Made by a program: the position numbers and the translations under genes
Shown: positions 1 to 64,000 of the stretch, piece after piece
Position numbering within the stretch: the first letter of the stretch is position 1
Layout: every line of letters starts with the position of its first letter
Notes under the pieces: generated by a model
What the model saw: only the letters and a program-made list of their open reading frames with translations
Told to the model about the DNA's origin: nothing
Databases searched by the model: none
Source: Entophlyctis helioformis
Lineage: Eukaryota; Chytridiomycota; Chytridiomycetes; Chytridiales; Chytriomycetaceae
Direction: 5' to 3'
DNA: 64,000 bases
Assembly: GCA_025526915.1 (NCBI GenBank)
Contig: JAHLKH010000015.1
Span: 124,001 to 188,000 of the forward strand

Positions 1-1017
1 CTCTGGCCTCAAGAAGGGCTTCTTTGGGCCATCGTCGTCGCTGTCGCCATCGCCATCGCCATCGCCATCGTCATCGTCATCGTCATCGTCATCGCCATCG
101 CATGCCGCCGCATCAGCAACAGCCGCCAAGCCGGTCCTGCGTCCTGCCAGCATCAACACCAAGCCAGCCGCTGGCCCCAGCAAGCTTGCCCAGTCCATGC
201 ACATCATGTCGCCAAGCCCCGTCACATCGACACCGCCAACCGCGTCCAGTGCCGGCCATGCAGACCACGACGCCATGCCGTTCCTTCGCGCGTCTGGCCC
301 AGCCACCGGCGGCCTGAGCGAGTCGCTCAAGTCCATGTTCAAGGTCAACGACGACGGCCAGGGACCACGCAAGTCACCATTGCATCAGACCATCATGCAT
401 GGCTGCGGCACTGACACGCACGTGCACAACCCCGCACAGCTTGGATGACAGACAAGTTCTGGCAACGGATCCAGTCATCGCCAACGCTCATGAAGGCACT
501 CGGCCATCCAGACTTTGCGCAGGCAGCTCAAGACCTCGAGTCGAACCCGCAGGAGGCGTTCACCAAATACGCAAAGTCCAAGCCGGAGCTCATGGCCGCT
601 CTGCGCGAGCTTGCCGCAATCATTGGCGACCAGCTGCTGAGCTATGCCGACGAGTCGGACAAGTCCAGTGCGCCGTCCAGTCGACGCGGGTCGGCGGCGG
701 ATGCATTGAGCGTGCGACCTGCTGTGCCAGACGATCTGCCTGCACACGAGAAACGGCTTGTCGAGCGCGTGCTGAACGATCCGCTTGTCCAGGTGCGTTC
801 GCAGTCCGTGCATGCAGTCCATGTGCAGCACTGACACGGCGAATGCATGCAATATGATACACAGGACGCGCTGCGAGACCCCGATGTGCAGCGGATCCTG
901 TCGGACATCCAGCGCAGTGGGGCTGACCTCATGAAGATCATGCGGTCCTCGCCCCAGCCGGTCCTGGACAAACTGAACAAACTCATCGACTGCGGCCTTT
1001 TACAGATCCAGCGCTGA
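1..1017 (+). CDS. STI1/DP2-like domain protein, 5' partial
   Basis: The reading frame is open at the window edge, so the start is missing. The first exon (frame from base 2) reads SGLKKGFFGPSSS followed by a long Ser/Pro run encoded by a hexanucleotide repeat. A clear coding exon runs to 792 and contains FWQRIQSSPTLMKALGHPDF. A gtgcgt...acag intron follows (793-864). The last exon, 865-1017, encodes ALRDPDVQRILSDIQ...MRSSPQPVLDKLNKLIDCGLL. This helical pattern (DP-V-Q-L, then MR-P---KL-KLI--G) resembles the DP2/STI1 repeats of Hop/Sti1, Hsc70-interacting and ubiquilin proteins, which suggests a co-chaperone or adaptor role. That role is inference. The splice joining the Ser-rich exon to the second exon (between about 330 and 452) could not be fixed. 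No specific orthologue is recognised. Confidence 0.6.
46..106 (+). repeat. Hexanucleotide (ATCGCC/ATCATC) repeat inside coding exon
   Basis: The tandem tract CATCGC/CATCGT encodes an uninterrupted Ser/Pro stretch in the STI1-like gene. It is probably length-variable. Confidence 0.8.
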
Positions 1018-1108
1018 CCGTCCTCGCCGCCGTCACCCACTCACCCATTCCGTATCCATAATGAACACTTGCCTGGCCCAACGTCACGACAAGGTGACGA
1101 GATTCAAT

Positions 1109-1110
<2 letters not shown>

Positions 1111-1158
<48 letters not shown>
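1111..1158. repeat. (AG)24 dinucleotide microsatellite
   Basis: A perfect AG run of about 48 bases lies between the convergent 3' ends of the STI1-like gene and the ASNSD1-like gene. It ends only 8 bases from the ASNSD1 stop codon. Confidence 0.95.
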
Positions 1159-1159
<1 letters not shown>

Positions 1160-1165
1160 ACGGGG

Positions 1166-3621
1166 TCAAGCGGCCTCCTGCCCCTTTTGCCGGCCAGACT
1201 CCATCTTGGCAGTCCGTGCACCAAACTGCACAGCGCGTTTGGGCTCGACCGCCGCGCGGCTCAGCCCAAGCATCTCAGCGGCCTGTCTCAGCAGCAGTTT
1301 GTCGCCGACGCCCTTGGCGAGTCGGGGATCGACCTTGAGATGGACGGGGAGCCCACACAGCAGAGACGTGACCGAGCCGTCAAGGAACGGGAACCGCACC
1401 TCTTTGCCGTGGGACGCGATGATGCGGTCGTCGCGGCCGAGATTGCGCGACGCGATTCGCGACACGTCCAGCTGCAGCTCCGTGACGAGTCCCTGCCAGC
1501 CGGATTTGATGTACTGCACTCGGTGTCGGCCATATCCGCCCAGCTGACCATATCGCCATTCATGTCAGCTGCCATTCATGCTGCGGTGTCATATCAGCAG
1601 CCGTGGGCACGCATGCCATGCACCCACCTGTTCGTCGGCACCAAGACCGCTGAACAGCACGCGTGCCTTGCTCTCATAGGGCATCTGGCTGCCATCGTCT
1701 AGCGTGACCACGCCTGTGCATCGCTACACCGTCAGTCTAGCCACACATCCCAACACCGCACCACTCAACCTGCCTACCACAGCCACGAGACGCGAACCAA
1801 AACGCCATCGCAATACTCTGTCGCGATCAGCAACCGTGTTAGGACATTGCTTGCCAGAATGGACAAGAGGAGGATCGAGTCGGCTCACCAGGTCCATGAC
1901 AGTCGACAGGGGAGCCATGAGACGCTGGATACGAGACCGCTGCGCAACAGCCTCGGTGTACGGGACATCCACCTCAATGAACCGCCACACGCGGCCAGGG
2001 AACAGGGCACGCAGTTCACCGGCACCCAATCGACCCGTGACGCGATCAGGCACATCGTACGTCCCACTCCCGCTCGCACTGTCGTCACCATCACCGCCAC
2101 TGCCAGCGCGATCGCGGTGGTGTTTCTTGGACGCCGATGCAGACGCCGACGCGGCAGACCGAGCGCGGTGGCTCGCAATGCGGGGGTTCTCAAACCCGAC
2201 GTTGAGGAGATCGATCGGCTCGTCCATCGGCAGCGCGTCGTGGGCGAGCGCCGCCAGCACCATGCAGTCCAGCCCGCCCGAGAACAGGATGCCGAGCCGC
2301 GCCGTGTCGGGCAATGCCGGCGGCGGGATTGTGAGAGCGCGGCGCTCGACCGCGACCGACAGCGTCATCCAGAGGGATTGCACCGCCGAGTCCATGGCCA
2401 TGCCTGGCATCAGGGCGGGCAGTCTTGCTGGCGGCTGGCCGTCGGCCTGCGGCGGAGGGACGGTCTCGAGTTTCGATTCGTCTGGGATGTCCGTGTTGAG
2501 CAGCAGCGATGGGCATGTCTGCGTGTCGCATGGCACGTTCCTGTGCTGTCAGCATTCGTCCAAGGGCCAAGGTGGCCGTGTGTGCACAGCCATGGCAGGC
2601 GTACCAGCGGCGAATCGGACTCGGGCGTCCAAGGAATGTGCCGCAGATACGACTCTGTGTTGGTCCAGTCCAGCGTCTCGTTAGCGACGGCAGCCAGATC
2701 GAGCACGAATATCCCCGTGGCAGGCACTTCGGCCCAGAACGGATCTGCTTGCTCTGTCTGGCTGTCGCCATCGGCTTCAGGGCTGTCGACGACCGCTGGC
2801 TCAGGAGCCGTGTCCGAGACGTCGCCGACCGACGACACGAGGAACAAGTCCGATGGGCTGCGTGGCGCGTGCATGAGCAGCGACCGGCGGCCTAGATAGT
2901 CACGACCAAAGTAGACGCGATTGGAAGCCGCCTGCCATCCGATCCCATCCGATCCCATCCCATCACAGCCAGCCAGCCAGTCAGTCGTTCGCCTCGCCTC
3001 GACCGTCCAAGCAGCTGCCCAGCATGCCAAGACGCACATGATGGTAGACGAGTGCCCATTCGCCGTCGATCTGCGACACAGACTGCAGGATCTGCGGCTC
3101 GGTCGTCGCCCCCGCCAGCATGCGAGACACGGCAAGCGTGTCGCTGGCGTCGGCGGCCATGTCGCTCGAGTACACCTCGCCGTTGAATGCGAGTGTGTTG
3201 GATCGGGCGTCGGTGAGCGGCTGTCCAGCGAGCACGGCGCCGCGCAGATGGAGCACCCAGCCATGCAGCTGCGCATGCAGAGTGCCGCTGGGCGACGTCC
3301 ATGTGTGGCAGCCGTGGGCATCCGGGCCTGATCGGCATTGGCGTTAGTCGGTGTATGTGTCGGTGTCGGTCGCAGGTGCTGGTGTCGGTCGCAGTGAGTA
3401 GTTTGCAGGCTTGGACAGCCAGCCGTACCTCGAAGCGCATTGGACTCGCACAGACGCTGCACACGGCTTGCGTTCTGCATGCAGGCACGGCAGGCGTCAG
3501 AGCAGCCACACGGTGCACGCCCGTCTATGCAGACACGCAGACACGCAGACACGCAGACACACACGCGCACTTCTGCCGTCCTGTCGGCTGTGCGCGAGAG
3601 CGCCAGCAGAATCCCGCACAT
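1166..3621 (-). CDS. ASNSD1: Asparagine synthetase domain-containing protein (ASNSD1-like)
   Basis: Eight exons join in frame: 3621-3571, 3474-3429, 3327-3038, 2931-2605, 2545-1889, 1817-1778, 1713-1628 and 1543-1166, giving 624 residues (human ASNSD1 is about 640). The start is fixed by MCGILLALS: Cys2 is the N-terminal nucleophile of the class II glutamine amidotransferase fold. Then come [13 protein letters not shown] and the [12 protein letters not shown] motif, all typical of Asn synthetase-type glutaminase domains. The C-terminal half has the PP-loop [25 protein letters not shown] and [18 protein letters not shown], characteristic of the ASNSD1/yeast YML096W family rather than true asparagine synthetase. 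The family's biochemical activity is poorly defined. Exon 2 is only 46 nt and exon 6 only 40 nt. The start codon lies 53 bases from the SAE1 start on the other strand. Confidence 0.93.
3531..3570. repeat. GACACGCA short tandem repeat in intron
   Basis: A run of cagacacg units lies just downstream of the splice donor of intron 1 of the ASNSD1-like gene. Confidence 0.8.
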
Positions 3622-3674
3622 GGCACGCCGTCTTCGGTGAGCAGCGCAGGCCGACGTTTGCGCGACAGTCGAAT
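3622..3674. promoter_or_regulatory. Very short divergent intergenic space (ASNSD1 / SAE1)
   Basis: Only 53 bases separate the two opposed start codons, so the 5' UTRs and core promoters must overlap each other or the coding sequence. No TATA box is visible. Confidence 0.5.
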
Positions 3675-5423
3675 ATGAAGCGCGGGCAGGAAGGCCCGAG
3701 ATCGCCCACAAAGCGAGCGCGGCTGGAGGAGCCGTCCGAGTCCCGGCCGGCCGAGCAGAGTGTCGGCGGCCAGGCAGCGTCGCCGCCAAAGGCCGCACGT
3801 CCGTCCAGCCCGTCAAAGTCGCAGCAGCCGCAGCAGCCGCAGCAGTCGCAGCAGTCGCAGCAGTCGCAGCAGCCGCAGCAGTCGCTGTCGGCCAAGAGCA
3901 AAGGCAAGGCAAGGGCCGACCAGCACCCGCAGCTGACGGTCGAGGAGGCCAAGCTGTACGACCGCCAGATCCGCCTGTGGGGCATGGAAGCGCAGCAGCG
4001 GTGAGCATCTCGCTACTTGGCTCTTGCCTCGCAGCTCGATCACTTGCCTCGACTCACCCGCCGTTGGATGGACTGGACAGGATGCGCACATCGCGTATCC
4101 TCGTGGCCGGCTGCACGGGCCTGGCCAACGAGGTGCTCAAGAACATTGTGCTTGCCGGTGTGGGCTCGATCACGGTGCTCGATGCCGGCACCGTCGTCCC
4201 CCGCGACCTCGGCTCGCAGTTCTTTCTCCGCGACAGTGATGTTGGCAAGAACGTGGGTGGCTGTGGGTGGCCATAGGTGGCCGTGGATGGCATTGCAGAC
4301 GCTGCTGGCAAGACAGAATGACTGACGGGATGCGTCGTCGGTGTTATGGTCCCTCAGAGAGCAGAGGCTGTTGCGCCACGTGTCCAGCAACTCAACCCGC
4401 GCGTAAAGGTTGTGGCGTGCACACGGCCCATTGACCAGCTCGAGGACGGCTTCTTTGACGACTTTGATCTCGTCTGTGTCATCAGCACCAACCCGTCCGT
4501 GCTGGTACGACGGCCGCTCTGCATCCTTGCCTCCACCATGCCATGCAGACTGACGATGCCTCTGGGGACGGCGCTGTGCACAGACCAAGATCAACTCGAT
4601 TGCACGCGCCAAGTCGCTGTCGTTCTGGGGTGCGGCCATTATGGGCATGTACGGTTACATCTTTAGCGACCACGGGCCCGAGTACCGCTACATGACCACC
4701 CACCACGCTGCTGCTCCGACGGCGACGGCGGCTGCAACTGCGACTGCAGCAAAGACAGATGCAGCGTCACGCGTCGAGCAGTCCCTGTCGTACTGCTCGT
4801 TTGCAGACGCGGTGACGCATGCCACATTTGGCGCCACCAAGATGGACCGTCGGTTCAAACGCAAGGCACACCCGCTCTACTTTGCTCTCCGTGGTGAGTG
4901 GCATCTGTGGCATCTGCGTGTTGCATGGACGTGTCGGCAACGCAGACTCATCCCTCGTTGCGTGGCTGCGTGGTGTGCAGTGCTGTGGGAGGCTTGGACC
5001 GAGCACGGCAGGTTTCCAGATCCGAGCCACGATGCGCAGCTGGATGAGCTGCTGGCCACCAAGACGGCCGCCATGGCCAAGGCCGAGTGCGATCCCGCCT
5101 TTCTGCCGGACGACCTGCTCAAGTGGGTGCCGCCTCGCCCCTCATTGTTGTCTGCGCACGCGTCTGTTTCGTGTCGGGTGGCACCGCCACCCACCATCAT
5201 TGTTGTTCACGCTGACGCACCCCATTGTGCCACACGCAGGGCCGTTGCCGCTGTGGTGGACCGCGAGCTGCAGCCTGCGTGTGCCGTCCTGGGCGGCCTG
5301 CTTGCACAGGAGCTGCTCAAGGTGCTGTCGCGCTCCGAGGCGCCGTTCCACAACGTGCTGCTCTACGACAGCTTCGAGGCTGTTGCGCAGACCATGGCGG
5401 TCGGCATCGACGCCCGTGTCTGA
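3675..5423 (+). CDS. AOS1: SUMO-activating enzyme subunit 1 (AOS1/SAE1)
   Basis: Six exons join in frame: 3675-4000, 4081-4252, 4358-4504, 4584-4893, 4981-5122 and 5240-5423, giving 426 residues. The N-terminus is a disordered Ser/Pro/Gln tract with QPQQ repeats. It is followed by LYDRQIRLWGMEAQQR and ILVAGCTGLANEVLKNIVLAG, the nucleotide-binding start of the E1 pseudo-adenylation half. DLVCVISTNPSVL, SFWGAAIMGMYGYIFSD and a C-terminal AVLGGLLAQELLKVLS complete the family signature. AOS1 pairs with UBA2 to adenylate SUMO in the nucleus; the catalytic Cys is on UBA2, so its absence here is expected. The glycine loop reads GCTGLA, close to the usual GxxGLG. Confidence is high because all six exons agree in phase. 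Confidence 0.93.
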
Positions 5424-5551
5424 GCAGCCCGTTGAATGAGTGTGTGTGCATGCTTGGTGGTGGTGGAATACAACAGCCTTGTTATTGGTGATATGTACAG
5501 CAAGAAGTGCAGTGCAGTGCAGTGTGGGTGCGGGTGCGGGTGCGGGCCTGC

Positions 5552-6039
5552 CTACTTGCGGCCACCACCACCACCACCACCTGCGGCGTCTTTGGCCGGT
5601 TTAGGCGGGTCGGGCTCGCCATTGACGGCGGCTCGCAGGTACGTCAGCGCCGCACAGGCCAGACACAGCGCGCTGGTGTGGGTGGCCGCCTGCACCATGC
5701 CGGGCACCACAAAGCCCAGGTACAGCAGCGTGCGGAAGTAGTAGTTGTCGCCGAGGAACGGCATGGCCTTGAGCTGCGGCAGCGGCCATTCCAGCGCCAG
5801 GATGAAGGCGCCGATGACGAGGTTGGCAATGGCGAGGAGCTTGTTGGGGTACCACAGGCTGATGAGAGCGCCTGCAATGTAGACTGGGCGTGTGCATGGC
5901 CTGGGTCAGCGTGTGCATGTGTGTGTGCAAGTGTGATGTGCCCGTCCAAGGGCGGGCGAGACTCACAGTAGGCAGAGTACTTGGCTTGCAGGTTGGCCCA
6001 GCCGGCGTAGTAAAAGGCAAACTTGGGTCGTGCTGCCAT
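5552..6039 (-). CDS. p22phox-like NADPH oxidase subunit (CYBA/NoxD-like)
   Basis: Two exons, 6039-5967 and 5883-5552, encode 134 residues. After MAARPKFAFYYAGWANLQAK come several hydrophobic segments: YIAGALISLWYP, LLAIANLVIGAFILALEWPL and LLYLGFVVPGMVQAATH. The motifs NYYFRTLLYL and LTYLRAAVNGEPDPPKP match the conserved NYYVRAVLHL and LLAAVRGE-----P of human p22phox, which I know from the family. p22phox forms the membrane heterodimer (cytochrome b558) with NADPH oxidase and is needed for NOX stability. The filamentous-fungal counterpart is NoxD/PRO41. The C-terminus is a Gly run encoded by an ACC repeat (5563-5583). No NOX gene is in the window. The assignment rests on motif matching by eye. 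Confidence 0.75.
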
Positions 6040-6483
6040 GGCGTGCGGAGCGGTGTGTACAAGGGACCAGTGGCTGTAGGGGAGGTGCTGCTGTTGTGCT
6101 CGAGGCTGCTCCTGCTGCTAGTCGTGGCTGGTCGTGCTCGAGGCTGGTCGTTGCACTTGACGATTGTTGGGCAAAGTGGCGGACACGGCTGCGGCCATTG
6201 TGGCGCCGTGCCACTCGGACGATGCTGATTGGCCCGCCGTTGGCCGGTGGTGGGTCCGCCCGCCAGACTCCGCTGCTTGCGGTTGTGGCGCGCCGCTTCG
6301 GGTGCGGTGCCACAAGCGGGCCAGTGGCAGTGTGGCCGGACGGGCCGCGTCCTGGTCATCTGCACGTCAGCACGAGTCACGATGCAGCGCACACTACTCG
6401 CCGAGGGTGGCCGAAGGCTGTCGTGCTCAAGGGCAGCGGTGGCTGTTGCACAAGGATTTATTGATGACAGACAGACAGACAGA
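6040..6483. other. Intergenic region upstream of p22phox-like gene
   Basis: This is about 440 bases between the p22phox start and the stop of the ABC transporter. A reverse CCAAT box (ctgattggcc, 6225-6234) lies about 190 bases upstream of the p22phox start, in the right range for a promoter element. A short CAGA run is at 6467-6482. No coding feature is seen. Confidence 0.5.
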
Positions 6484-9400
6484 TCACACTTGCGAGGCGT
6501 TGAAGTGGCCAGACGCAATCTCGCGAATGACGGCAGCATTGGCAGCACCAGTCGCATCCACAAGCTCGCCAAACACAGAGCCAGACCGGCCGAGCAGCAC
6601 ATGCGGCGCATCAAACTCGGCAATCTCGCCCTGGTCGAGCACAAGCACGCGGTCAAACGCCGCAATCGTGTTGAGACGGTGCGCAATGCTCAGCACCGTC
6701 GTGTCGGCAAACTGCGACCGGATCGACTCTTGGATGCGCTTGTCGGCCTCGGCATCCACCGACGCCGTCGCCTCGTCCATGATGAGCACCTTGGGACGCG
6801 CGAGAATGGCCTTGGCAAGACACAGCAGCTGGCGCTGGCCCATCGACAGGTTGGATCCGTTCTCCTCGATCGCCGCATCCAGCTTGTCCGTCTGCGCAGC
6901 CACGTAGTCCTTGAGACCCACAAGCGACAGCGACTCCCACAGCTGGTCGTCGCTGTATCCCGTCTGCAGCATGTCGAGGTTGGACCGCACGGTTCCCTTG
7001 AACAGCACGGGCTCCTGCGGGATGATCTGCAGGCGAGAGCGCAGCGTCTTGAGACCGAGCGTCGCAATGTCGCGGCCGTCGATGGTGATGGATCCCTTGG
7101 ACGCCTCCATGATGCGGAACAGGGCCGTCATGAGCGTGCTCTTGCCCGAGCCGGTGCGGCCGACAATGCCGACCTTTTCGCCGGGACGGATGTCGAGCGA
7201 CAGGTTCTTGATGACGGCGTGGTCGGGACGCGAGTCGTAGCAGATCTGCAGGTCGCGGATGGCAAGTGCACCGGCAGTCGGCCACTCGTCCTTGGTCGCA
7301 GGGTCGTTGGGCAGCAGGCGGGCAGCCTCGGACGGCAGCTCGTTGGCGTAGTAGTTGAGACGCTCGACCGAGTTAAAGGCAGCCTCGAGCTCACTGGATA
7401 GCCCAAGCAGCTGGTTCAGCGACGATCCGAGCATGATCGAGCAGTTGAGCGCAAGACCAACGTCGCCACCCTTGATCACTTCGCGGGCTGCCAGAATGAC
7501 AACAACGAGCGTCACGGTCGACGTGAGCATCTCAAGGCGGAATGCCAGCCACAGCTGAGAGCTTCCAAGAAGCAACGCCGACTGGTTGAGCAGATCCATC
7601 TTGGTCTGCTCAGTGGCGACAAACTTGGACTGGACGCCATAGGCAGCGATGGTCGGGATGCCGTTGAGCGACTCTGAGACGTGCGAGTTGAGCGGCGACT
7701 TCATGATGGACGACAGACGCTTGAGCTCGCGGTAAGACACGTTGTAGAAGCGATAGACGAGAAGGCTGACGGCAGTGATGGCCGCAAACTGGACTGTTGG
7801 TGCGTGAGAGTGTAGAATGCACAAAAAGCGTCTCGAATGTTAGCTTCGGAACTCGTGCATTGGAACGCAGCAAGCATGGCCGCAACTTACCCAAAAAGAT
7901 GGCCGATGCGTACACAATGGCTGCACCAAAAGCCACAAACGTCACAGCACCAGCCAGCGTGTTGATCAGCATCTGGTTAAAGTCGCGATCGAGGAACTCG
8001 ACATCCGTCGTCATGCGGTTGAGGATGCGGCCAATGGGCTGGCTTTCAAAGAAGGACATTGGCGCGCGGATCAGGCCAGCGAGAGCCGTGCTGTGAATGA
8101 ACACGATCGAGCGGTAGCACAGCACGAATGCAATCACGATCAAGCTGACTGTGGATAGTGACGATGGATATGGCGGGTGAGTGCTAAGAGACATTCAAGA
8201 AGCGCATCAAAGCGACAAGCAAACGCTACGTACTGGCAATGGCAGACTGGCCGACAGTGATACCAACGTAGAACTTGAAGTATTCAAACAGCGTCCATCC
8301 CCACTTGTTGTCTGTCCAGATGGAGAGCGTGATCGAGACCATGGCAGACATGCCCACGAGCATTGTGAAGAGCACAATGACGAAGCCAAAGTACGCGCTT
8401 CCGGCTGCAAGGAAGAAGGATCGGATGGTCGAGAATTGGACGGCGCCGACACGGCGGTCCTCGGCGGCGGCTCTTTCCTCCTCAAACTCCTTGATCGCCA
8501 TGGCAACCTCTTCCTCCTCTTCGCTGCTTTTGGTCGACTCGCTGTCGTCCTTTTCAACCTCGTCGTCGACCTGGTAGTCCTTCATCATCTCGACGAGGGT
8601 GCCGTCCTGCTTGGCCATGAGATCCTTGAACGTGCCCGTCTCGGCAACACGACCATTGTCAAGCACGACGACAAAGTCGACCTTGGGAAGCAGGTGCAGC
8701 TGGTGCGTGACAAGCACGACCGTCTTGCTCTTGAGCGTGCCGCAGATGGCCTCGTCAAACACCTTCTTGCCGACATGCGCATCGAGGGCGGCAATGGGAT
8801 CGTCGAGCAGGTAGATGTCGGCGTCGCGAGCAATGGCACGAGCAAGTGCAGCACGAGCCTTCTGGCCGCCAGACAGGTTGATGCCCTTCTCGCCAATCTG
8901 CGTGCCGAGACCGTTGGGGAGGATCTCGAGATCGCGCTCGAGACACGAGGCAGACACGGCCTTGGCGATGTTGGGACGCACCGAGTCGTCGCTGAACACA
9001 ATGTTCTCCTCGATGGTGCCGGTCAGGATCCACGGCTCCTGAGCGCAGTAGGCGATGGATCCAAAGACGGACGACGAGCCGGCCGTCTTGCGCATGCCGC
9101 CAATGAGAGCAGACAGGAACGAGGACTTGCCAGATCCAACAGAGCCAACGACAGCAACGAGCGAGCCGCGCGGGATGGACAGGTTGATGTCCTCGACCTT
9201 GAACGGCTCGTGCAGCTGCCCGGCGGTGCTTGCGTTGGCGTTGGCGTCGGCACCGGACTTTGCAGCCTTCTTGGCAATCTTCTTGGCCTTTCTCGACAGC
9301 TTCTTGCTCTTGGAACCTTGAGGGTCATCCTTCTTGACTTCCTCCCAGGCAAAGGTGGCGCCGTCGATCTTGATGGCAGATCCGTCCTTGGACTCGTCCT

Positions 9401-10950
9401 CTGCGAGCAAGAGCGTTGACTCGCCGGGCGGAGCCTCGGGAGAAGCCAGAAAGTCGCGCACACGCTTGAAGCACACAAAGAACTTGATGACATCTCTGAT
9501 GAAGCGGGACGCATTGCAAGGATCGTGTCAGCGACCACATCCCAACACTCAATGGCGGCCGCACGGAACTCACGTCAATGCGTTGCTGATGAAGCCGACA
9601 GGCGAGGTCACGGCGCTCAGCAGACCGAGAATGGCAAAGACCTTTTCCGACGACATCTCGCCGCCAAAGGCGTAAAAGGAGATGATGGCGACGGGGGCGA
9701 TGCCGATCTGCAAAAAGACGAGGAGCGAGAACAAGGTCGCCAGCGGCACAAGGATGCCACTGAGGGCCGACAGCTGCCGAGCACGCGCCGCAGTGATGGA
9801 CTCGTGGAAGAGCTCTTCGGCGGCTTGGAACTTGATGACCTTGATGCCGTACAGGAACTCGCGCAAGTACTTGGTGCGCAAGTCCATCGATGTCATGTAT
9901 CTTGCAAAGGCCGCGTTGACCGAGGGCAGCAGGGCAAACACAAGGCCGAGGAACAGAACAAAAGTACCCATGGCGACCAGCGTTGCAATGCCGAGCTCGC
10001 GGGACAGGTAGTAGATGCCCGATGCGATCTGGCCCACCGAGACGACGAGCGTGAGGAAGCTGGAAGGAAATCCGACAATGGCCAGCGAGTCGACGTCGAC
10101 GAGCGAGTTGATCTTTCCGGCTGGGTACTCGGAGCGGCCCTTTGCCGACAGTCGAAGCGCCTTGCCAAAGATGGCATCGATCAGAACAGAGCGCAGGTTC
10201 ATGGCCATGTTGATGCGCACGGCGTTCTGCGTTGCATTGACGACGACACGCAGGACCTGGAGGCCAAAGAAGAGAAAGGCGAGGCCGTAGGCGTTGGAGA
10301 TGATGACGTCTGGCGCCAGGGTGCCGAAGCGCAGCACCTTGAGGATCTGCGGGATGAGCAGCGGCAGCTGGATGTTGATGGCCGCCTCTGTTGCCTGCGC
10401 CACCAGCAAAATCAAGCTGCAAGTGTGGCGGTTGTCAGTGCCTGGTTGAAGATGCAGAGTGTCGCAGAGACTGCCAGTCGGATGCGACTCACAAGAGGCC
10501 GTAGAAGTGTGCAGACAGGGCGGCACCGAGCGACGGAGGCGCTGCACGCTGCGGATCGGCCGAGTGCGTCCTGAACTGCGACCAGAACGGCTGCAGCACG
10601 ATTGCCTTGGTGGCCGTCCGGTCGTTGTCGCTGAGCTGGGGAAGATCCTGTGGAGCGCAGGGGCCGCTGTCAGCCTCTGTTCTGCAGTGACGGTGCACGG
10701 GGCGGGCCGAGCGACCAGCCGTGAGCAGCCTGGGCGGGATCGGAGGGTGTGCACAGACTTGCCTCCTGCTGCAGCGGCTTGCGGTAGCCCTCTTCAGCGT
10801 CGCCGTCAGCCATGACAGCGTCACAAAGGAGAAGGCGTTGCGCTTGATCTGCAGGGGCGGAGTGGCGGGCAAGGCCGCGGTGGCCAGCTTGCTGCCGCTG
10901 CCAGCACTCTTGCCATCGTCGGTGTGGCGGTCGTCGAACTCGACCAACAT
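6484..10950 (-). CDS. ABC transporter, ABCC/MRP subfamily (short, YOR1-like)
   Basis: Six exons, 10950-10763, 10647-10493, 10416-9574, 9495-8234, 8148-7891 and 7793-6484, give about 1,338 residues. The architecture is TMD1-NBD1-TMD2-NBD2 without the extra TMD0. NBD1 has Walker A GSVGSGKSS, signature LSGGQKARAALARA and Walker B IYLLDDPIAALD. Its Asp replaces the catalytic Glu, as is typical of ABCC NBD1. NBD2 has GRTGSGKST, LSMGQRQLLCLAKA and VLIMDEATASVD with the catalytic Glu. A Lys-rich insertion (SRKAKKIAKKAAK) precedes NBD1. Likely role: ATP-driven export of organic anions or drugs at a cell or vacuolar membrane; substrate unknown. Oddities: the first intron uses a GC donor (gcaagt, 10762-10757), and exon 1 is one base short of frame (between SWLTATL and GYRKPLQQE near 10790), an indel or assembly error. 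Starts at 10950 or 11001 are both possible. Confidence 0.9.
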
Positions 10951-11403
10951 GGCGGGCAGGCAGGCAGGTGGCGTTGTTGGCTGGCGAGTGAAGATTGGCA
11001 AGCGACATTAGCGGCCAAATAAGCAGCCGATCTCGGTCACATGGGCAGGCAGTTTAGCCGCGCCGCCACGGGTTCGGGTCACGGGTCTATGCATGCTTGT
11101 GTGCGGCGCAAATCGGCAGCGATCTGTCTGGCTTGGGGACAAGCGGGTGGGACGGAGCATCTGACAAGCCACAGATTCGGGCTGTCGTGCACGGGCTGCG
11201 CACTGGCCAGCACGACGCTCGCGCACGCATCGCTGCCTACGGCCCGTCCCCTCAACCCCAGCCCCATCGGCTCCTCTACCGCGCAGTCGCTCTGTCTGTG
11301 CAAGCACGGTACAACAGCACCAGCGCCACCTGCATATCCCACCCCTTCCAACGGGACAGAGCCCAACGCCTCCCGTTGTGTACATCAGGCGACCTAGTTG
11401 CCC
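10951..11403. other. Intergenic region between ABC transporter and Fanzor relic
   Basis: This region presumably holds the promoter of the minus-strand transporter. Reading frames on both strands here have no recognisable protein character. I see no RNA gene or repeat. Confidence 0.4.
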
Positions 11404-11648
11404 GGCTAAATTGGGCCAGGAATGTAAGCCCGCATATCACACGATTGTAGGTTCGTAGCGTCGCAGGTTGGTGCGGTTCTTGTCTGGGATCCGCTGTTTG
11501 CACTGCGGGTACATCTGGCTGGTCAGATTCTCGTTGCAGCGGTAGATCTGAGTGTCCATGTTCGTGTGGTCAGTTGGCGCATAGATGGACGGCGTGCCGG
11601 CCACCTTGGCCAGTCAAGTCGATGTCAAATGGCCAGACAACGGCTCGT
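11404..11648 (-). pseudogene. Truncated, internally deleted Fanzor copy
   Basis: Two blocks match the Fanzor locus at 60-61 kb. Bases 11404-11456 match the non-coding block 60073-60134 (shared core atcacacgattg-aggttcg). Bases 11455-11648 match 60540-60825: first the zinc-finger exon at roughly 95% identity over 100 bases, then part of the adjoining intron (cgtgtggtcagttgg), then part of the next exon. The join at 11455 deletes about 400 bases that hold the RuvC-III Asp, the tail and the stop codon. A second deletion removes about 50 bases near 11592. The first zinc-finger Cys is changed (CPQC reads YPQC). Retained intron sequence shows the copy arose by DNA-level duplication, not by reverse transcription. 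No function as a nuclease is possible. Confidence 0.88.
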
Positions 11649-11698
11649 TGCTGCGCTCGCATCACGCAGTGCCAGCATCTCGCGATGGCACTCTATCC

Positions 11699-11708
11699 CA
11701 CCAATCAG
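11699..11708 (+). promoter_or_regulatory. CCAAT box upstream of CTL gene
   Basis: The sequence caccaatcag lies about 70 bases upstream of the chosen start at 11775, a usual position for a CCAAT/HAP-complex site. Confidence 0.4.
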
Positions 11709-11774
11709 AGAAACCTCATCAAGCACAGAGCAGAGCAGCCGCTCTTGTTCTTGGCTCGCGATTCGACATTGGCC

Positions 11775-14452
11775 ATGCCTAACGTGCCGCTGACTGTTCG
11801 CATCAGTGGGGAGGCTCCCTTGCAGAAACAGGGCTCAGCCACCTCGGCCGGCTCACGGCTCGATCTCGGATGGACGTCGCCCACGTCAACAGCTGCCATC
11901 CTGCCGCCATCCCTCCCCACATCAGCAACCACGCCCTCGACGCCTTCGTCCGCGCGCGTTCTCGGCACCGCCAACCGCCGTCGTTGCGGCTGCACCGACC
12001 TGCTCTGGCTGATCGTGTTCCTCCTCGCCACAGCCGGCATGGCCGCCATCAGCCACTACGCCATCACGACCGGCAGCGCTCGTCGGCTGCTCAACCCGCG
12101 CGACTCCGAGGGCAACATCTGCGGATCGCCCGCGAGCATGGATTCAGGCCGCGACCTGCGATCCATGCCGTATGTCGTCTACTTTAACATGTCCAACCCG
12201 GCCTCGTACAAGCGGTGCGTAGCGGGATGCCCCGTCAAACGCGCGCCGTCGGACCCTGATCCGGTTGTGTGCCAGTACGACGTGGCTGTTCCGCCAGCAG
12301 GCGTCAACACAACGACAGACGCCCGCTTCGTGTCTGGGAACTGCACGGTCACTGTCGCGAGCACACAAGGTGAGTGGCACGGCCATCGCGTTCCTTGTCT
12401 CGACCACCACGTCTGACTGACGCGACGCGACGCGACACATGGCACGACGCGACCAACTCAGTCCTGGGCAAGTGCGTGCCAGACGTGCTGCTGTCGGGGA
12501 CAAAGGAAACGCTTTCTGCTGCAACCCAGACTGTCAATGGAAAGGACGAGGTCTCGACAACCGTGTCTGCCGCATCATGGGTCGCCACGCTCGTTGGCGA
12601 CATTAATGCCGAGTCCTTTGTCGCCATACTCTTCCAACAGCTCGTCACCAAGTGGTGGATCATTCTGATGTGCGTGCCATTTCGAACGTCTGACTGCTGG
12701 TAACGCTGACTGACATGCCCACCGATCGCAGAACACTGGCAGCTGCCGTTCTGCTGTCGTATCTGTGGATGTTCCTGCTGATCCGTATCAGCGCCATCAT
12801 CGTCTGGATCACCATCGGTCTTGTTCTGTCGATCCTGTGGGCATTCGCGTCCTACTTCATCTACAACTACGTGCGCATCAAGATCATGAAGCAGTCGCTG
12901 CTAGCTACAGGCGTCGTCTCGCTGGACGCTTCGCTGGCAAGCGAGACGCTTCTCCTCGTGCTCGCCATCGTGTGTGGTTTCGCTGCTGCTGCCATCCTGG
13001 GCATCGTCCTCGTGTTCCGCCAAAGCATCAGCATCGCGACTCGCATCATCATCGAAGCCAGCAAGTAAGGCGGTTATGTGCCGGTTGCTTGGTGCCCATG
13101 ATTGCTCAACGCTGTCCCTCCAACAGATCTCTGCTCGGTATGCCGCGGATCGCATGGTTCCCGCCGGCTCACTTTCTGGCCATCATCGTCACGGCTGCAT
13201 ATTCTCTCTGTATCTTCTCTCTGCTGTCAACCACCGGCACCATGGAGCCCACAACAAAACTCGTGTACACGGTCGGCAACCAGACGCTCCCGGTCCAGCA
13301 CGGCCGCGTTCTTGTATCCTCAGTGTGCGTTTCCAATGGACTGCCCCTCTCTGTCACGCAAACTCACACTGTCTGTTTGTGCGCGTGTGCAGAGCGGCTA
13401 TCTTTTACCAGGTGTGCACCGTGCTCTGGTTCGTGTGGTTCTATAACTTTATGGGTGCGATCGGCCGGACGACCGTTGCCGGCGCCATCTCCGAGTGGTA
13501 CTTTACGCCCGACAAGAAAGTAAGCCACATCATTTCCCTGCTTAAACCCTGCACTCTTACTTACTCACTCTCACACACTCACATTCTCACTCTCTATATC
13601 GCTAATCCATGCCTTCACAGACACTCAACCGACTGGCTCTTGGCAGTGCGCTCATGCGCGTGCTTGTGCACCATCTTGGCTCGATGGCGTTTGGAGCGCT
13701 AGTCGTGCCGAGCGTCCAGGTTCTCAACGTCATCGGCTATGCCATCGGCACGTCGTTCTACAAGGTGCGCCGTGTAAACGACCACGAGCGCAAGAGCGTC
13801 GTTAGTGAGAAATGCACCGAGGCCTTGACAATCATCCTGCGCACCTACAACACCACGGCGTACATTGTGGTAAGACGCGAGTCTCTCGGTGTGTCTTGTG
13901 GGGTTCGTGCTCCGTCTCGTGTCTCACACTGCATCATGTGCCATGGCGGGCGGCGGACAGTTGGCACTCCATGGCGACGCATTTGCCCCATCGGGATTCT
14001 CGGGTCTGCTCCTCAAAACCCGCCATGCCTTCCGCATCGCAGTGACGTCGAGCATCTCCTCGTTCATCCTCTTCCTGGCCAAGATCACCATCACGCTCCT
14101 CACGAGCGTTGTGGGCTACCTCCTGCTCATCTACGCGGCGCCAGACAGCCCCGGCCAGTCTTTTGCCCCTACATCGAGCATCTCGCTCTCGACCCTCGTC
14201 CCCATGCTGGTGATCATCGCCGTCTCTGCCTTTATCGTGTCGTCCATCTTCATCTCCGTGTTCAGCACGGCCATCGAGACGGTCGTCACCTGTTTCTGCG
14301 AAGACGTCGAGAATGGGTGCGCCGATGGCAAGTACTACATGTCGGACTCGCTCAAAAAGCTGATGGGCTTCCATCACAACGGCGGTGCTGGTGATGACCG
14401 GGCTCCCGTGTCGCCAATCACTGGGTCGGCAGCGAGTCTCATCAAGCGATGA
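11775..14452 (+). CDS. Choline transporter-like protein (SLC44/CTL, PNS1-like)
   Basis: Seven exons join in frame: 11775-12369, 12462-12669, 12732-13064, 13127-13324, 13393-13519, 13621-13869 and 13961-14452, giving 733 residues. The N-terminus is cytoplasmic and Ser/Thr-rich. A first membrane segment (LLWLIVFLLATAGMAAISHY) is followed by a Cys-rich, N-glycosylation-rich extracellular loop, and then a multi-helix core. The C-terminal signature FCEDVENGCADGKYYMSDSL matches the conserved CF-ED-E---G----Y-MS--LKKL ending of CTL proteins. FYNFMGAIGRTTVAGAISEWYF is also typical. Likely role: choline or ethanolamine transport at the plasma membrane or an organelle. The reading frame is open upstream to 11574, inside the Fanzor relic. 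I chose the ATG at 11775, which lies just after a CCAAT box. Confidence 0.9.
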
Positions 14453-14665
14453 CGCGGCTGTGTGTTGGCTTGTTTGAAAACCCTTGTCCATTACATCCAT
14501 GTAGAGCGACTCTATTGAATAGCGAATGAGAATCACTGCAGTCCAACTGTCGCAGATCGTTACCAGCACAACCTTTCTGACAACATGCAATGGCCGACAA
14601 CCAACAAGAAAGGGATGAGCAAGCGTTCAATGCGAAATCCACAAGTGCCCCACATTAATTCCAGA

Positions 14666-16179
14666 CTAGTCCTGGAGACGGTAGAGCGCCAGCATGATGC
14701 CCTTGGACGCCACCCGCTGGCCCAGATCCATCAATCCGACATCGCCGTCATCGCACTTGAACCACGTGCCGCCACCTCGGATGCGCGTGTATGTCAGGAA
14801 ATGCCCGTTGGCCTGCGTCACAAAGCCGTGCAGGCGGTAGAACGTCGGTGCCCGTCCGCCCGACGACGACGATGCACGCCGGCCACGCCCGCTTGCTCCA
14901 GGTGCTACAAACTGCTGCAGCGGAACCTGCGCGGTGGGGTCGTAAAAGAAGCCGAGATCGACTTCGAGGGGCAGCTCGACGGCCGGGTTGTGGTACCGTG
15001 CTTCACTCGTCGGCGGGTCGAGCAGCGGCCTGTCGATGGACAGTAACAAAAAGTGCGGGAGCACGGCAAACTGGATGGCCGGCTTCGTGGTAAAGTGCGA
15101 GAGCGGTTTGTTGGCAAACGATGCAGCGGCGACTGCTGATCCGGGTGATGCTGCCGCAGCGTTGGATGCGACGGACGGCGGCTCGCCAATGCTGCCGCCA
15201 AAGAAGAGGGTTGCGGGCGAGTGGCCAAAGCGTTTGTTTAGCAGTGTCAAGAGCGGGACCGTCTCTGATGTGCCATAGCCGGACGTGTCCAGTCGCAGAA
15301 TGGCATGCAATGCTGGATCTGAATCCGTGCCGTCAATGTCTGCATCCATGTCCGAGCGTGGCCCAGTGTCGGCGTCTGCGGCATGCTGAGAGAGGGGAGA
15401 TGGATGCGCCGACCGCGATGGGGCGTCAGAGCTATCCGTGAGCGCAAAGTCAAAGCGGCGGCCGAACCGTGTCTTGAGGAGCACCGACTGCAAGAGGCGG
15501 TGCGGAATCTGCTCAAAGTCTGTCGGCACCGACGAGGGATTGTCGAGCGCCAGGGAGGCGTGCGGCAGCCACGAGTCGATGTGGGCAATGATCTCGGCAG
15601 GCTCCAGATGCGTGTCGGGCTCGAGGTGCAGGATGTGGACGAGCGACGCGAAGGCGGCCACGGACGGATCTGGCGACGTCAGCGGCAGCTCCTGGTTGAT
15701 TTCGGGCAGAGCCACAAACAGCTGCAGCAAGGCGTTGATGGCCGATATGGGGTTGGACGCAGCGGGGTTGGCGAGCGGCTTGATGGTTCTGTTGGGGGGT
15801 TGGGTTGAGGTGAGTGGCGGGCAGGCAGACAGGCGGACAGGTGGACAGGCAGACAGATAGGCGGACAGACAAGTCGGCAGACGCATGCGCAATGAGCCGC
15901 CGGACCGGCACAGCACAGCCATCCGCATCGCAGCGGTTCATCGCGGGCCGAGCCGTTGACCAGATCGGGTGCGACAGACGCACAAGGGCAAAGGACGGAC
16001 AGCAACGAGACGAGACGAGACGGGACGGGACGGGACGGGACTCACTCGTCGGGGGCGTACGACAGGCACGGCTCTGAAAAGGCCTCTTCGAGCGGCGGGT
16101 GGATGACAATGGACGGCACCGACGACGCAATCGACGCCAGCGACGCCAGCGAGGCTTTGGACAGCAGGCGCGATGCCAT
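14666..16179 (-). CDS. Ubiquitin-specific protease (USP) fold protein, probably inactive
   Basis: Two exons, 16179-16046 and 15788-14666, encode 418 residues. The C-terminal half has the USP finger/palm pattern: LPHFLLLSIDRPLLD, FYRLHGFVTQANGHFLTYTR and WFKCDDGDVGLMDL. GHFLTYTR supplies the catalytic His of the HFxxY type. At the N-terminal box, where active USPs have GLxNLGNTCYxNSxLQ, this protein reads LANPAASNPISAINALLQLF. The NALLQLF helix start is kept, but Ser sits at the catalytic Cys position. It may be a pseudo-deubiquitinase acting as a scaffold; that is inference. The very poor similarity in between means a different member (an inactive USP39- or PAN2-like branch) is possible. It is divergent from the BRD-GATA gene, with 736 bases between starts. 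Confidence 0.65.
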
Positions 16180-16915
16180 GGGCGATTATGAGCTGAGATC
16201 GCAGCGAATCTGCAATGGCGTCAAAGCCAACGCCTGCCTCGCAGCCCGAGGCAGCAGGCGGCCGGTGCGCGGGATGCTCGGTGCTGGGCCGCGCGCCGTC
16301 TGCAGGGCGTGCTGGGCCCGCTGGGCGTGCCTGTGGTCGCAGCGCAGCCAGCGAGGCGGCAGCGTGCGTGGCAGCAGACGGCCGGCAGCCTCTCGCCGGC
16401 CGACGGTGTTTGAGCGTTTTCATTTTGCTGCGCTTGCCCAGCCTGCCGATATCACCCCTGTCCGGCTGCCAGTGTCTGCCGGTGTCTGTCTGCAACTACT
16501 GCGTCTGCGTCTGCTGCGTCTGCACAGCACCTTCCACAGCAACAGCGACTACGAGAGCAGCCCACGCCTGCCCCAGCAACAGCGCCCGCCGCCCGCCGCC
16601 CCCTCTGCCCTGCAGCCCACTCTGCCCTGCAGCCCCGCCGCCTTTGTCACCGCCATGTGAGTCTGCCGCTCCTTCGACGACGTTCCTGTGCGTTCCTGCC
16701 TGCTCAGCTGGGCGGGCGGTGCAAGGCCTGTGCCCGTGCGCAGCCCTGCGTGTGCCGCCCGGTGTTCCCAGCCCGCTCCCGTCCTGCCTGCCCCTGCTCC
16801 CCAACGTGCCGCCCCTGTCCTTGCCGCCCCTGCTGCCCCTGCCCCCACACGGCCTCCTGCTGACCGTCTGACGATCGCTGTTGTTGCAACGCCGATCAGT
16901 TGGCAAACCGCAACC
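16180..16915. other. Divergent intergenic region (USP-like / BRD-GATA-NET)
   Basis: This space of about 735 bases between opposed starts must contain both promoters. The right half is pyrimidine-rich on the plus strand (CTGC/CCTG/TGCC runs, 16500-16860). It is open in the frame of the downstream gene from 16688, but without recognisable protein character, so I treat it as 5' UTR or promoter. Confidence 0.4.
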
Positions 16916-19900
16916 ATGGACGCTGTGCTCCTGTCGGACCCGCAACCACACGCACAAGCGGAACCACAGCTGCCGCTCGAGACGCTGGACCAAGCCCCGC
17001 TCGCCGCTGCAGAGACTGTCGAGGCTGTCGACGCTGTCGACGCTATCGAGGCTGTCCAAACCTCCCCCGCTGCCCAGCCTGACGTTGTCAACAGCCTGCA
17101 GACCGCCGACCCCGCTGCTCCGTCTTCCGACCTTGTCGTCGCCGAGCCACTGCAAGAGGAGCCGCAAGCAGAGCCTCCGTCGGCCGATGCGGTCGATGCC
17201 ATCGTCGCCGAGCTGTGCAACGATCAGCCCTCTGCCGTGACCGACGACACGGCCATCGAGCCCATTGCCCTCGAGCCCATCGAGCCCATCGGCGTGCGGT
17301 TCGCCGTCGACACGTTCGATGCCGTTGACGATGCCGCCGTCGAGAGTCTGCAGTCGGCAGTCATCTGGAACCCAAGCATCGGCGAGATAAGCGGAACAGC
17401 CAGCGAGTACGCGTCGTCGGTCTCGTCCGAGAACGAGACAATGGCCAGACTGCAAGATCCCTCCTCGTCGTCGTTTGAGCCTGCCCCTGTCCATGCTCTC
17501 GAGCAGGCCCAACACCAGCTGGAAACGCACATGGAGCTCGAGCCGCTGTTGCAGCCCGAGCTGGTCTTTGAGGCACAGCTGTATCCACACTCGGATGCGG
17601 ATCACGACCACGACATGGTCCAGGACATGGATGGCCAAATGCAGGATTCTGTCCAAGACGCGGCTGCCACATCTGCCGTGTCCGACAAGCAACCAACCGA
17701 CCAAGCCCCACAGGCTGCCACGCACGACAAGGCATCGGCTGCCCGGCCCAGGAGACGATCGTCTGCGCACTTCTCCATGCCCGACGCCGCTGCAGCAGGG
17801 CTTTCCGGCTCTGCCGACCCAGCCGCTATTGTCAAGCAGCTGGCTGTGCTGACGGCCGCACTCCAGAGACACAACTGCGCGACGGCGTTCCTCGAGGCCG
17901 TCGACCCCATTCTGCATGGCTGTCCAGACTACCTGACGATTGTCGAGCATCCGATGGATCTCGGCACCATTGCCAGCAAGCTCGAGTCTGGCGCGTATCT
18001 TGCGGCCAGCACGGATGCCGACGCCATGGACGTGCTCGAGTCGCAGGCCACGCAGGTTGCGACACCGGCGTCTGCACACGCATCTGCACAAGCGTCTGCA
18101 TCGGCCAAAGCCCCTGCACCAGCCAGCGCCGAGCGCATTGTGATCAACTACGCCAGCGACGTCGTGACGATGCTCAACAACTGCTTCACATACAACCCGC
18201 CCGTGCACCCGGTGCACGTCTCGGGCAAGGCGCTCGCCCGCTTCTTCGACATCCAGCTGACCAAGTTCTTCCCGTCGGTGGAGATTGACTGGGACACGGC
18301 GTCGGTGCGTGCGTGCGACCCCAACACGCCGCCCGCTGCCGGCCGCAAGCGCAGACACCACAAGGCGCCGTCCAAGATCTACGATCCAAACGCCGCGTCT
18401 GTGCCGGCGTCCGTGGCTGCGGCTGCCTTTGCGGCGGTCGCGGGCACGGCCCCGATAACGTCGTCGCCCCTGGCCCACTCGCTGTCTCACGGCTCGTCGC
18501 TGGGCCTGGTGGATGTCGCACACCCGCTGTCTGCGTCTGCATCTGCGTCTGCAACGACCCTGGTCATGCACGACGACGACGAGGACGGCCACGCTGTCTC
18601 ACCGTCTCGCACGGCCGCCACGACTGGTGAGGCATCACAGCAGCAGTCGCAGGCAGCACGGCCCGCCCCTGCCAAGCGATCCCGCAGAAAGTCGTCGACC
18701 ACGCACAACGACGCAGCGGCGTCTGCAGACTCGGCCGCTCTGGCTGCCGAGTCCAACGGCCACGTCCATGCCAAGCCCAAGCCCAAGCGCCGCCGCGTGT
18801 CCGCTGCCAAGGCGTCGTCGGTTGCCGCGTCTGTCCCTGCACCGGCACTCGCGGCAGCTGCTCCTGCGGACGGCGACGACGCGATGCTGGCCATGGCGTC
18901 CACCATGCAGATGCTGGAGGCGCAGCTCGCGTTCCTTGAGAGCACGTGCGAACGCGAGAAGCTCGACCGCAAGGCGGCCAAGGCGGCTGCGCAGGCCGGC
19001 TCTGGTCCTGACGCAGCCGCTGACGCTGTTGCCGCCGACACTGCAGCTGACACGTCCAAGCCCAAGCCCAAGCCCAGAGCCCGGCCGCTGTCTCGTGCGG
19101 CAGCCAAGCCCAAGGCCGCTGCGGACGCTGCTGCCGATGTTGCTGTCGATGCTGCCAATGCTGCTGTCATTGTAGCGCCGTCGGACCAGCCCATAGTTGA
19201 GCCTCTGCCCGCACTTGCAGCCGCATCGCCTGCCAAGGAGCCGTCGCCTGTGCCAAAGGCAGATCCGCTTGATAGCCAGCCTGCAGCCCCCGCCGCAGAC
19301 GATACTGTTGCCTCTGCGCCGTCCCAGGCTGAGCCCGCTGCTACTGCCTCGCCTGCCAAGGCAGTCGCAGACACAGCAGAGGAGCTTGTTCTGCCCACGT
19401 CCGAGGCATCCGACGCGATTGCGGTGACATCGACTGCCACGACCGCCGCGGCCGATGCTGTCAAGGCAGACACACCAAGCACCAGCCAGTCAGCCCAGCC
19501 AGGTACTCAGCCAGACGTCCAAGCAGCGCAAACACAGGCTATGGCCTATGCCATGCAGATGCACATGCAGCAGCAGCAGCAACACCAGACACCACAGCAA
19601 TATCAGGCCATGATGCAGATGTTTAGTATGCAGCAGCAACAACAACAGAACTCTCAGCAGCCGCAGCAGCCCTTCTTCTCCCAGGCATACCACCCGTCCA
19701 TGCAGGCTGCGTACCCCGTTGCCGTGCCACCGCAGACCATGCCGGGCGACGCCGCGTACGGCTCCGACTATGCATACAGCTACGGTCAGGGCGGTGCCAT
19801 GGACATGACTGGTGCACAGTGGGGCCAGTCGCCCAACGCCCTCGACGGATCGTCTGGCATGGGCCGCGGTCGTGGAGGCGGCAGAGGACGGCTTTCTCAA

Positions 19901-20866
19901 GGCCAGCGTATCTGCGAGTTCTGCGCCACAACCGAGACACCCATGTGGCGTCGCGGACCATCAGGCAAAGCCACGCTGTGCAACAAGTGCGGCGTCAAGT
20001 GGCGGTCGGGCCGCCAACTCACGTTCCCGGACGGCACGATCCTGTCGCCGCCGTCGCCGGGCACCATCTCGCGGCCAGGCAAGCCGGCAGGCTACCCATT
20101 GTCGTCATCGTCGTCGTCTGCTGGTGGAGGCGCTGCTGGCGCACCGTATATGGCGGCTGTTGACCGCATGCCGCGCCGACCGGCGCAACACACGGCCAAG
20201 GCCAAGCGCGAGCGCGAGCTGTACGAGCGGCGGCACCATGTTGCGACGGTCCTCTCCAACGGCCTCTTGTCTGCCGACCATTTATCCCACGTCCTCACTC
20301 TGATCCGCAAGTCGATGCCGGCGCTCTCGAATGCGCAGGACGAGATTGAGCTGGATATCCAGGCCATGAGCCCGCGGCTGGTTGGCAGCCTGTACCGGTA
20401 CATCGTCGACAAGGCCGGCGTACGCGGCAGCGGGAGCGTGTTGGGCGGATTGGGGATGGGTGGCATGCAGGGAATGCAAGGCATGCAAGGCATGCAGGGT
20501 ATGCAGCCGATGGGCGGCATGCAAGGGATGCAAGGGATGGGCATGGATGCTATGGGACTGGGCATGCACCCGCAGCCGTTTATGCCGGCGCAGCACATGG
20601 CCATGATGGCTGCCTCTGCGGCTGCTGTCGCGGCGTCGGTGGGCTCGAGTGGTGCGCCTGGTGCCAATGGCCACATGGGACTCGTCCCTGCGCCGGTTCC
20701 TGGCTCGCTTGGCGCTCATGGCCCTGTGGCTGCATCAAGTGGTGGCAACATTGCGACGAACGGCGCGCGGCCTGACGCGGCTGCCGGTGCTAAGGAACAT
20801 GGCATTGGCAGTGGCAGCAGCTCGGGCTCGGACTCGGGTTCTGATTCCGGCACCGAGTCCGAGTAG
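16916..20866 (+). CDS. Bromodomain-GATA zinc finger-NET domain protein
   Basis: An intronless 1,316-residue protein. Residues about 303-455 form a bromodomain ([20 protein letters not shown], then [18 protein letters not shown]). It is interrupted by an Ala/Ser-rich insertion of about 45 residues between YLAAS and [11 protein letters not shown]. Residues about 998-1030 are a GATA-type finger, [19 protein letters not shown]...CNKC, with 18 residues between the Cys pairs. Residues about 1091-1166 match the NET domain of BET proteins ([39 protein letters not shown]). Long Ala/Glu/Gln-rich linkers, a poly-Gln tract near residue 885, a GMQGMQ repeat after the NET domain and an acidic Ser tail ([14 protein letters not shown]) complete it. 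Likely a nuclear acetyl-histone reader with sequence-specific DNA binding. The start follows the conserved context caaccATGg. Confidence 0.88.
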
Positions 20867-21084
20867 TGCTCTCGTGCATTTATCTCCCTCTATCACACAC
20901 ACACACACTTTTCTTTTCCCAATACATTTTTCCATGCATCACACACACTCGTTTGTCGACTTTTGTAATGTATTTTTACACAATGAATGTGCATATCAGA
21001 TATGTAAGAGCGATGCCGTATGGGAATATGGGGATGTTGGAGTGCGACAATGTGAGACAGAGACCTTGCCCACCGGCACGCAGA
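20867..21084. other. Convergent 3' intergenic space
   Basis: Short space between the convergent BRD-GATA-NET and tetraspanin-like genes. It is AT-richer than its surroundings, with a CA run at 20896-20908 and tataatgt/tacacaa stretches compatible with polyadenylation signals. No gene is seen. Confidence 0.4.
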
Positions 21085-23091
21085 TCAAGAAGTGAAGCGG
21101 TTGATGGTCATGAGGGACGCCGTGAGCGCGCAAATCGTGACGACCATGTGCGAGAAGGCCATCGTGTAGAACATGGTCAGGTATCCCGACGAGAACGCCT
21201 TGAGTTTTGGCCAGCAGCCTGGTGTGCCTGTTGGGTCTGGACGCGGTTGCAGCAGCTGGTCCGTGGGCTGGGCGGAGGGTTGTGGTTGTGGTTGTGTTGG
21301 CGTGTTGGCGAGTTGGCGACGGACGAGAACGCGCGTGCTGTGGCGACGGGCGATGCCTGCTTGCGATCGCTTGGTGGTGGCCTGCTTGGACACTGCGACG
21401 TTGGCTGCAGACGTCAGGCTGAGTGGCTCGTCGTCATCGACTGGCTCGCCTCGTTGAGTTGAAGTGGGTCGCGATGCAGAGATGCTGCTGGTTGGCGATC
21501 CGGTCGGTCTTGGCTGGCCAGTCGGTGGCGGTGGCGGAGTGGCAGTGGCAGAGGGGACACCAGAAGTAGTGGCCCCTGGACGACGCGGCGGTGGGAAGAA
21601 CTGCGTGGGGTTGGCTGGCGGTGGCGGCGAAGGCGGACGCGATCCAAGCAAGCCGGGGACAATGTTTCTGAAGCACTGGTTGCCATCCACGGTCGGAGAG
21701 TCAAAGTCGGACCAGAACCCGCAGCACTCAAACTGTTTGCATGGATGCCCGACAGTGTCAGCCAGATGCACGCCAAGATCAAGCTCATCAGCAGCTGGCC
21801 ACAGCATCGACGTACACTGGACTGGATGAGTGCGCGCGACTGGTTAGAGTACTCGCGTGAAAAGCGTTGCGCCATGTTGGTCTCAAAGTGCGGCTCGTTC
21901 AGCCACTTGTAGCTGACATAGCCCGTCGCGATCTGGAGTCCAGCACGCCAAGCAGCATGAGAGCAAACAAGACCGACTTGGCCTTGCTTCCGCGGGAGAT
22001 GCTCCACAGACCGAAAATGCCAACAACCGTCGCCAGCAGCGTCCATGCCGTCGAGATGACCAGAACATTGGTGTTGATGATGCGGTAGATGCCGGCGTTC
22101 TCGATCTGGTCCAGCCAGACAAGAACAAGGAAGCTGAGGAGCGCCATGGCAGGCAGCATGATCTGCGACACACGCACAGCCCGATGGTCAGCCTGCCATC
22201 CAGACGCAGCAGCAACAGTAAGCCAAGCCCAGACGAGACGACTCACAAGAAGATCGAAAATGACCAGCACCCATTTGGCGCGGTACGAGTCGCGAAGCCG
22301 CTGCTCGAACGTCCCGATCAGCGACGACGTGGCCGATCCGCGCCAGAGCTCGGCCGGCAGGTTGCTGTGCACGACGGGAGACGACGATTTGGGACCCATC
22401 AGGTGCCAGCCAAAGAGCCCGCATGCACATGGCGCACAGCCGCCACAGCATTGGCTGCAGGCTGCGGGCCTTTCGTGCTTGGCGAATGAGGCGTCGTCCC
22501 GCGTGTCGACTGTGTTGCTCGCAGTGGCAGCATCGTAGGGCTTGGAGCTGGATCCTGGCGGCTGCAGCGATGACGTTCTGGTGCAAAAGTCACTGACATG
22601 CGCGGCGTTGCTGCATATGTCGCGGCAGGCATGGCAGGCGTGTCCGGCATGGCCGGCGTGGACGTGACCGCGACTGGTGCAAGTGAAGGTGCAGATGGCG
22701 ACGGCACGAGCTTGTCCATCGACACGACCGAGTCGGTGTGTTTGTGGCCACGAATGTCTGCCTCTGTTGGAAGGGTTGCATCGTATGGGTGCCATGCCGG
22801 CGGCGGTGCGTGGGGAAGCGGCGGTCGCGACAGATGGCCGACTGTGGTCTCGTCGTCGTATCTGTACTGGTACATGCCGAACGAAGCGTGGTCATACGAG
22901 GCAGCGGGCAGCGTTGGAACAGCAACCGATGTGTGCGAGTCTCTGTTGGTGTTGTCTTGCAATGGCAGCTGTTGCTGCTGCTCGTCTGGTTGTTGTTGTT
23001 GTTGCTGCTGTGCATCTGCTTGTTGTGGCGCGGATGACGATGGCGTGTCGTCGACGGTCTTGGACTTGAACAGCGATGGAAAGAACGGCAT
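21085..23091 (-). CDS. Tetraspanin-like membrane protein with Pro-rich large loop
   Basis: Exons: 23091-22598, 22547-22247, 22162-21816 and 21732-21085. The long cytoplasmic N-terminus is Gln/Pro-rich and disordered. The first segment WVLVIFDLLIMLPAMALLSF is followed by two more hydrophobic helices (VLVISTAWTLLATVVGIFGL, SVLFALMLLGVL), then a loop, then a last helix FSHMVVTICALTASLM. The loop carries FECCGFWSDF with the CCG motif and later Cys (CFRN, GCWPKL), the hallmark of the tetraspanin EC2 domain. Between CFRN and GCW about 165 Pro/Ser/Thr-rich residues are inserted. The third exon is one base short of frame (347 nt) near 21945, between LMLLGVL and LQIATGYVSYKW, so either a base is missing in the assembly or the gene is disrupted. 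The first intron is short (50 nt) and tentative. Likely a plasma-membrane organiser. Confidence 0.7.
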
Positions 23092-23712
23092 GACGTGCAG
23101 TGAGCGACGTGTATGTGTATCTATGTGTGTATGTGTATGTATGACCGTGTATGCGCGAGTGGCTTGCTCGAGGCTTGGCTGTCTGTTGTCGGGTCGCTGG
23201 TGTGGTTCACTCGAGGCTCAAGCAGGCAGTTGACGTCTGCGTCAACGGGAGTTGTCTTCGAACGAGCCAAGACGGGGGTCGTCGCCCACGTCTTATTTGC
23301 ACCGCTCTGCAGCAACACATCATGCAACAAGCAGCACGCACTCAGGGCGCTTCGTGCAACAACAGCTCCTCCTCCAGAATGCACCGCTCCATCACCGTGA
23401 TCGTCCGCAACACCGTCGCCATGTCAGCCAGTCCGACACATCCCGGACGCGGTCGGTGTCTGATATGTGATCATGGCGCGCCAACTCCGACACTCGCTCG
23501 TCGCTCGCCGCCTGATCACGTATCTGGGATCTTTTGGGGCTCTTGACCGCCCTTGCTCCCTCGGATCCCGAGCGCAGCCGCACAGCTCGGCCGCTGTCGC
23601 TCTCTGTTGCTATCTGTTGCCCTCTGTCGCTGTCTGTTGCCCTCTGTTGCTGTCTGGCAGCAGCCTGTTCCGCAAGGCTCGTTCGCCTTTGCTTTCTCCG
23701 CCGCACGACAAT
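23092..23712. other. Divergent intergenic region (tetraspanin / MFS)
   Basis: About 620 bases between opposed starts. A TATGTG-type microsatellite lies at 23111-23150 (gtatgtgtatctatgtgtg). A repeated ctctgttgctgtctg motif occurs at 23600-23660, just upstream of the MFS start. No coding exon is recognised, although the frame is open upstream of 23713. Confidence 0.4.
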
Positions 23713-26011
23713 ATGCCAAGTGGAGCAGCCGCACGACGAGCCGGCCCAAGCGCTGCACCGCCGGCCGCTGTCGCCCGGCCATCGCCCGTCTCGCTCGCCG
23801 GCCTTCTGCTCTCGCTGTCGTCTGCCAGCCTCGTCATGCTGACCGCTGGCACGGCCTACCTGTTCTCGCTCTACGGCCCACAGCTGTCCACTGCCCTGCA
23901 TCTGACGCAGAGCCAGACGGCGTTCATTGCAACGTGCGGCAACTCGGGCATCTACCTCAGCGGGCCGTTCTTTGGCGCTAAGGTCGACCAGTACCGCTCC
24001 GTGCCGGCCGTCTTCTTCCTGTTGGGCGGCACCAGCATCTTCCTTGGCTATGCGGCCGTTAGCTCGATCTACGCCGGCCTGTTGCCGCAGCCACACTTCC
24101 TGGTGCTCGCATTCATCTTTCTGTGCATCGGCTTTGGCAGGTGCGTCCTCATCGTCGTCGCTTGCTCGCTCACTTGCTCACTTGCCTGCTTGGAGCCTCG
24201 TATGTGAGCATGCGGCTGACGATCGCCATCCTCTGGCAGTGCGGCGTGCTACCACTGCGGGCTCGCCACAAACTACCGCAACTGGCCCGTCGAGAACCGC
24301 GGCCTGGCCGTCGGCATCACCGTCGGCTTCTTTGGCCTGTCTGCGTTCGTGTTCACCAACATCGGCATCTGGCTGTTCCAGACGCAGGAGGACGGAGTGT
24401 CGGGTGCAAAGGTCCTGGACGTGGCTGCGTTCCTGTGGTTCCTGGGCATCTCGTGTCTGGGCATCAATGCGTATGCGGCCTTGACTCTGCGGGACATGAC
24501 GGGCAATGGCAGCGGTGCGGGCGACCATGCGTCTGCCAACACAGGTCTGGCCCAGGATGTCGAGGACCTTCGGCCGCGTCTACCGCCGAGCTTACTGGAT
24601 GGCGGGCAGCTCGCAGACGGCACTCGCAATGCAGCCATCGCAGCAGACGAAGCGACGCCGCTGCTGCTGCACAATGATGCTGTGAGCGAGCGCGATCTGC
24701 TCGAAGGCGACCTTGAGGATCTCGAGCGGAGGTCGCCTGCCTCGTCGCGCTCTTCGTGGGCATCGTCGTCGTCGCTCATGCAGCGCATCCCGCCGCCGAG
24801 CGACACGTTCTTGACGCCAGACACCACAGACACTTTCAACAACGGCGACTTGCTGAGTGTTGGAAATGGAAACGGATACAGCGGCCCTGACGACGAGATG
24901 GACGTGCCGCATGAGCATCTGCACGGCAATCCCCACCACCGTCACCACCACCGCCACGAAGGTGGCAGATGGAAGGACGACGATGCAGCCATGGAGGCAG
25001 ATATTGCTGCCGAGCCTGAGCCGCAAGTCAACGGCTTGTCTGTCCAGGACGCATCGCGGCTGGCACTGCCGTTTTCGTCTGCCCAGACGACAGCAGGCTC
25101 GAGCCGTCTCGTGTCGCCGCACATCAGACCAGTAAGCCCGCTGCCGCCTGTGCGCAACTCTCCTGCTCTCTCTGCTCTGTCGCGCGTCCTCCGTGGCGAC
25201 CGCGGCACACCCTCATCGGCCACCAACAGCCCGATTCCATCGTCCGCCATATTCAACACACCAGCCATCGCTGCCCCTGCTGCCCTTGCTGCCGATTTCG
25301 AGATCGAGGACATCTCGTGCTTCCTGTTCATGGACGCATATCTGCTCGCGTACAGCATGTTCACGGTCGTCGGCGTCGGTCTCATGTACATCAACAATGT
25401 CGGTGCCATCATCCTGTCGCTGTCGCCGGCAGACCAGGACGCCTCGCATCCAGACGTCCAGAATGCACAGAAGCTGCACGTCATCCTCCTCTCGCTGCTT
25501 GGGTTCGCCAGCCGCATTGTTGTGGGCATCCTGTCGGATCTGATGCACCGCTACCTGGCCGTGCCGCGATCGGCATGGGCGAGTCTGAGCGCGGTTCTGA
25601 TGGCCGGCGCTGCTGGCGTCATGGCATTCGCCGTCAATCTGGACGACGTGCTTGTCGCGTCGCTGCTGGTCGGCATGTCGTATGGCGCCGTGTGGACCAT
25701 CACGCCCGTGCTCATTGGCGAGTACTTTGGCTACAACAAGTTTGGCAGCAACTGGGGATGGATGACGGTCGTGCCTGCCTTTGGCGGCCAGTTCTTCTCG
25801 CTCATCTTTGGCTGGGCTACGATGCGGCGATCGAGCCCCTGCGACGGCCGAGCGCACGGAGGGCTTGCTGGACAAGGCCAGCAGCCACTTTGTTGCGCGC
25901 ATCTGCCGCGGCACGGGCTGCTTCCAGTCCACGTTTGCTCTGGCGTTCTGGGTGTGCCTGTCGTGCGTGGCAGCCAACGTCGTGCTGTATATCCGCAGAC
26001 GCAACGTCTGA
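23713..26011 (+). CDS. Major facilitator superfamily transporter (NFD4/nodulin-like, fungal MCH1-type)
   Basis: Exon 1 is 23713-24140 and exon 2 is 24240-26011. The N-terminal half begins SLVMLTAGTAYLFSLYGPQL and reads GNSGIYLSGPFFGAKVDQ, then CYHCGLATNYRNWPVENRGL and AVGITVGFFGLSAFVFTNIG. This is the pattern of the nodulin-like/MCH1 MFS family (fungal YMR155W-type and MCH1 proteins). A central cytoplasmic loop of about 280 residues (24500-25300) is acidic and Ser-rich. The second half has GVGLMYINNVGAIILSL, FASRIVVGILSDLMHRYL and GEYFGYNKFGSNWGWMTVVP. The last helix, STFALAFWVCLSCVAANVVL, is in a different frame from FSLIFGW. No GT donor lies between them (25818-25860), so an indel is needed. 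Substrate unknown; monocarboxylates or nitrate-like anions are only family guesses. Confidence 0.8.
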
Positions 26012-26431
26012 CCATGAAACCAGCTCATTTGCATTCATCGCATTTCATCTCGTCTCGTTCCATCGATCCCATCTGCACATCCCGCCACGCTCTGATCCAA
26101 ATACACGTCATGTCCAGTCAGGCAGAAAGAGTGTGATGTGTTCTCGGTCAGCATGGCAAGTGCTGACGCCCTGGGCAACACCGAAAAGTGCCAACGGCAG
26201 CTGTGTGGGTTGGACGCGTTCCTTGTGTCCAAAGTGTGAGATGGTCGAGACGGCTCGAGTCGCGGCTATTGGCATGTGACAAGCTGCTGAGCACGAGCTT
26301 GCCGTTTGTGATACAAGCGAGGTGTTCCTGCCTGCCTGCCAGCCTCGATCGCCGCTTGCCGGAACGCGGCGACATCGAATGCGCTTGACAATGCGGCTTC
26401 GTCCATCCGGACAAACGCGCGCGTTGCAGCC
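26012..26431. other. Intergenic region upstream of BTB gene
   Basis: About 420 bases between the MFS stop and the BTB start. A minus-strand frame from 26433 (MAATRAFVRMDEAALSSAF...) looks protein-like for about 34 residues, but its start overlaps the BTB ATG in the same CATG, so I leave it unannotated. Confidence 0.35.
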
Positions 26432-27878
26432 ATGATCTCTGCGAGCCTGCCCGGTCCTGGCACCGACGCCGCTGCCGGCTCGGCCCCGTGCGACGAGGCA
26501 GCAGCTGCCGCCAAGAGCAAGCCTCTCGCGGCTGCCAGCGACCCGCCTGCTCCCGCCGAACCCGGCTCTGCTCCGCCGCAGACCACCAGCACCACCACCA
26601 GCACGACCAACAGCACGACCAACAGCACGACCACCAGCAAGACTGACGTGGACGTGGGCCGCTCGGCCACCGACCCGTCCCGCAGCCAAGCGTTGCTGCA
26701 AGAATGTGCGTCTGTGCACCCTGTCTGCATGTCTGCCCGTCTGCCTGTCAGTCGTCGGCTCGGTAGCACGCTCACGCTCGCTGGTCTGTCTGCACCTGCA
26801 CCTGCACCTTCGTCCGGACGGCCCGCCACCAGTCGAGCTGGGCCGCTTCTCGGACATCTCGGTCGTCTGCTTTGGCCGCACGTTCAAGCTGCACCGCATC
26901 ATGCTCCTCCAGTCGCCCTTCTTCCGATCCCTGCTTCTCGCCAGCCCGCTCAGCACCATCATTGTCCTGCGCACCGACACCGACCCTCGCATCACGCCGC
27001 AGGGCCTTGCCATTGTGTTGAACGATCTGTACTGCATCCACAGCCCTCGATCGTCCGCCTATCATGGAAAGACGTCGGCGTCGGCGTTGGCGTCGGCGTC
27101 GTCTGCTCCTCCGCCCATGCGTCTGACTCTGGACAATGCCATGTCGGTGCTGGCTGCCGCAGCGTTTCTCGAGCTGGAGGATCTTGGCGCGACATGCACC
27201 GAGGCGGTTGCGTCCATGATGGCCATGCCTTCGGCTGTCGCACGTATAGCTTGGCAGCTGGACGACTTTGATCCTGCCAGTGCATGCCCGCCAGCCTCGT
27301 ACGGACCCCAGCACGGCTATGTCGGTCTGCTCAAGCGGTACCATGGGCAGATGAGCACGCTGTGCTTAGCGCGCATGTGCCGCATCGTGTCGCTGTTTGC
27401 GCTGCATGGCCATGGCACAGACTCGCTGCATGCAACGGACTCTGCAGCTCAAGGTGCTGCTGTGGCTGCCGAACCAGCTTCTGCCGATCGTGACGGAGGT
27501 GCCGTCGCAGATGACATGGGCAGCGGCAGTTCTCAGGATGCCGCAAACGAAGTCCCGCCGTCGTCGCCCATGCCCTTGCTGGATTTCCTGACCCAGCTGC
27601 CGCTTACGTGGCTTAAGCGGCTCATCGAGTGCGACTGGCTGTGTGTCCGCTTCGAGTTTGACCGGTATCTGATTGCCAAGGAGGTTCTGCGCGTCTGCCG
27701 CGCACGGGCAGAGACGGGCACGTCTGGCACTGAGGCTGGCAATGGCGCTGCCACTTTGCGTCTCAACTCGACGTGGCAGTCCATCCGGCGTGGGTCTGCT
27801 GCGTCCTCCACTCTGGCCGGAGACAACAGACACGACACTGGCGACGATTCCGATGCAGCAACATGGATGATGCCATGA
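26432..27878 (+). CDS. BTB/POZ domain protein
   Basis: Two exons, 26432-26705 and 26767-27878, encode 461 residues. The N-terminus is Ala/Pro-rich with a Thr/Ser/Asn repeat (TTSTTNSTTNSTTTS). A BTB fold start follows: PVELGRFSDISVVCFGRTFKLHRIMLLQSPFFRSLL, seen as FSDISVV then FKLHRIMLLQSPFF. Next is a helical segment, MSVLAAAAFLELEDLGATC, matching the BTB alpha4-alpha5 region (L--AA-FL--E-L---C). The C-terminal WLKRLIECDWLCVRFEFDRYL resembles the BACK-like region of fungal BTB proteins related to GCL/YIL001W (a germ-cell-less type). It may be a Cullin-3 adaptor; that is inference. The 61-nt intron (gtgcgt...ggtag) is in phase. Confidence 0.75.
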
Positions 27879-27993
27879 TAGAGGCCGTGCCAGCAGCCGA
27901 TAATCCCAAGGCAGGAGCAGCAGACACCCCAGAGTCTTCTGCCTCCACGGGTTCAGCCCGCCACCAGCATCGCCGGCATCAACGCGCACCACA

Positions 27994-29358
27994 ATGGCCG
28001 GCCTCTTCACGTCCATCTTTGACGGGCTGCTGACGTCCAAGAAACGCCGTCTGGACGAACCACAGTCTGCATCCAAGACTGCGCAAGATGCACCACCCCC
28101 ACAGGAGATTGGCTCAGCGGACGAAGGTGCAAACTCGGGCACATCCAGCCACACGTCCGCTGTTGTGCTGCATGAGGGCGATCCACCCATGGACCATCTG
28201 CGCGGCCGTCTCATCAAGAATGCCAAGGGCCGCCGCCTCACGCCGCCAACGAACCTGGCCAAGCCGTCTTGGACGGCATCGCATCTGGCCAGTGCCAATG
28301 ACGATCTCATGCGCCAGATCTTTGAGCAGTGCATCGTGTACACGTACATGACTTTCCCGCAGCTCGACATTGTCAAGCGCGACGGCCTTGTGCCGACCAG
28401 CATCGTCCTCGAAAGCCATTGGCTGCAGGCCGAGCTGAGCAACGGCATGCTGCCCACACCTGCCAGCTTCCCCTTTGCGGTTGCGACGCGTGCCGTGCTT
28501 GACAGAGGCCGCATGTCTGCATCGTCCGGCTCGATTGACAGTGCCACGGCTGCCGCGGACACTGAGCATGGTGAACAGGCAGCGCAAGAGCCGGCATCGA
28601 GCCTGCCGTCGTTCAGGTTTGGTGCCCGCTTCGACAATGTCAGTGAGCAGGTGGCTGCGTACGACCATCTGGCAACAGTCGGCGATTATGGCGATACGGA
28701 CATTGATGACGACGGAGACTTGCGGCCGCTGGTCATGTACTCGACGCCGGTTGTGTGTGCTGGCATCCAGTACCGGCTTGTGCTCTCCTACGATCCGCCT
28801 GCCCCTGGATCGGGACCTGCGGCTGGTGCTCCATTGGCACGCGATGGTGCTGACCAGGACAGCGTCGACACGCTTGTCAGCGGTGGACCAACGGCCGAGT
28901 CACCGCGTGTTGGCCGTGCTCATACTGCCACGGATATCACCAACGTCGGCATGCCCGCCAGCTCGTCATCCGATCTCCAGCAACGCCTGCCCGGTCTGCG
29001 CGCACTCCTACAACGGCAGAAGCCCGGCACGACGAGTGCAGCGGCCGGGTCTGCCAACACCAGTACTGGCACCACCGCCGCACCCCAACCACCAATCTCG
29101 TACAAGATCTACGCATTCGACCATCGCGAGGGTGGGCTGTTTGTGGGTCCTCTTGGCCGGCCAGCCGGTGCGGCCATCAGCGACCAGATCCGCGAGTTTG
29201 AGCCCATCACGGTGTGCGACAAGGTCGGCAATGGCTATGCGCGCGCCATTGACGCGACGCTCATGGTCACCCACAGGCGACGACAAGCGCACCGCGATGC
29301 CCATGGCGATCCGCTCTTTGACAGCGTGTGGCTGCTGGCTGTCGTCGAGTTTGGCTGA
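27994..29358 (+). CDS. Hypothetical protein, 454 residues
   Basis: A single open exon starting atggccggcctcttcacg. The protein begins MAGLFTSIFDGLLTSKKRRL, an amphipathic helix then a basic patch. It contains a helical block, DDLMRQIFEQCIVYTYMTFP, and a conserved-looking C-terminal block with PISYKIYAFDHREGGLFVG and DSVWLLAVVEFG. Between them lie Ser/Ala-rich linkers and an acidic GDTDIDDDGDL. No signal peptide or membrane segment is visible. I recognise no family. The coding case rests on the long open frame, the third-position GC bias shared with neighbouring genes, and the ordered blocks. It lies 116 bases downstream of the BTB gene on the same strand and could be co-regulated. Confidence 0.6.
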   Translation: MAGLFTSIFDGLLTSKKRRLDEPQSASKTAQDAPPPQEIGSADEGANSGTSSHTSAVVLHEGDPPMDHLRGRLIKNAKGRRLTPPTNLAKPSWTASHLASANDDLMRQIFEQCIVYTYMTFPQLDIVKRDGLVPTSIVLESHWLQAELSNGMLPTPASFPFAVATRAVLDRGRMSASSGSIDSATAAADTEHGEQAAQEPASSLPSFRFGARFDNVSEQVAAYDHLATVGDYGDTDIDDDGDLRPLVMYSTPVVCAGIQYRLVLSYDPPAPGSGPAAGAPLARDGADQDSVDTLVSGGPTAESPRVGRAHTATDITNVGMPASSSSDLQQRLPGLRALLQRQKPGTTSAAAGSANTSTGTTAAPQPPISYKIYAFDHREGGLFVGPLGRPAGAAISDQIREFEPITVCDKVGNGYARAIDATLMVTHRRRQAHRDAHGDPLFDSVWLLAVVEFG

Positions 29359-29470
29359 TCCTGCATCTGCACACATGCATGCATTTATGTTGCTTTTTGG
29401 AAGGGAGGAGACTGGGACATGACATGAATACAGTGGCTTGCGACTGGACAGTGTGGAGTTTATGGCAATG

Positions 29471-31973
29471 TCATCTGCGGCTGCGTGCGAGGGGCAGCGC
29501 CATCTCGGTGCCAACAAGCGTCAGCGCGATGATGCCGAGCTTGGCAGTCCAGCGCGGTGTGGGCTGATAAGCCCATATCCACAGGCCGACCATGCCCGTG
29601 ATGGATGCATGAGCAGCTAGTCTCCACCCAGAGATAGAGCGGCCATGCTTCTTGCTTTCACGGGCATGTGATGCTCCCACTGTTGTTGCTTCCACTGCTG
29701 CTGCTGATGATGCTGCTGCTGTTGCTGCTTGGCGGCTGCTGAGATGATCCAAAACGTCCTGGCGCTTGGTGCCAAGGCTCAGCTCAGCGCCATCTGCCCG
29801 CGTCAACGCAGGATGTGCAGACTGGGCAGTCACCACATGAGAGCATGCACATGATCCACATCCAGCAGCGCCACTCTCCGCAGAGCACTTGCCACAGCAC
29901 TTGCCCGGCCCCGTCTCGGCCACACTTGCGCTCTCATCAACACTGGCGCCATCCGTGCCTGCATCGTCACTCATGGTGTGGACAGCGCGCTTGATGCGCA
30001 CCAGCTTGGGCAGGCGTTTCGGCAGCACAGTCTCGCCCGCAGCAGCCTCGACCGCCTCTTGAGCCATTTCGGCATCGATGCGGGCCATCTCGCCGTCGAC
30101 GACCTCGCCAACCAAAAAGTGCTTGCCCGACCGCACGATTGCGACCGTGACGCGTCTGCCCATGAGCCGCGCATCCTTGGGCACAAGCACCTGGTGGTAC
30201 GCCTTGTTATGGCCGATATAGTGCACACCGTCGGCGCTCTGCTCGGTGACGAGGACCGACTGGCGGCTGCCCACGAGCGCGTCGTAGGTGGTGTAGGACT
30301 CAAAAAACGCCGTGGCGCGCCGTGAGCGGGACTTGACTATATCGGTGGGGATGCGCTTGAGACGCGCAGAGGGCGTGCCCGGACGCGGGTAGTACTGCGA
30401 GATGTGGAGCACGGGGAACCGGTACTTTTCCAGCACGCGCATCGTCTCGTCAAAGTCTTGCTCCGTTTCCGTCGGATATCCTGTCGACAGGGAACGCGTC
30501 AGTCCATGTGCATCGACTGGGAGGGAGCAGTGGAGGCTTTGGCAGAGAGAGACTTACCGCAAATGACGTCTGTGGCGATTGTGACGCCGGGCACGTTTGC
30601 ACGCAGGACATCGACAACGCGCTCAAAGTCCTCGACGGTGTACAGGCGTCTCATATCTGTGAGCACGCGGGTGGAGCCAGCCTGAACAGGCACGTGCAAA
30701 AAGGCATACACGCGCGGATGTGCCAGCACGCGCGCAATCTCGTCCAGATGCTGCAGAATGTAAGGCGGGTTGGTCATGCCGACGCGGAGCATGGCGCTGG
30801 GCGACGACGGATGGGCTTCCATGGCGGCAATAATGGCCCACAGGAGATCGACGATGGTGACGCCAATGTCTTTGCCGTATGCACCCGTGTCTTCTGACGT
30901 GAGCCAGATCTCCTGGACACCCTCTGACAGGACAGATGTGACTCGGTCGACGATTTCTGCTGGGCTGTATGAACCGAGGTCGCCGCGAGCGTGCTTGGTC
31001 TGTGGCGTCCATGCAAGGATCAGCAGGCGATTGGCAAGCGATCAGCAGGCGATTGGCATGCACAGATCAAGCCTATACTCACTTTGCAGTATGTACACTG
31101 GTTGAGGCATCTGGGTCGACCACAAGAAAGCCGTGAGTTGGACGCATGCAGGTCAGGGCGACTCGAAACCATGCACTGACCCAGTGTTGATGGGGATGAT
31201 CTCAATGAACGGATTGCGGCGGACTTTGGGGAGATCCAGGCGAGCACCGCCGGCCTTGCGCTTCTTGCCGTCGTCATTGACCTCGCGAGCATCGCGCAGC
31301 AGACGCACAGTGTTGCCCTTGAGCGCCTCTTCGACGACCGTGACGACCTGGTCGATCTGCTGGACCTGCAATGCCGAGTGCACCTCGTCAGCACAGCGCA
31401 CGGCCTGCAGACACACACAGATGAATGCATGCATGCATGCATGCATGCATGCGGCGATCGGCGACTCACACCGACGATGCTCAGGCCCTGCCACTCGCCG
31501 CCGCTGGGACTGGCCTGCGGCACACAGCCGGCAACGACGACCTTCTTGCCCGCCGCCCGGCCCTTGTTGATGTCGTTGACAAACGTCTGCTCGGACGGGC
31601 CCTTGACGGTGCACGAGTTGAGCACCCACACATCGGCCTCGGCCGCGCGGCTGTGCTCGAGAATGACATTGTAGCCGTCGGCAGCCAGGAGACCGGCCAT
31701 GTACTCGCCGTCGCTGTTGTTGTGGCCGCAGCCCCAGGTCTTGACAAAGACGCTGGCTGTGCCTGGCAGAAAGTGGTCGCTGGCCGACGACGTTGAAGGC
31801 AATGGTTCTGCAGCAGGTGCTGCTGTCGCCGGCGAGTCCTGATTGTGCTGCTGCTGCTGCTGCCGACGGAACGACTTGACGACCACAGAGCCCTGCGACC
31901 TGCGTGCAGCCGGGTCGGAGTCGACGTCCACGACAATGTCCTCAATGTCGTCGAGCATTGATGATTCTGCCAT
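29471..31973 (-). CDS. CDKAL1: Threonylcarbamoyladenosine tRNA methylthiotransferase (CDKAL1)
   Basis: Five exons join in frame: 31973-31470, 31404-31181, 31110-31083, 30999-30558 and 30480-29471, giving 735 residues. The UPF0004 domain has [33 protein letters not shown] and VVVAGCVPQ, whose Cys ligate the auxiliary 4Fe-4S cluster. The radical-SAM motif [15 protein letters not shown] supplies the CxxxCxxC ligands, and [32 protein letters not shown] and [13 protein letters not shown] follow. A TRAM domain comes next (residues about 440-510). The C-terminus has a Cys-rich [12 protein letters not shown] segment and a hydrophobic tail anchor ([18 protein letters not shown]), as in animal CDKAL1, which sits on the ER. 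The enzyme makes ms2t6A37 in tRNA-Lys(UUU). The 28-nt exon 3 encodes exactly the radical-SAM Cys cluster. It is divergent from TRMT2A. Confidence 0.95.
31425..31452. repeat. (ATGC)7 tetranucleotide repeat in CDKAL1 intron 1
   Basis: Perfect atgcatgc run in the 65-base intron between 31404 and 31470. Confidence 0.9.
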
Positions 31974-32253
31974 GCCATGAACTGAGGGTCAGCAGCCAGC
32001 ATGGACGGCGATGCACCATTGGCACACATGCACGGGCATGCCACCTACAAGCGAGTGATCCGTTGGTCGATGAAGATGCAATCCATCGACTGCGAAACTG
32101 TCTGGATGGAAGTCGGGTCACGTGAGTTGACACGTGACTTGGGGAAACCCTCGATTCTCTGACCAATCAGCGGCGCACTCTCAAGAGTGATCTGCATTTT
32201 CTTCTTCTTTTGACCAAACACGATGAAGCGAGCCGCCTCGCCCACTGCCGCCG
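31974..32253. promoter_or_regulatory. Bidirectional promoter with two CACGTG boxes and a CCAAT box
   Basis: About 280 bases separate the opposed CDKAL1 and TRMT2A starts. It holds CACGTG at 32121-32126 and 32133-32138 (bHLH E-box cores) and a CCAAT box at 32163-32167 (accaatcag). The central arrangement suggests a shared promoter for two tRNA-modification enzymes. Function is inferred from motifs only. Confidence 0.55.
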
Positions 32254-34631
32254 ATGCCGAGTCGGCGGCTGCTGCCACTGCTGCCTGCTGCTGTTCCCAA
32301 CGCCGAGCCTGCTGCAGACATGCCTGTCCACGAGCCTGTCAAGCGCATGCGCACGAGCAACGACGAGCCGTCGACGACGCACGCAGCCGACAATGCTGCT
32401 GCCGACGAGGAGGCCCCCGAGGCCGCCGACCGTGGCGACGACCGCAACCAGACGGTGCAGTTCCGTCTCCGCGTGAGCAACCTGGACAAGTTCACGCAGC
32501 CCAAGGACCTCAAGAAAGAGTGCAGCAAGCTCGAGCTCAAGATCCGCAACGTCAAAAAGGGTCCCAAGTGGGACTATGCGATTCTCGGCTTCGACACCGA
32601 GGAGGACATGACCAAGGCGGCCGAGGCCCTCGAGGGCCGCACGCTGCGCCGATCGGTCATGAGCGTGTCTGTGATGCGCCAGCAGCAGCAGCACGACCAG
32701 CGCGTGAGCATGCGCCGCGGCAACGAGATGAACGAGTCGGACTCGCGTCCGGCAAGCGAGCGGCTGCTTGACCAGGTGTGCCCGCTGTGGCGCAAGCCGT
32801 ACGAGGAGCAGCTGCAGATCAAGGGTGCCGAGATGCGCAAGACCATGTACAAGTTCCGCGACGACATGACCAAGATCTTGTCGGGCTCGGAACTCACTGC
32901 TCGCGGCGGTAGCAGCCGCGGCGGCCGTGGAGGTCGTGGCGGTCGTGGCGGTCGTGGCGGTCGCGGTGGACGCGGCGGTGGCCGTGGAGACCAGCGCGAC
33001 AACGCGGACGATGCTCCTGCTGAGGATGCACAGCCTGCTGCTGACACGCAGACCCTCGAAGAGGCTGGAGAGAAGGATGCGGCTGTTCGCGCTGTCGAGC
33101 AGCTCAGCTGGATCCGTGCAGCCAAGGCGGCGCATGGCGGTCTGCTGTTCCCCGTGCGCGACGTGCTGCCCTCGCCGCTTCTGGAAGGATACCGCAACAA
33201 GTGCGAGTTTACGTTTGGCCGCGATCCCGACGGCGAAGTATCGGTTGGATTCCTCCTTGGTGGGTTCCGCGACGGTCTGGTGTCGGTCATGGACCCGTCG
33301 AACTGCCTTCACGTGAGCACCGCAAGCAAGCAGATTGCGTCGATGCTGCAGCATCTGGCGGAGACGTCGCCCTTTCCCGTGTACGACCGCGTTGCCAAGG
33401 CCGGCTTCTGGCGTCTGTCACTTGTCCGCACCCATACGACGGGCGAGAGTGAGTTATCGCGTGGCGATCGATGGTTGGTTGATGTGCTGCGGTGCTAACC
33501 CTTGGCTTGCATGGCCAGTCATGATCATGGTGCAGGTTGATGCGAACGGCATCGACAAGGACGCTCTGGCGGCCGAGAAGCTGCGCATTGTAGAGGTTCT
33601 CAACAGCAAAGGCGCAGAGCACAACCTGTCCATCACGACGATTGTGTACCAGGAGTCGGATGCGATGCACCACGGCATCCGCGCCGAAGACCCGATCGAG
33701 ATGCTCAAGGGCGACGGCGTTGTGCATGAAAAGCTCTTTGATCTCACGTTCCGCGTGTCGCCAGGATCGTTCTTCCAGGTCAACACGCCTGCAACAGAGG
33801 TGTTGTACGGCAAGGTCAAGGATCTGTGTCTCGCTGGACCACCTGCGCTTCCTGGTGCTGCTGCGGCTGCGGCTCCCGATGCTGCTGCTGCTGATGCTGC
33901 TATTGATACCAGCGACGACAAGCCGGCTGCCGAGCCGGCTGCTGAGAAGCCTGCCGAAACGCCTGCCACGGCACCCGTCGACACCAAGAATGTGATCCTT
34001 TTGGACCTGTGCTGTGGCACTGGCACGATTGGCATCACCCTTGCCAAGCACTTTAAGAAGGTTATTGGTGTGGAGATGGTCCAGGAGGCCATCAACGACG
34101 CAGTGTTGAACGCGACTGCAAATGGTAAGACAGCGCTTGGTTGGACGCCTGCATTCGGAACGGACTCTGACACTTGTGATGATCCAAACGCAGGCGTCGA
34201 GAATGTCGAGTACCTGCATGGCAAGGCCGAGGAGCGCATCCAAGAAGTGTTTAGAAAGCACGTGGCTCCAGGCGACAAGGTGGTAGCTGTGCTCGACCCG
34301 CCTCGTGCGGGCGTGCATGGATCCGTCATTCAGGCCATCCGCGCATGTAAGGACCTCAAGCACGTTGTGTTTGTTGCGTGCAACGCCAAGCAGGCCAGCG
34401 TCAACTTTGTCGAGTAAGTCTGCAACGAGTCGGCCAGGAATCTTCCCCACGCTTGGAATGGCCCGACCACTGACACGCTGTCCATGCCGCGTTGCTTTCT
34501 GCTGCAGCCTTTGCCGCCCGACGTCCAACCGGTTGTCTGGCCAACCGTTCAGACCCGTCGAGGGCATCCCAATTGACCTGTTCCCGCACACTGCGCCGTG
34601 CGAGCTCATTGTCACGTTTGTGAGAGAATGA
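32254..34631 (+). CDS. TRMT2A: tRNA (uracil-5-)-methyltransferase TRMT2A-like
   Basis: Four exons join in frame: 32254-33448, 33519-34124, 34194-34413 and 34508-34631, giving 714 residues. An N-terminal RRM-like domain (FRLRVSNLDKFTQPKDLKKE ... WDYAILGFDTEEDMTKA) leads to a 14-residue-spaced basic region and an RGG box (GGRGGRGGRGG, 32911-32990). The TrmA-type domain follows: YRNKCEFTFGRD, SPGSFFQVNTPATEVLY, the SAM-binding LLDLCCGTGTIGITLA, VLDPPRAGVH and VFVACNAKQASVNFVDLCR. The Cys in ACN is the catalytic nucleophile position. The C-terminus, RPVEGIPIDLFPHTAPCEL, is typical. It makes m5U54 in cytosolic tRNA. An Ala/Glu-rich insert separates FFQVN from the SAM motif. The start is uncertain: 32254 or 32320, and an out-of-frame upstream ATG at 32223 exists. 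Confidence 0.93.
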
Positions 34632-35703
34632 GCTGCTGTGCGTCTGCTGTCTGCGGCGATGCTTGCCCACTGAATGAACCAAGCTGCCTGTGCTGAGCAT
34701 TTATTCATCCATTCACCTCGACACCTAACCTGGTGCATCGGCATACCCACACCGTACCGGGAACACCAACGACTTCACCCCCGGTTGGGGAAGGGTCCAG
34801 GCCTGCACATCTCTTGTAAGCCAAGCCCGGTAGACACCATGCGACATTGCCGAGTCTCCGCTTTTTCAATCAAGCGGGAAAGCGGGGAAGGGGGGCCCAG
34901 GCGTCGCGAGTGCCAAGCATTCTGCAAAGCGGTAGACGGGCTTGTGCCCGCCGGTGGAGCGTTGGTGGAGCAACGGTGGAGCTGCACATGCTGATGCGGC
35001 GAAACGAGTGGGCCGGTCTGCAACTTCGCTCCAAGAACGCCAGGGGCCTGTCAAGTGTTGGACCGCCGGCTACCAAGACCGAGAAGCGACACACAGGACA
35101 GCAGGACAGCTAGGGAACGCTCGGCGAGCCAGCCAAAAACACTAAACGTCTTACACCCCGTCCACACAATCACTGCGGTGGGTTTGCGCTCCGAGTCAAA
35201 TATATATACCCACGCCGGTGAAGACGACTGCACTTGAGCAGTTGAATGGCCAGGCATGCTGCATCGTCTCGGCTGGTGTTGCACATGCTTACGCACCGCC
35301 CGCTTGGACGCACAGGCCGGCGCGACGGCGACCCTGCAACGCACTAGCAGCCACACGACCCCTTTTCACTGCCGAGCAGCAGCCCGTCTACCAGTCGGCA
35401 CCCAGCCGTTAGCCCACCACCGCAGCATCTCGCCACCTTTGCTCGTCGACGCCTCCAGACAACGGCATCGCTCTTGGAGACTCCAGCATCCAGCATCCAG
35501 CGCAGCACGACCACACAGCAACGGCCACCCTCAAGGGTACGTTGCTCACCCGTATGGTCGCAATGGACGGGCGAACAGCACTCGGCACCGCACCCCACTG
35601 ACGCTGCTGTTCCTGTCAGGCTGATCACAGACCGTCTACCAACCAGCGAGCCAACCCAGCCAACCCAGCCAGCCAACAAGTCAACGAATCGCAAAATCTC
35701 TCC
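34632..35703. other. Intergenic region, TRMT2A to velvet gene 1
   Basis: Just over 1 kb without a recognisable coding exon; short frames here have no protein character. An AT island with a TATA-like element (aaatatatatacc, 35198-35210) stands out against the GC-rich background about 500 bases upstream of the velvet start and may be a core promoter with a long 5' UTR. Repeated agccaacc units occur at 35642-35680. Confidence 0.45.
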
Positions 35704-36748
35704 ATGATGCTGCATGTCCGTCAACAGCCTGTCCAAGCACGCATGTGCGGAACGGGCGACAAAGACCGGCGTGTTATCGATCCGGTGAGAGTGTGGTCAC
35801 ATCCGCACATACCGTTGGGCGGCCAGAGCCGGGCCATCCAGCCGTCACTCTTGCAGAATATCCTGCCGTCGGCTGGATTTTAGTGCCTGCCCCCTCCTCC
35901 TCCCAACCACCAACCACCCCCCTGGCGATGGCTGACTCATGTCTCGCGGACATAGCCACCGATCCTCGAGCTTGTGTGCGCAGACGAGCAACAACGGCAG
36001 CTGCTGCTCCAAGACATGTCGCTGGTTGTGCATGCGAGTCTATGGACAGCAGATGGCAGCCACATGCTTGTCACGTCCAGCAAAATGCCTGACGGCATGG
36101 CACTGCTCACCGGCACGCTCGTGTCTGGCGCGCACGTCCTCGTCGACCACCACAATTCCTGCGGCGTCTTCTTCATCTTTCCCGACCTGTCGGTGCGCAT
36201 CGAGGGGCAGTTTAGACTCAAGTTTATGCTGTTGCGAGTGAACACGTAAGCCATGCGTCATGTGCCATGGGCGGGTCATGGGCGGGTCTTGGTGGCTTTG
36301 TCTGTGCTGACACGCTTGTTGCGAATCGGCCAGTGACTTGCCGTTCCTCGACAGCGGCACGACTCTTGCACCAGCCACGTCATTGCCGAGTCTACACAGC
36401 CCGAGTCGCAACAGCCATTCCAGCCAGAGCATTGCGTATACAGACGGCTCCAGGTCGACCAACAGTGTGGATGATCTAACGGGCTATTACGCCGCCGGCT
36501 ATCCGGTGCGCAGCAGCAGCGGCGGCATCGCACCCGGCACCGCAGAGCAGCAAGCAGGATACTTGGTCACGAGCGTCCTCACCGAGCCGTTTTCAGTGTT
36601 CTCGCCGCGCAACTTTCCAGGCATGCTTGACTCGTCGGACATATCCAAAGCGTTTGCAGCGCAGGGCGTCAAGCTGATGATCCGACACAGCAAGGACAAG
36701 AGCAGGGACCGCGCGAGCAGCAGCAGCGTCGGGAGCAGGTCGGGTTGA
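35704..36748 (+). CDS. Velvet-domain regulatory protein 1
   Basis: Three exons join in frame: 35704-35784, 35956-36245 and 36334-36748, giving 261 residues that are almost all velvet domain. Exon 1 reads LHVRQQPVQARMCGTGDKDR then RRVIDP. Exon 2 opens with PPILELVCADE and holds VVHASLWTADG, then SCGVFFIFPDLSVRIEGQFR. Exon 3 has a Ser/Tyr-rich spacer, then VLTEPFSVFSPRNFPGM and ISKAFAAQGVKLMIR. These are the N-terminal RQQP-R-RMCG, the central FFIFPDLSVR and the C-terminal FxVYSAKxFPGM-xS--S--A-QG-K---R signatures of VosA/VelB/VeA-type proteins. Velvet proteins are fungal NF-kB-fold DNA-binding regulators that form dimers controlling sporulation and secondary metabolism in Dikarya; their role in early fungi is little known. 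The start has only two residues before the domain, so an upstream exon is possible. Confidence 0.92.
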
Positions 36749-36929
36749 ATATGCACATAATAAAGATAATCTAGGCATGCAAACGTGGACGCTATTCGCC
36801 AAACGGCGATCGAGCCTGTGCAGTTTGAGCAGCCTGCAGCAGGCAGAGCGTTGGGTTTTCAATGCCAGCCATGCAGCTACTGGCCGTTGCACTTTGTCAA
36901 GCTGCTGGAGCGGGCCAGGTGTCGTGTGA

Positions 36930-37025
36930 GCCATCCCATGAGCCGTTGTGTGAGCCGTCGTGAAAGCCATCGTGAAAGCCATCTCACGAGCCATCTCATG
37001 AGCCATCGTGTGAATGCCATCGTGT
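36930..37025. repeat. Minisatellite of about 12-base GTGAGCCATC units
   Basis: Seven to eight imperfect copies of (g)tgagccatc / tgaaagccatc occur in tandem, with no coding context. Confidence 0.75.
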
Positions 37026-37484
37026 GAATGCCCGCTTCTGTGTTTCGAAACACAAACGGCCACTTGTGTCGCCTCCGCTGCTTCTGCTGCCTTGGCAGAC
37101 GGTCAGTTGAGCCCGCTCAGCTTTCGCCGGATGGAGCCGCTGTGTCTGCTGGGCAGGCCAAGACAAGCTCCTGGCGCGACCTTGTTGGAGACTTGCTCCC
37201 ACGTGTGATGAAGATGGACGCGTCAATACTTTTGCCGAAATCGCATCGCCTTTGGACGCTCAAATTTGTGCATCAGTCACAAAGAGTCACATGCCGTGGC
37301 ATTCCGCAAACGGTGTCTTGCACAAGGTGGAGACAGCAGCGTCGGCGTTGTCTGCAACAGGATGTTGCCTTGACTCGCGCTGAAGGCACACCTTGAGGGC
37401 TGCGACCGATGCTGCTCCAAACCAGCGCACGCCTCGCCTTTCTCCGCTGCTGGGTTCGGTAGATGGTTACGGCGGGAAACCACA

Positions 37485-37841
37485 GTGGGAATCTGCAAAA
37501 AAGCGCTGCTCAAACGAACGGCTGCACCGTTTGTTTTCGATGCTTGGGTGTTGGATTATCGCAGGTCGTTTTCGGAAGAGGGTTTTTGGGTTTGGTTCAA
37601 CGACTCTGCTCGGCAAGGGCGAGTTGGAGTCTTTGCCCGCACACCGTTTGGTCTAGACTCTGTGGTCTTGAAGTTGCCGACCAAGTGGTCCGTTCGCACC
37701 AACAGCCCGCCAGCAGTGCCGCACGTCTGTGCTGCACATCTACATCACCATCGCTGCTCCGAAATCGCCATTGAGCGCCTCAGCGAGAAAAACCGCTTAC
37801 CCAACCAGACGAGCTTCCGGCTCTGGCTGCTCTGGCTCTGA
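37485..37841 (+). CDS. Small hypothetical ORF, doubtful
   Basis: 118 residues. The middle part, FVFDAWVLDYRRSFSEEGFW, then NDSARQGRVGVFARTPFGLD, has aromatic/charged content unlike the low-complexity shadow frames around it. GRVGVFARTPF weakly recalls the start of SET domains (GRGLFA-..I), but no other SET motif follows. It could be an exon of a gene whose other exons I cannot see, a degraded fragment, or chance. Confidence 0.25.
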   Translation: MGICKKALLKRTAAPFVFDAWVLDYRRSFSEEGFWVWFNDSARQGRVGVFARTPFGLDSVVLKLPTKWSVRTNSPPAVPHVCAAHLHHHRCSEIAIERLSEKNRLPNQTSFRLWLLWL

Positions 37842-38283
37842 CTCTGTGTTTGGGTCTGGCTCCGCAAGCACGCCCGCTGAACCAGCGTCCCCCTTCAGCC
37901 TCACGTAAGGCCGCGCCGGCTGCTCAAGGACCGTTGATTGCCGGCTTGCCCACTAACTCGAGTGTCTGTGCTCGCTCGTTGGTGCAGGCTCCTCAGGCAG
38001 GCAGGCAGACCGTCAAGCGACCGTCCGTCCAAGCGCACCTGAATCTCACAGCACTCCACCAACCAGCGGGCCAGCGGCCGCACACAGCATCCTGTTCCCC
38101 TGCGGCTCAGTAGCCCACCTCCTTTCGCACCCATTGAAACAGCATCACCCACGGCGCTTGGCCACCGGTCCAGACTCGCTGTCGCTGCACCCCGCAACAT
38201 AGGCACACACACACACACGCACACACACGCACACGCACACCACAGCCCACCTGGCCAGGCTGCACGCAACCGTGAATCGGGGC

Positions 38284-40957
38284 ATGGCCACTTCATTTGC
38301 CGCTGGCGAGCCAGCATCCCCAAGCCCGACGACCGCGCACTCGCCAAGTTTCGCCGAGCCCATGCCAGCGCCATCGACCGCCGCATCGGGACCCACACAG
38401 CATTTGATGGCAGCGTCTGGACCGCCTGGGCCATTGACGGCCGCATTCAGCGACCCAAGGTGCGTGCAGCGGTGCAGCCGCCGCAATATTCCACCAGCCA
38501 CACGATTTACTATGCAGCCTGCCGGCTCTGTGTCGGCAAGGCACTCACTGACCACGCTTGCTTGCTTGCCTGCGTCTGTCCTGCTCGTCTGTGCCTGCTC
38601 GTCCGCGCTCGGTCGCCCTGCCCCATTGTTCTCGCCGCTGTGGGCCGCGACACGCTGTCGTGATCCATATTGGCTGCCCACCTCGGGCCGGCCGACCGTT
38701 CCTCCCGCCCCGCCTGCTCGCCATGGCCGTGTGCGATTCCGTGCATTCGCATGCCGCCGCTCCGTCTGCCCGTCCGTCTGCCCTTCCCTCTGCCCCTCCG
38801 TCTGCCCCTCCGTCTGCCGGTTCCTCGTCTTGGACTGCTTTCACCACACGATTAATGTCTTGGTTTGTTGGCTCTGTGTGTCTGTGTGTCTGTGTCTGTG
38901 TGTCGGTATGCCGGTCTGTCGGTCTGGCTCGCTCATCTGTCTGGCTGCCTGGCTGTCTGCCTGTCTGGCTGGCTTGTCTGGCTCGTCTGTCTGGATTCGC
39001 TGCGCTCGCACCGGCACACCTGCACACTGCCATGATCCAACACGGGCCTTGTGTGTCGCCTGCGGCTCTGCGTCTTCCGTCGCCTTGGTTGCCAACCGCA
39101 TCCCCTCCACTCGACTCCACGCCTCTGGCCTGCTCCTTCTGGCCTGTCGTCCCGCTGCCCCCGCCGCCCCCGCTGCCCACGCCGTCCTGGCCTGCTGTTC
39201 CGCCATGACTCATCATGACCCGACATGACCCAACCCCCGTTCTCTCGATCCATTCCCGATGCGCCTGCCCCGGCCTGCGCCGGCCATCGAACTGTGCCTG
39301 GCGCACATCGCTCCTGCCCATCGCTCCTGCCCATCGCTCCTGCCCATCATTTTGGCTGTCGGCCCGGCCAGCTCGCTGACGTTGCGCGTGAGACAGCACC
39401 CCGTGCGTGCTCGGGCTTGTGGCAGTGGTAACAAGGATCGCCGCACCGTCGACCCAGTGAGTCCATCACCAGTGGCGTGTGTCTGGCTGCATGCTCGCCC
39501 CCTTGCCGCGCCACGGAACTTGTTGCTGGCTACATGGTGATGCGGTGATGCAGCAAATCTGCCACACAGCCTTGAGCGGCCGATGATGATGGGCTCCTCC
39601 ATCGCCAGCAGCATTCCAGCACTTGCTGCCCACGCTCACAATCCACGAGCTTGGCCAGCAGCTTGCCAAGCCGAAAGCGGCTGCGCCTTGGCCGTGGCTC
39701 GATCTCCATGCTCCTGGCCGCCTTGCCGGATCTCGCCTGTGATGGCTTGTCACCATGACTCACCCGTCGTCATCTCGCTATTATTCCGTGTTTGTCCGCA
39801 CAATCGCGTTCCCTGTCGGGCCTGGCCGGGCCTGGCTGTGTCGCTTCGCCGTCTGTGGCTTTCTCCATCCGCTGCTGCCGCCGCCAAAGCCTCCGGTCAT
39901 TGAAGTCATTGACCCATCCGCGGCCGGAGCACACGAAGGGTAAGCTCGCTTCCTGTTGCCCTTTTTTGCAGCATACGGTTTCGGCTTTTCTCGCTTGGTT
40001 TGCACGACCCCACAACAAGACCTGAACTTGCTCCTGCTGATCCATCGTATTCCCCCGGATCCCACAGAGGCGTTGCCATCAATCCCTTTCTCATCATGCA
40101 CGCGAGCCTGTGGACAAGCGACATGGAGAGGTCCGTGCTGCTGTTTGAGGGCGAGCAGGTGCTTGTCGGCAGCCTCACGTCCGTCATGTCCGTCCTGCGC
40201 GACGAGTTTGGCAAGCAAGGCGTGTTCTTTATCTTTCCCGACCTCTCGGTGCGCTGCGACGGCATTTTTCGATTACGCTTCAGTCTCATGAACCTGCAAG
40301 GGTACGATCGGGTGTCTCTGCTCAGGCTTACCGGCCCACTGACTGGCCCAGCGACTAGCTGACCCGCTGACTGACTGGCTGACCCACTGACCGTCCGACT
40401 GACTGTCCTCGTTGTCTGTGCACAGATCCGCACCAAACCAGCTCGCACAGGCTGGTGGCCCCGTCATTGCAACCATTTTCACAGAGCCGTTCGAGGTGTT
40501 CAAGCCCAAACTGTTTCCTGGTGTCGCCGAACCCACGATGCTCATCAAGTCATTTACGTTGCAGGGCCATCCGCTACCGATCCGCAAGTTCAGACGCAAG
40601 CGGTCCTCGATCGCAGGCGGCGTCGAAACCATCATCACCGTACCAAACACATCAACAGCCTCTGCACGGCTTCCCACGTCCGCGCCAACCTCTGCGTCTA
40701 TATCTGTCTCGGGAACCAACACGCCGTCCATGGCATTCGCCCAACTGCCCATGAACCCCGCATCGTCCTCATTCACGCCTGACGGAGGAGGAGGAGACGG
40801 AAGTGGTGGTGGAGGGAGCAGAGGGACAGCGCGGACAAGAGGAGACGGCAGCGCATCGGGGCCGGGATCGCACGCTGTGGCCTATTCTGACTCTGACACA
40901 TCATTCGTGCTCGGATCGTCTGCCCTGCACGAAGGGGAGTACGAGGACTACGACTAG
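38284..40957 (+). CDS. Velvet-domain regulatory protein 2
   Basis: Proposed exons: 38284-38459, 39372-39456, 39890-39939, 40068-40301 and 40426-40957, giving 358 residues. The velvet domain is clear: SLTLRVRQHPVRARACGSGN then KDRRTVDP (exon 2), PPVIEVIDPSAAGAHEG (exon 3), INPFLIMHASLWTSDMERSV and GVFFIFPDLSVRCDGIFR (exon 4), and ATIFTEPFEVFKPKLFPGV with LIKSFTLQGHPLPIRKFRRK (exon 5). The tail is Ser/Gly-rich and acidic. The first exon (MATSFAAGEPASPSPTTAHS...) is low-complexity but coding-like and joins in phase across a 912-base intron, long for this locus. The alternative is a start at 39259 within the same frame (337 residues). Intron positions at the RTVDP|PP join and just before the C-terminal block match velvet gene 1, so the pair probably arose by tandem duplication. 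Confidence 0.88.
38460..39371. other. Long intron or intergenic stretch of CTGT/CCGT-rich sequence
   Basis: Strongly pyrimidine-rich on the plus strand with tgtctgtgtg and cgtctgcccgtctgcc repeats (38755-38960). It is read here as intron 1 of velvet gene 2; it would be upstream sequence if translation begins at 39259. Confidence 0.4.
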
Positions 40958-41261
40958 ACGGAGGAGATGCAGCTGATAGACGGATGCAACGGATGCACTG
41001 GATGTTGATGCTGATCGGCGATACACTTGTGTAAGATAGTTTATTGAACGTGCTGGTAATAATAGCTCCCCATTGGCTGCATTGTGTCTTTCAGGTGCGG
41101 CAGGCGTGGCAGGTCTGTCGCAGACAGGGTTCAGATGCGGTGCAGTTGGCGCAGTCGGGGGCAGGCGGGGGCTGACAGCAGCAAGCTTCACATTTCGGCC
41201 AGATCGCATCGCGGGTTTGCTCCACTTCCAGAAAGCGACCACGCGACCACGACCGCAGGAC
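40958..41261. other. Intergenic region upstream of TPS-TPP
   Basis: About 300 bases. The 5' half is AT-richer (gtaagatagtttattgaacg, near 41031-41050), compatible with the velvet-2 polyadenylation region. No gene is seen. Confidence 0.4.
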
Positions 41262-44200
41262 ATGACAACGTCGGAAGCAGCCGCCGTGGCAGCCGCGCTG
41301 GCGGCAGCACCGTCCACGACGCACCGCCTCATTGTGGTGTCGAACCGCCTGCCCGTCACCATCTCGCGCTCGGCCGACACGGGCGACTGGTCGTACGTCA
41401 TGTCGTCGGGCGGCCTCGTCTCGGCGCTCGAGGGCCTCAAGCAGAAGATGTCGTTCACCTGGATTGGCTGGCCTGGTGCGTCAGCTCGCTCGTTCGCTCA
41501 CTCTGGGGCTGCTGCTTGCGTATGCTGCCTGTGGGTGCACGCCTCCGCCGCCGCCGACGACTGACTCTCGACTGTGCGGTGCGTCTGCGGCTGTGTCTGC
41601 GTCTGCGCAGGCATGGAGCTGCCGCCCAGCGACCAGGTCGTGGTGGGCCAGCAGCTGCTTGAACAGCACTCGTGCGTGCCCGTGTTCATCAAGGACGACA
41701 TTGCCGACATGCACTACAACGGCTTCTCCAACAGGTGCGTACCTGCGTGCGTGCGTGCGTATGCTTCCTGGCCCGCCCGCCTTGCTGTCTGCCATCTCGC
41801 CATCCTGCCCGCCATGCTGCCCGCCATCGCGATCCCATCAGCGAGCTTGCCGGTCGCTGCCGGTCGCTGTTGGTCGCTGCCGGTCGGCGTCGGTGCAGAC
41901 GCCCGCCCCATGCAATGAGCCTGGACAGGGTCCCGCATATTCCCACGGCCAGCCGCCCAGCCAGCCAGATCTGGGCCGCATCGAGGTTGCACACATGAGC
42001 AGATCTGGCTGACGCATTCATCGCCACACACCCCATCGTCATCCATCGCCAGCATCCTCTGGCCGCTGTTCCACTACCACCCTGGCGAGATCAACTTCAA
42101 CGAAGACCACTGGGAGGCCTACCAGGAGGCCAACAGCGCCTTTGCAGACGCCATCGCTGCCGTCGTCGAGGACGGCGATCTCGTGTGGGTGCATGACTAC
42201 CACCTCATGCTCCTGCCGTCCATGCTCCGTCAGCGTCTCGAGGACACGAACAAGGACGTCAAGATTGGCTTCTTTTTACACACGCCCTTTCCGTCCAGCG
42301 AGATCTACAGGTTCGTCTTGCCACCGCCCCGCCGACCTGCCTGTGTCCTTTGTCCTCCTCGATGCCGCATGGATCGGATCCGATGCGATGGCGCGTGCCC
42401 ATCGCTCATCCATCTGCTCTCATCCGCCAGTCGCGGCGGACATGCGCTCCGCCCTGCCGACTCACGCGACACATGGCATGGACTGACGGGCCGACGGATG
42501 ACTGCGACAGAATCCTGCCGGTGCGCAAGCAGGTGCTCCTGGGCGTGCTCAGCAGCGATCTCATCGGATTCCATACCTACGACTATGCACGACACTTTTT
42601 GAGCTCGTGCACGCGCATCCTCGGTGTCCACACCATGCCCAACGGCGCCGAGTTCGAGGGCCGCATCGTCCACGTCGGCACGTTCCCCATCGGCATCGAC
42701 CCTGAAAAGTTTACAAACGGCCTGCAGAAGCAGTCGATCATGGACCGGATCGCCCGTCTGCGCCAAAAGTTTGCTGGCGTCAAGGTCCTCGTCGGCGTGG
42801 ATCGCCTCGACTACATCAAGGGCGTGCCGCAGAAGCTGCACGCCTTTGAGCTGTTCCTGTCCAACCATCGCGAATGGCAGGACAAGGTCGTGCTCGTGCA
42901 GGTGGCCGTGCCGTCGCGCCAGGACGTTGAAGAGTACCAGCACCTGCAGCAGGTCGTCAACGAGCTCGTGGGCCGCATCAACGGCCGCTTCGGCACCGTC
43001 GAGTTCACGCCCATCCATTTCATGCACAAGTCGGTCAACTTTGAGGAGCTCGTTGCGCTGTACGCCATTGCCGACGCCTGCATTGTCTCGTCCACCCGCG
43101 ACGGCATGAACCTCGTCTCGTACGAGTACATTGTGTCGCAGCAGAACAACCACGGCGTGCTCATTCTCAGCGAGTTTGCTGGCGCGGCCCAGTCGCTCAA
43201 CGGATCCATCATTGTCAACCCGTGGAACAGCGAGGAGCTCGCCAACAGCATCTACGACGCCGTCACCATGTCCGAGGACGTGCGTCGCAGCAACCACCAG
43301 AAGCTGTACCGCTACGTCACCAAGTACACGGCGGCCTTTTGGGGCGTCTCGTTTGTCAAGGAGCTCCAGCGTGTGACGGAAGAGTACGACTCGCGCCGCC
43401 TTCCCCGACTGTCGACGGAGCATGCGCTCAAGGCATTCAAGGCGTCGACCAAGAAAAAGGTGTTTTTGCTCGACTACGACGGCACGCTGACCGAGCTGCA
43501 CAAGTTACCAGAGTTTGCGCGTCCGTCGGCGTCGCTCCTGTCGACCCTCACGCGTCTTGCTGCGCTGCCCAACGTCTATGTGTACATTCTCTCTGGCCGG
43601 TCCCGCGAGCATCTCGAGCGCTGGTTTGGCGGGACGGGGGTCGGTCTGTCTGCCGAGCACGGCTGCTTCTACCGCCACCCACCCAACCTGGTCATCCGCT
43701 CGCCGTCGGACCTTGACCTGACGGCCACCGAGGACTCGCTGGATGCGTTTGATGGCGACAACAGGTCGTCACACGCGTCGGCCATATCCGGCGGCAGCCC
43801 CATCCACTCGGCCGCGCCTGGCATGACGCCGTGGGCAGCAACGCTCCGGCCCCGCCTCTCCCGCCATCCTCTGCGGCCGCCGCATCGCACGTCAGCCCGG
43901 CGGCCACGTCGACGCTCCTGCCCACGCCGCTCATGGCCACGACGGCCAGCAGCAGCACGAGCACGGCGGGCGGCCTGTCCCTCCACCGCCACATGAGCAA
44001 CAATGGCTGGTACGCCATGGTCGACCAGGTCGACTCGTCGTGGCGCTCGACGATCCGCCCGCTGTTCCAGCACTACACGGAGCGCACGCCCGGCAGCTTC
44101 ATCGAGGAGAAGGAGATCAACCTCACGTGGCACTACCGCAACGCTGACCCCGAGTTTGGCACCTGGCAGGCGACCGAGCTGCAAGTCAATCTCGAAAAGA

Positions 44201-44683
44201 TTCTGAGCCACATGGCCGTGTCTGTACGTCTACCACTGTTGACGTTGACGTTGACGGTTGTTGTGCAGAGTGTGTGGGGCTTGGCGTGCACTGACACTGG
44301 ACACTGGACACTCCCATCCATCCATGCAGATCATCCTGGGCAACAAGACGCTCGAGCTGCGGCCGTCCATGGTGGACAAGGGCACGTCAGCGCGGGCGAT
44401 CCTCAAGGAGCTCGACGCGGCGACGGACGTGGATTTCCTGCTGTGCCTGGGCGACGGCAAGACGGACGAAGTCGTGTTTGGCCTGCTCAATGCCGAGATG
44501 CGCGACTCGCTCACGGTCACGGTCGGCAAGAAGCAGACGGACGCCAAGTACTATGTCGACTCGGTGCGCGACGTTGAGCAGCTCATTCTGAATATCGTCG
44601 AGGACAATGAGGCGGCGGTTGCTGCTGCCGGCGTCACTGTCACTGTCAGTGCCAGTGCCGGTGCCGGTGCCGGTGCTGTGTAG
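41262..44683 (+). CDS. Bifunctional trehalose-6-phosphate synthase/phosphatase
   Basis: Six exons: 41262-41475, 41611-41734, 42053-42310, 42511-43761, 43839-44223 and 44330-44683, giving 861 residues. The GT20 synthase half shows LIVVSNRLPVTISR, MSSGGLVSALEGL, FTWIGWPGMEL, SILWPLFHYHPGEINF, VWVHDYHLMLLPSMLR, IGFFLHTPFPSSEIYR, LVGVDRLDYIKGVPQKL and SSTRDGMNLVSYEYI, covering the glucose-6-phosphate and UDP-glucose sites. The HAD phosphatase half has FLLDYDGTLTEL (DxD nucleophile), YILSGRSREHLERWF, AEHGCFYR, LTWHYRNADPEFG and LCLGDGKTDEVVF. It makes trehalose in the cytosol as carbon store and stress protectant. The 43762-43838 intron is inferred from phase; the alternative is a frameshift in the Ser/Ala/Pro linker. 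The third metal motif is GDGKTDE rather than GDD(R/F)TDE, so phosphatase strength is uncertain. Confidence 0.93.
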
Positions 44684-44887
44684 ACGACCAGTTTTGGACT
44701 CGCTTGCTTGTTGTTGACTCTTGCAGTGCGTTGGGTTGGCCGCCAACACCTGGGTGCACAAGACTGAAGAATATAGGCCGATTGTGTATGACAAGATGAC
44801 AGCAGCCGAGTTTGTGCATGATGAGACGGGGGTTCATTTGGATGGTAGATGGATGGATGCGATGCCGCGTGCACTTCTTGTGACCGT

Positions 44888-46121
44888 TTACGCGTCCTTG
44901 GTCTCTGCAGCGGCAGGCTTGGCATCCTTCTTGGGATCCGCCGAGGCCGATGTCAGCGACGCCAGCGACGGCATCGAAGGCAGCTCAGACATGGACGGCA
45001 GGCTGGGCAGACTGGGCAGCGACGACAGCGACGGCAACGACGCCTGCAGGCGTTCCAAGGACGGCAGGGCAGGGATGGACACGCCGAGCGTTGCAGCGAC
45101 CTTGTCGAGCGCGTCGTTGAGCATCTTGGACGGCGAAAAGTCGCCGGGCTGCACGGGCGGGTACGACGCGGCCGGCCGCTGCGTCACAATGTTGCGCGAC
45201 GTGGCGGGGAAAAAGTACGTAAAGGCGGCTGCAGATCCGGCTGTTGGCGCGATCAACCGCAGCAGAATGTTGCCTACAGAGAGTGAGAGAGTGGGGGTCA
45301 GTCTCGTCTTTCTAGCACGGATGGATGCATGTGAGCATGGCATGGCATTGCACGGCATGGCTCACTGTTCTTGGTGACGATGGAGCCGGCAAAGCCCGCA
45401 ATGGTGACGTAGAGCAGACCCGGCAGCAGATCCTCGGACGGCTCGCGGTATCGCTTGATGACGGCTGGCAGGGACACGAGTGTGAGATACTGGTAAAGCA
45501 GCAGCAACAGCAGCAGAGGCGACGGACACGGGAGGCGACTCACTCTCGGCCTGCTTCTCGACGGCGATCCACTGGTCGACGGCCTCTTGGATTTGTTGCT
45601 GTGATCGGGCAGCATGGTCAGTCCAAGGGGTCCGCTGTGCAGGCAGACGGTCAAAGGGTGCAAGGCTGCTCACTCTGGTGGATGCAAATGCCTTTGTGGT
45701 TTCGTGGCGAGCCTTTAAGGGGGCGGGTGTTGGTCAGCCTGCGGGTGTGGGTTGCAGCAACGCATGACATGGCGTGGTTGGACTCACGTCACGGATAAAG
45801 AGCTCGAGCTCGGTGGGCTTCTCGGGCGCCGGGGCAGCGGGCGGCAGCTCGTCGTCGTAGATGCTCAGCTTCTGCAGGCAGGCGTCAGTGTGCTGGTGTC
45901 TTGGCGACAGTGTGTGTCTGTGTGGCAGGCAAGTGGACAGGCAGCGACAGACGCACCTTGGGCACCACACGGAACGTTGCCACGGGCTGGGCGGGCTGGG
46001 CAGGCTGGGCAGGCTCAGCACGCACGACGGCGGCGCAGGCGGCGAGCGAGGCGGCGACGCCCAGGCCGAGGCCGAGCGCCTTTGACGGGGCAGCAGCAGC
46101 AGCAGCAGCAGCAGCGAGCAT
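44888..46121 (-). CDS. MICOS subunit MIC26/MIC27 (APOO)-like protein
   Basis: Six exons join in frame: 46121-45957, 45871-45788, 45712-45674, 45598-45544, 45464-45366 and 45273-44888, giving 275 residues. An Ala-rich N-terminus with a hydrophobic helix (ALGLGLGVAASLAACAAVV) is followed by KLSIYDDELPPAAPAPEKPT, the SIYD--- motif of apolipoprotein O family proteins. Then come a helical QQIQEAVDQWIAVEKQAE and the hydrophobic LLPGLLYVTIAGFAGSIVTK ... LLRLIAPTAGSAAAFTYFFP. These correspond to the two membrane segments of Mic26/27. The C-terminus is a Ser/Leu/Pro repeat (LPSLSSLPSLPSLPSM). MIC26/27 shapes cristae junctions in the mitochondrial inner membrane. Exon 3 is 39 nt. It is divergent from the UBL protein across a CCAAT-rich promoter. 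Confidence 0.82.
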
Positions 46122-46316
46122 GGCGGGATCTGAGGGTTCGTCTTCGACGGCAGCCCACGCCAATCGCCCTCCAGCCAATCGCCCTCCAGCCAATCGCCAG
46201 CAGCCAGCGACCGTCACGTGACCCGGCAGCCACCATTAAACTTTCCGCCACAAACACAACTGACCGACGAACACAACCTCGACCAACCACAACCACAACC
46301 ACACCACACCCACGCC
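46122..46316. promoter_or_regulatory. Bidirectional promoter with three tandem CCAAT boxes and CACGTG
   Basis: Between opposed starts 195 bases apart, CCAATCGCC occurs three times in tandem (46157-46198, spacing about 16 bases), followed by gtcacgtgac at 46213-46222. Tandem CCAAT boxes suggest HAP/NF-Y control; the CACGTG palindrome suggests a bHLH factor such as Cbf1. Inferred from motifs. Confidence 0.6.
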
Positions 46317-47804
46317 ATGTTCTCTGCGCCCGTCTGTCCTGCCGCTGCCGGCCCGTCTGCTGCGCCTGCTGCTGCCCCCGTCGCCCCGTTGCACCTGCCG
46401 CCCCCGTCGCGCCTCCCACGCCGTCGCCTGCTGCTGCTGCGGCACAGCCCGGCCTGCTGGCTGCCGCCCGCCCGCCAACCCCCGTCACGGCCGCTGCCGG
46501 AACCGCCGCTGCTGCCACCGCCGGCGCCTCGGTGACAACCACGCCGTCTGCGTCTGCGTCTGCGCCAGCCACGATGCAGCTGTCGGTGCGCTCGCCCAGC
46601 TTTGCCGAGTCGCCAAGCGGCGGCTTTGCCGTGTGCGTGCCCGCCGCCTCGACCGTTGCGCAGCTCAAGGACACGCTTGCGGCGTCGCTGCCGGGCCGCC
46701 CTGCGCCCGCCGACCAGCGGCTCATCTACGCCGGCCGCCTGCTGCTGGACCACCAGCTGCTGCGCGACGCCGTGCGCAAGGTGCGCTGCCCGCTCGGTGC
46801 TATCGTTGTCTGCCCGTCGCTTGTCTGTTTGCCCCCGCTCACGCCTTATGCTCCAGGATGATGCTGCGCCAGTGCTCCATCTCGTGCTGCCGCCACAAGC
46901 ACGCCAGCAGCAGCCGCAACAGCAGCAACAGCAGCAGCAGCCCGTCTTGGCGGTGCCAGAGCCGCTGGGCCTGCGTCACAGACACGCCGCTGCCCCTGCC
47001 GCCCCTGCTGCCGCCCCAGTGCCCGCCCCGATCGCAGCGCAGGCCGCTGCCCCACCTGCTGCCGGCTCGACGCACATTGTTGCCATCAAGTACGTTGGCC
47101 GCCATGGCGCAATCGCATCTGCCGCTCGGTGCTGCCGACTGACTGACTGACTGACCACGGCGCTGCACAGTGGCATGCTCTATGCAGTTCATGTGCCGCA
47201 CTTGCCTCCCTTCCAACAGCAACCTCTTCCTATCGAACAGCCGCCCATCGAACAACCCGCAGAACAGCCCGCAGAACAACAGCCGCCAGTCGAGGCCCAA
47301 CCTGCGCAGCCTGCACAGCCCGCTGCACAAGCTGATCGTGGCTTCCTTGGCGGGCTCATGGACGACGAGTTTGCCGATGCTCCCAACCAGCCGCAAAACC
47401 CGCTCTGGCTGCTTGCCAAGCTCGGCCTCGCCCTCTTCATGTTCAGCCAAAACGCCAGCACCGCCCGCATCGTGATGCTCGTCATTGCTGCCATTGTCAT
47501 CTTTGTGACGCAGCTCGGATACGTCCGTCTGCCCAACCTTGGCGATCGGCTTCGCGTCGCCATCGCACCTGCACCTGCACCGGCTGTTCCCGCACCTGCA
47601 CCGGCACCTGAACACGGCCAGCAACCCGACGCACCCAGTCCTGCTGGTGGCGAGTCCGACGCCGCCGTGGCTGCAGTCGATCCGCTGCCGGCCGCGCTTC
47701 ACCAGCCGCAGTCGCTGCTCCAGCAAATGGCGCACATTGCGTACACGTTTGCCGCGTCGCTCGTTCCCGACGTCGTTGACGCCGTCGAGGCCGTCGCCGT
47801 CTGA
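46317..47804 (+). CDS. Ubiquitin-like domain membrane protein (HERP-like)
   Basis: Proposed exons: 46317-46379, 46448-46780, 46857-47089 and 47171-47804, giving 420 residues. A UBL fold is visible: MQLSVRSPSFAESPSGGFAV, then TVAQLKDTLAASLPGRPAPA and DQRLIYAGRLLLDHQLLRDA, followed by LHLVLPPQ. After Pro/Gln/Ala-rich linkers, MLYAVHVPHLPPFQQQPLPI leads into a paired hydrophobic region (LWLLAKLGLALFMFSQ, IVMLVIAAIVIFVTQLGYV). UBL followed by a central double membrane segment is the layout of HERPUD/HERP, an ER-associated degradation scaffold with HRD1. That function is inference. The first intron (46380-46447) is tentative; a frameshift, or a start at MQLSV (46574), would also explain the data. 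Confidence 0.72.
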
Positions 47805-48044
47805 TTCCCTGCTCTCCACGCTGCCGTTCGCTCTCCACGCCCCCCGCCGCACATACACCCGCGTTTATCACCACCACTCTCTTCTTGTACCACGCCTGCT
47901 AGCCAGCTAGCCACTTACTACCCGCCAGTCGCGTTGCCGCCTGCCCGGCACGCATGTTCATAGGCTCCCGTTTCCCAAGCGTGTCTCGCTTCCTCCCAGC
48001 CAAGCCCCACATACTAAATATTCAAATTGTTCAATGCATAAATG
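47805..48044. other. Convergent 3' intergenic space
   Basis: Separates the HERP-like gene from the convergent ankyrin/coiled-coil gene. An AT-rich patch (ctaaatattcaaattg, 48014-48029) is compatible with polyadenylation signals. No gene is seen. Confidence 0.4.
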
Positions 48045-51000
48045 TCATCGTGCGAGACGCCCCTGTTCCAGATGTGTGTTGATCTGCAGAGCGCCACAGT
48101 CGGTCGACGCGCAGATGGTCAGATGGTCAGATGGTCAGATATATCAGACAGACAGACAGACGGGCAGACAGACAAGCAGACAGACAAGCAGACAGACAAG
48201 CAGACAGACAGTCGCACCTTGCGCAGGCGAGCAAGCAGTGCTCCGTGCACCTGATCCGTCTTCCTGAGGCTCTCGTCGTCAATGATGGGCGACCGTGGCG
48301 ACGCGAGGGCCGACCCCGCAGAGTGCGGGTGCCCGCCACCCGGTTCCACGTGTCCCTGCATCGCAGCCGTCTCGTCGACCGGCGAGGCTGTCGCTGTGCC
48401 GCCCATCACGGTTGTGATGACCAGCGGCATCCCGCGCCGTCTTGCTGATACCGGTCCTGCTCCTGCTCCTGGAGTGATCGCTGCAGCTACTGGCACTGCC
48501 ATGGGCACGAGCGCTGACACGCCTTCTTCCCCTGTATCGTGTTGTATGGATGGACTGGCTGTGTCTGCCGCCTGCTGGTGGTGCTGCTGCTGGTGGTGTG
48601 GCATGGGCGACGTTGGCGACGCGACAGCCAGCGTGCGCGTGCCTTCATCCATGCCCGTAGTGCCCAACTGTGACGGTGGTGGCGGTGATGGCGGCATGTT
48701 CACCGACGCTGCCGCCTCGGCCAGCTTGTCGAGTGTCACGGCCGCGCGGCGGTCGGGGAACTTGCGTCTCGCCGGTGCCGACGCGAGCGCAAGACGGTGG
48801 TGGTGCACCGGTATGTGCGTGTCGGGTGCCGATTCAGGCATGGTGCCAGTCTGTTGCGGCTTCGCATCGGCAGGGAACCGCAGGTTCTCGTGGCCGCCGA
48901 CTGCTGATGCCGTGGTAGGCGTCTCGTCGCCTTGGTCGCTCTCGACAGCCGAGCGTGGCGATACGAGTGTGGTCACGCCAGATGTTTCCTCCTTGGCCTC
49001 GCCGCCACTGCCGCCACCGCCACTACCGCCACCTCCAATTGCTGCCGAGACAAGCACCGACGGCGGCACGGCGGAAAGGGTCGACGGCCCATTGGACCCA
49101 CTGCCGCCCTCGTCCTCCTTGAGCGCCGCAATCAGCTTGCGAACCGTGTCCCTGTACTCGCTTCGCCGCGATCGCGGCATGCCGCCCGGCTGCTGCTGCT
49201 CGCGTGCCATCTGCGCCTTGATCGTCTCGAGCGCGTCCAGGTATTCCTGCACCTTGCCTGAAGAGGTCAGGCCGCCAGCGCTCGGCGCCTCGGCTTGCTG
49301 TTGGGAACTGTTGTTGCTACCCCCACCCTCACCCTCGCCTTCACGACCAGCGTTGGACGGAATGGACGGCGCGTCGGCTCGCGTTTCGGCAGCGGCGTTG
49401 CGTGTCGAGGATGGGCCGCCATCGTATCGCATGGACACGGCCTGGCCACGTCGCAGATCAGCAATCGATTGGTTCACCATAGCGATGGGCGAGAACGCCG
49501 AGTCGTTGGAGTCGTCAGGCACGTGTGCCAGGCAGGCTGCAGTCGGCGCGTCACGCATCTCGTCTTGTTGCAGATGGAACGGGCTGTTGGGCGATCCATC
49601 GGAAGCGGCTGGCTGCGCCATCATCTCGTACTGCAAGTGGCTGCGGCTGGCTGGTAAGTACGACGGCTGGCGTCTGTACGACGTGCGGTAGGTGCTCATC
49701 TGCGAGGGCTGGTCAGTCCAGATGGACAGATCCAGGGCGGGCGATATCGGACTCATGTTGCCCAGGATGTCGTCCTGGCCCTGTCGCGACAGTTGCGGCT
49801 GCGAAGGCGACTGCGATGACGACTCGGACTGGGTCGGAAACTGCGACTGCATCATGGACTGGGTCGGAATAATCAGACGCGACAGGGGCACGATGGGAAG
49901 CGGCTTGGAGTCGCGCGATGATGTGGATGAGGCGTCTTGTCGGCTGCGTGGCACGGTTGGCTGAAGATCAGAGGATGCAAGCACGACCTGGCCGTTTGTG
50001 GCGTCACCATCCATGTCGCTCGTCTCCTTGGTCTGTTGCACCACCTCGGCGATACGCTCAAAGTAGACCTTGATACGCCGAACAGCCAGATTGGCCACAA
50101 CAAGCGCCTGCGTCGCGTACCGATGCAGCTGATCAAACTGATCATCGCCTCCACTCCCATCCGTCGCGCTGTTGGGTGCAACCATGGCTCCGCGATCCAT
50201 GGCATCCATGTTCTGCGAAATCCGCACAAGCGCAGCAGCATCCATCGACGACAGCAACTGCTTCACAGCATGAACAAGCCCGCCCTGCTCCTGGTCCTGG
50301 CCCGCTGTGCCATCACGGTCGGATCCAGAATCGTCCCAGTTGCCCAGTCGGCGGTACCCAGTGCCTGCATCGCGCCGTTTCTGGCCACCGCCCGACCCGC
50401 CAACGAGCACAGAAACCAGCTCGCGGATCGCTTGAATCTCCTGCACGCGATCGCGCGCTACAGCCTCGAGCTTGGTCTCCAGCCCGACCATCTCCTGCTC
50501 GAATCGCTGGAACTTGCCAGCCAGGTCCGTCAGCTCGCGTTTGGCGTTGCGCAGATGCCGCGTCGTCTCCTGCAGCTTGATCTGTGTCTCGTCCAGTCGC
50601 GAGAGCGTCGACGTCTCCGTGTCGCGTTGCCGTTGGAGCGTCCGTGCGTGGATGTTCATGCGGTGCTGGGACGTGCTGAGCAGCCAGCACAGGATCGGCA
50701 CGTCGAGCCTGATCTGTCGCTGGCGTGACGACTGGGCCTGATCGTCGCTGCTGCTGTTGCGTTTTCCCGTGTTGCCTGTGCTGCTAATGTGGCTTTGTGG
50801 TCGCGTCGGCTGGGGTCCTGGCAGCAATATGACTGCCCGGACGGTATTGTTCGGATTGGAGTCGCTTGACGCGCTGGGATTGCTGCTGTTGGTGGTGGTG
50901 GCGTCTTGGTGAAGCCGGACGGCTTGGATGAGATCATGGAATGTCTGGAACCGCATACTGCGGCCAGCACTGCGCTGCATCTGTTGCTGTTGTTGTTGTT

Positions 51001-54000
51001 GCTGCTGCTGAGCGTTGTTCTTGCCACCAATCGAGTACCTGCCGCGGTAGCCATACCCAACCATGCCACTGACGCTGCCCGTGCTGGCGCCACTGCCAGC
51101 CTGACTGACAGACCCCATGCTGATACTGCTGATGTTGCCAATGCTCGTGTGACTGCACCGTTGCTCAGCAGGCTACTGCTCATGCGGCCACTGGCATTGG
51201 ACCCGACGCCGCCCGACATATTGCAGCTTGCGCGTCTTCGAGAGCCTCGCGCAACTCGGCCCATTCGCGCAGCGTCGTTTCAAACACTCGCGCACCGTAT
51301 CACGCTCCTGGCCACACCGCTCAATGTGCGCCAAGAGCTGCTGCTCCTGTTCGTCAAGCTGGTCCAGCATGTCTCGTCGCTCTCCTGGGGAAGCCGGTCG
51401 AGGCTGCCGGCACTTGCCACCAGATCCGCGCGGCGGGCACGAACGCCTGCAAGCGACTCCTCGCATCCGCGATATCCTCGCAGATGGTCTCCAGATTGAA
51501 CCGCGTAATGTCGTGCTTGAGGTCCAGCAACGCCATCGCGTCGGCCAGGCTGGCAGTGTTGGCATGGCTTGGCAATGCATCGCTACCGCTACTGGCGTGG
51601 CTGCTGCTCTTGGCTGCACCTTGTCCAATACTGCCGACGCTCTTGATGGTGGTCACGCTCGCAGCATCATCAGCGCCTCCGCTCTTGGTCGCAGCGTTAA
51701 CAGAGTCTGACCGGCTGCTCTCGCTCGCAACAGCCGATGCCCGTTCGCTCTTGATGGCCGCCAGCTCGCGCTGCATGACCGCGATCCGCTCGTCGCGCTC
51801 GTCAATCACATTCACAAGCGTCTCGCTGTCGTCGAGCGCCTTCTTGTACGCAACCATGAGCGACACGAGACTCGTTTCCGCCGCCTCGGCTTTCTCGACC
51901 GCCTCTTTGCAGTCACGGTCGAGTTTCTGGCACTCCTTGGCCACCTTTTCGTACCGCGCTTCGGCGAGGAGCGCCTCTTGCTCCAGCTTGCGGATCTGCT
52001 CCTGGAAGCGCGTGTCGCGGTCCAGCTGCGTGGCCGTCAGGCTCTCGATGTGGGCCTCGAGAGCCTGGCAGCGGGACTCGGACTCGGACAGCATGTCTTT
52101 GAAGGCCTTGAGCACGGTGGACGGCGGGAGGTCTTGCATGGGGTCAGAGGCAGCTGCGAGTGACTGCTGGATGGCTTCAACGAGGCTGCGGTCGGATGCT
52201 GCGGTCACGTCGTCGGCCTGCATGCTGGCATGGCCGTCGTGCATGTCGGAGCCAAAGAATCGCGAGACGGGCCGCGACAGCACTGCGGGTGCACCTGCCT
52301 CTGTGCCAGATACGGGTGTCGGCGGCACTTGCGGCATCGACTCGTACGACTGTGATGCGGACGGCAGGGTGCTGGATGCCGGCTGGATGGCAGATGCGGG
52401 CAGCAGAGCAGCCATGATGCTCTTGACCATGGCCGACATGGTGGACGGTGCAGGCTCGTCTGCTGTGGCTGTGGCAGCGGCTGCGGCTCTGGCAGCAGGA
52501 GATGCCGCTCGGTCCTGGCCCAGCTGTTGAAGGGATGCGCGGATCATGGACTGCGCCACAGACTGCGGCGCGCTTGGCGGTTCAGCCGACGGTGCGTACA
52601 TGGCGACCGACGCGCTGACACCGCCTGCTGCCGACGATCGCACAGACGCCATGGGCTGAGCAGCCAGAAGTGGATCGCCAGGGCCAGCATCTCCTTCGCT
52701 GGCCACAATATGGTTGTCCATGTCCAGCAGCTGTCCCCTTTCGATGATCGCCTTGAGATCCGCGGACTGGCATTCGTCCAGCGCAGTCTTGCCACGCCGA
52801 TTGGTCGCGTACATGTCAGCGCCATGCTTGAGAAGCAGCCGCACCAGATCCGCATCGCCAGACCGGCACGCGTAGTGCAGCGGCGTATTGCCACTCGCGT
52901 CGCCCGTGTGCACGTCGGCTCCTCCCTCGAGAAACACCTGCACAAGGTCAAGCACCATGGCCCGGGCAGCAGCAGTATCTGCAGCGTCATCGGCACCACT
53001 ATTGCTGCCTCCATTGCCACTTTGCTGCGGTTGTGCCGTCACGGGCAACGGATCTCGAGTGATGTAGTGCAGCGGCGTCTTGCCCGTTTTGGTGTTGCGC
53101 GCATTGACAAGCGCGCCATGCTCAATGAGCATCTTGATCATGATGCCCGAGTCTGGCACGTGGAGCGGCCGGTGGCGGACAGCGTATTGCAGCGCAGTGA
53201 GGCCGCTCAATGGGTCAGAGAAGAGCGTTGCGTCGGGTCCAACTGGGCTGCTGAGCAGACTGCGCAGCATGTCCGGATCGCCGTCCTTGATCGAGGAAAA
53301 CAGCAGGTACTGGTCGTCGTGGCTGAGCACGACAGGCCCCGCTTGTGTCTTGGATCCCTGGGGTTTCGATGATGGGTTCCGTTGCGCTTCAATGGCCGAG
53401 ACGAGCGTCTCCGAAGTAGGCAGTATGCCTGCGCGCTTCTTTGCTGCCTGATCCGACGACGCCGCGTTCGACACATTGGCATTGGCAAGCAACTTGACAA
53501 TGTCGGGATAGTCTGTTGCGTACTGTGCGGCTGTCCATGCATAGTTATCGCGTGCAGTCGCGGACGCGTGGTAAAACAGCAGCACCTCGACCGTCTTGGC
53601 GTGGCCGTCTCTTGCTGCATACATGAGCGGCGTTGATCCTGTTCAGTTGAATACAGTCAGTCAGTCAGTCCATCAGTCCGTCCGTCCGTTGGCCCAACGA
53701 GACTGGCCATGGGATTGCACGGATATGGACCGCGCTGCACGGTGACGTACCGTTCAGGTCTGGTGCGTCAACGCGCGCACCGTTCTGGATGAGTGTGCGC
53801 ACCATCTCAGCTTTGCCCAGATACGCGGCAAGACAGAGCGGCGTGATACCACGAAGCAGCGGTCCTTGCTGCGGCCCATTGACGCACTCTTCAAACACGT
53901 CAGCCACAGGTGCCGTGCTGAGCGTCGCGTCGGCTGCAGACCCCAATGCCGACGCCGACGCCGACGCCGACGCAGCCGTTGCTTGTTGGGCACTCGACGC

Positions 54001-54657
54001 CTCTGTCTGTTTGCGCAGCGTCCGCAGAATCAGCCGTGCAATGGCAAGATGTGCCGCCGTCACTTTGGTCACTGCGTAGTAGTTGTCCGAGGTGACTGCG
54101 AGCGTGTCGCACGAGCCATAGATGCACCTGACGAGAGCCGATCTGGAGCAGCCGGTGCATCCTGCCGTCAGTGCTGGCCGACACCTGCAGCGACACGAGA
54201 GAGGGCGAGAGAGAGAGCGAGAGTGAGTGAGTGAGGCTTACCGGCCACGAGAATCCCGCCTCTGAAGAGAAGCGCCGGCATCGAGCAGCAGCTGCACGAC
54301 GTCGTAGTGGCCCTGGATAACGGCGAGGTGCAGCGGCGGCGTCGTGTACACGTCCGAATCCGAGCCGTTTTCTTGCAGTGGGAGCGCGGCGGCGGCGGCG
54401 GAGCTGGACGAGTGCGCATCCACAGCAGCGCCGGCTTGGGCAGTGGGTGCTGTGGCGAGCCCTGTCGACGCTGTTGTTGATGCAGATGCGGGTGTTGGTG
54501 TTGGTGCGGGTGCGGATGCAGCATTGGCAGCGTCGATGCAGCGGCCGAGCCTTGCACTCCACGCGCATGCTGCGTTGACGTTCAGACGAGACACTTGGAC
54601 AAGCGCTTCGACGAGATGGACGTCGCCGTTGTACGCGGCCGTGCACAGGTCCGCCAT
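48045..54657 (-). CDS. Large ankyrin-repeat and coiled-coil protein
   Basis: Clear exons: 54657-54242, 54127-53751, 53638 to about 51400, about 51140-48218, and 48083-48045. The N-terminus, MADLCTAAYNGDVHLVEALV, and PPLHLAVIQGHYDVVQLLLD, ITPLCLAAYLGKAEMVRTLI, STPLMYAARDGHAKTVEVLL, LTALQYAVRHRPLH, KTPLHYITRDP and NTPLHYACRSGDADLVRLLL are ankyrin repeats. A long coiled coil follows (51700-52120), then a second (50410-50640, QIKLQETTRHLRNAKREL). The last 800 residues are Ser/Pro/Gln-rich. Between 51140 and 51400 the frame changes at least twice (PAARIW to GERRDMLDQLDEQEQQLLAH to REWAELREALEDAQAAICRA). I could not resolve these changes by splicing, so they may be indels, or this may be two adjacent genes. 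It is likely a cytoskeletal or scaffold protein; no orthologue is recognised. Confidence 0.7.
48133..48212. repeat. CAGA/ACAGACAAG tetranucleotide repeat in intron
   Basis: An array of about 80 bases of cagacagacaag units, inside the last intron (48084-48217) of the ankyrin/coiled-coil gene. Confidence 0.9.
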
Positions 54658-55218
54658 GTGGGTGTGGGCGTTGGTGTGGGTGTGGGCGTGGGCGTGGGCG
54701 AGTGTGCTGCTGCTTCCTGCCTCGAGGTCTGCCTGTCAGTCCATCACGGCATTGTCAGTCGGTGGCTGCGAATGGACACGGGTGGTTCCGGATACCAGCG
54801 GTGGCTTGGGCGTGGTCTTGGACGGCAAGCGGGTGCGACTGTGACGGGCGGCAAAGGGCTGCCTGCTGCTGCCGCCGCTTCTGATGCTGCTCGTGTCGTT
54901 GGATGCGTCTGCCTGGCGATGCGCTCGAGTGGACGTCGGAGCGTGTCTTGTGGTGCTGCTCGGTGCCGGGTCGGGTCGGGTCGGGTCGGGCCAGAACAGG
55001 ACAGAAAAGGGCAAAGGGGCCGACGGACAGATGGATTGGCGAGCGGGTGAAGGGCCGCGAATGCGTGCGGGTGGATGCGGTCCGCCAGATCCGCTTGCCG
55101 CTTTTCCGCTTTCGACCTGTTCACGCTTCACACCGAGCGACATGTGCAAGCGCAGCGCCAGTGCTGGAATGCCTGCGAGTGTGCAGCGCAGCCGACCGGC
55201 GCAGCGTGTCGGAGTTCC

Positions 55219-55275
55219 GTGTCTGCCGCTGTGTCTGCCGCTGTGTCTGCCGCTGTGTCTGCCGCTGTGTCTGCA
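55219..55275. repeat. 12-base tandem repeat (GTGTCTGCCGCT)
   Basis: More than four nearly perfect copies in tandem. Confidence 0.9.
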
Positions 55276-55470
55276 CAGATGGGTTGTGGCTGGGCTGGTG
55301 GCGTCGCGACGCGTTGTCGTCCGAACGCGACGAGCCGGGCGGAGGCGGAGCATGCGTCAACGGGCTGTCGAGCTGATGTCAAGCTGACGAGCTGGCGGCC
55401 GGGCGGGCGGACAAGCTGGGAAAAGCATCAACGCATGCGCATGCGCATGTGCATGTGCATGGCCGTCGCT

Positions 55471-55475
<5 letters not shown>

Positions 55476-55520
<45 letters not shown>
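55476..55520. repeat. (CTG/GCT)15 trinucleotide repeat
   Basis: Uninterrupted run of 15 units in non-coding sequence between the ankyrin gene and the E2-variant gene. Confidence 0.95.
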
Positions 55521-55522
<2 letters not shown>

Positions 55523-55826
55523 CTGGCACGGCCAGCACCGCCTAGTCTCTGAAGGAGCCAACGGCTTGCTTTGTGCCAGAGACTCTGGGCAGTCTCACTG
55601 GTGGTGGGCCTCAGCCAGCACAGGCGAGAGAAGAGCGTGTATCATGATCAACAACTGTGAAGGGTTTACTGAGGCCTGCGAGCCAACACACTTCAAATAT
55701 GCGGGTTGGCTAGCAAGTGACTGGCGGCTGGCGGCTGGTGTCTGGCGGCTGGCAGTGATCGCGTGGCGGGGAGTGAGGGGAAACCTGGTGGTCGACAACG
55801 GGCAGGCTGGGCATTAAGCCGCCGGC

Positions 55827-56897
55827 TTATTGAGGAAAGGTGGTTCCCTCGGCAGGCTGCGACAGCTTCTTGTTGGCAGGCGCCGCCATCTCCCTATCCA
55901 CGCAGCGTGCACGGCATGTCAGATGGTGTGCGGCAAGATGCGGCACCGTCCCGCAGCGATCGCAGCAAGGCCAGACTCACTTGCGCAGCTCGGACAATAT
56001 GGTCTCGAGCGAGTAGTTTCTTTTCCAGGCATCCAGGCACGGAAGCTTCTCGACCTATCCATCCATCCATCCATTCGCCCATTGATCCATCGATCCGTCG
56101 ATCCCATGGTGGCATGGCATGCAGCATCAGCACGAGACGATCCGTTCAAGGCAAGGTAGCGGATGCAGGCCAAGCCTCACCTTGCCGTTCTGCTGGTTGA
56201 CGCAGGGCAGGTTGATCTTGGAGATGAACGAGATGGCCGGCGGCTTGTCGGGGTACTCGTCGCCACACACGATCCGCAGCGAGTAGATGCGGTTCTCGTG
56301 GGCAGTCTGTTCAACAGCGTGAAGGCAGATACAGGCAGATACAGACAAGCAGGCAGACAGACAAGCAAGCATGGAGAGTGCAAGGCACGGCATCAGCAAG
56401 ACGTGCAGACAGGCAGACAGACAGACAGGCAGGCAGGCAGACAAGCAGGCAGGCAAGCGAGAGAGAGCGAGGCCACGCACATGGCCAGGGCCGATGATGG
56501 TGCCGTTCCATCTGGACATGAGCATGTCGTCGCCGTCCGCAAGGCCGTAGCTGATGGTGCCGTCGCCGATGCCCTTCTCGCCCTTCTCGAGCTCCTCGAG
56601 CAGTCTGAAGTTGCGGGGAACTGCTCGTCCGCCGCATCCGGCAGCGCACGCCGTCCGTCCGTCCGTCCGCCCGTCCAAGGCAGGGTTCGCTGCGTCAGTC
56701 GCTTGCACACGGCACAACAGCACACCCCGAGCAGCACACCACAGCGTGGCTAGATGGGCAACGGTGCAAGGGCAGGCTGCGAGACACTGCCGCCTGTGCA
56801 TGCTGCCGCCCGGCCCGTCCTGCCCGCACCACCAGCCGCACGCTGGAGCACGCGGCCAGCCAGCCGGCCAGTCTGCACGTCACGCACCTTTGGCCAT
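55827..56897 (-). CDS. MMS2: Ubiquitin-conjugating enzyme E2 variant (MMS2/UBE2V)
   Basis: Five exons join in frame: 56897-56888, 56620-56481, 56306-56181, 56054-55981 and 55893-55827, giving 138 residues, the usual family length. The protein reads MAKVPRNFRLLEELEKGEKG, then MLMSRWNGTIIGPGHTAHEN, RIYSLRIVCGDEYPDKPPAI, INLPCVNQQNGK, WKRNYSLETILSELRK and KKLSQPAEGTTFPQ. It lacks the E2 active-site Cys, as expected of a UEV. MMS2/UBE2V pairs with Ubc13 to build Lys63-linked ubiquitin chains in DNA-damage tolerance. The first exon is only 10 nt (ATG GCC AAA G). The last exon joins through a TAG acceptor (ggatag). Confidence 0.95.
56341..56460. repeat. CAGA/GCAGGCAGA simple repeats in intron
   Basis: Tetranucleotide-like cagacaggcaggcag tracts fill the second intron of the E2-variant gene (between 56307 and 56480). 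Confidence 0.75.
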
Positions 56898-57049
56898 GCT
56901 GTTGTGATCTGGGCGATGGATGCTTGCGGGGAGAAAGTCGCTGACCAGGTGCCACATGGACGTTCCGTTCATTCCCTTCATCATCCATCACCTCCACACC
57001 CCCAATGCCATGGATCTGCATGCCATCATCACAGGCTGGATCGGCGGGC

Positions 57050-59748
57050 TTACTCGGCCTGGCCTGGCTGAATGACATCGTCAATCTTGAGCACCATCTT
57101 GACCAGCTGCGTTGCAAGGTAGAACTGCGAGCGCTTCGAGATGAGCGGGTCAAACACGTGCTGGCTGCGCATGTCGTTGGAGCCGCGCAGGTTGCAGTCA
57201 ATGCCGAGTCTCGAGTTGTTCTCGGTTGCCTGGCGAGACTTGATCTCGGCGAGCGTCTCGATCGGGGGGAGTCCAGAGTTCTCGGCAAGGGCGAGGGGGA
57301 TGGCGTCGAGGGCAGACGCAAACGCGCGCATGGCGTACTGCTCAATCGACGAGATCTGGTCGGCTGCCTTGGAGACAGCGAGCGAGCAAGTGATCTCGGC
57401 AGCACCGCCACCGTAGACGATGCGGCCGTCACGCACAAGGTTGCGCACCACACAGATGGCGTCGTGGAGACTGCGCTTGGCCTCGTCAATGATCTGCACA
57501 ATAAAGTGGCAATGCAACACGGACACAGTCAGTTGTCAGCCAGGCGATCGACTGGCGGAGATGAGCAGCCATTAACTCGACAGCAAGCAACATACCATCT
57601 TGTTGCCACCGCGCACAAAGAGCGTGACAGCGCGCGTGTTGGCGCACTCTTCAATGACAAGCATGCGGTCCTTGGTCGTGCCAAACGAGATCTCGCGGAC
57701 AACACCGGCCTTGCCGAGCTTCTCGGCAGAGAGCTCTGCAAAGCGGGGAACAATGCGGCCGTTGGTCGCAATAGCAATAAGCTGCGAGTGAACAATCATA
57801 TCCAGCCATGGCCATGGTTAGCATCGAGGCTTGCGCGTTCAAGGGCCAAACAACAAAGCAAAGCAGCAGCAACAATAACACACCTCGATCTCAGGACCGC
57901 CAACCCAGCGGACGGCAGGAAGCTGGTTCTGGAGAAGCAGGTGGTTGGCCTCGTCGTCAAAGCCCCACTGGCAGATGACCAGGTTCGCGCCACAGTCCTT
58001 GACCTGCTTGACCATCTCGTCAAACTTGTCCTTTTCGTACTGCTGCAGCTTCTTGTATTCTTCCACGGACGTGATGTCGAGCTGGTGCTTGGTCTTGGGC
58101 TTGGGGGGCTCAAAGGGGCAGGTGAGAATGGCGAGCTTGGCGTCGCGGATCTCCTTGGGCATCTGCGGGTGCGAAAAGTCCTTGTCGACAACAACACCGT
58201 ACACGATCTTGGAGTCCTCGAGCGAGCCGCCGACCTTGCCGTCGACCTTGATGAGCTCAAAGTCCACGTCCTTGCGCTCAAGGTCGGCAACGGCCAGAAC
58301 GGCATCCACAGCCATCTGGGCAAACTTGTCGTGGCACTTGGAGACACTGTTCAAGGGGATGCCAGGCCGCGTCCGCGTCAGTCACAGTCGCCACGCGTCG
58401 ACGTGCAGACAATGACTGCACGACGCTCTTACATCTTGGAGCCAAGACAGGTCTTGGCTGTGCGGTGGAGGATGTCCAGGTTGTCCTTGTCAAACGTGAT
58501 CACATCGGCGACGGTGTCGAGATGCGCCACGGCAACATTACAGGCACGCTCGAAACCATCGGCAATGCGGATGGGGTGGATGCCCTTGTCCAACAGAGAC
58601 TCGGCCTGCTCAAGGAGAGCACCAGCAAGAACTGCAGATCCAGGCCATTGGCGGTCATGCATCCGAGTTAGAAACGTGGGGCCAATCCAGAGTATCCAGT
58701 GTGCAGCAGATCAGACGGCCCGGCCAAAGACGCACCAACAACACCCGTGGTGCCATCGCCAATCTCATCGTCCTGGCTCTTGGACAGCTGCACAAGGAGC
58801 TTGGCGATCTCGTGCTCCACCTCCATGCGCTCCATGATGGTTGCGCCGTCGTTGGTGATGGTGATGTCGCCGTCGGGCGAGATGAGGATCTTGTCGAGAC
58901 CTGCAGACATCCGGCATGGGAGCGTCAGCCAAAAGACAGCAAGGCAGCCCAGGTCCAGGTCCAGTCCGTCCAGTCCAGCCAGGTCCAGTCAGCGGTATGA
59001 GCCTTGGTTGCGACCGCTGGGCTGAACTGGACAGAAACGGGCGGCGGACAGGACTCGACTCACCACGAGGGCCGAGGGACGACTTGAGGATGTTGGCAAC
59101 GGCCTTGGCAGCCAGGATGTGCGACTGGGGCGAGAGACGCAGGCAGCATTGCAGACGGGCAGATGTGGCAGCAGACACCGAGCGCACCGAGGCAGGCAGG
59201 CGGGCGGGCGGGCAGGCAAGACAGGCAGGCAAGACAGGCAGGCAAGACAGGCAGGCGGGTTGGGTCAGTTTGGCACACCACAAACGCCAGATCACGGCAG
59301 GCAGACAGGCGGAGCAGAGGCTGCCGGCGAAGCGGGCATGGCCGCAGTGTGTGCAGGTGCATCCGGCCCACTCTAGTGCTGGCTGGCTGTCTGGCTGGCT
59401 GGCTTGGTGTGCCGCACGGGCCTGCATGGCACCAAGCCAGTGCGGCCAGTACAGCCAGTGCAGCCCGCAAGCCAGTCCGACGACCAGGGGTGCGGCAGTC
59501 TCTGTCCGTCTGCCGGTGCATTGGACCACGGCGGGCTGGCTGGGCAGACGAGGCTGACGGGGCTGGCTGGGCTGACGGGGCTGACGGGGCTGACGAGGCA
59601 GGACGCAGGCGAGGGCAGAAGGGCAAGGGCCGCACACCTTTTGGGCCTCGATGCCCTTGATGCGGGTCTTGGACTGCTCGCGCAGGATGATGAGCGGACG
59701 GCCGTACTCGTCCTGGGCGTACATTGCGTCTCCGACATTGATCGACAT
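57050..59748 (-). CDS. CCT5: Chaperonin TCP-1 epsilon subunit (CCT5)
   Basis: Seven exons join in frame: 59748-59638, 59124-59064, 58900-58736, 58631-58433, 58346-57884, 57781-57596 and 57493-57050, giving 542 residues, the normal CCT length. It begins [20 protein letters not shown], a subunit-specific epsilon N-terminus (DEYGRPFI in others). Group II chaperonin motifs are intact: [45 protein letters not shown] (the ATP-binding GDGTT), [20 protein letters not shown] and [18 protein letters not shown]5 is one of eight subunits of the cytosolic TRiC complex that folds actin, tubulin and other clients. The first intron is large (about 510 bases) and full of AGGCAGGC and GGCTGACGG repeats. It lies directly downstream of the Fanzor element end. 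Confidence 0.97.
59190..59260. repeat. GGCAGGCAAGACA tandem repeat in CCT5 intron 1
   Basis: About five imperfect copies of a 13-base unit (aggcaggcaagac). Confidence 0.85.
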
Positions 59749-60072
59749 GTTGGCGGCTGCGGGGAGGCTGCGGGGGGCTGCGGGGATCTGCTGGGGCAGC
59801 GCACCGTCGACGGCCAGAGCGGGTTCGCACAGGCACGGCAGCGCTGATGGTCAGTCCCTGTGTGGCGTGGGCAGAGCGTCGTCGGTGGGTGTGTGTGCAG
59901 CTCGGCACAGCATAGCACGGCACGACGCGGCTGTTGCGCAAGACTCACAAAAGCAGTTGTCGGTCAAAGTGCGCCGAATTCACTGCGCGCTGAGGGGTGG
60001 GCAATAGGGCGAGGGAATGCCGGCAGTTGCCGGCAAAATGCCCGACATCCAAACAATTACCAAGAATCATTG
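59749..60072. other. CCT5 upstream region up to the Fanzor element end
   Basis: Carries the CCT5 promoter. The distal part (60040-60085) becomes AT-rich (caattaccaagaatcattg, ttaaattgg), where the homology with the Fanzor relic ends. No coding exon. Confidence 0.4.
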
Positions 60073-60241
60073 AATTAAATTGGACCCGAGAGGCGTCGAA
60101 TGTAAGGCAAGCACATCACACGATTGAAGGTTCGAGTCAGCAACGAGCATGCGACGACAAGCGGGCGATGTACATCCACATGCATGAGGGTCTTACCTTC
60201 GTAAGAAGTGACCCTATTGGTCGATCGGGAGGTGCCCCGAT
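60073..60241 (-). ncRNA. Candidate Fanzor guide RNA (omega RNA) scaffold region, element right end
   Basis: This segment follows the Fanzor stop codon on the same strand. Its distal part (60073-60134) is conserved in the relic at 11404-11456, including atcacacgattg and aggttcg, although it codes for nothing. In known Fanzor and TnpB loci the guide RNA spans the 3' end of the nuclease gene and runs out through the element's right end, with the guide taken from flanking DNA. By that model the scaffold would end near 60073 and the guide would be read from lower coordinates. Exact ends and folding were not computed. Confidence 0.5.
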
Positions 60242-63200
60242 TCATATTGTGCTGGAAGTCACAGCACGTGGAGTTGCATGTGCCTTGCTGGCTCGTGACC
60301 CGCGGACAGACCGTGTCCGTGGTGGAGGCGGCAGGACGATGGGCGGATCGGGTGGTCTTGGAGGCCGCTGGTTGACAGGCAGCTCAGGTACTGGAAGCTG
60401 CTGGACGACAGGCTGACTGGCCTTTGTGTGCGTCAAGTAGAGCGGCCGCTCTCCATCGAGCAAATGCCCCAGTGCGACCATTCCGATGTTGGTGGCTCCA
60501 AGCACGTCTCGGTGGTAGACGGCCTTGCATGCTGTGCACTCGTAGCGTCGCAGGTTGGTGCGGTTCTTGTATGGGATCCGCTGCTTGCACTGCGGGCACA
60601 TCTGGCTGGTCAGGTTCTCGTTGCAGCGGTAGATCTGTGTGTGTGTGTGCAGGATCGTGTGGTCAGTTGGTGCACAGATGGATGGATGGATGGATGGCAT
60701 GGCATCAGACGCACATAGGCATATCCAGACGACCGCAGATGCCTGATGAGAAACTTCTCAAACACAGCGTGCCGGACCACCTTGCCTGTAAAGTCGATGC
60801 CAAATGCCCACACAACGGGAATGTCCTTCTCTGTCGACTTTTTTGGATCGAAGGGCAGGCCTTGAGACGCAGGAGATGCGCGCTTGCCAGTGGTCGATCC
60901 TGCCAGCTTCATGATGCCTTCAAGAGCATGTCCGCGAAAAGACATGCTGTTGCTGCGCATGGAAAAACGCTCGGCCTTGACCTTCTGTGGAATGCCATGC
61001 CATGCCACTCAATGCAATCAGCAGGCGATCAAGCAGCATGGCGATCATGCCGATATGCATTCAGAAGCAGAGAAAACATACCTTTGCATTCAGGAATGTC
61101 GAGCAGTACGCCAAGCAGCGAAGATCCCAAAAGGCTCTCTCGCCTGCTGAGACGCCTGGATCGGCATGCTTTGCCATCTTGAAGGCAATCGCCTCATGGA
61201 TGTCGGCTGCCTTGGCATATCGATTGTTGAACCTGGCACAAGAGACAGGCACTGTGAGTTGATCTGGTCAAGAGTGCACAGAGTCATTGCATACATACCA
61301 TCGCAGAAGTTCGCGCTCAGCTTGAAATAAGCCAGAGGAGAGCACATAGTTGGACTCGTGCGTGTATGTCTCGGTTCGACATTGACCAGCATGCTGGACG
61401 CGCCAAACAGGTACCGCTGGCCCCAGTCTAGACTGACAACGCGAACAGTCTCATAGCCCTTGTCGGCGAGCAGCTTGTTGGCATCAGCAACATCAGGTAG
61501 TCGCTGGGATGCATTGAAGTTGCGCTTGGCCTGTCATGCCATGGCATGAGTGAGGGATGTGCAATGCATGTGCACCAATGCGCGAGGTTAGCATGCAAGT
61601 GACATACAAGGTTTGGCACTTTTGGCTTGGCAGCTGTGGATGGCATGTCAGTTGGTGTGGACAGCAAGTACGCGTCTGGATTGGCACAGCAACTCACATT
61701 CGCCGTTGAGGTAATCAGGCACACAATCAGCCTCATTGGCAAGACTGGGAAGCTCGCATGAAGACGCCGTGTCGGGACCTGCGAAGCAAGGCGGCGGTTA
61801 GAATTGATGTGTGCACCAAAGCATCCAAGCACGGCACATACTGCAAGGCGACTCTGGACGGTCTGTGCGATAATCGCGAACCAACTGGCCGACGCTGTAT
61901 CCGTTCGAGATGACGCTACTCATCCGTGTCCGTTTGGTTGGTCTCGCTGGGGGTAGAGCATCAACCGCAGCCTGGATGAAGTTCTTGCGCTCCTTGCCAC
62001 GCAGACGCTGCTTCTTGGCCTCTTGCGTCGCCTTGGCTCTAGCCGCTTTCTTGGCCTTGGTGTTGGCTGCGTCCATTTCCGCTTCGGCTTCTGCCGGCGT
62101 TTGATACCGGCCTTTCTTGGGGCGGAGGCCGGGAAGCAGGACGTCCATGACGCAATTCTCGCGACTCGAGCTGAATGCCTTCTTGATCTCGCTGTCGGTT
62201 GACTTGAGTGTCAACTTTTTCGAGCCAGGCTCTTTGAGAAAGGTGGATTGTTAGTATCAAATCATAAAAAGATGGCACAAACAGGCAGTGCAACTTACTG
62301 ATCGCAGCAAGTAGCTCCTTTCGCAGTGCTTGCAAAGCAGGATCCTGCCCCTTGCTGTCGCGCTCCTTCTTTGTCCCCATCACAGACCAAAAGAGTGTCC
62401 TCTCTGTGATGAGAACGAAAGGGTCGCAGCTTGCCGGCTGCGGGCAAAGCTTGATGCTCTGTCTCCCAGCGAGATCGCGCAGCGCATGGAACTTGCCGGG
62501 ATGCGACAGCGACTCACTGAGCACAATCGCAGCGAGCTCGTCTAGCTCTGGAGGTAGCACGACAACGGCCTTGCCCTCTGTGGCTGAGGAAGAGCTGGAT
62601 GCTGCGGCCTTCTTGCTGCGTGGCTTCTTTGGTGCGTCCTTGCCCTCCGTGGCTGGCGATGGGCTCGGCGCCGCGCTCTCGGTGGTGGCAGCCTTCCCGA
62701 CACATGGCTTCTTGGCATCCTTGGCAGCGGCGGCCTTAGCAACGCGTGGCTTCTTGGCGGCTTTGGCAGCAGCACCGTTGGCAGCCGTGGCGTCCTTGGC
62801 AGTGGTGTCCTTGCCGACGCGTACCTTCTTGGCTACGCCGCCCTTGTCGGTGATTGAAGTGCTGGACGCGGTCCGCTTGTGGGTTGGCGCGGGGTCCTTG
62901 CCGACGCGTACCTTCTTGGCTACGCCGCCCTTGTCGGTGATTGAAGTGCTGGACGCGGTCCGCTTGTGGGTTGGCACGGCGTCCTCAGTGGCAGCCTTCC
63001 CAACGCGTGGCTTCTTGGTGGCTATGGCAGCAGCAAGCCTGGCGTCCCTGGTGGCTTTGGCAGCTGCATCCCTGACGGCTTTGGCAGCTGCACGCTCGGC
63101 GTCCCTGGCGGCTTTGGCAGCTGCACGCTCGGCGTCCCTGGCGGCTTTGGCAGCTGCACGCTCGGCGTCCTTGGCAGCTTTGGCAGCTGCGCGCTTGGCG

Positions 63201-64000
63201 TCCCTGACGGCTTTGGCAGCTGCGCGCTTGGCGTCCCTGGCGGCGTTGGCAGCTACACGCTTGGGATCCTTGGCGTCTGCGGCGTCCTTGGCAGCTTTGG
63301 CAGCAGCGCGCTTGGCGGCGTTGGCAGCAGCACGCTTGGCGGTCTCAGCGTCCCTGGCTTTCTTGATCAGGTACGTAGTCCACGCCGTCGCTTGCTTGGG
63401 AGTTGAACCGCGCACAAGCTTGAGGCACGCTGCAAACACCAGGTCGGACTGGCTTCCAATGTAGTGCTGCGCCAGCATGGCACACACACTCTTGGCGAGG
63501 TTGCTGAAGATATCATTCGCAGCTTCCGCGCAGAGGCTGCCGTCAAGCCTGTCTGGTAGAGCCGGCTCCTGCGCGACGGCTGGCGGCATTTTGGGCTGTG
63601 GTATGCCTTTCTTGATCGCATTGGCGTGCACCATGCCTCGCGTCCATGACCGGTGCATCATCAGCTGCATGGCCGTGACGAGCCACGCGTTGATCGTGCT
63701 CATATTGAGACCCGGCTGGGCCATCTGCTTGCCACTGAAAATGTACGACAGGTGGCGCAGCATACAGGCCATGGACGTCTCGCCGCCAGAAGCGCTGCTG
63801 ATGATCTCCGTGAGCAGTTGGTTCGCTGTTGGCACCGCCGGTGCTGCTCCTGGCTGCTCAGACTCGTCGGCGTCCTCGGCGTCCTCAGACTCGTCGGCGT
63901 CCTCAGACTCGTCGGCGTCCTCAGACTCGTCGGCGTCCTCGATGTCCTCAATGTCCTCATACTCGTCGGCGTCCTCGCTGTCCTTTGACTTCTTGACCCT
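60242..64000 (-). CDS. Fanzor RNA-guided DNA endonuclease (TnpB-like), 5' partial
   Basis: Eight exons: from beyond 64000 to 62299, then 62231-61842, 61778-61698, 61633-61608, 61530-61295, 61232-61082, 60984-60715 and 60634-60242. They join in frame to about 1,082 visible residues. RuvC-I is in VRVVSLDWGQRYLFGAS (Asp near 61425). A bridging region reads FNNRYAKAADIHEAIAFKMA. PVVWAFGIDFTGKVVRHAVF follows. The four-Cys zinc finger is CPQCKQRIPYKNRTNLRRYE then CTAC, and RuvC-III is YHRDVLGATNIGMVAL. This order and the RD--GA-NI ending are the Fanzor/TnpB signature. The RuvC-II Glu was not assigned; ALEGIM in the 60715-60984 exon is one candidate. The N-terminal half is acidic (DESEDADESED) then Lys/Ala-rich. 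The frame is open at the window edge, so the true start is missing. Confidence 0.9.
62814..62987. repeat. Two 87-base tandem copies inside the Fanzor gene
   Basis: Copies start at 62814 and 62901 and are nearly identical. Each encodes 29 residues of the type PTHKRTASSTSITDKGG then VAKKVRVGKD, a basic patch that could act as a nuclear localisation signal. Confidence 0.9.
63045..63345. repeat. Degenerate 45-base and shorter repeats encoding Ala/Lys/Arg helices
   Basis: Repeated gctttggcagctgcacgctc units encode AKAARDAERAAAKAARDAER-type runs in the Fanzor N-terminal half, predicted as long charged helices. Confidence 0.85.

Follow-up and report, generated by a model that had tools for sequence, protein, structure and literature searches.

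The window analysed here is a stretch of 64,000 nucleotides (C15:124001-188000) from the genome of the chytrid Entophlyctis helioformis, which comprises 29.6 Mb in 482 contigs. At its far end, on the minus strand, lies the 3' part of a Fanzor-type gene whose stop stands at 60242 in our hand model, together with the right part of the transposon that carries it. The features concerned, including one coding region outside the window, are as follows.

60242..64000, minus strand: 3' part of the gene, exons 12 to 19 (hand model)
62299..64000, minus strand: exon 12 (continues to 64495), running from a helical region through an Ala/Lys-rich linker to the start of the Fanzor REC/WED-like region
61842..62231, minus strand: exon 13, WED-like region, with SNG at the position of the TDG motif
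61698..61778, minus strand: exon 14 (hand model)
61608..61633, minus strand: exon 15 (hand model)
61299..61530, minus strand: exon 16, RuvC-I SLDWGQR with its Asp codon from 61428; frameshift near 61378
61082..61232, minus strand: exon 17 (hand model)
60715..60984, minus strand: exon 18, RuvC-II region (hand model)
60242..60634, minus strand: exon 19, with the shifted Glu codon at 60619, the CPQC/CTAC finger, the RuvC-III Asp codon at 60508 and the stop
60037..60241, minus strand: noncoding 3' block common to copies, where an omegaRNA scaffold would lie
59992..64000, minus strand: right part of the transposon, at whose right end the copies abruptly cease to be similar
59983..59991, no strand: 9-bp flank, candidate target-site duplication (7/9 bases match the left flank)
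Window-equivalent about 66277-67670, outside the window, minus strand: coding region of the FEN/XPG-like domain (hand model)

Codon-usage gene finding proved too noisy, and the gene was delineated instead with the hand model and a spliced aligner. The preliminary description of this DNA had reported seven introns and the motifs SLDWGQR, CPQC/CTAC and HRDVLGATNIG. Indeed, all three motifs are present, and exons 12 to 19 are separated within 60242-64000 by seven GT-AG introns, the positions of which are common to 14, 17, 18, 18, 17, 18 and 18 of 18 copies. It had also placed the start of the gene past position 64000, and an ATG was found there at window-equivalent 67670, i.e. 3.7 kb beyond the window (locus L009); in-frame stops in this 5' part, named beforehand as grounds for rejection, do not occur in the hand model. 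The full gene is thereby modelled as about 2,030 codons in 19 exons, separated by 18 introns. The introns had further been taken as a sign of long residence in a nuclear genome, a dating that does not hold: the same introns occur in diverged copies, so they are older than the spread of the family and give no date for the insertion in the window. Window positions 62600-63400 form an Ala/Lys-rich linker, histone-H1-like and containing tandem repeats, whose length in the window copy far exceeds that in other copies.

The reading frame of the window copy is not intact. The CDS spliced from the upstream ATG measures 6089 nt, which is no multiple of three, and in the spliced alignment exon 16 carries one frameshift, close to window position 61378. 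At this site, between RuvC-I and RuvC-II, the window copy is one base short when compared with four siblings (L020, L032, L033 and L035), all of which are in frame; a further sibling, L034, was left out of the comparison because the search motif matched the wrong place. Exons 17-19 contain stops unless the frameshift is allowed for. An alternative acceptor of intron 16 could rescue the downstream frame, in which case about 25 residues would lie outside the frame of the family. Thus, the introns are not removed cleanly in phase, as had been claimed, and the gene is broken where it had seemed intact; being frame-shifted, the window copy is not the strong candidate for a functional nuclease, let alone the strongest, that it was first thought to be. 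In L020, the closest sibling of the window copy, the equivalent of exon 13 bears about 250 extra nt with repeats and a stop.

Twelve copies were re-aligned under loose splice rules, in which extra introns can mask breaks. In the first run, ten of them showed one to four breaks each; L019 and L013 showed no frameshift or stop, but were given 35 and 32 introns, some of them surely spurious. When these two were re-run against their own first-pass proteins, one frameshift appeared in L019 and one stop in L013, so that no copy can be named as surely open. Damage to the copies, or assembly indels, is common. What stands in the window is thus a genuine copy of an abundant transposon, though a broken one, and this transposon appears, from its sequence, to encode a FEN-like/Fanzor fusion, the fusion being what is new here; both the FEN/XPG-like continuation of the frame and the high-copy setting lay outside the view of the first description.

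That description had called the gene a Fanzor nuclease, which stands as regards the superfamily: the RuvC and C4 finger are those of Fanzor/TnpB, and the window protein matches PF07282 (Cas12f1-like TNB) with E=1.3e-11. It is the RuvC-I motif, DWG rather than DPG, that departs from the name. The guided_TnpB model matched 8/8 members (best 4.8e-8), yet below NCBI's cut-off, and PF07282 gave at least 150 matches above cut-off in the genome (205 candidate places, 150 of them scored). In the spliced alignments, 21/21 copies keep both the RuvC-III Asp and the glutamate that precedes the finger by six residues, and RuvC-I reads DWG in 18/21, L017, L023 and L028 not being alignable there. In the available part of Yoon et al. 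(PMC10711439), the Fanzor fingerprint consists of DPG in RuvC-I and the shifted glutamate; the family has the shifted glutamate (Ealt) and lacks DPG. The same portion describes a TDG motif in the WED domain of Fanzor1, which is present in 9/10 compared copies and reads SNG in the window copy. The Fanzor1 motif D-X(125,275)-[TS][TS]-XX-C4-X(5,50)-RD, as given in the accessible text of Bao and Jurka (PMC3627910), can be read in the family protein. From these features the C-terminal nuclease is filed as a divergent Fanzor1-like variant. It would add a family that has the shifted glutamate but DWG, and thus falls outside the DPG fingerprint.

At the other end of the protein, the first ~370 residues hold VDV, HVDG, HEADVCIA, NDSDL and a DY..GxG stretch, in that order. 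Residues D58, D108, G109, E194, A195, D196, D221 and D223 are invariant in 7/7 rows of an alignment whose members are 33-54% identical to the window copy, and the next acidic residue, that of the DY stretch, is a D in six rows, L019 having E instead. We take D58, D108, E194, D196, D221 and D223 to be the acidic set of a FEN active site. Two different FEN-superfamily models are the top matches at the same place: XPG_I_2, the most frequent, was found in 4/7 members (best 2.8e-4) and in a second scan in 6/8 (best 6.8e-5), and 5_3_exonuc_N in 1/7 and 3/8 members. A search of contigs for a wider FEN alignment returned 2 short bacterial loci, and the host XPG, EXO1-like and FEN1 cores were used instead. 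Against these, hhalign aligned the same motifs (E=0.002, probability 14%) at 13% identity over 106 columns, and the acidic motifs follow one another in the order and at the distances found in the host cores. The alignment behind the hhalign comparison, the 6/8 scan and a later PDB profile search carries one mistyped residue.

It is quite improbable that the N-terminus consists of a conserved transposon domain merely resembling FEN/XPG, the true partner of the Fanzor half being another, although several results lean that way. The window copy alone matches XPG under the Pfam cut-off (E=0.12); PF00867, the model of the host FEN family, matches four host exons and no transposon copy; and the PDB profile searches with this domain returned no FEN entry, their matches being set aside as unrelated proteins. 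Against this stand the lead of two distinct superfamily models at one place and the host-like order and spacing of the acidic residues. Searched against the protein database, the first 952 residues had no match. The PIN region has a dN/dS of 0.31-0.52 in 7 usable pairs out of 12, three having been left out for want of a PIN row and two (0.56 and 0.75) because the PIN region of L025 did not align. Such purifying selection, together with the conserved catalytic residues, would speak for function until recently. By its motifs and weak profile matches, then, the N-terminus looks like a FEN1/XPG-like 5'-nuclease.

Whether the two halves form one protein is a separate matter. A FEN-like nuclease gene and a Fanzor gene lying side by side in one transposon could have been joined by generous intron placement, which we regard as unlikely. 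The weak constraint on the first middle part (dN/dS 0.51-0.90) would suit two genes, as would the public gene models, which are short separate pieces, one of them reading into an intron; the masking of breaks by extra introns, met above in L019 and L013, points the same way. However, in the hand model the window copy has an uninterrupted frame from the ATG to RuvC-I, with GT-AG introns over the whole span, and between the FEN-like and Fanzor domains 5 to 12 of 18 copies have introns of matching position and phase. Protein-database searches with the two domain alignments, which need shared 5-residue words, gave 2 and 10 matches, all from Entophlyctis helioformis.

The gene is carried by an element of about 9.9 kb (window-equivalent 59992-69905), the left end of which lies at C15:193905, outside the window. 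Downstream of the stop, the copies have in common some 200-250 nt that break off abruptly, at ATATCGGGCC in one group and, in that to which the window copy belongs, at CCCACCCCTC. The ends of the window copy are short imperfect inverted repeats (10/15 bases). Among the 8 copies of its group with both ends read, the 9-bp flanks agree at 9/9 bases in C144, where two bases stand between the duplication and the GAGGGG end, and in C121, at 8/9 in L015 and at 7/9 in the window copy; L024, L021 and C98 have no convincing 9-bp duplication, and the left end of C333 is altered. In C82, the right end was looked for and not found. The other group has the left end GCCCGGTTCTCATACC in L017, L023, L026 and L029, matches that lie at the limit of the fuzzy search, some others having been judged chance; its 9-bp flanks, compared by eye, agree at 8/9 in L026 and 7/9 in L017 and show no agreement in L029. 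A ~1-kb derivative at L017:492-1481 retains both ends, the zinc-finger exon and the 3' block. It may be a non-autonomous form, like the Fanzor 'ghost loci'.

The N-terminal domain gave at least 235 exon-level matches in the genome (150 of 314 candidates scored). Fourteen first exons, that of the window copy included, are 98-100% identical, which would speak for a recent spread of its subfamily. Contigs C277, C182, C224, C252, C171 and C95 end inside near-identical copies; the assembly thus breaks on the element, and copy counts are lower bounds. The MULE transposase domain PF10551 had 0 matches in the genome, in a search whose sensitivity is lowered by introns, and no viral contigs were found. 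Consideration was also given to those Academ transposons that carry an XPG nuclease; our literature search returned no paper combining the terms Academ and XPG nuclease.

Around the element, an ORF runs on the minus strand from about window position 59748 downward, ~244 bp beyond the right end of the transposon. By eye it resembles a subunit of the CCT chaperonin, in which case the element would lie near where a housekeeping gene begins. Beyond the window, L010 (C15:192001-198000) holds at about 2460-4930, on the minus strand, an intron-rich gene with repeated PGPxxY-type motifs. Again by eye, we take this gene to be like those of flagellar outer-dense-fibre proteins, which fits a flagellated fungus.

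The flanks past the right end vary between copies, as guides would. The 3' block next to them has a fold that is not unusual (z -0.44), covariation in which 2/37 pairs changed on both sides, in one sequence each, and a conservation of 0.875, no higher than that of nearby introns (0.89-0.94). Folding and covariation tests of this block thus lend no support to an omegaRNA, and an Rfam search had no match within the window.

Similarity between copies is unevenly distributed along the gene. Introns are on average 0.56 identical at intron 1 (6 copies) and 0.94 identical at intron 15 (18 copies), and at 4-fold sites the identity climbs from 0.37 within PIN to 0.90 within exon 18. At silent sites, 28/28 pairs are more alike in RuvC than in PIN, L013/L026 by less than rounding; these two copies are 98% alike in the REC region and have other nearest neighbours in exons 18-19. 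The window copy and L020 show the reverse, with a dS of 0 in the middle and of 0.10 at the 3' end. Selection of the copies went by finger match, which cannot by itself equalise introns and silent sites. Introns and silent sites are thus homogenised toward the 3' end, so that a 3' module has been exchanged between copies. With the left 1.3 kb of the window copy 93.8% identical to L015 and 95.4% to L024, the pattern is read as an exchange of end modules.

Such an exchange needs no Fanzor, since repair at excision breaks would do. The chances are about even that the homogenised ends stem from ordinary repair after transposase excision, or from recombination between copies, with no role for the Fanzor in a family that is decaying. 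Indeed, the left end is alike as well as the right, most of the 12 re-aligned copies are damaged, and introns are homogenised as much as exons. The purifying selection on PIN and the conserved catalytic residues, which suggest function until recently, and the recent spread seen in the 14 first exons weigh against a decaying family, but none of them shows a role in conversion.

We consider probable the reading as a whole, namely a ~9.9-kb DNA transposon with one intron-rich FEN1/XPG-like and Fanzor1-like fusion gene, which would most likely work by guided cutting, flap trimming and copying. Its protein of ~2,030 residues would comprise an N-terminal FEN1/XPG-like domain, a poorly constrained middle with the Ala/Lys-rich linker, and a C-terminal Fanzor1-like RuvC/zinc-finger nuclease, and the window copy would be a frame-shifted member of a recently spread subfamily. 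An RNA reaching from the 3' end into the flank may guide DNA cutting by the Fanzor half; flaps or gaps at the break would then be trimmed by the FEN-like half, repair would copy the element or its ends into the cut, and a transposase acting in trans would move the element. Of this, the exon anatomy, a single spliced frame that is open as far as the frameshift, the conserved acidic residues, the copy number, the ends of the element and their homogenisation are observed; the activity of both halves, the guide RNA, the transposase and any part in copying are inferred. Taken by itself, the proposal that two nucleases in one chain combine guided breaks and FEN-like end processing, with host repair copying the element or its ends into the cut, is speculative and on balance doubtful. 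Were it true, the 3'-ward rise of intron and silent identity over the nuclease core and the right end would be the footprint of guided cut-and-copy.

The biological role of Fanzors is given as unknown in the part of Saito et al. available to us (PMC10432273). A Fanzor in frame with a flap-endonuclease-like domain, conserved in diverged copies, would suggest a role in processing breaks and in copying coupled to repair, and would make Entophlyctis helioformis a named fungus in which to test such a role. Literature searches for Fanzor with FEN1 or fusion and with XPG, PIN domain or TnpB, in a collection with few subscription papers, showed no such fusion among the matches listed (15 of 951 and 20 of 68); the terms XPG and PIN domain have zero occurrences in the two main Fanzor papers listed, and a search of PMC11423790 for six terms had no match.

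Among known systems, comparison is limited to the portions available of the papers cited. SPu-1, a Fanzor1 element of the chytrid Spizellomyces punctatus, is ~2.1 kb long and has TA duplications and a single 633-aa ORF (PMC3627910, PMC10432273). Like it, the present element is mobile in a chytrid, has a RuvC with the shifted Glu, a C4 finger and the RD motif, holds no transposase and shows TDG in the WED domain of most copies. Unlike SPu-1, it spans ~9.9 kb with 19 exons and ~2,030 codons, reads DWG and not DPG, and has a FEN-like N-terminus and candidate 9-bp duplications. The lack of a transposase inside, and the 9-bp length of the duplications in those copies that show them, are shared with the MuDR-type elements ROr-4, PBl-3 and MCi-4, which carry Fanzor1 (PMC3627910). 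However, their inverted ends are those of known MuDR elements, whereas those of the Entophlyctis helioformis element are short and imperfect, in a genome with no MULE match. In the small genome of Cyanidioschyzon merolae, CMe-1A reaches about 150 Fanzor copies, and a high Fanzor copy number alone is therefore not new; in contrast to the present element, no FEN-like domain is mentioned for it in the part of that source consulted (PMC3627910).

The FEN1/XPG 5' nucleases of the host (L046, L047 and L048) share with the N-terminal domain the order of the acidic motifs and the DY..GxG stretch. The domain differs from them in its low identity (13% over the 106 columns) and in being fused to a Fanzor within a transposon.
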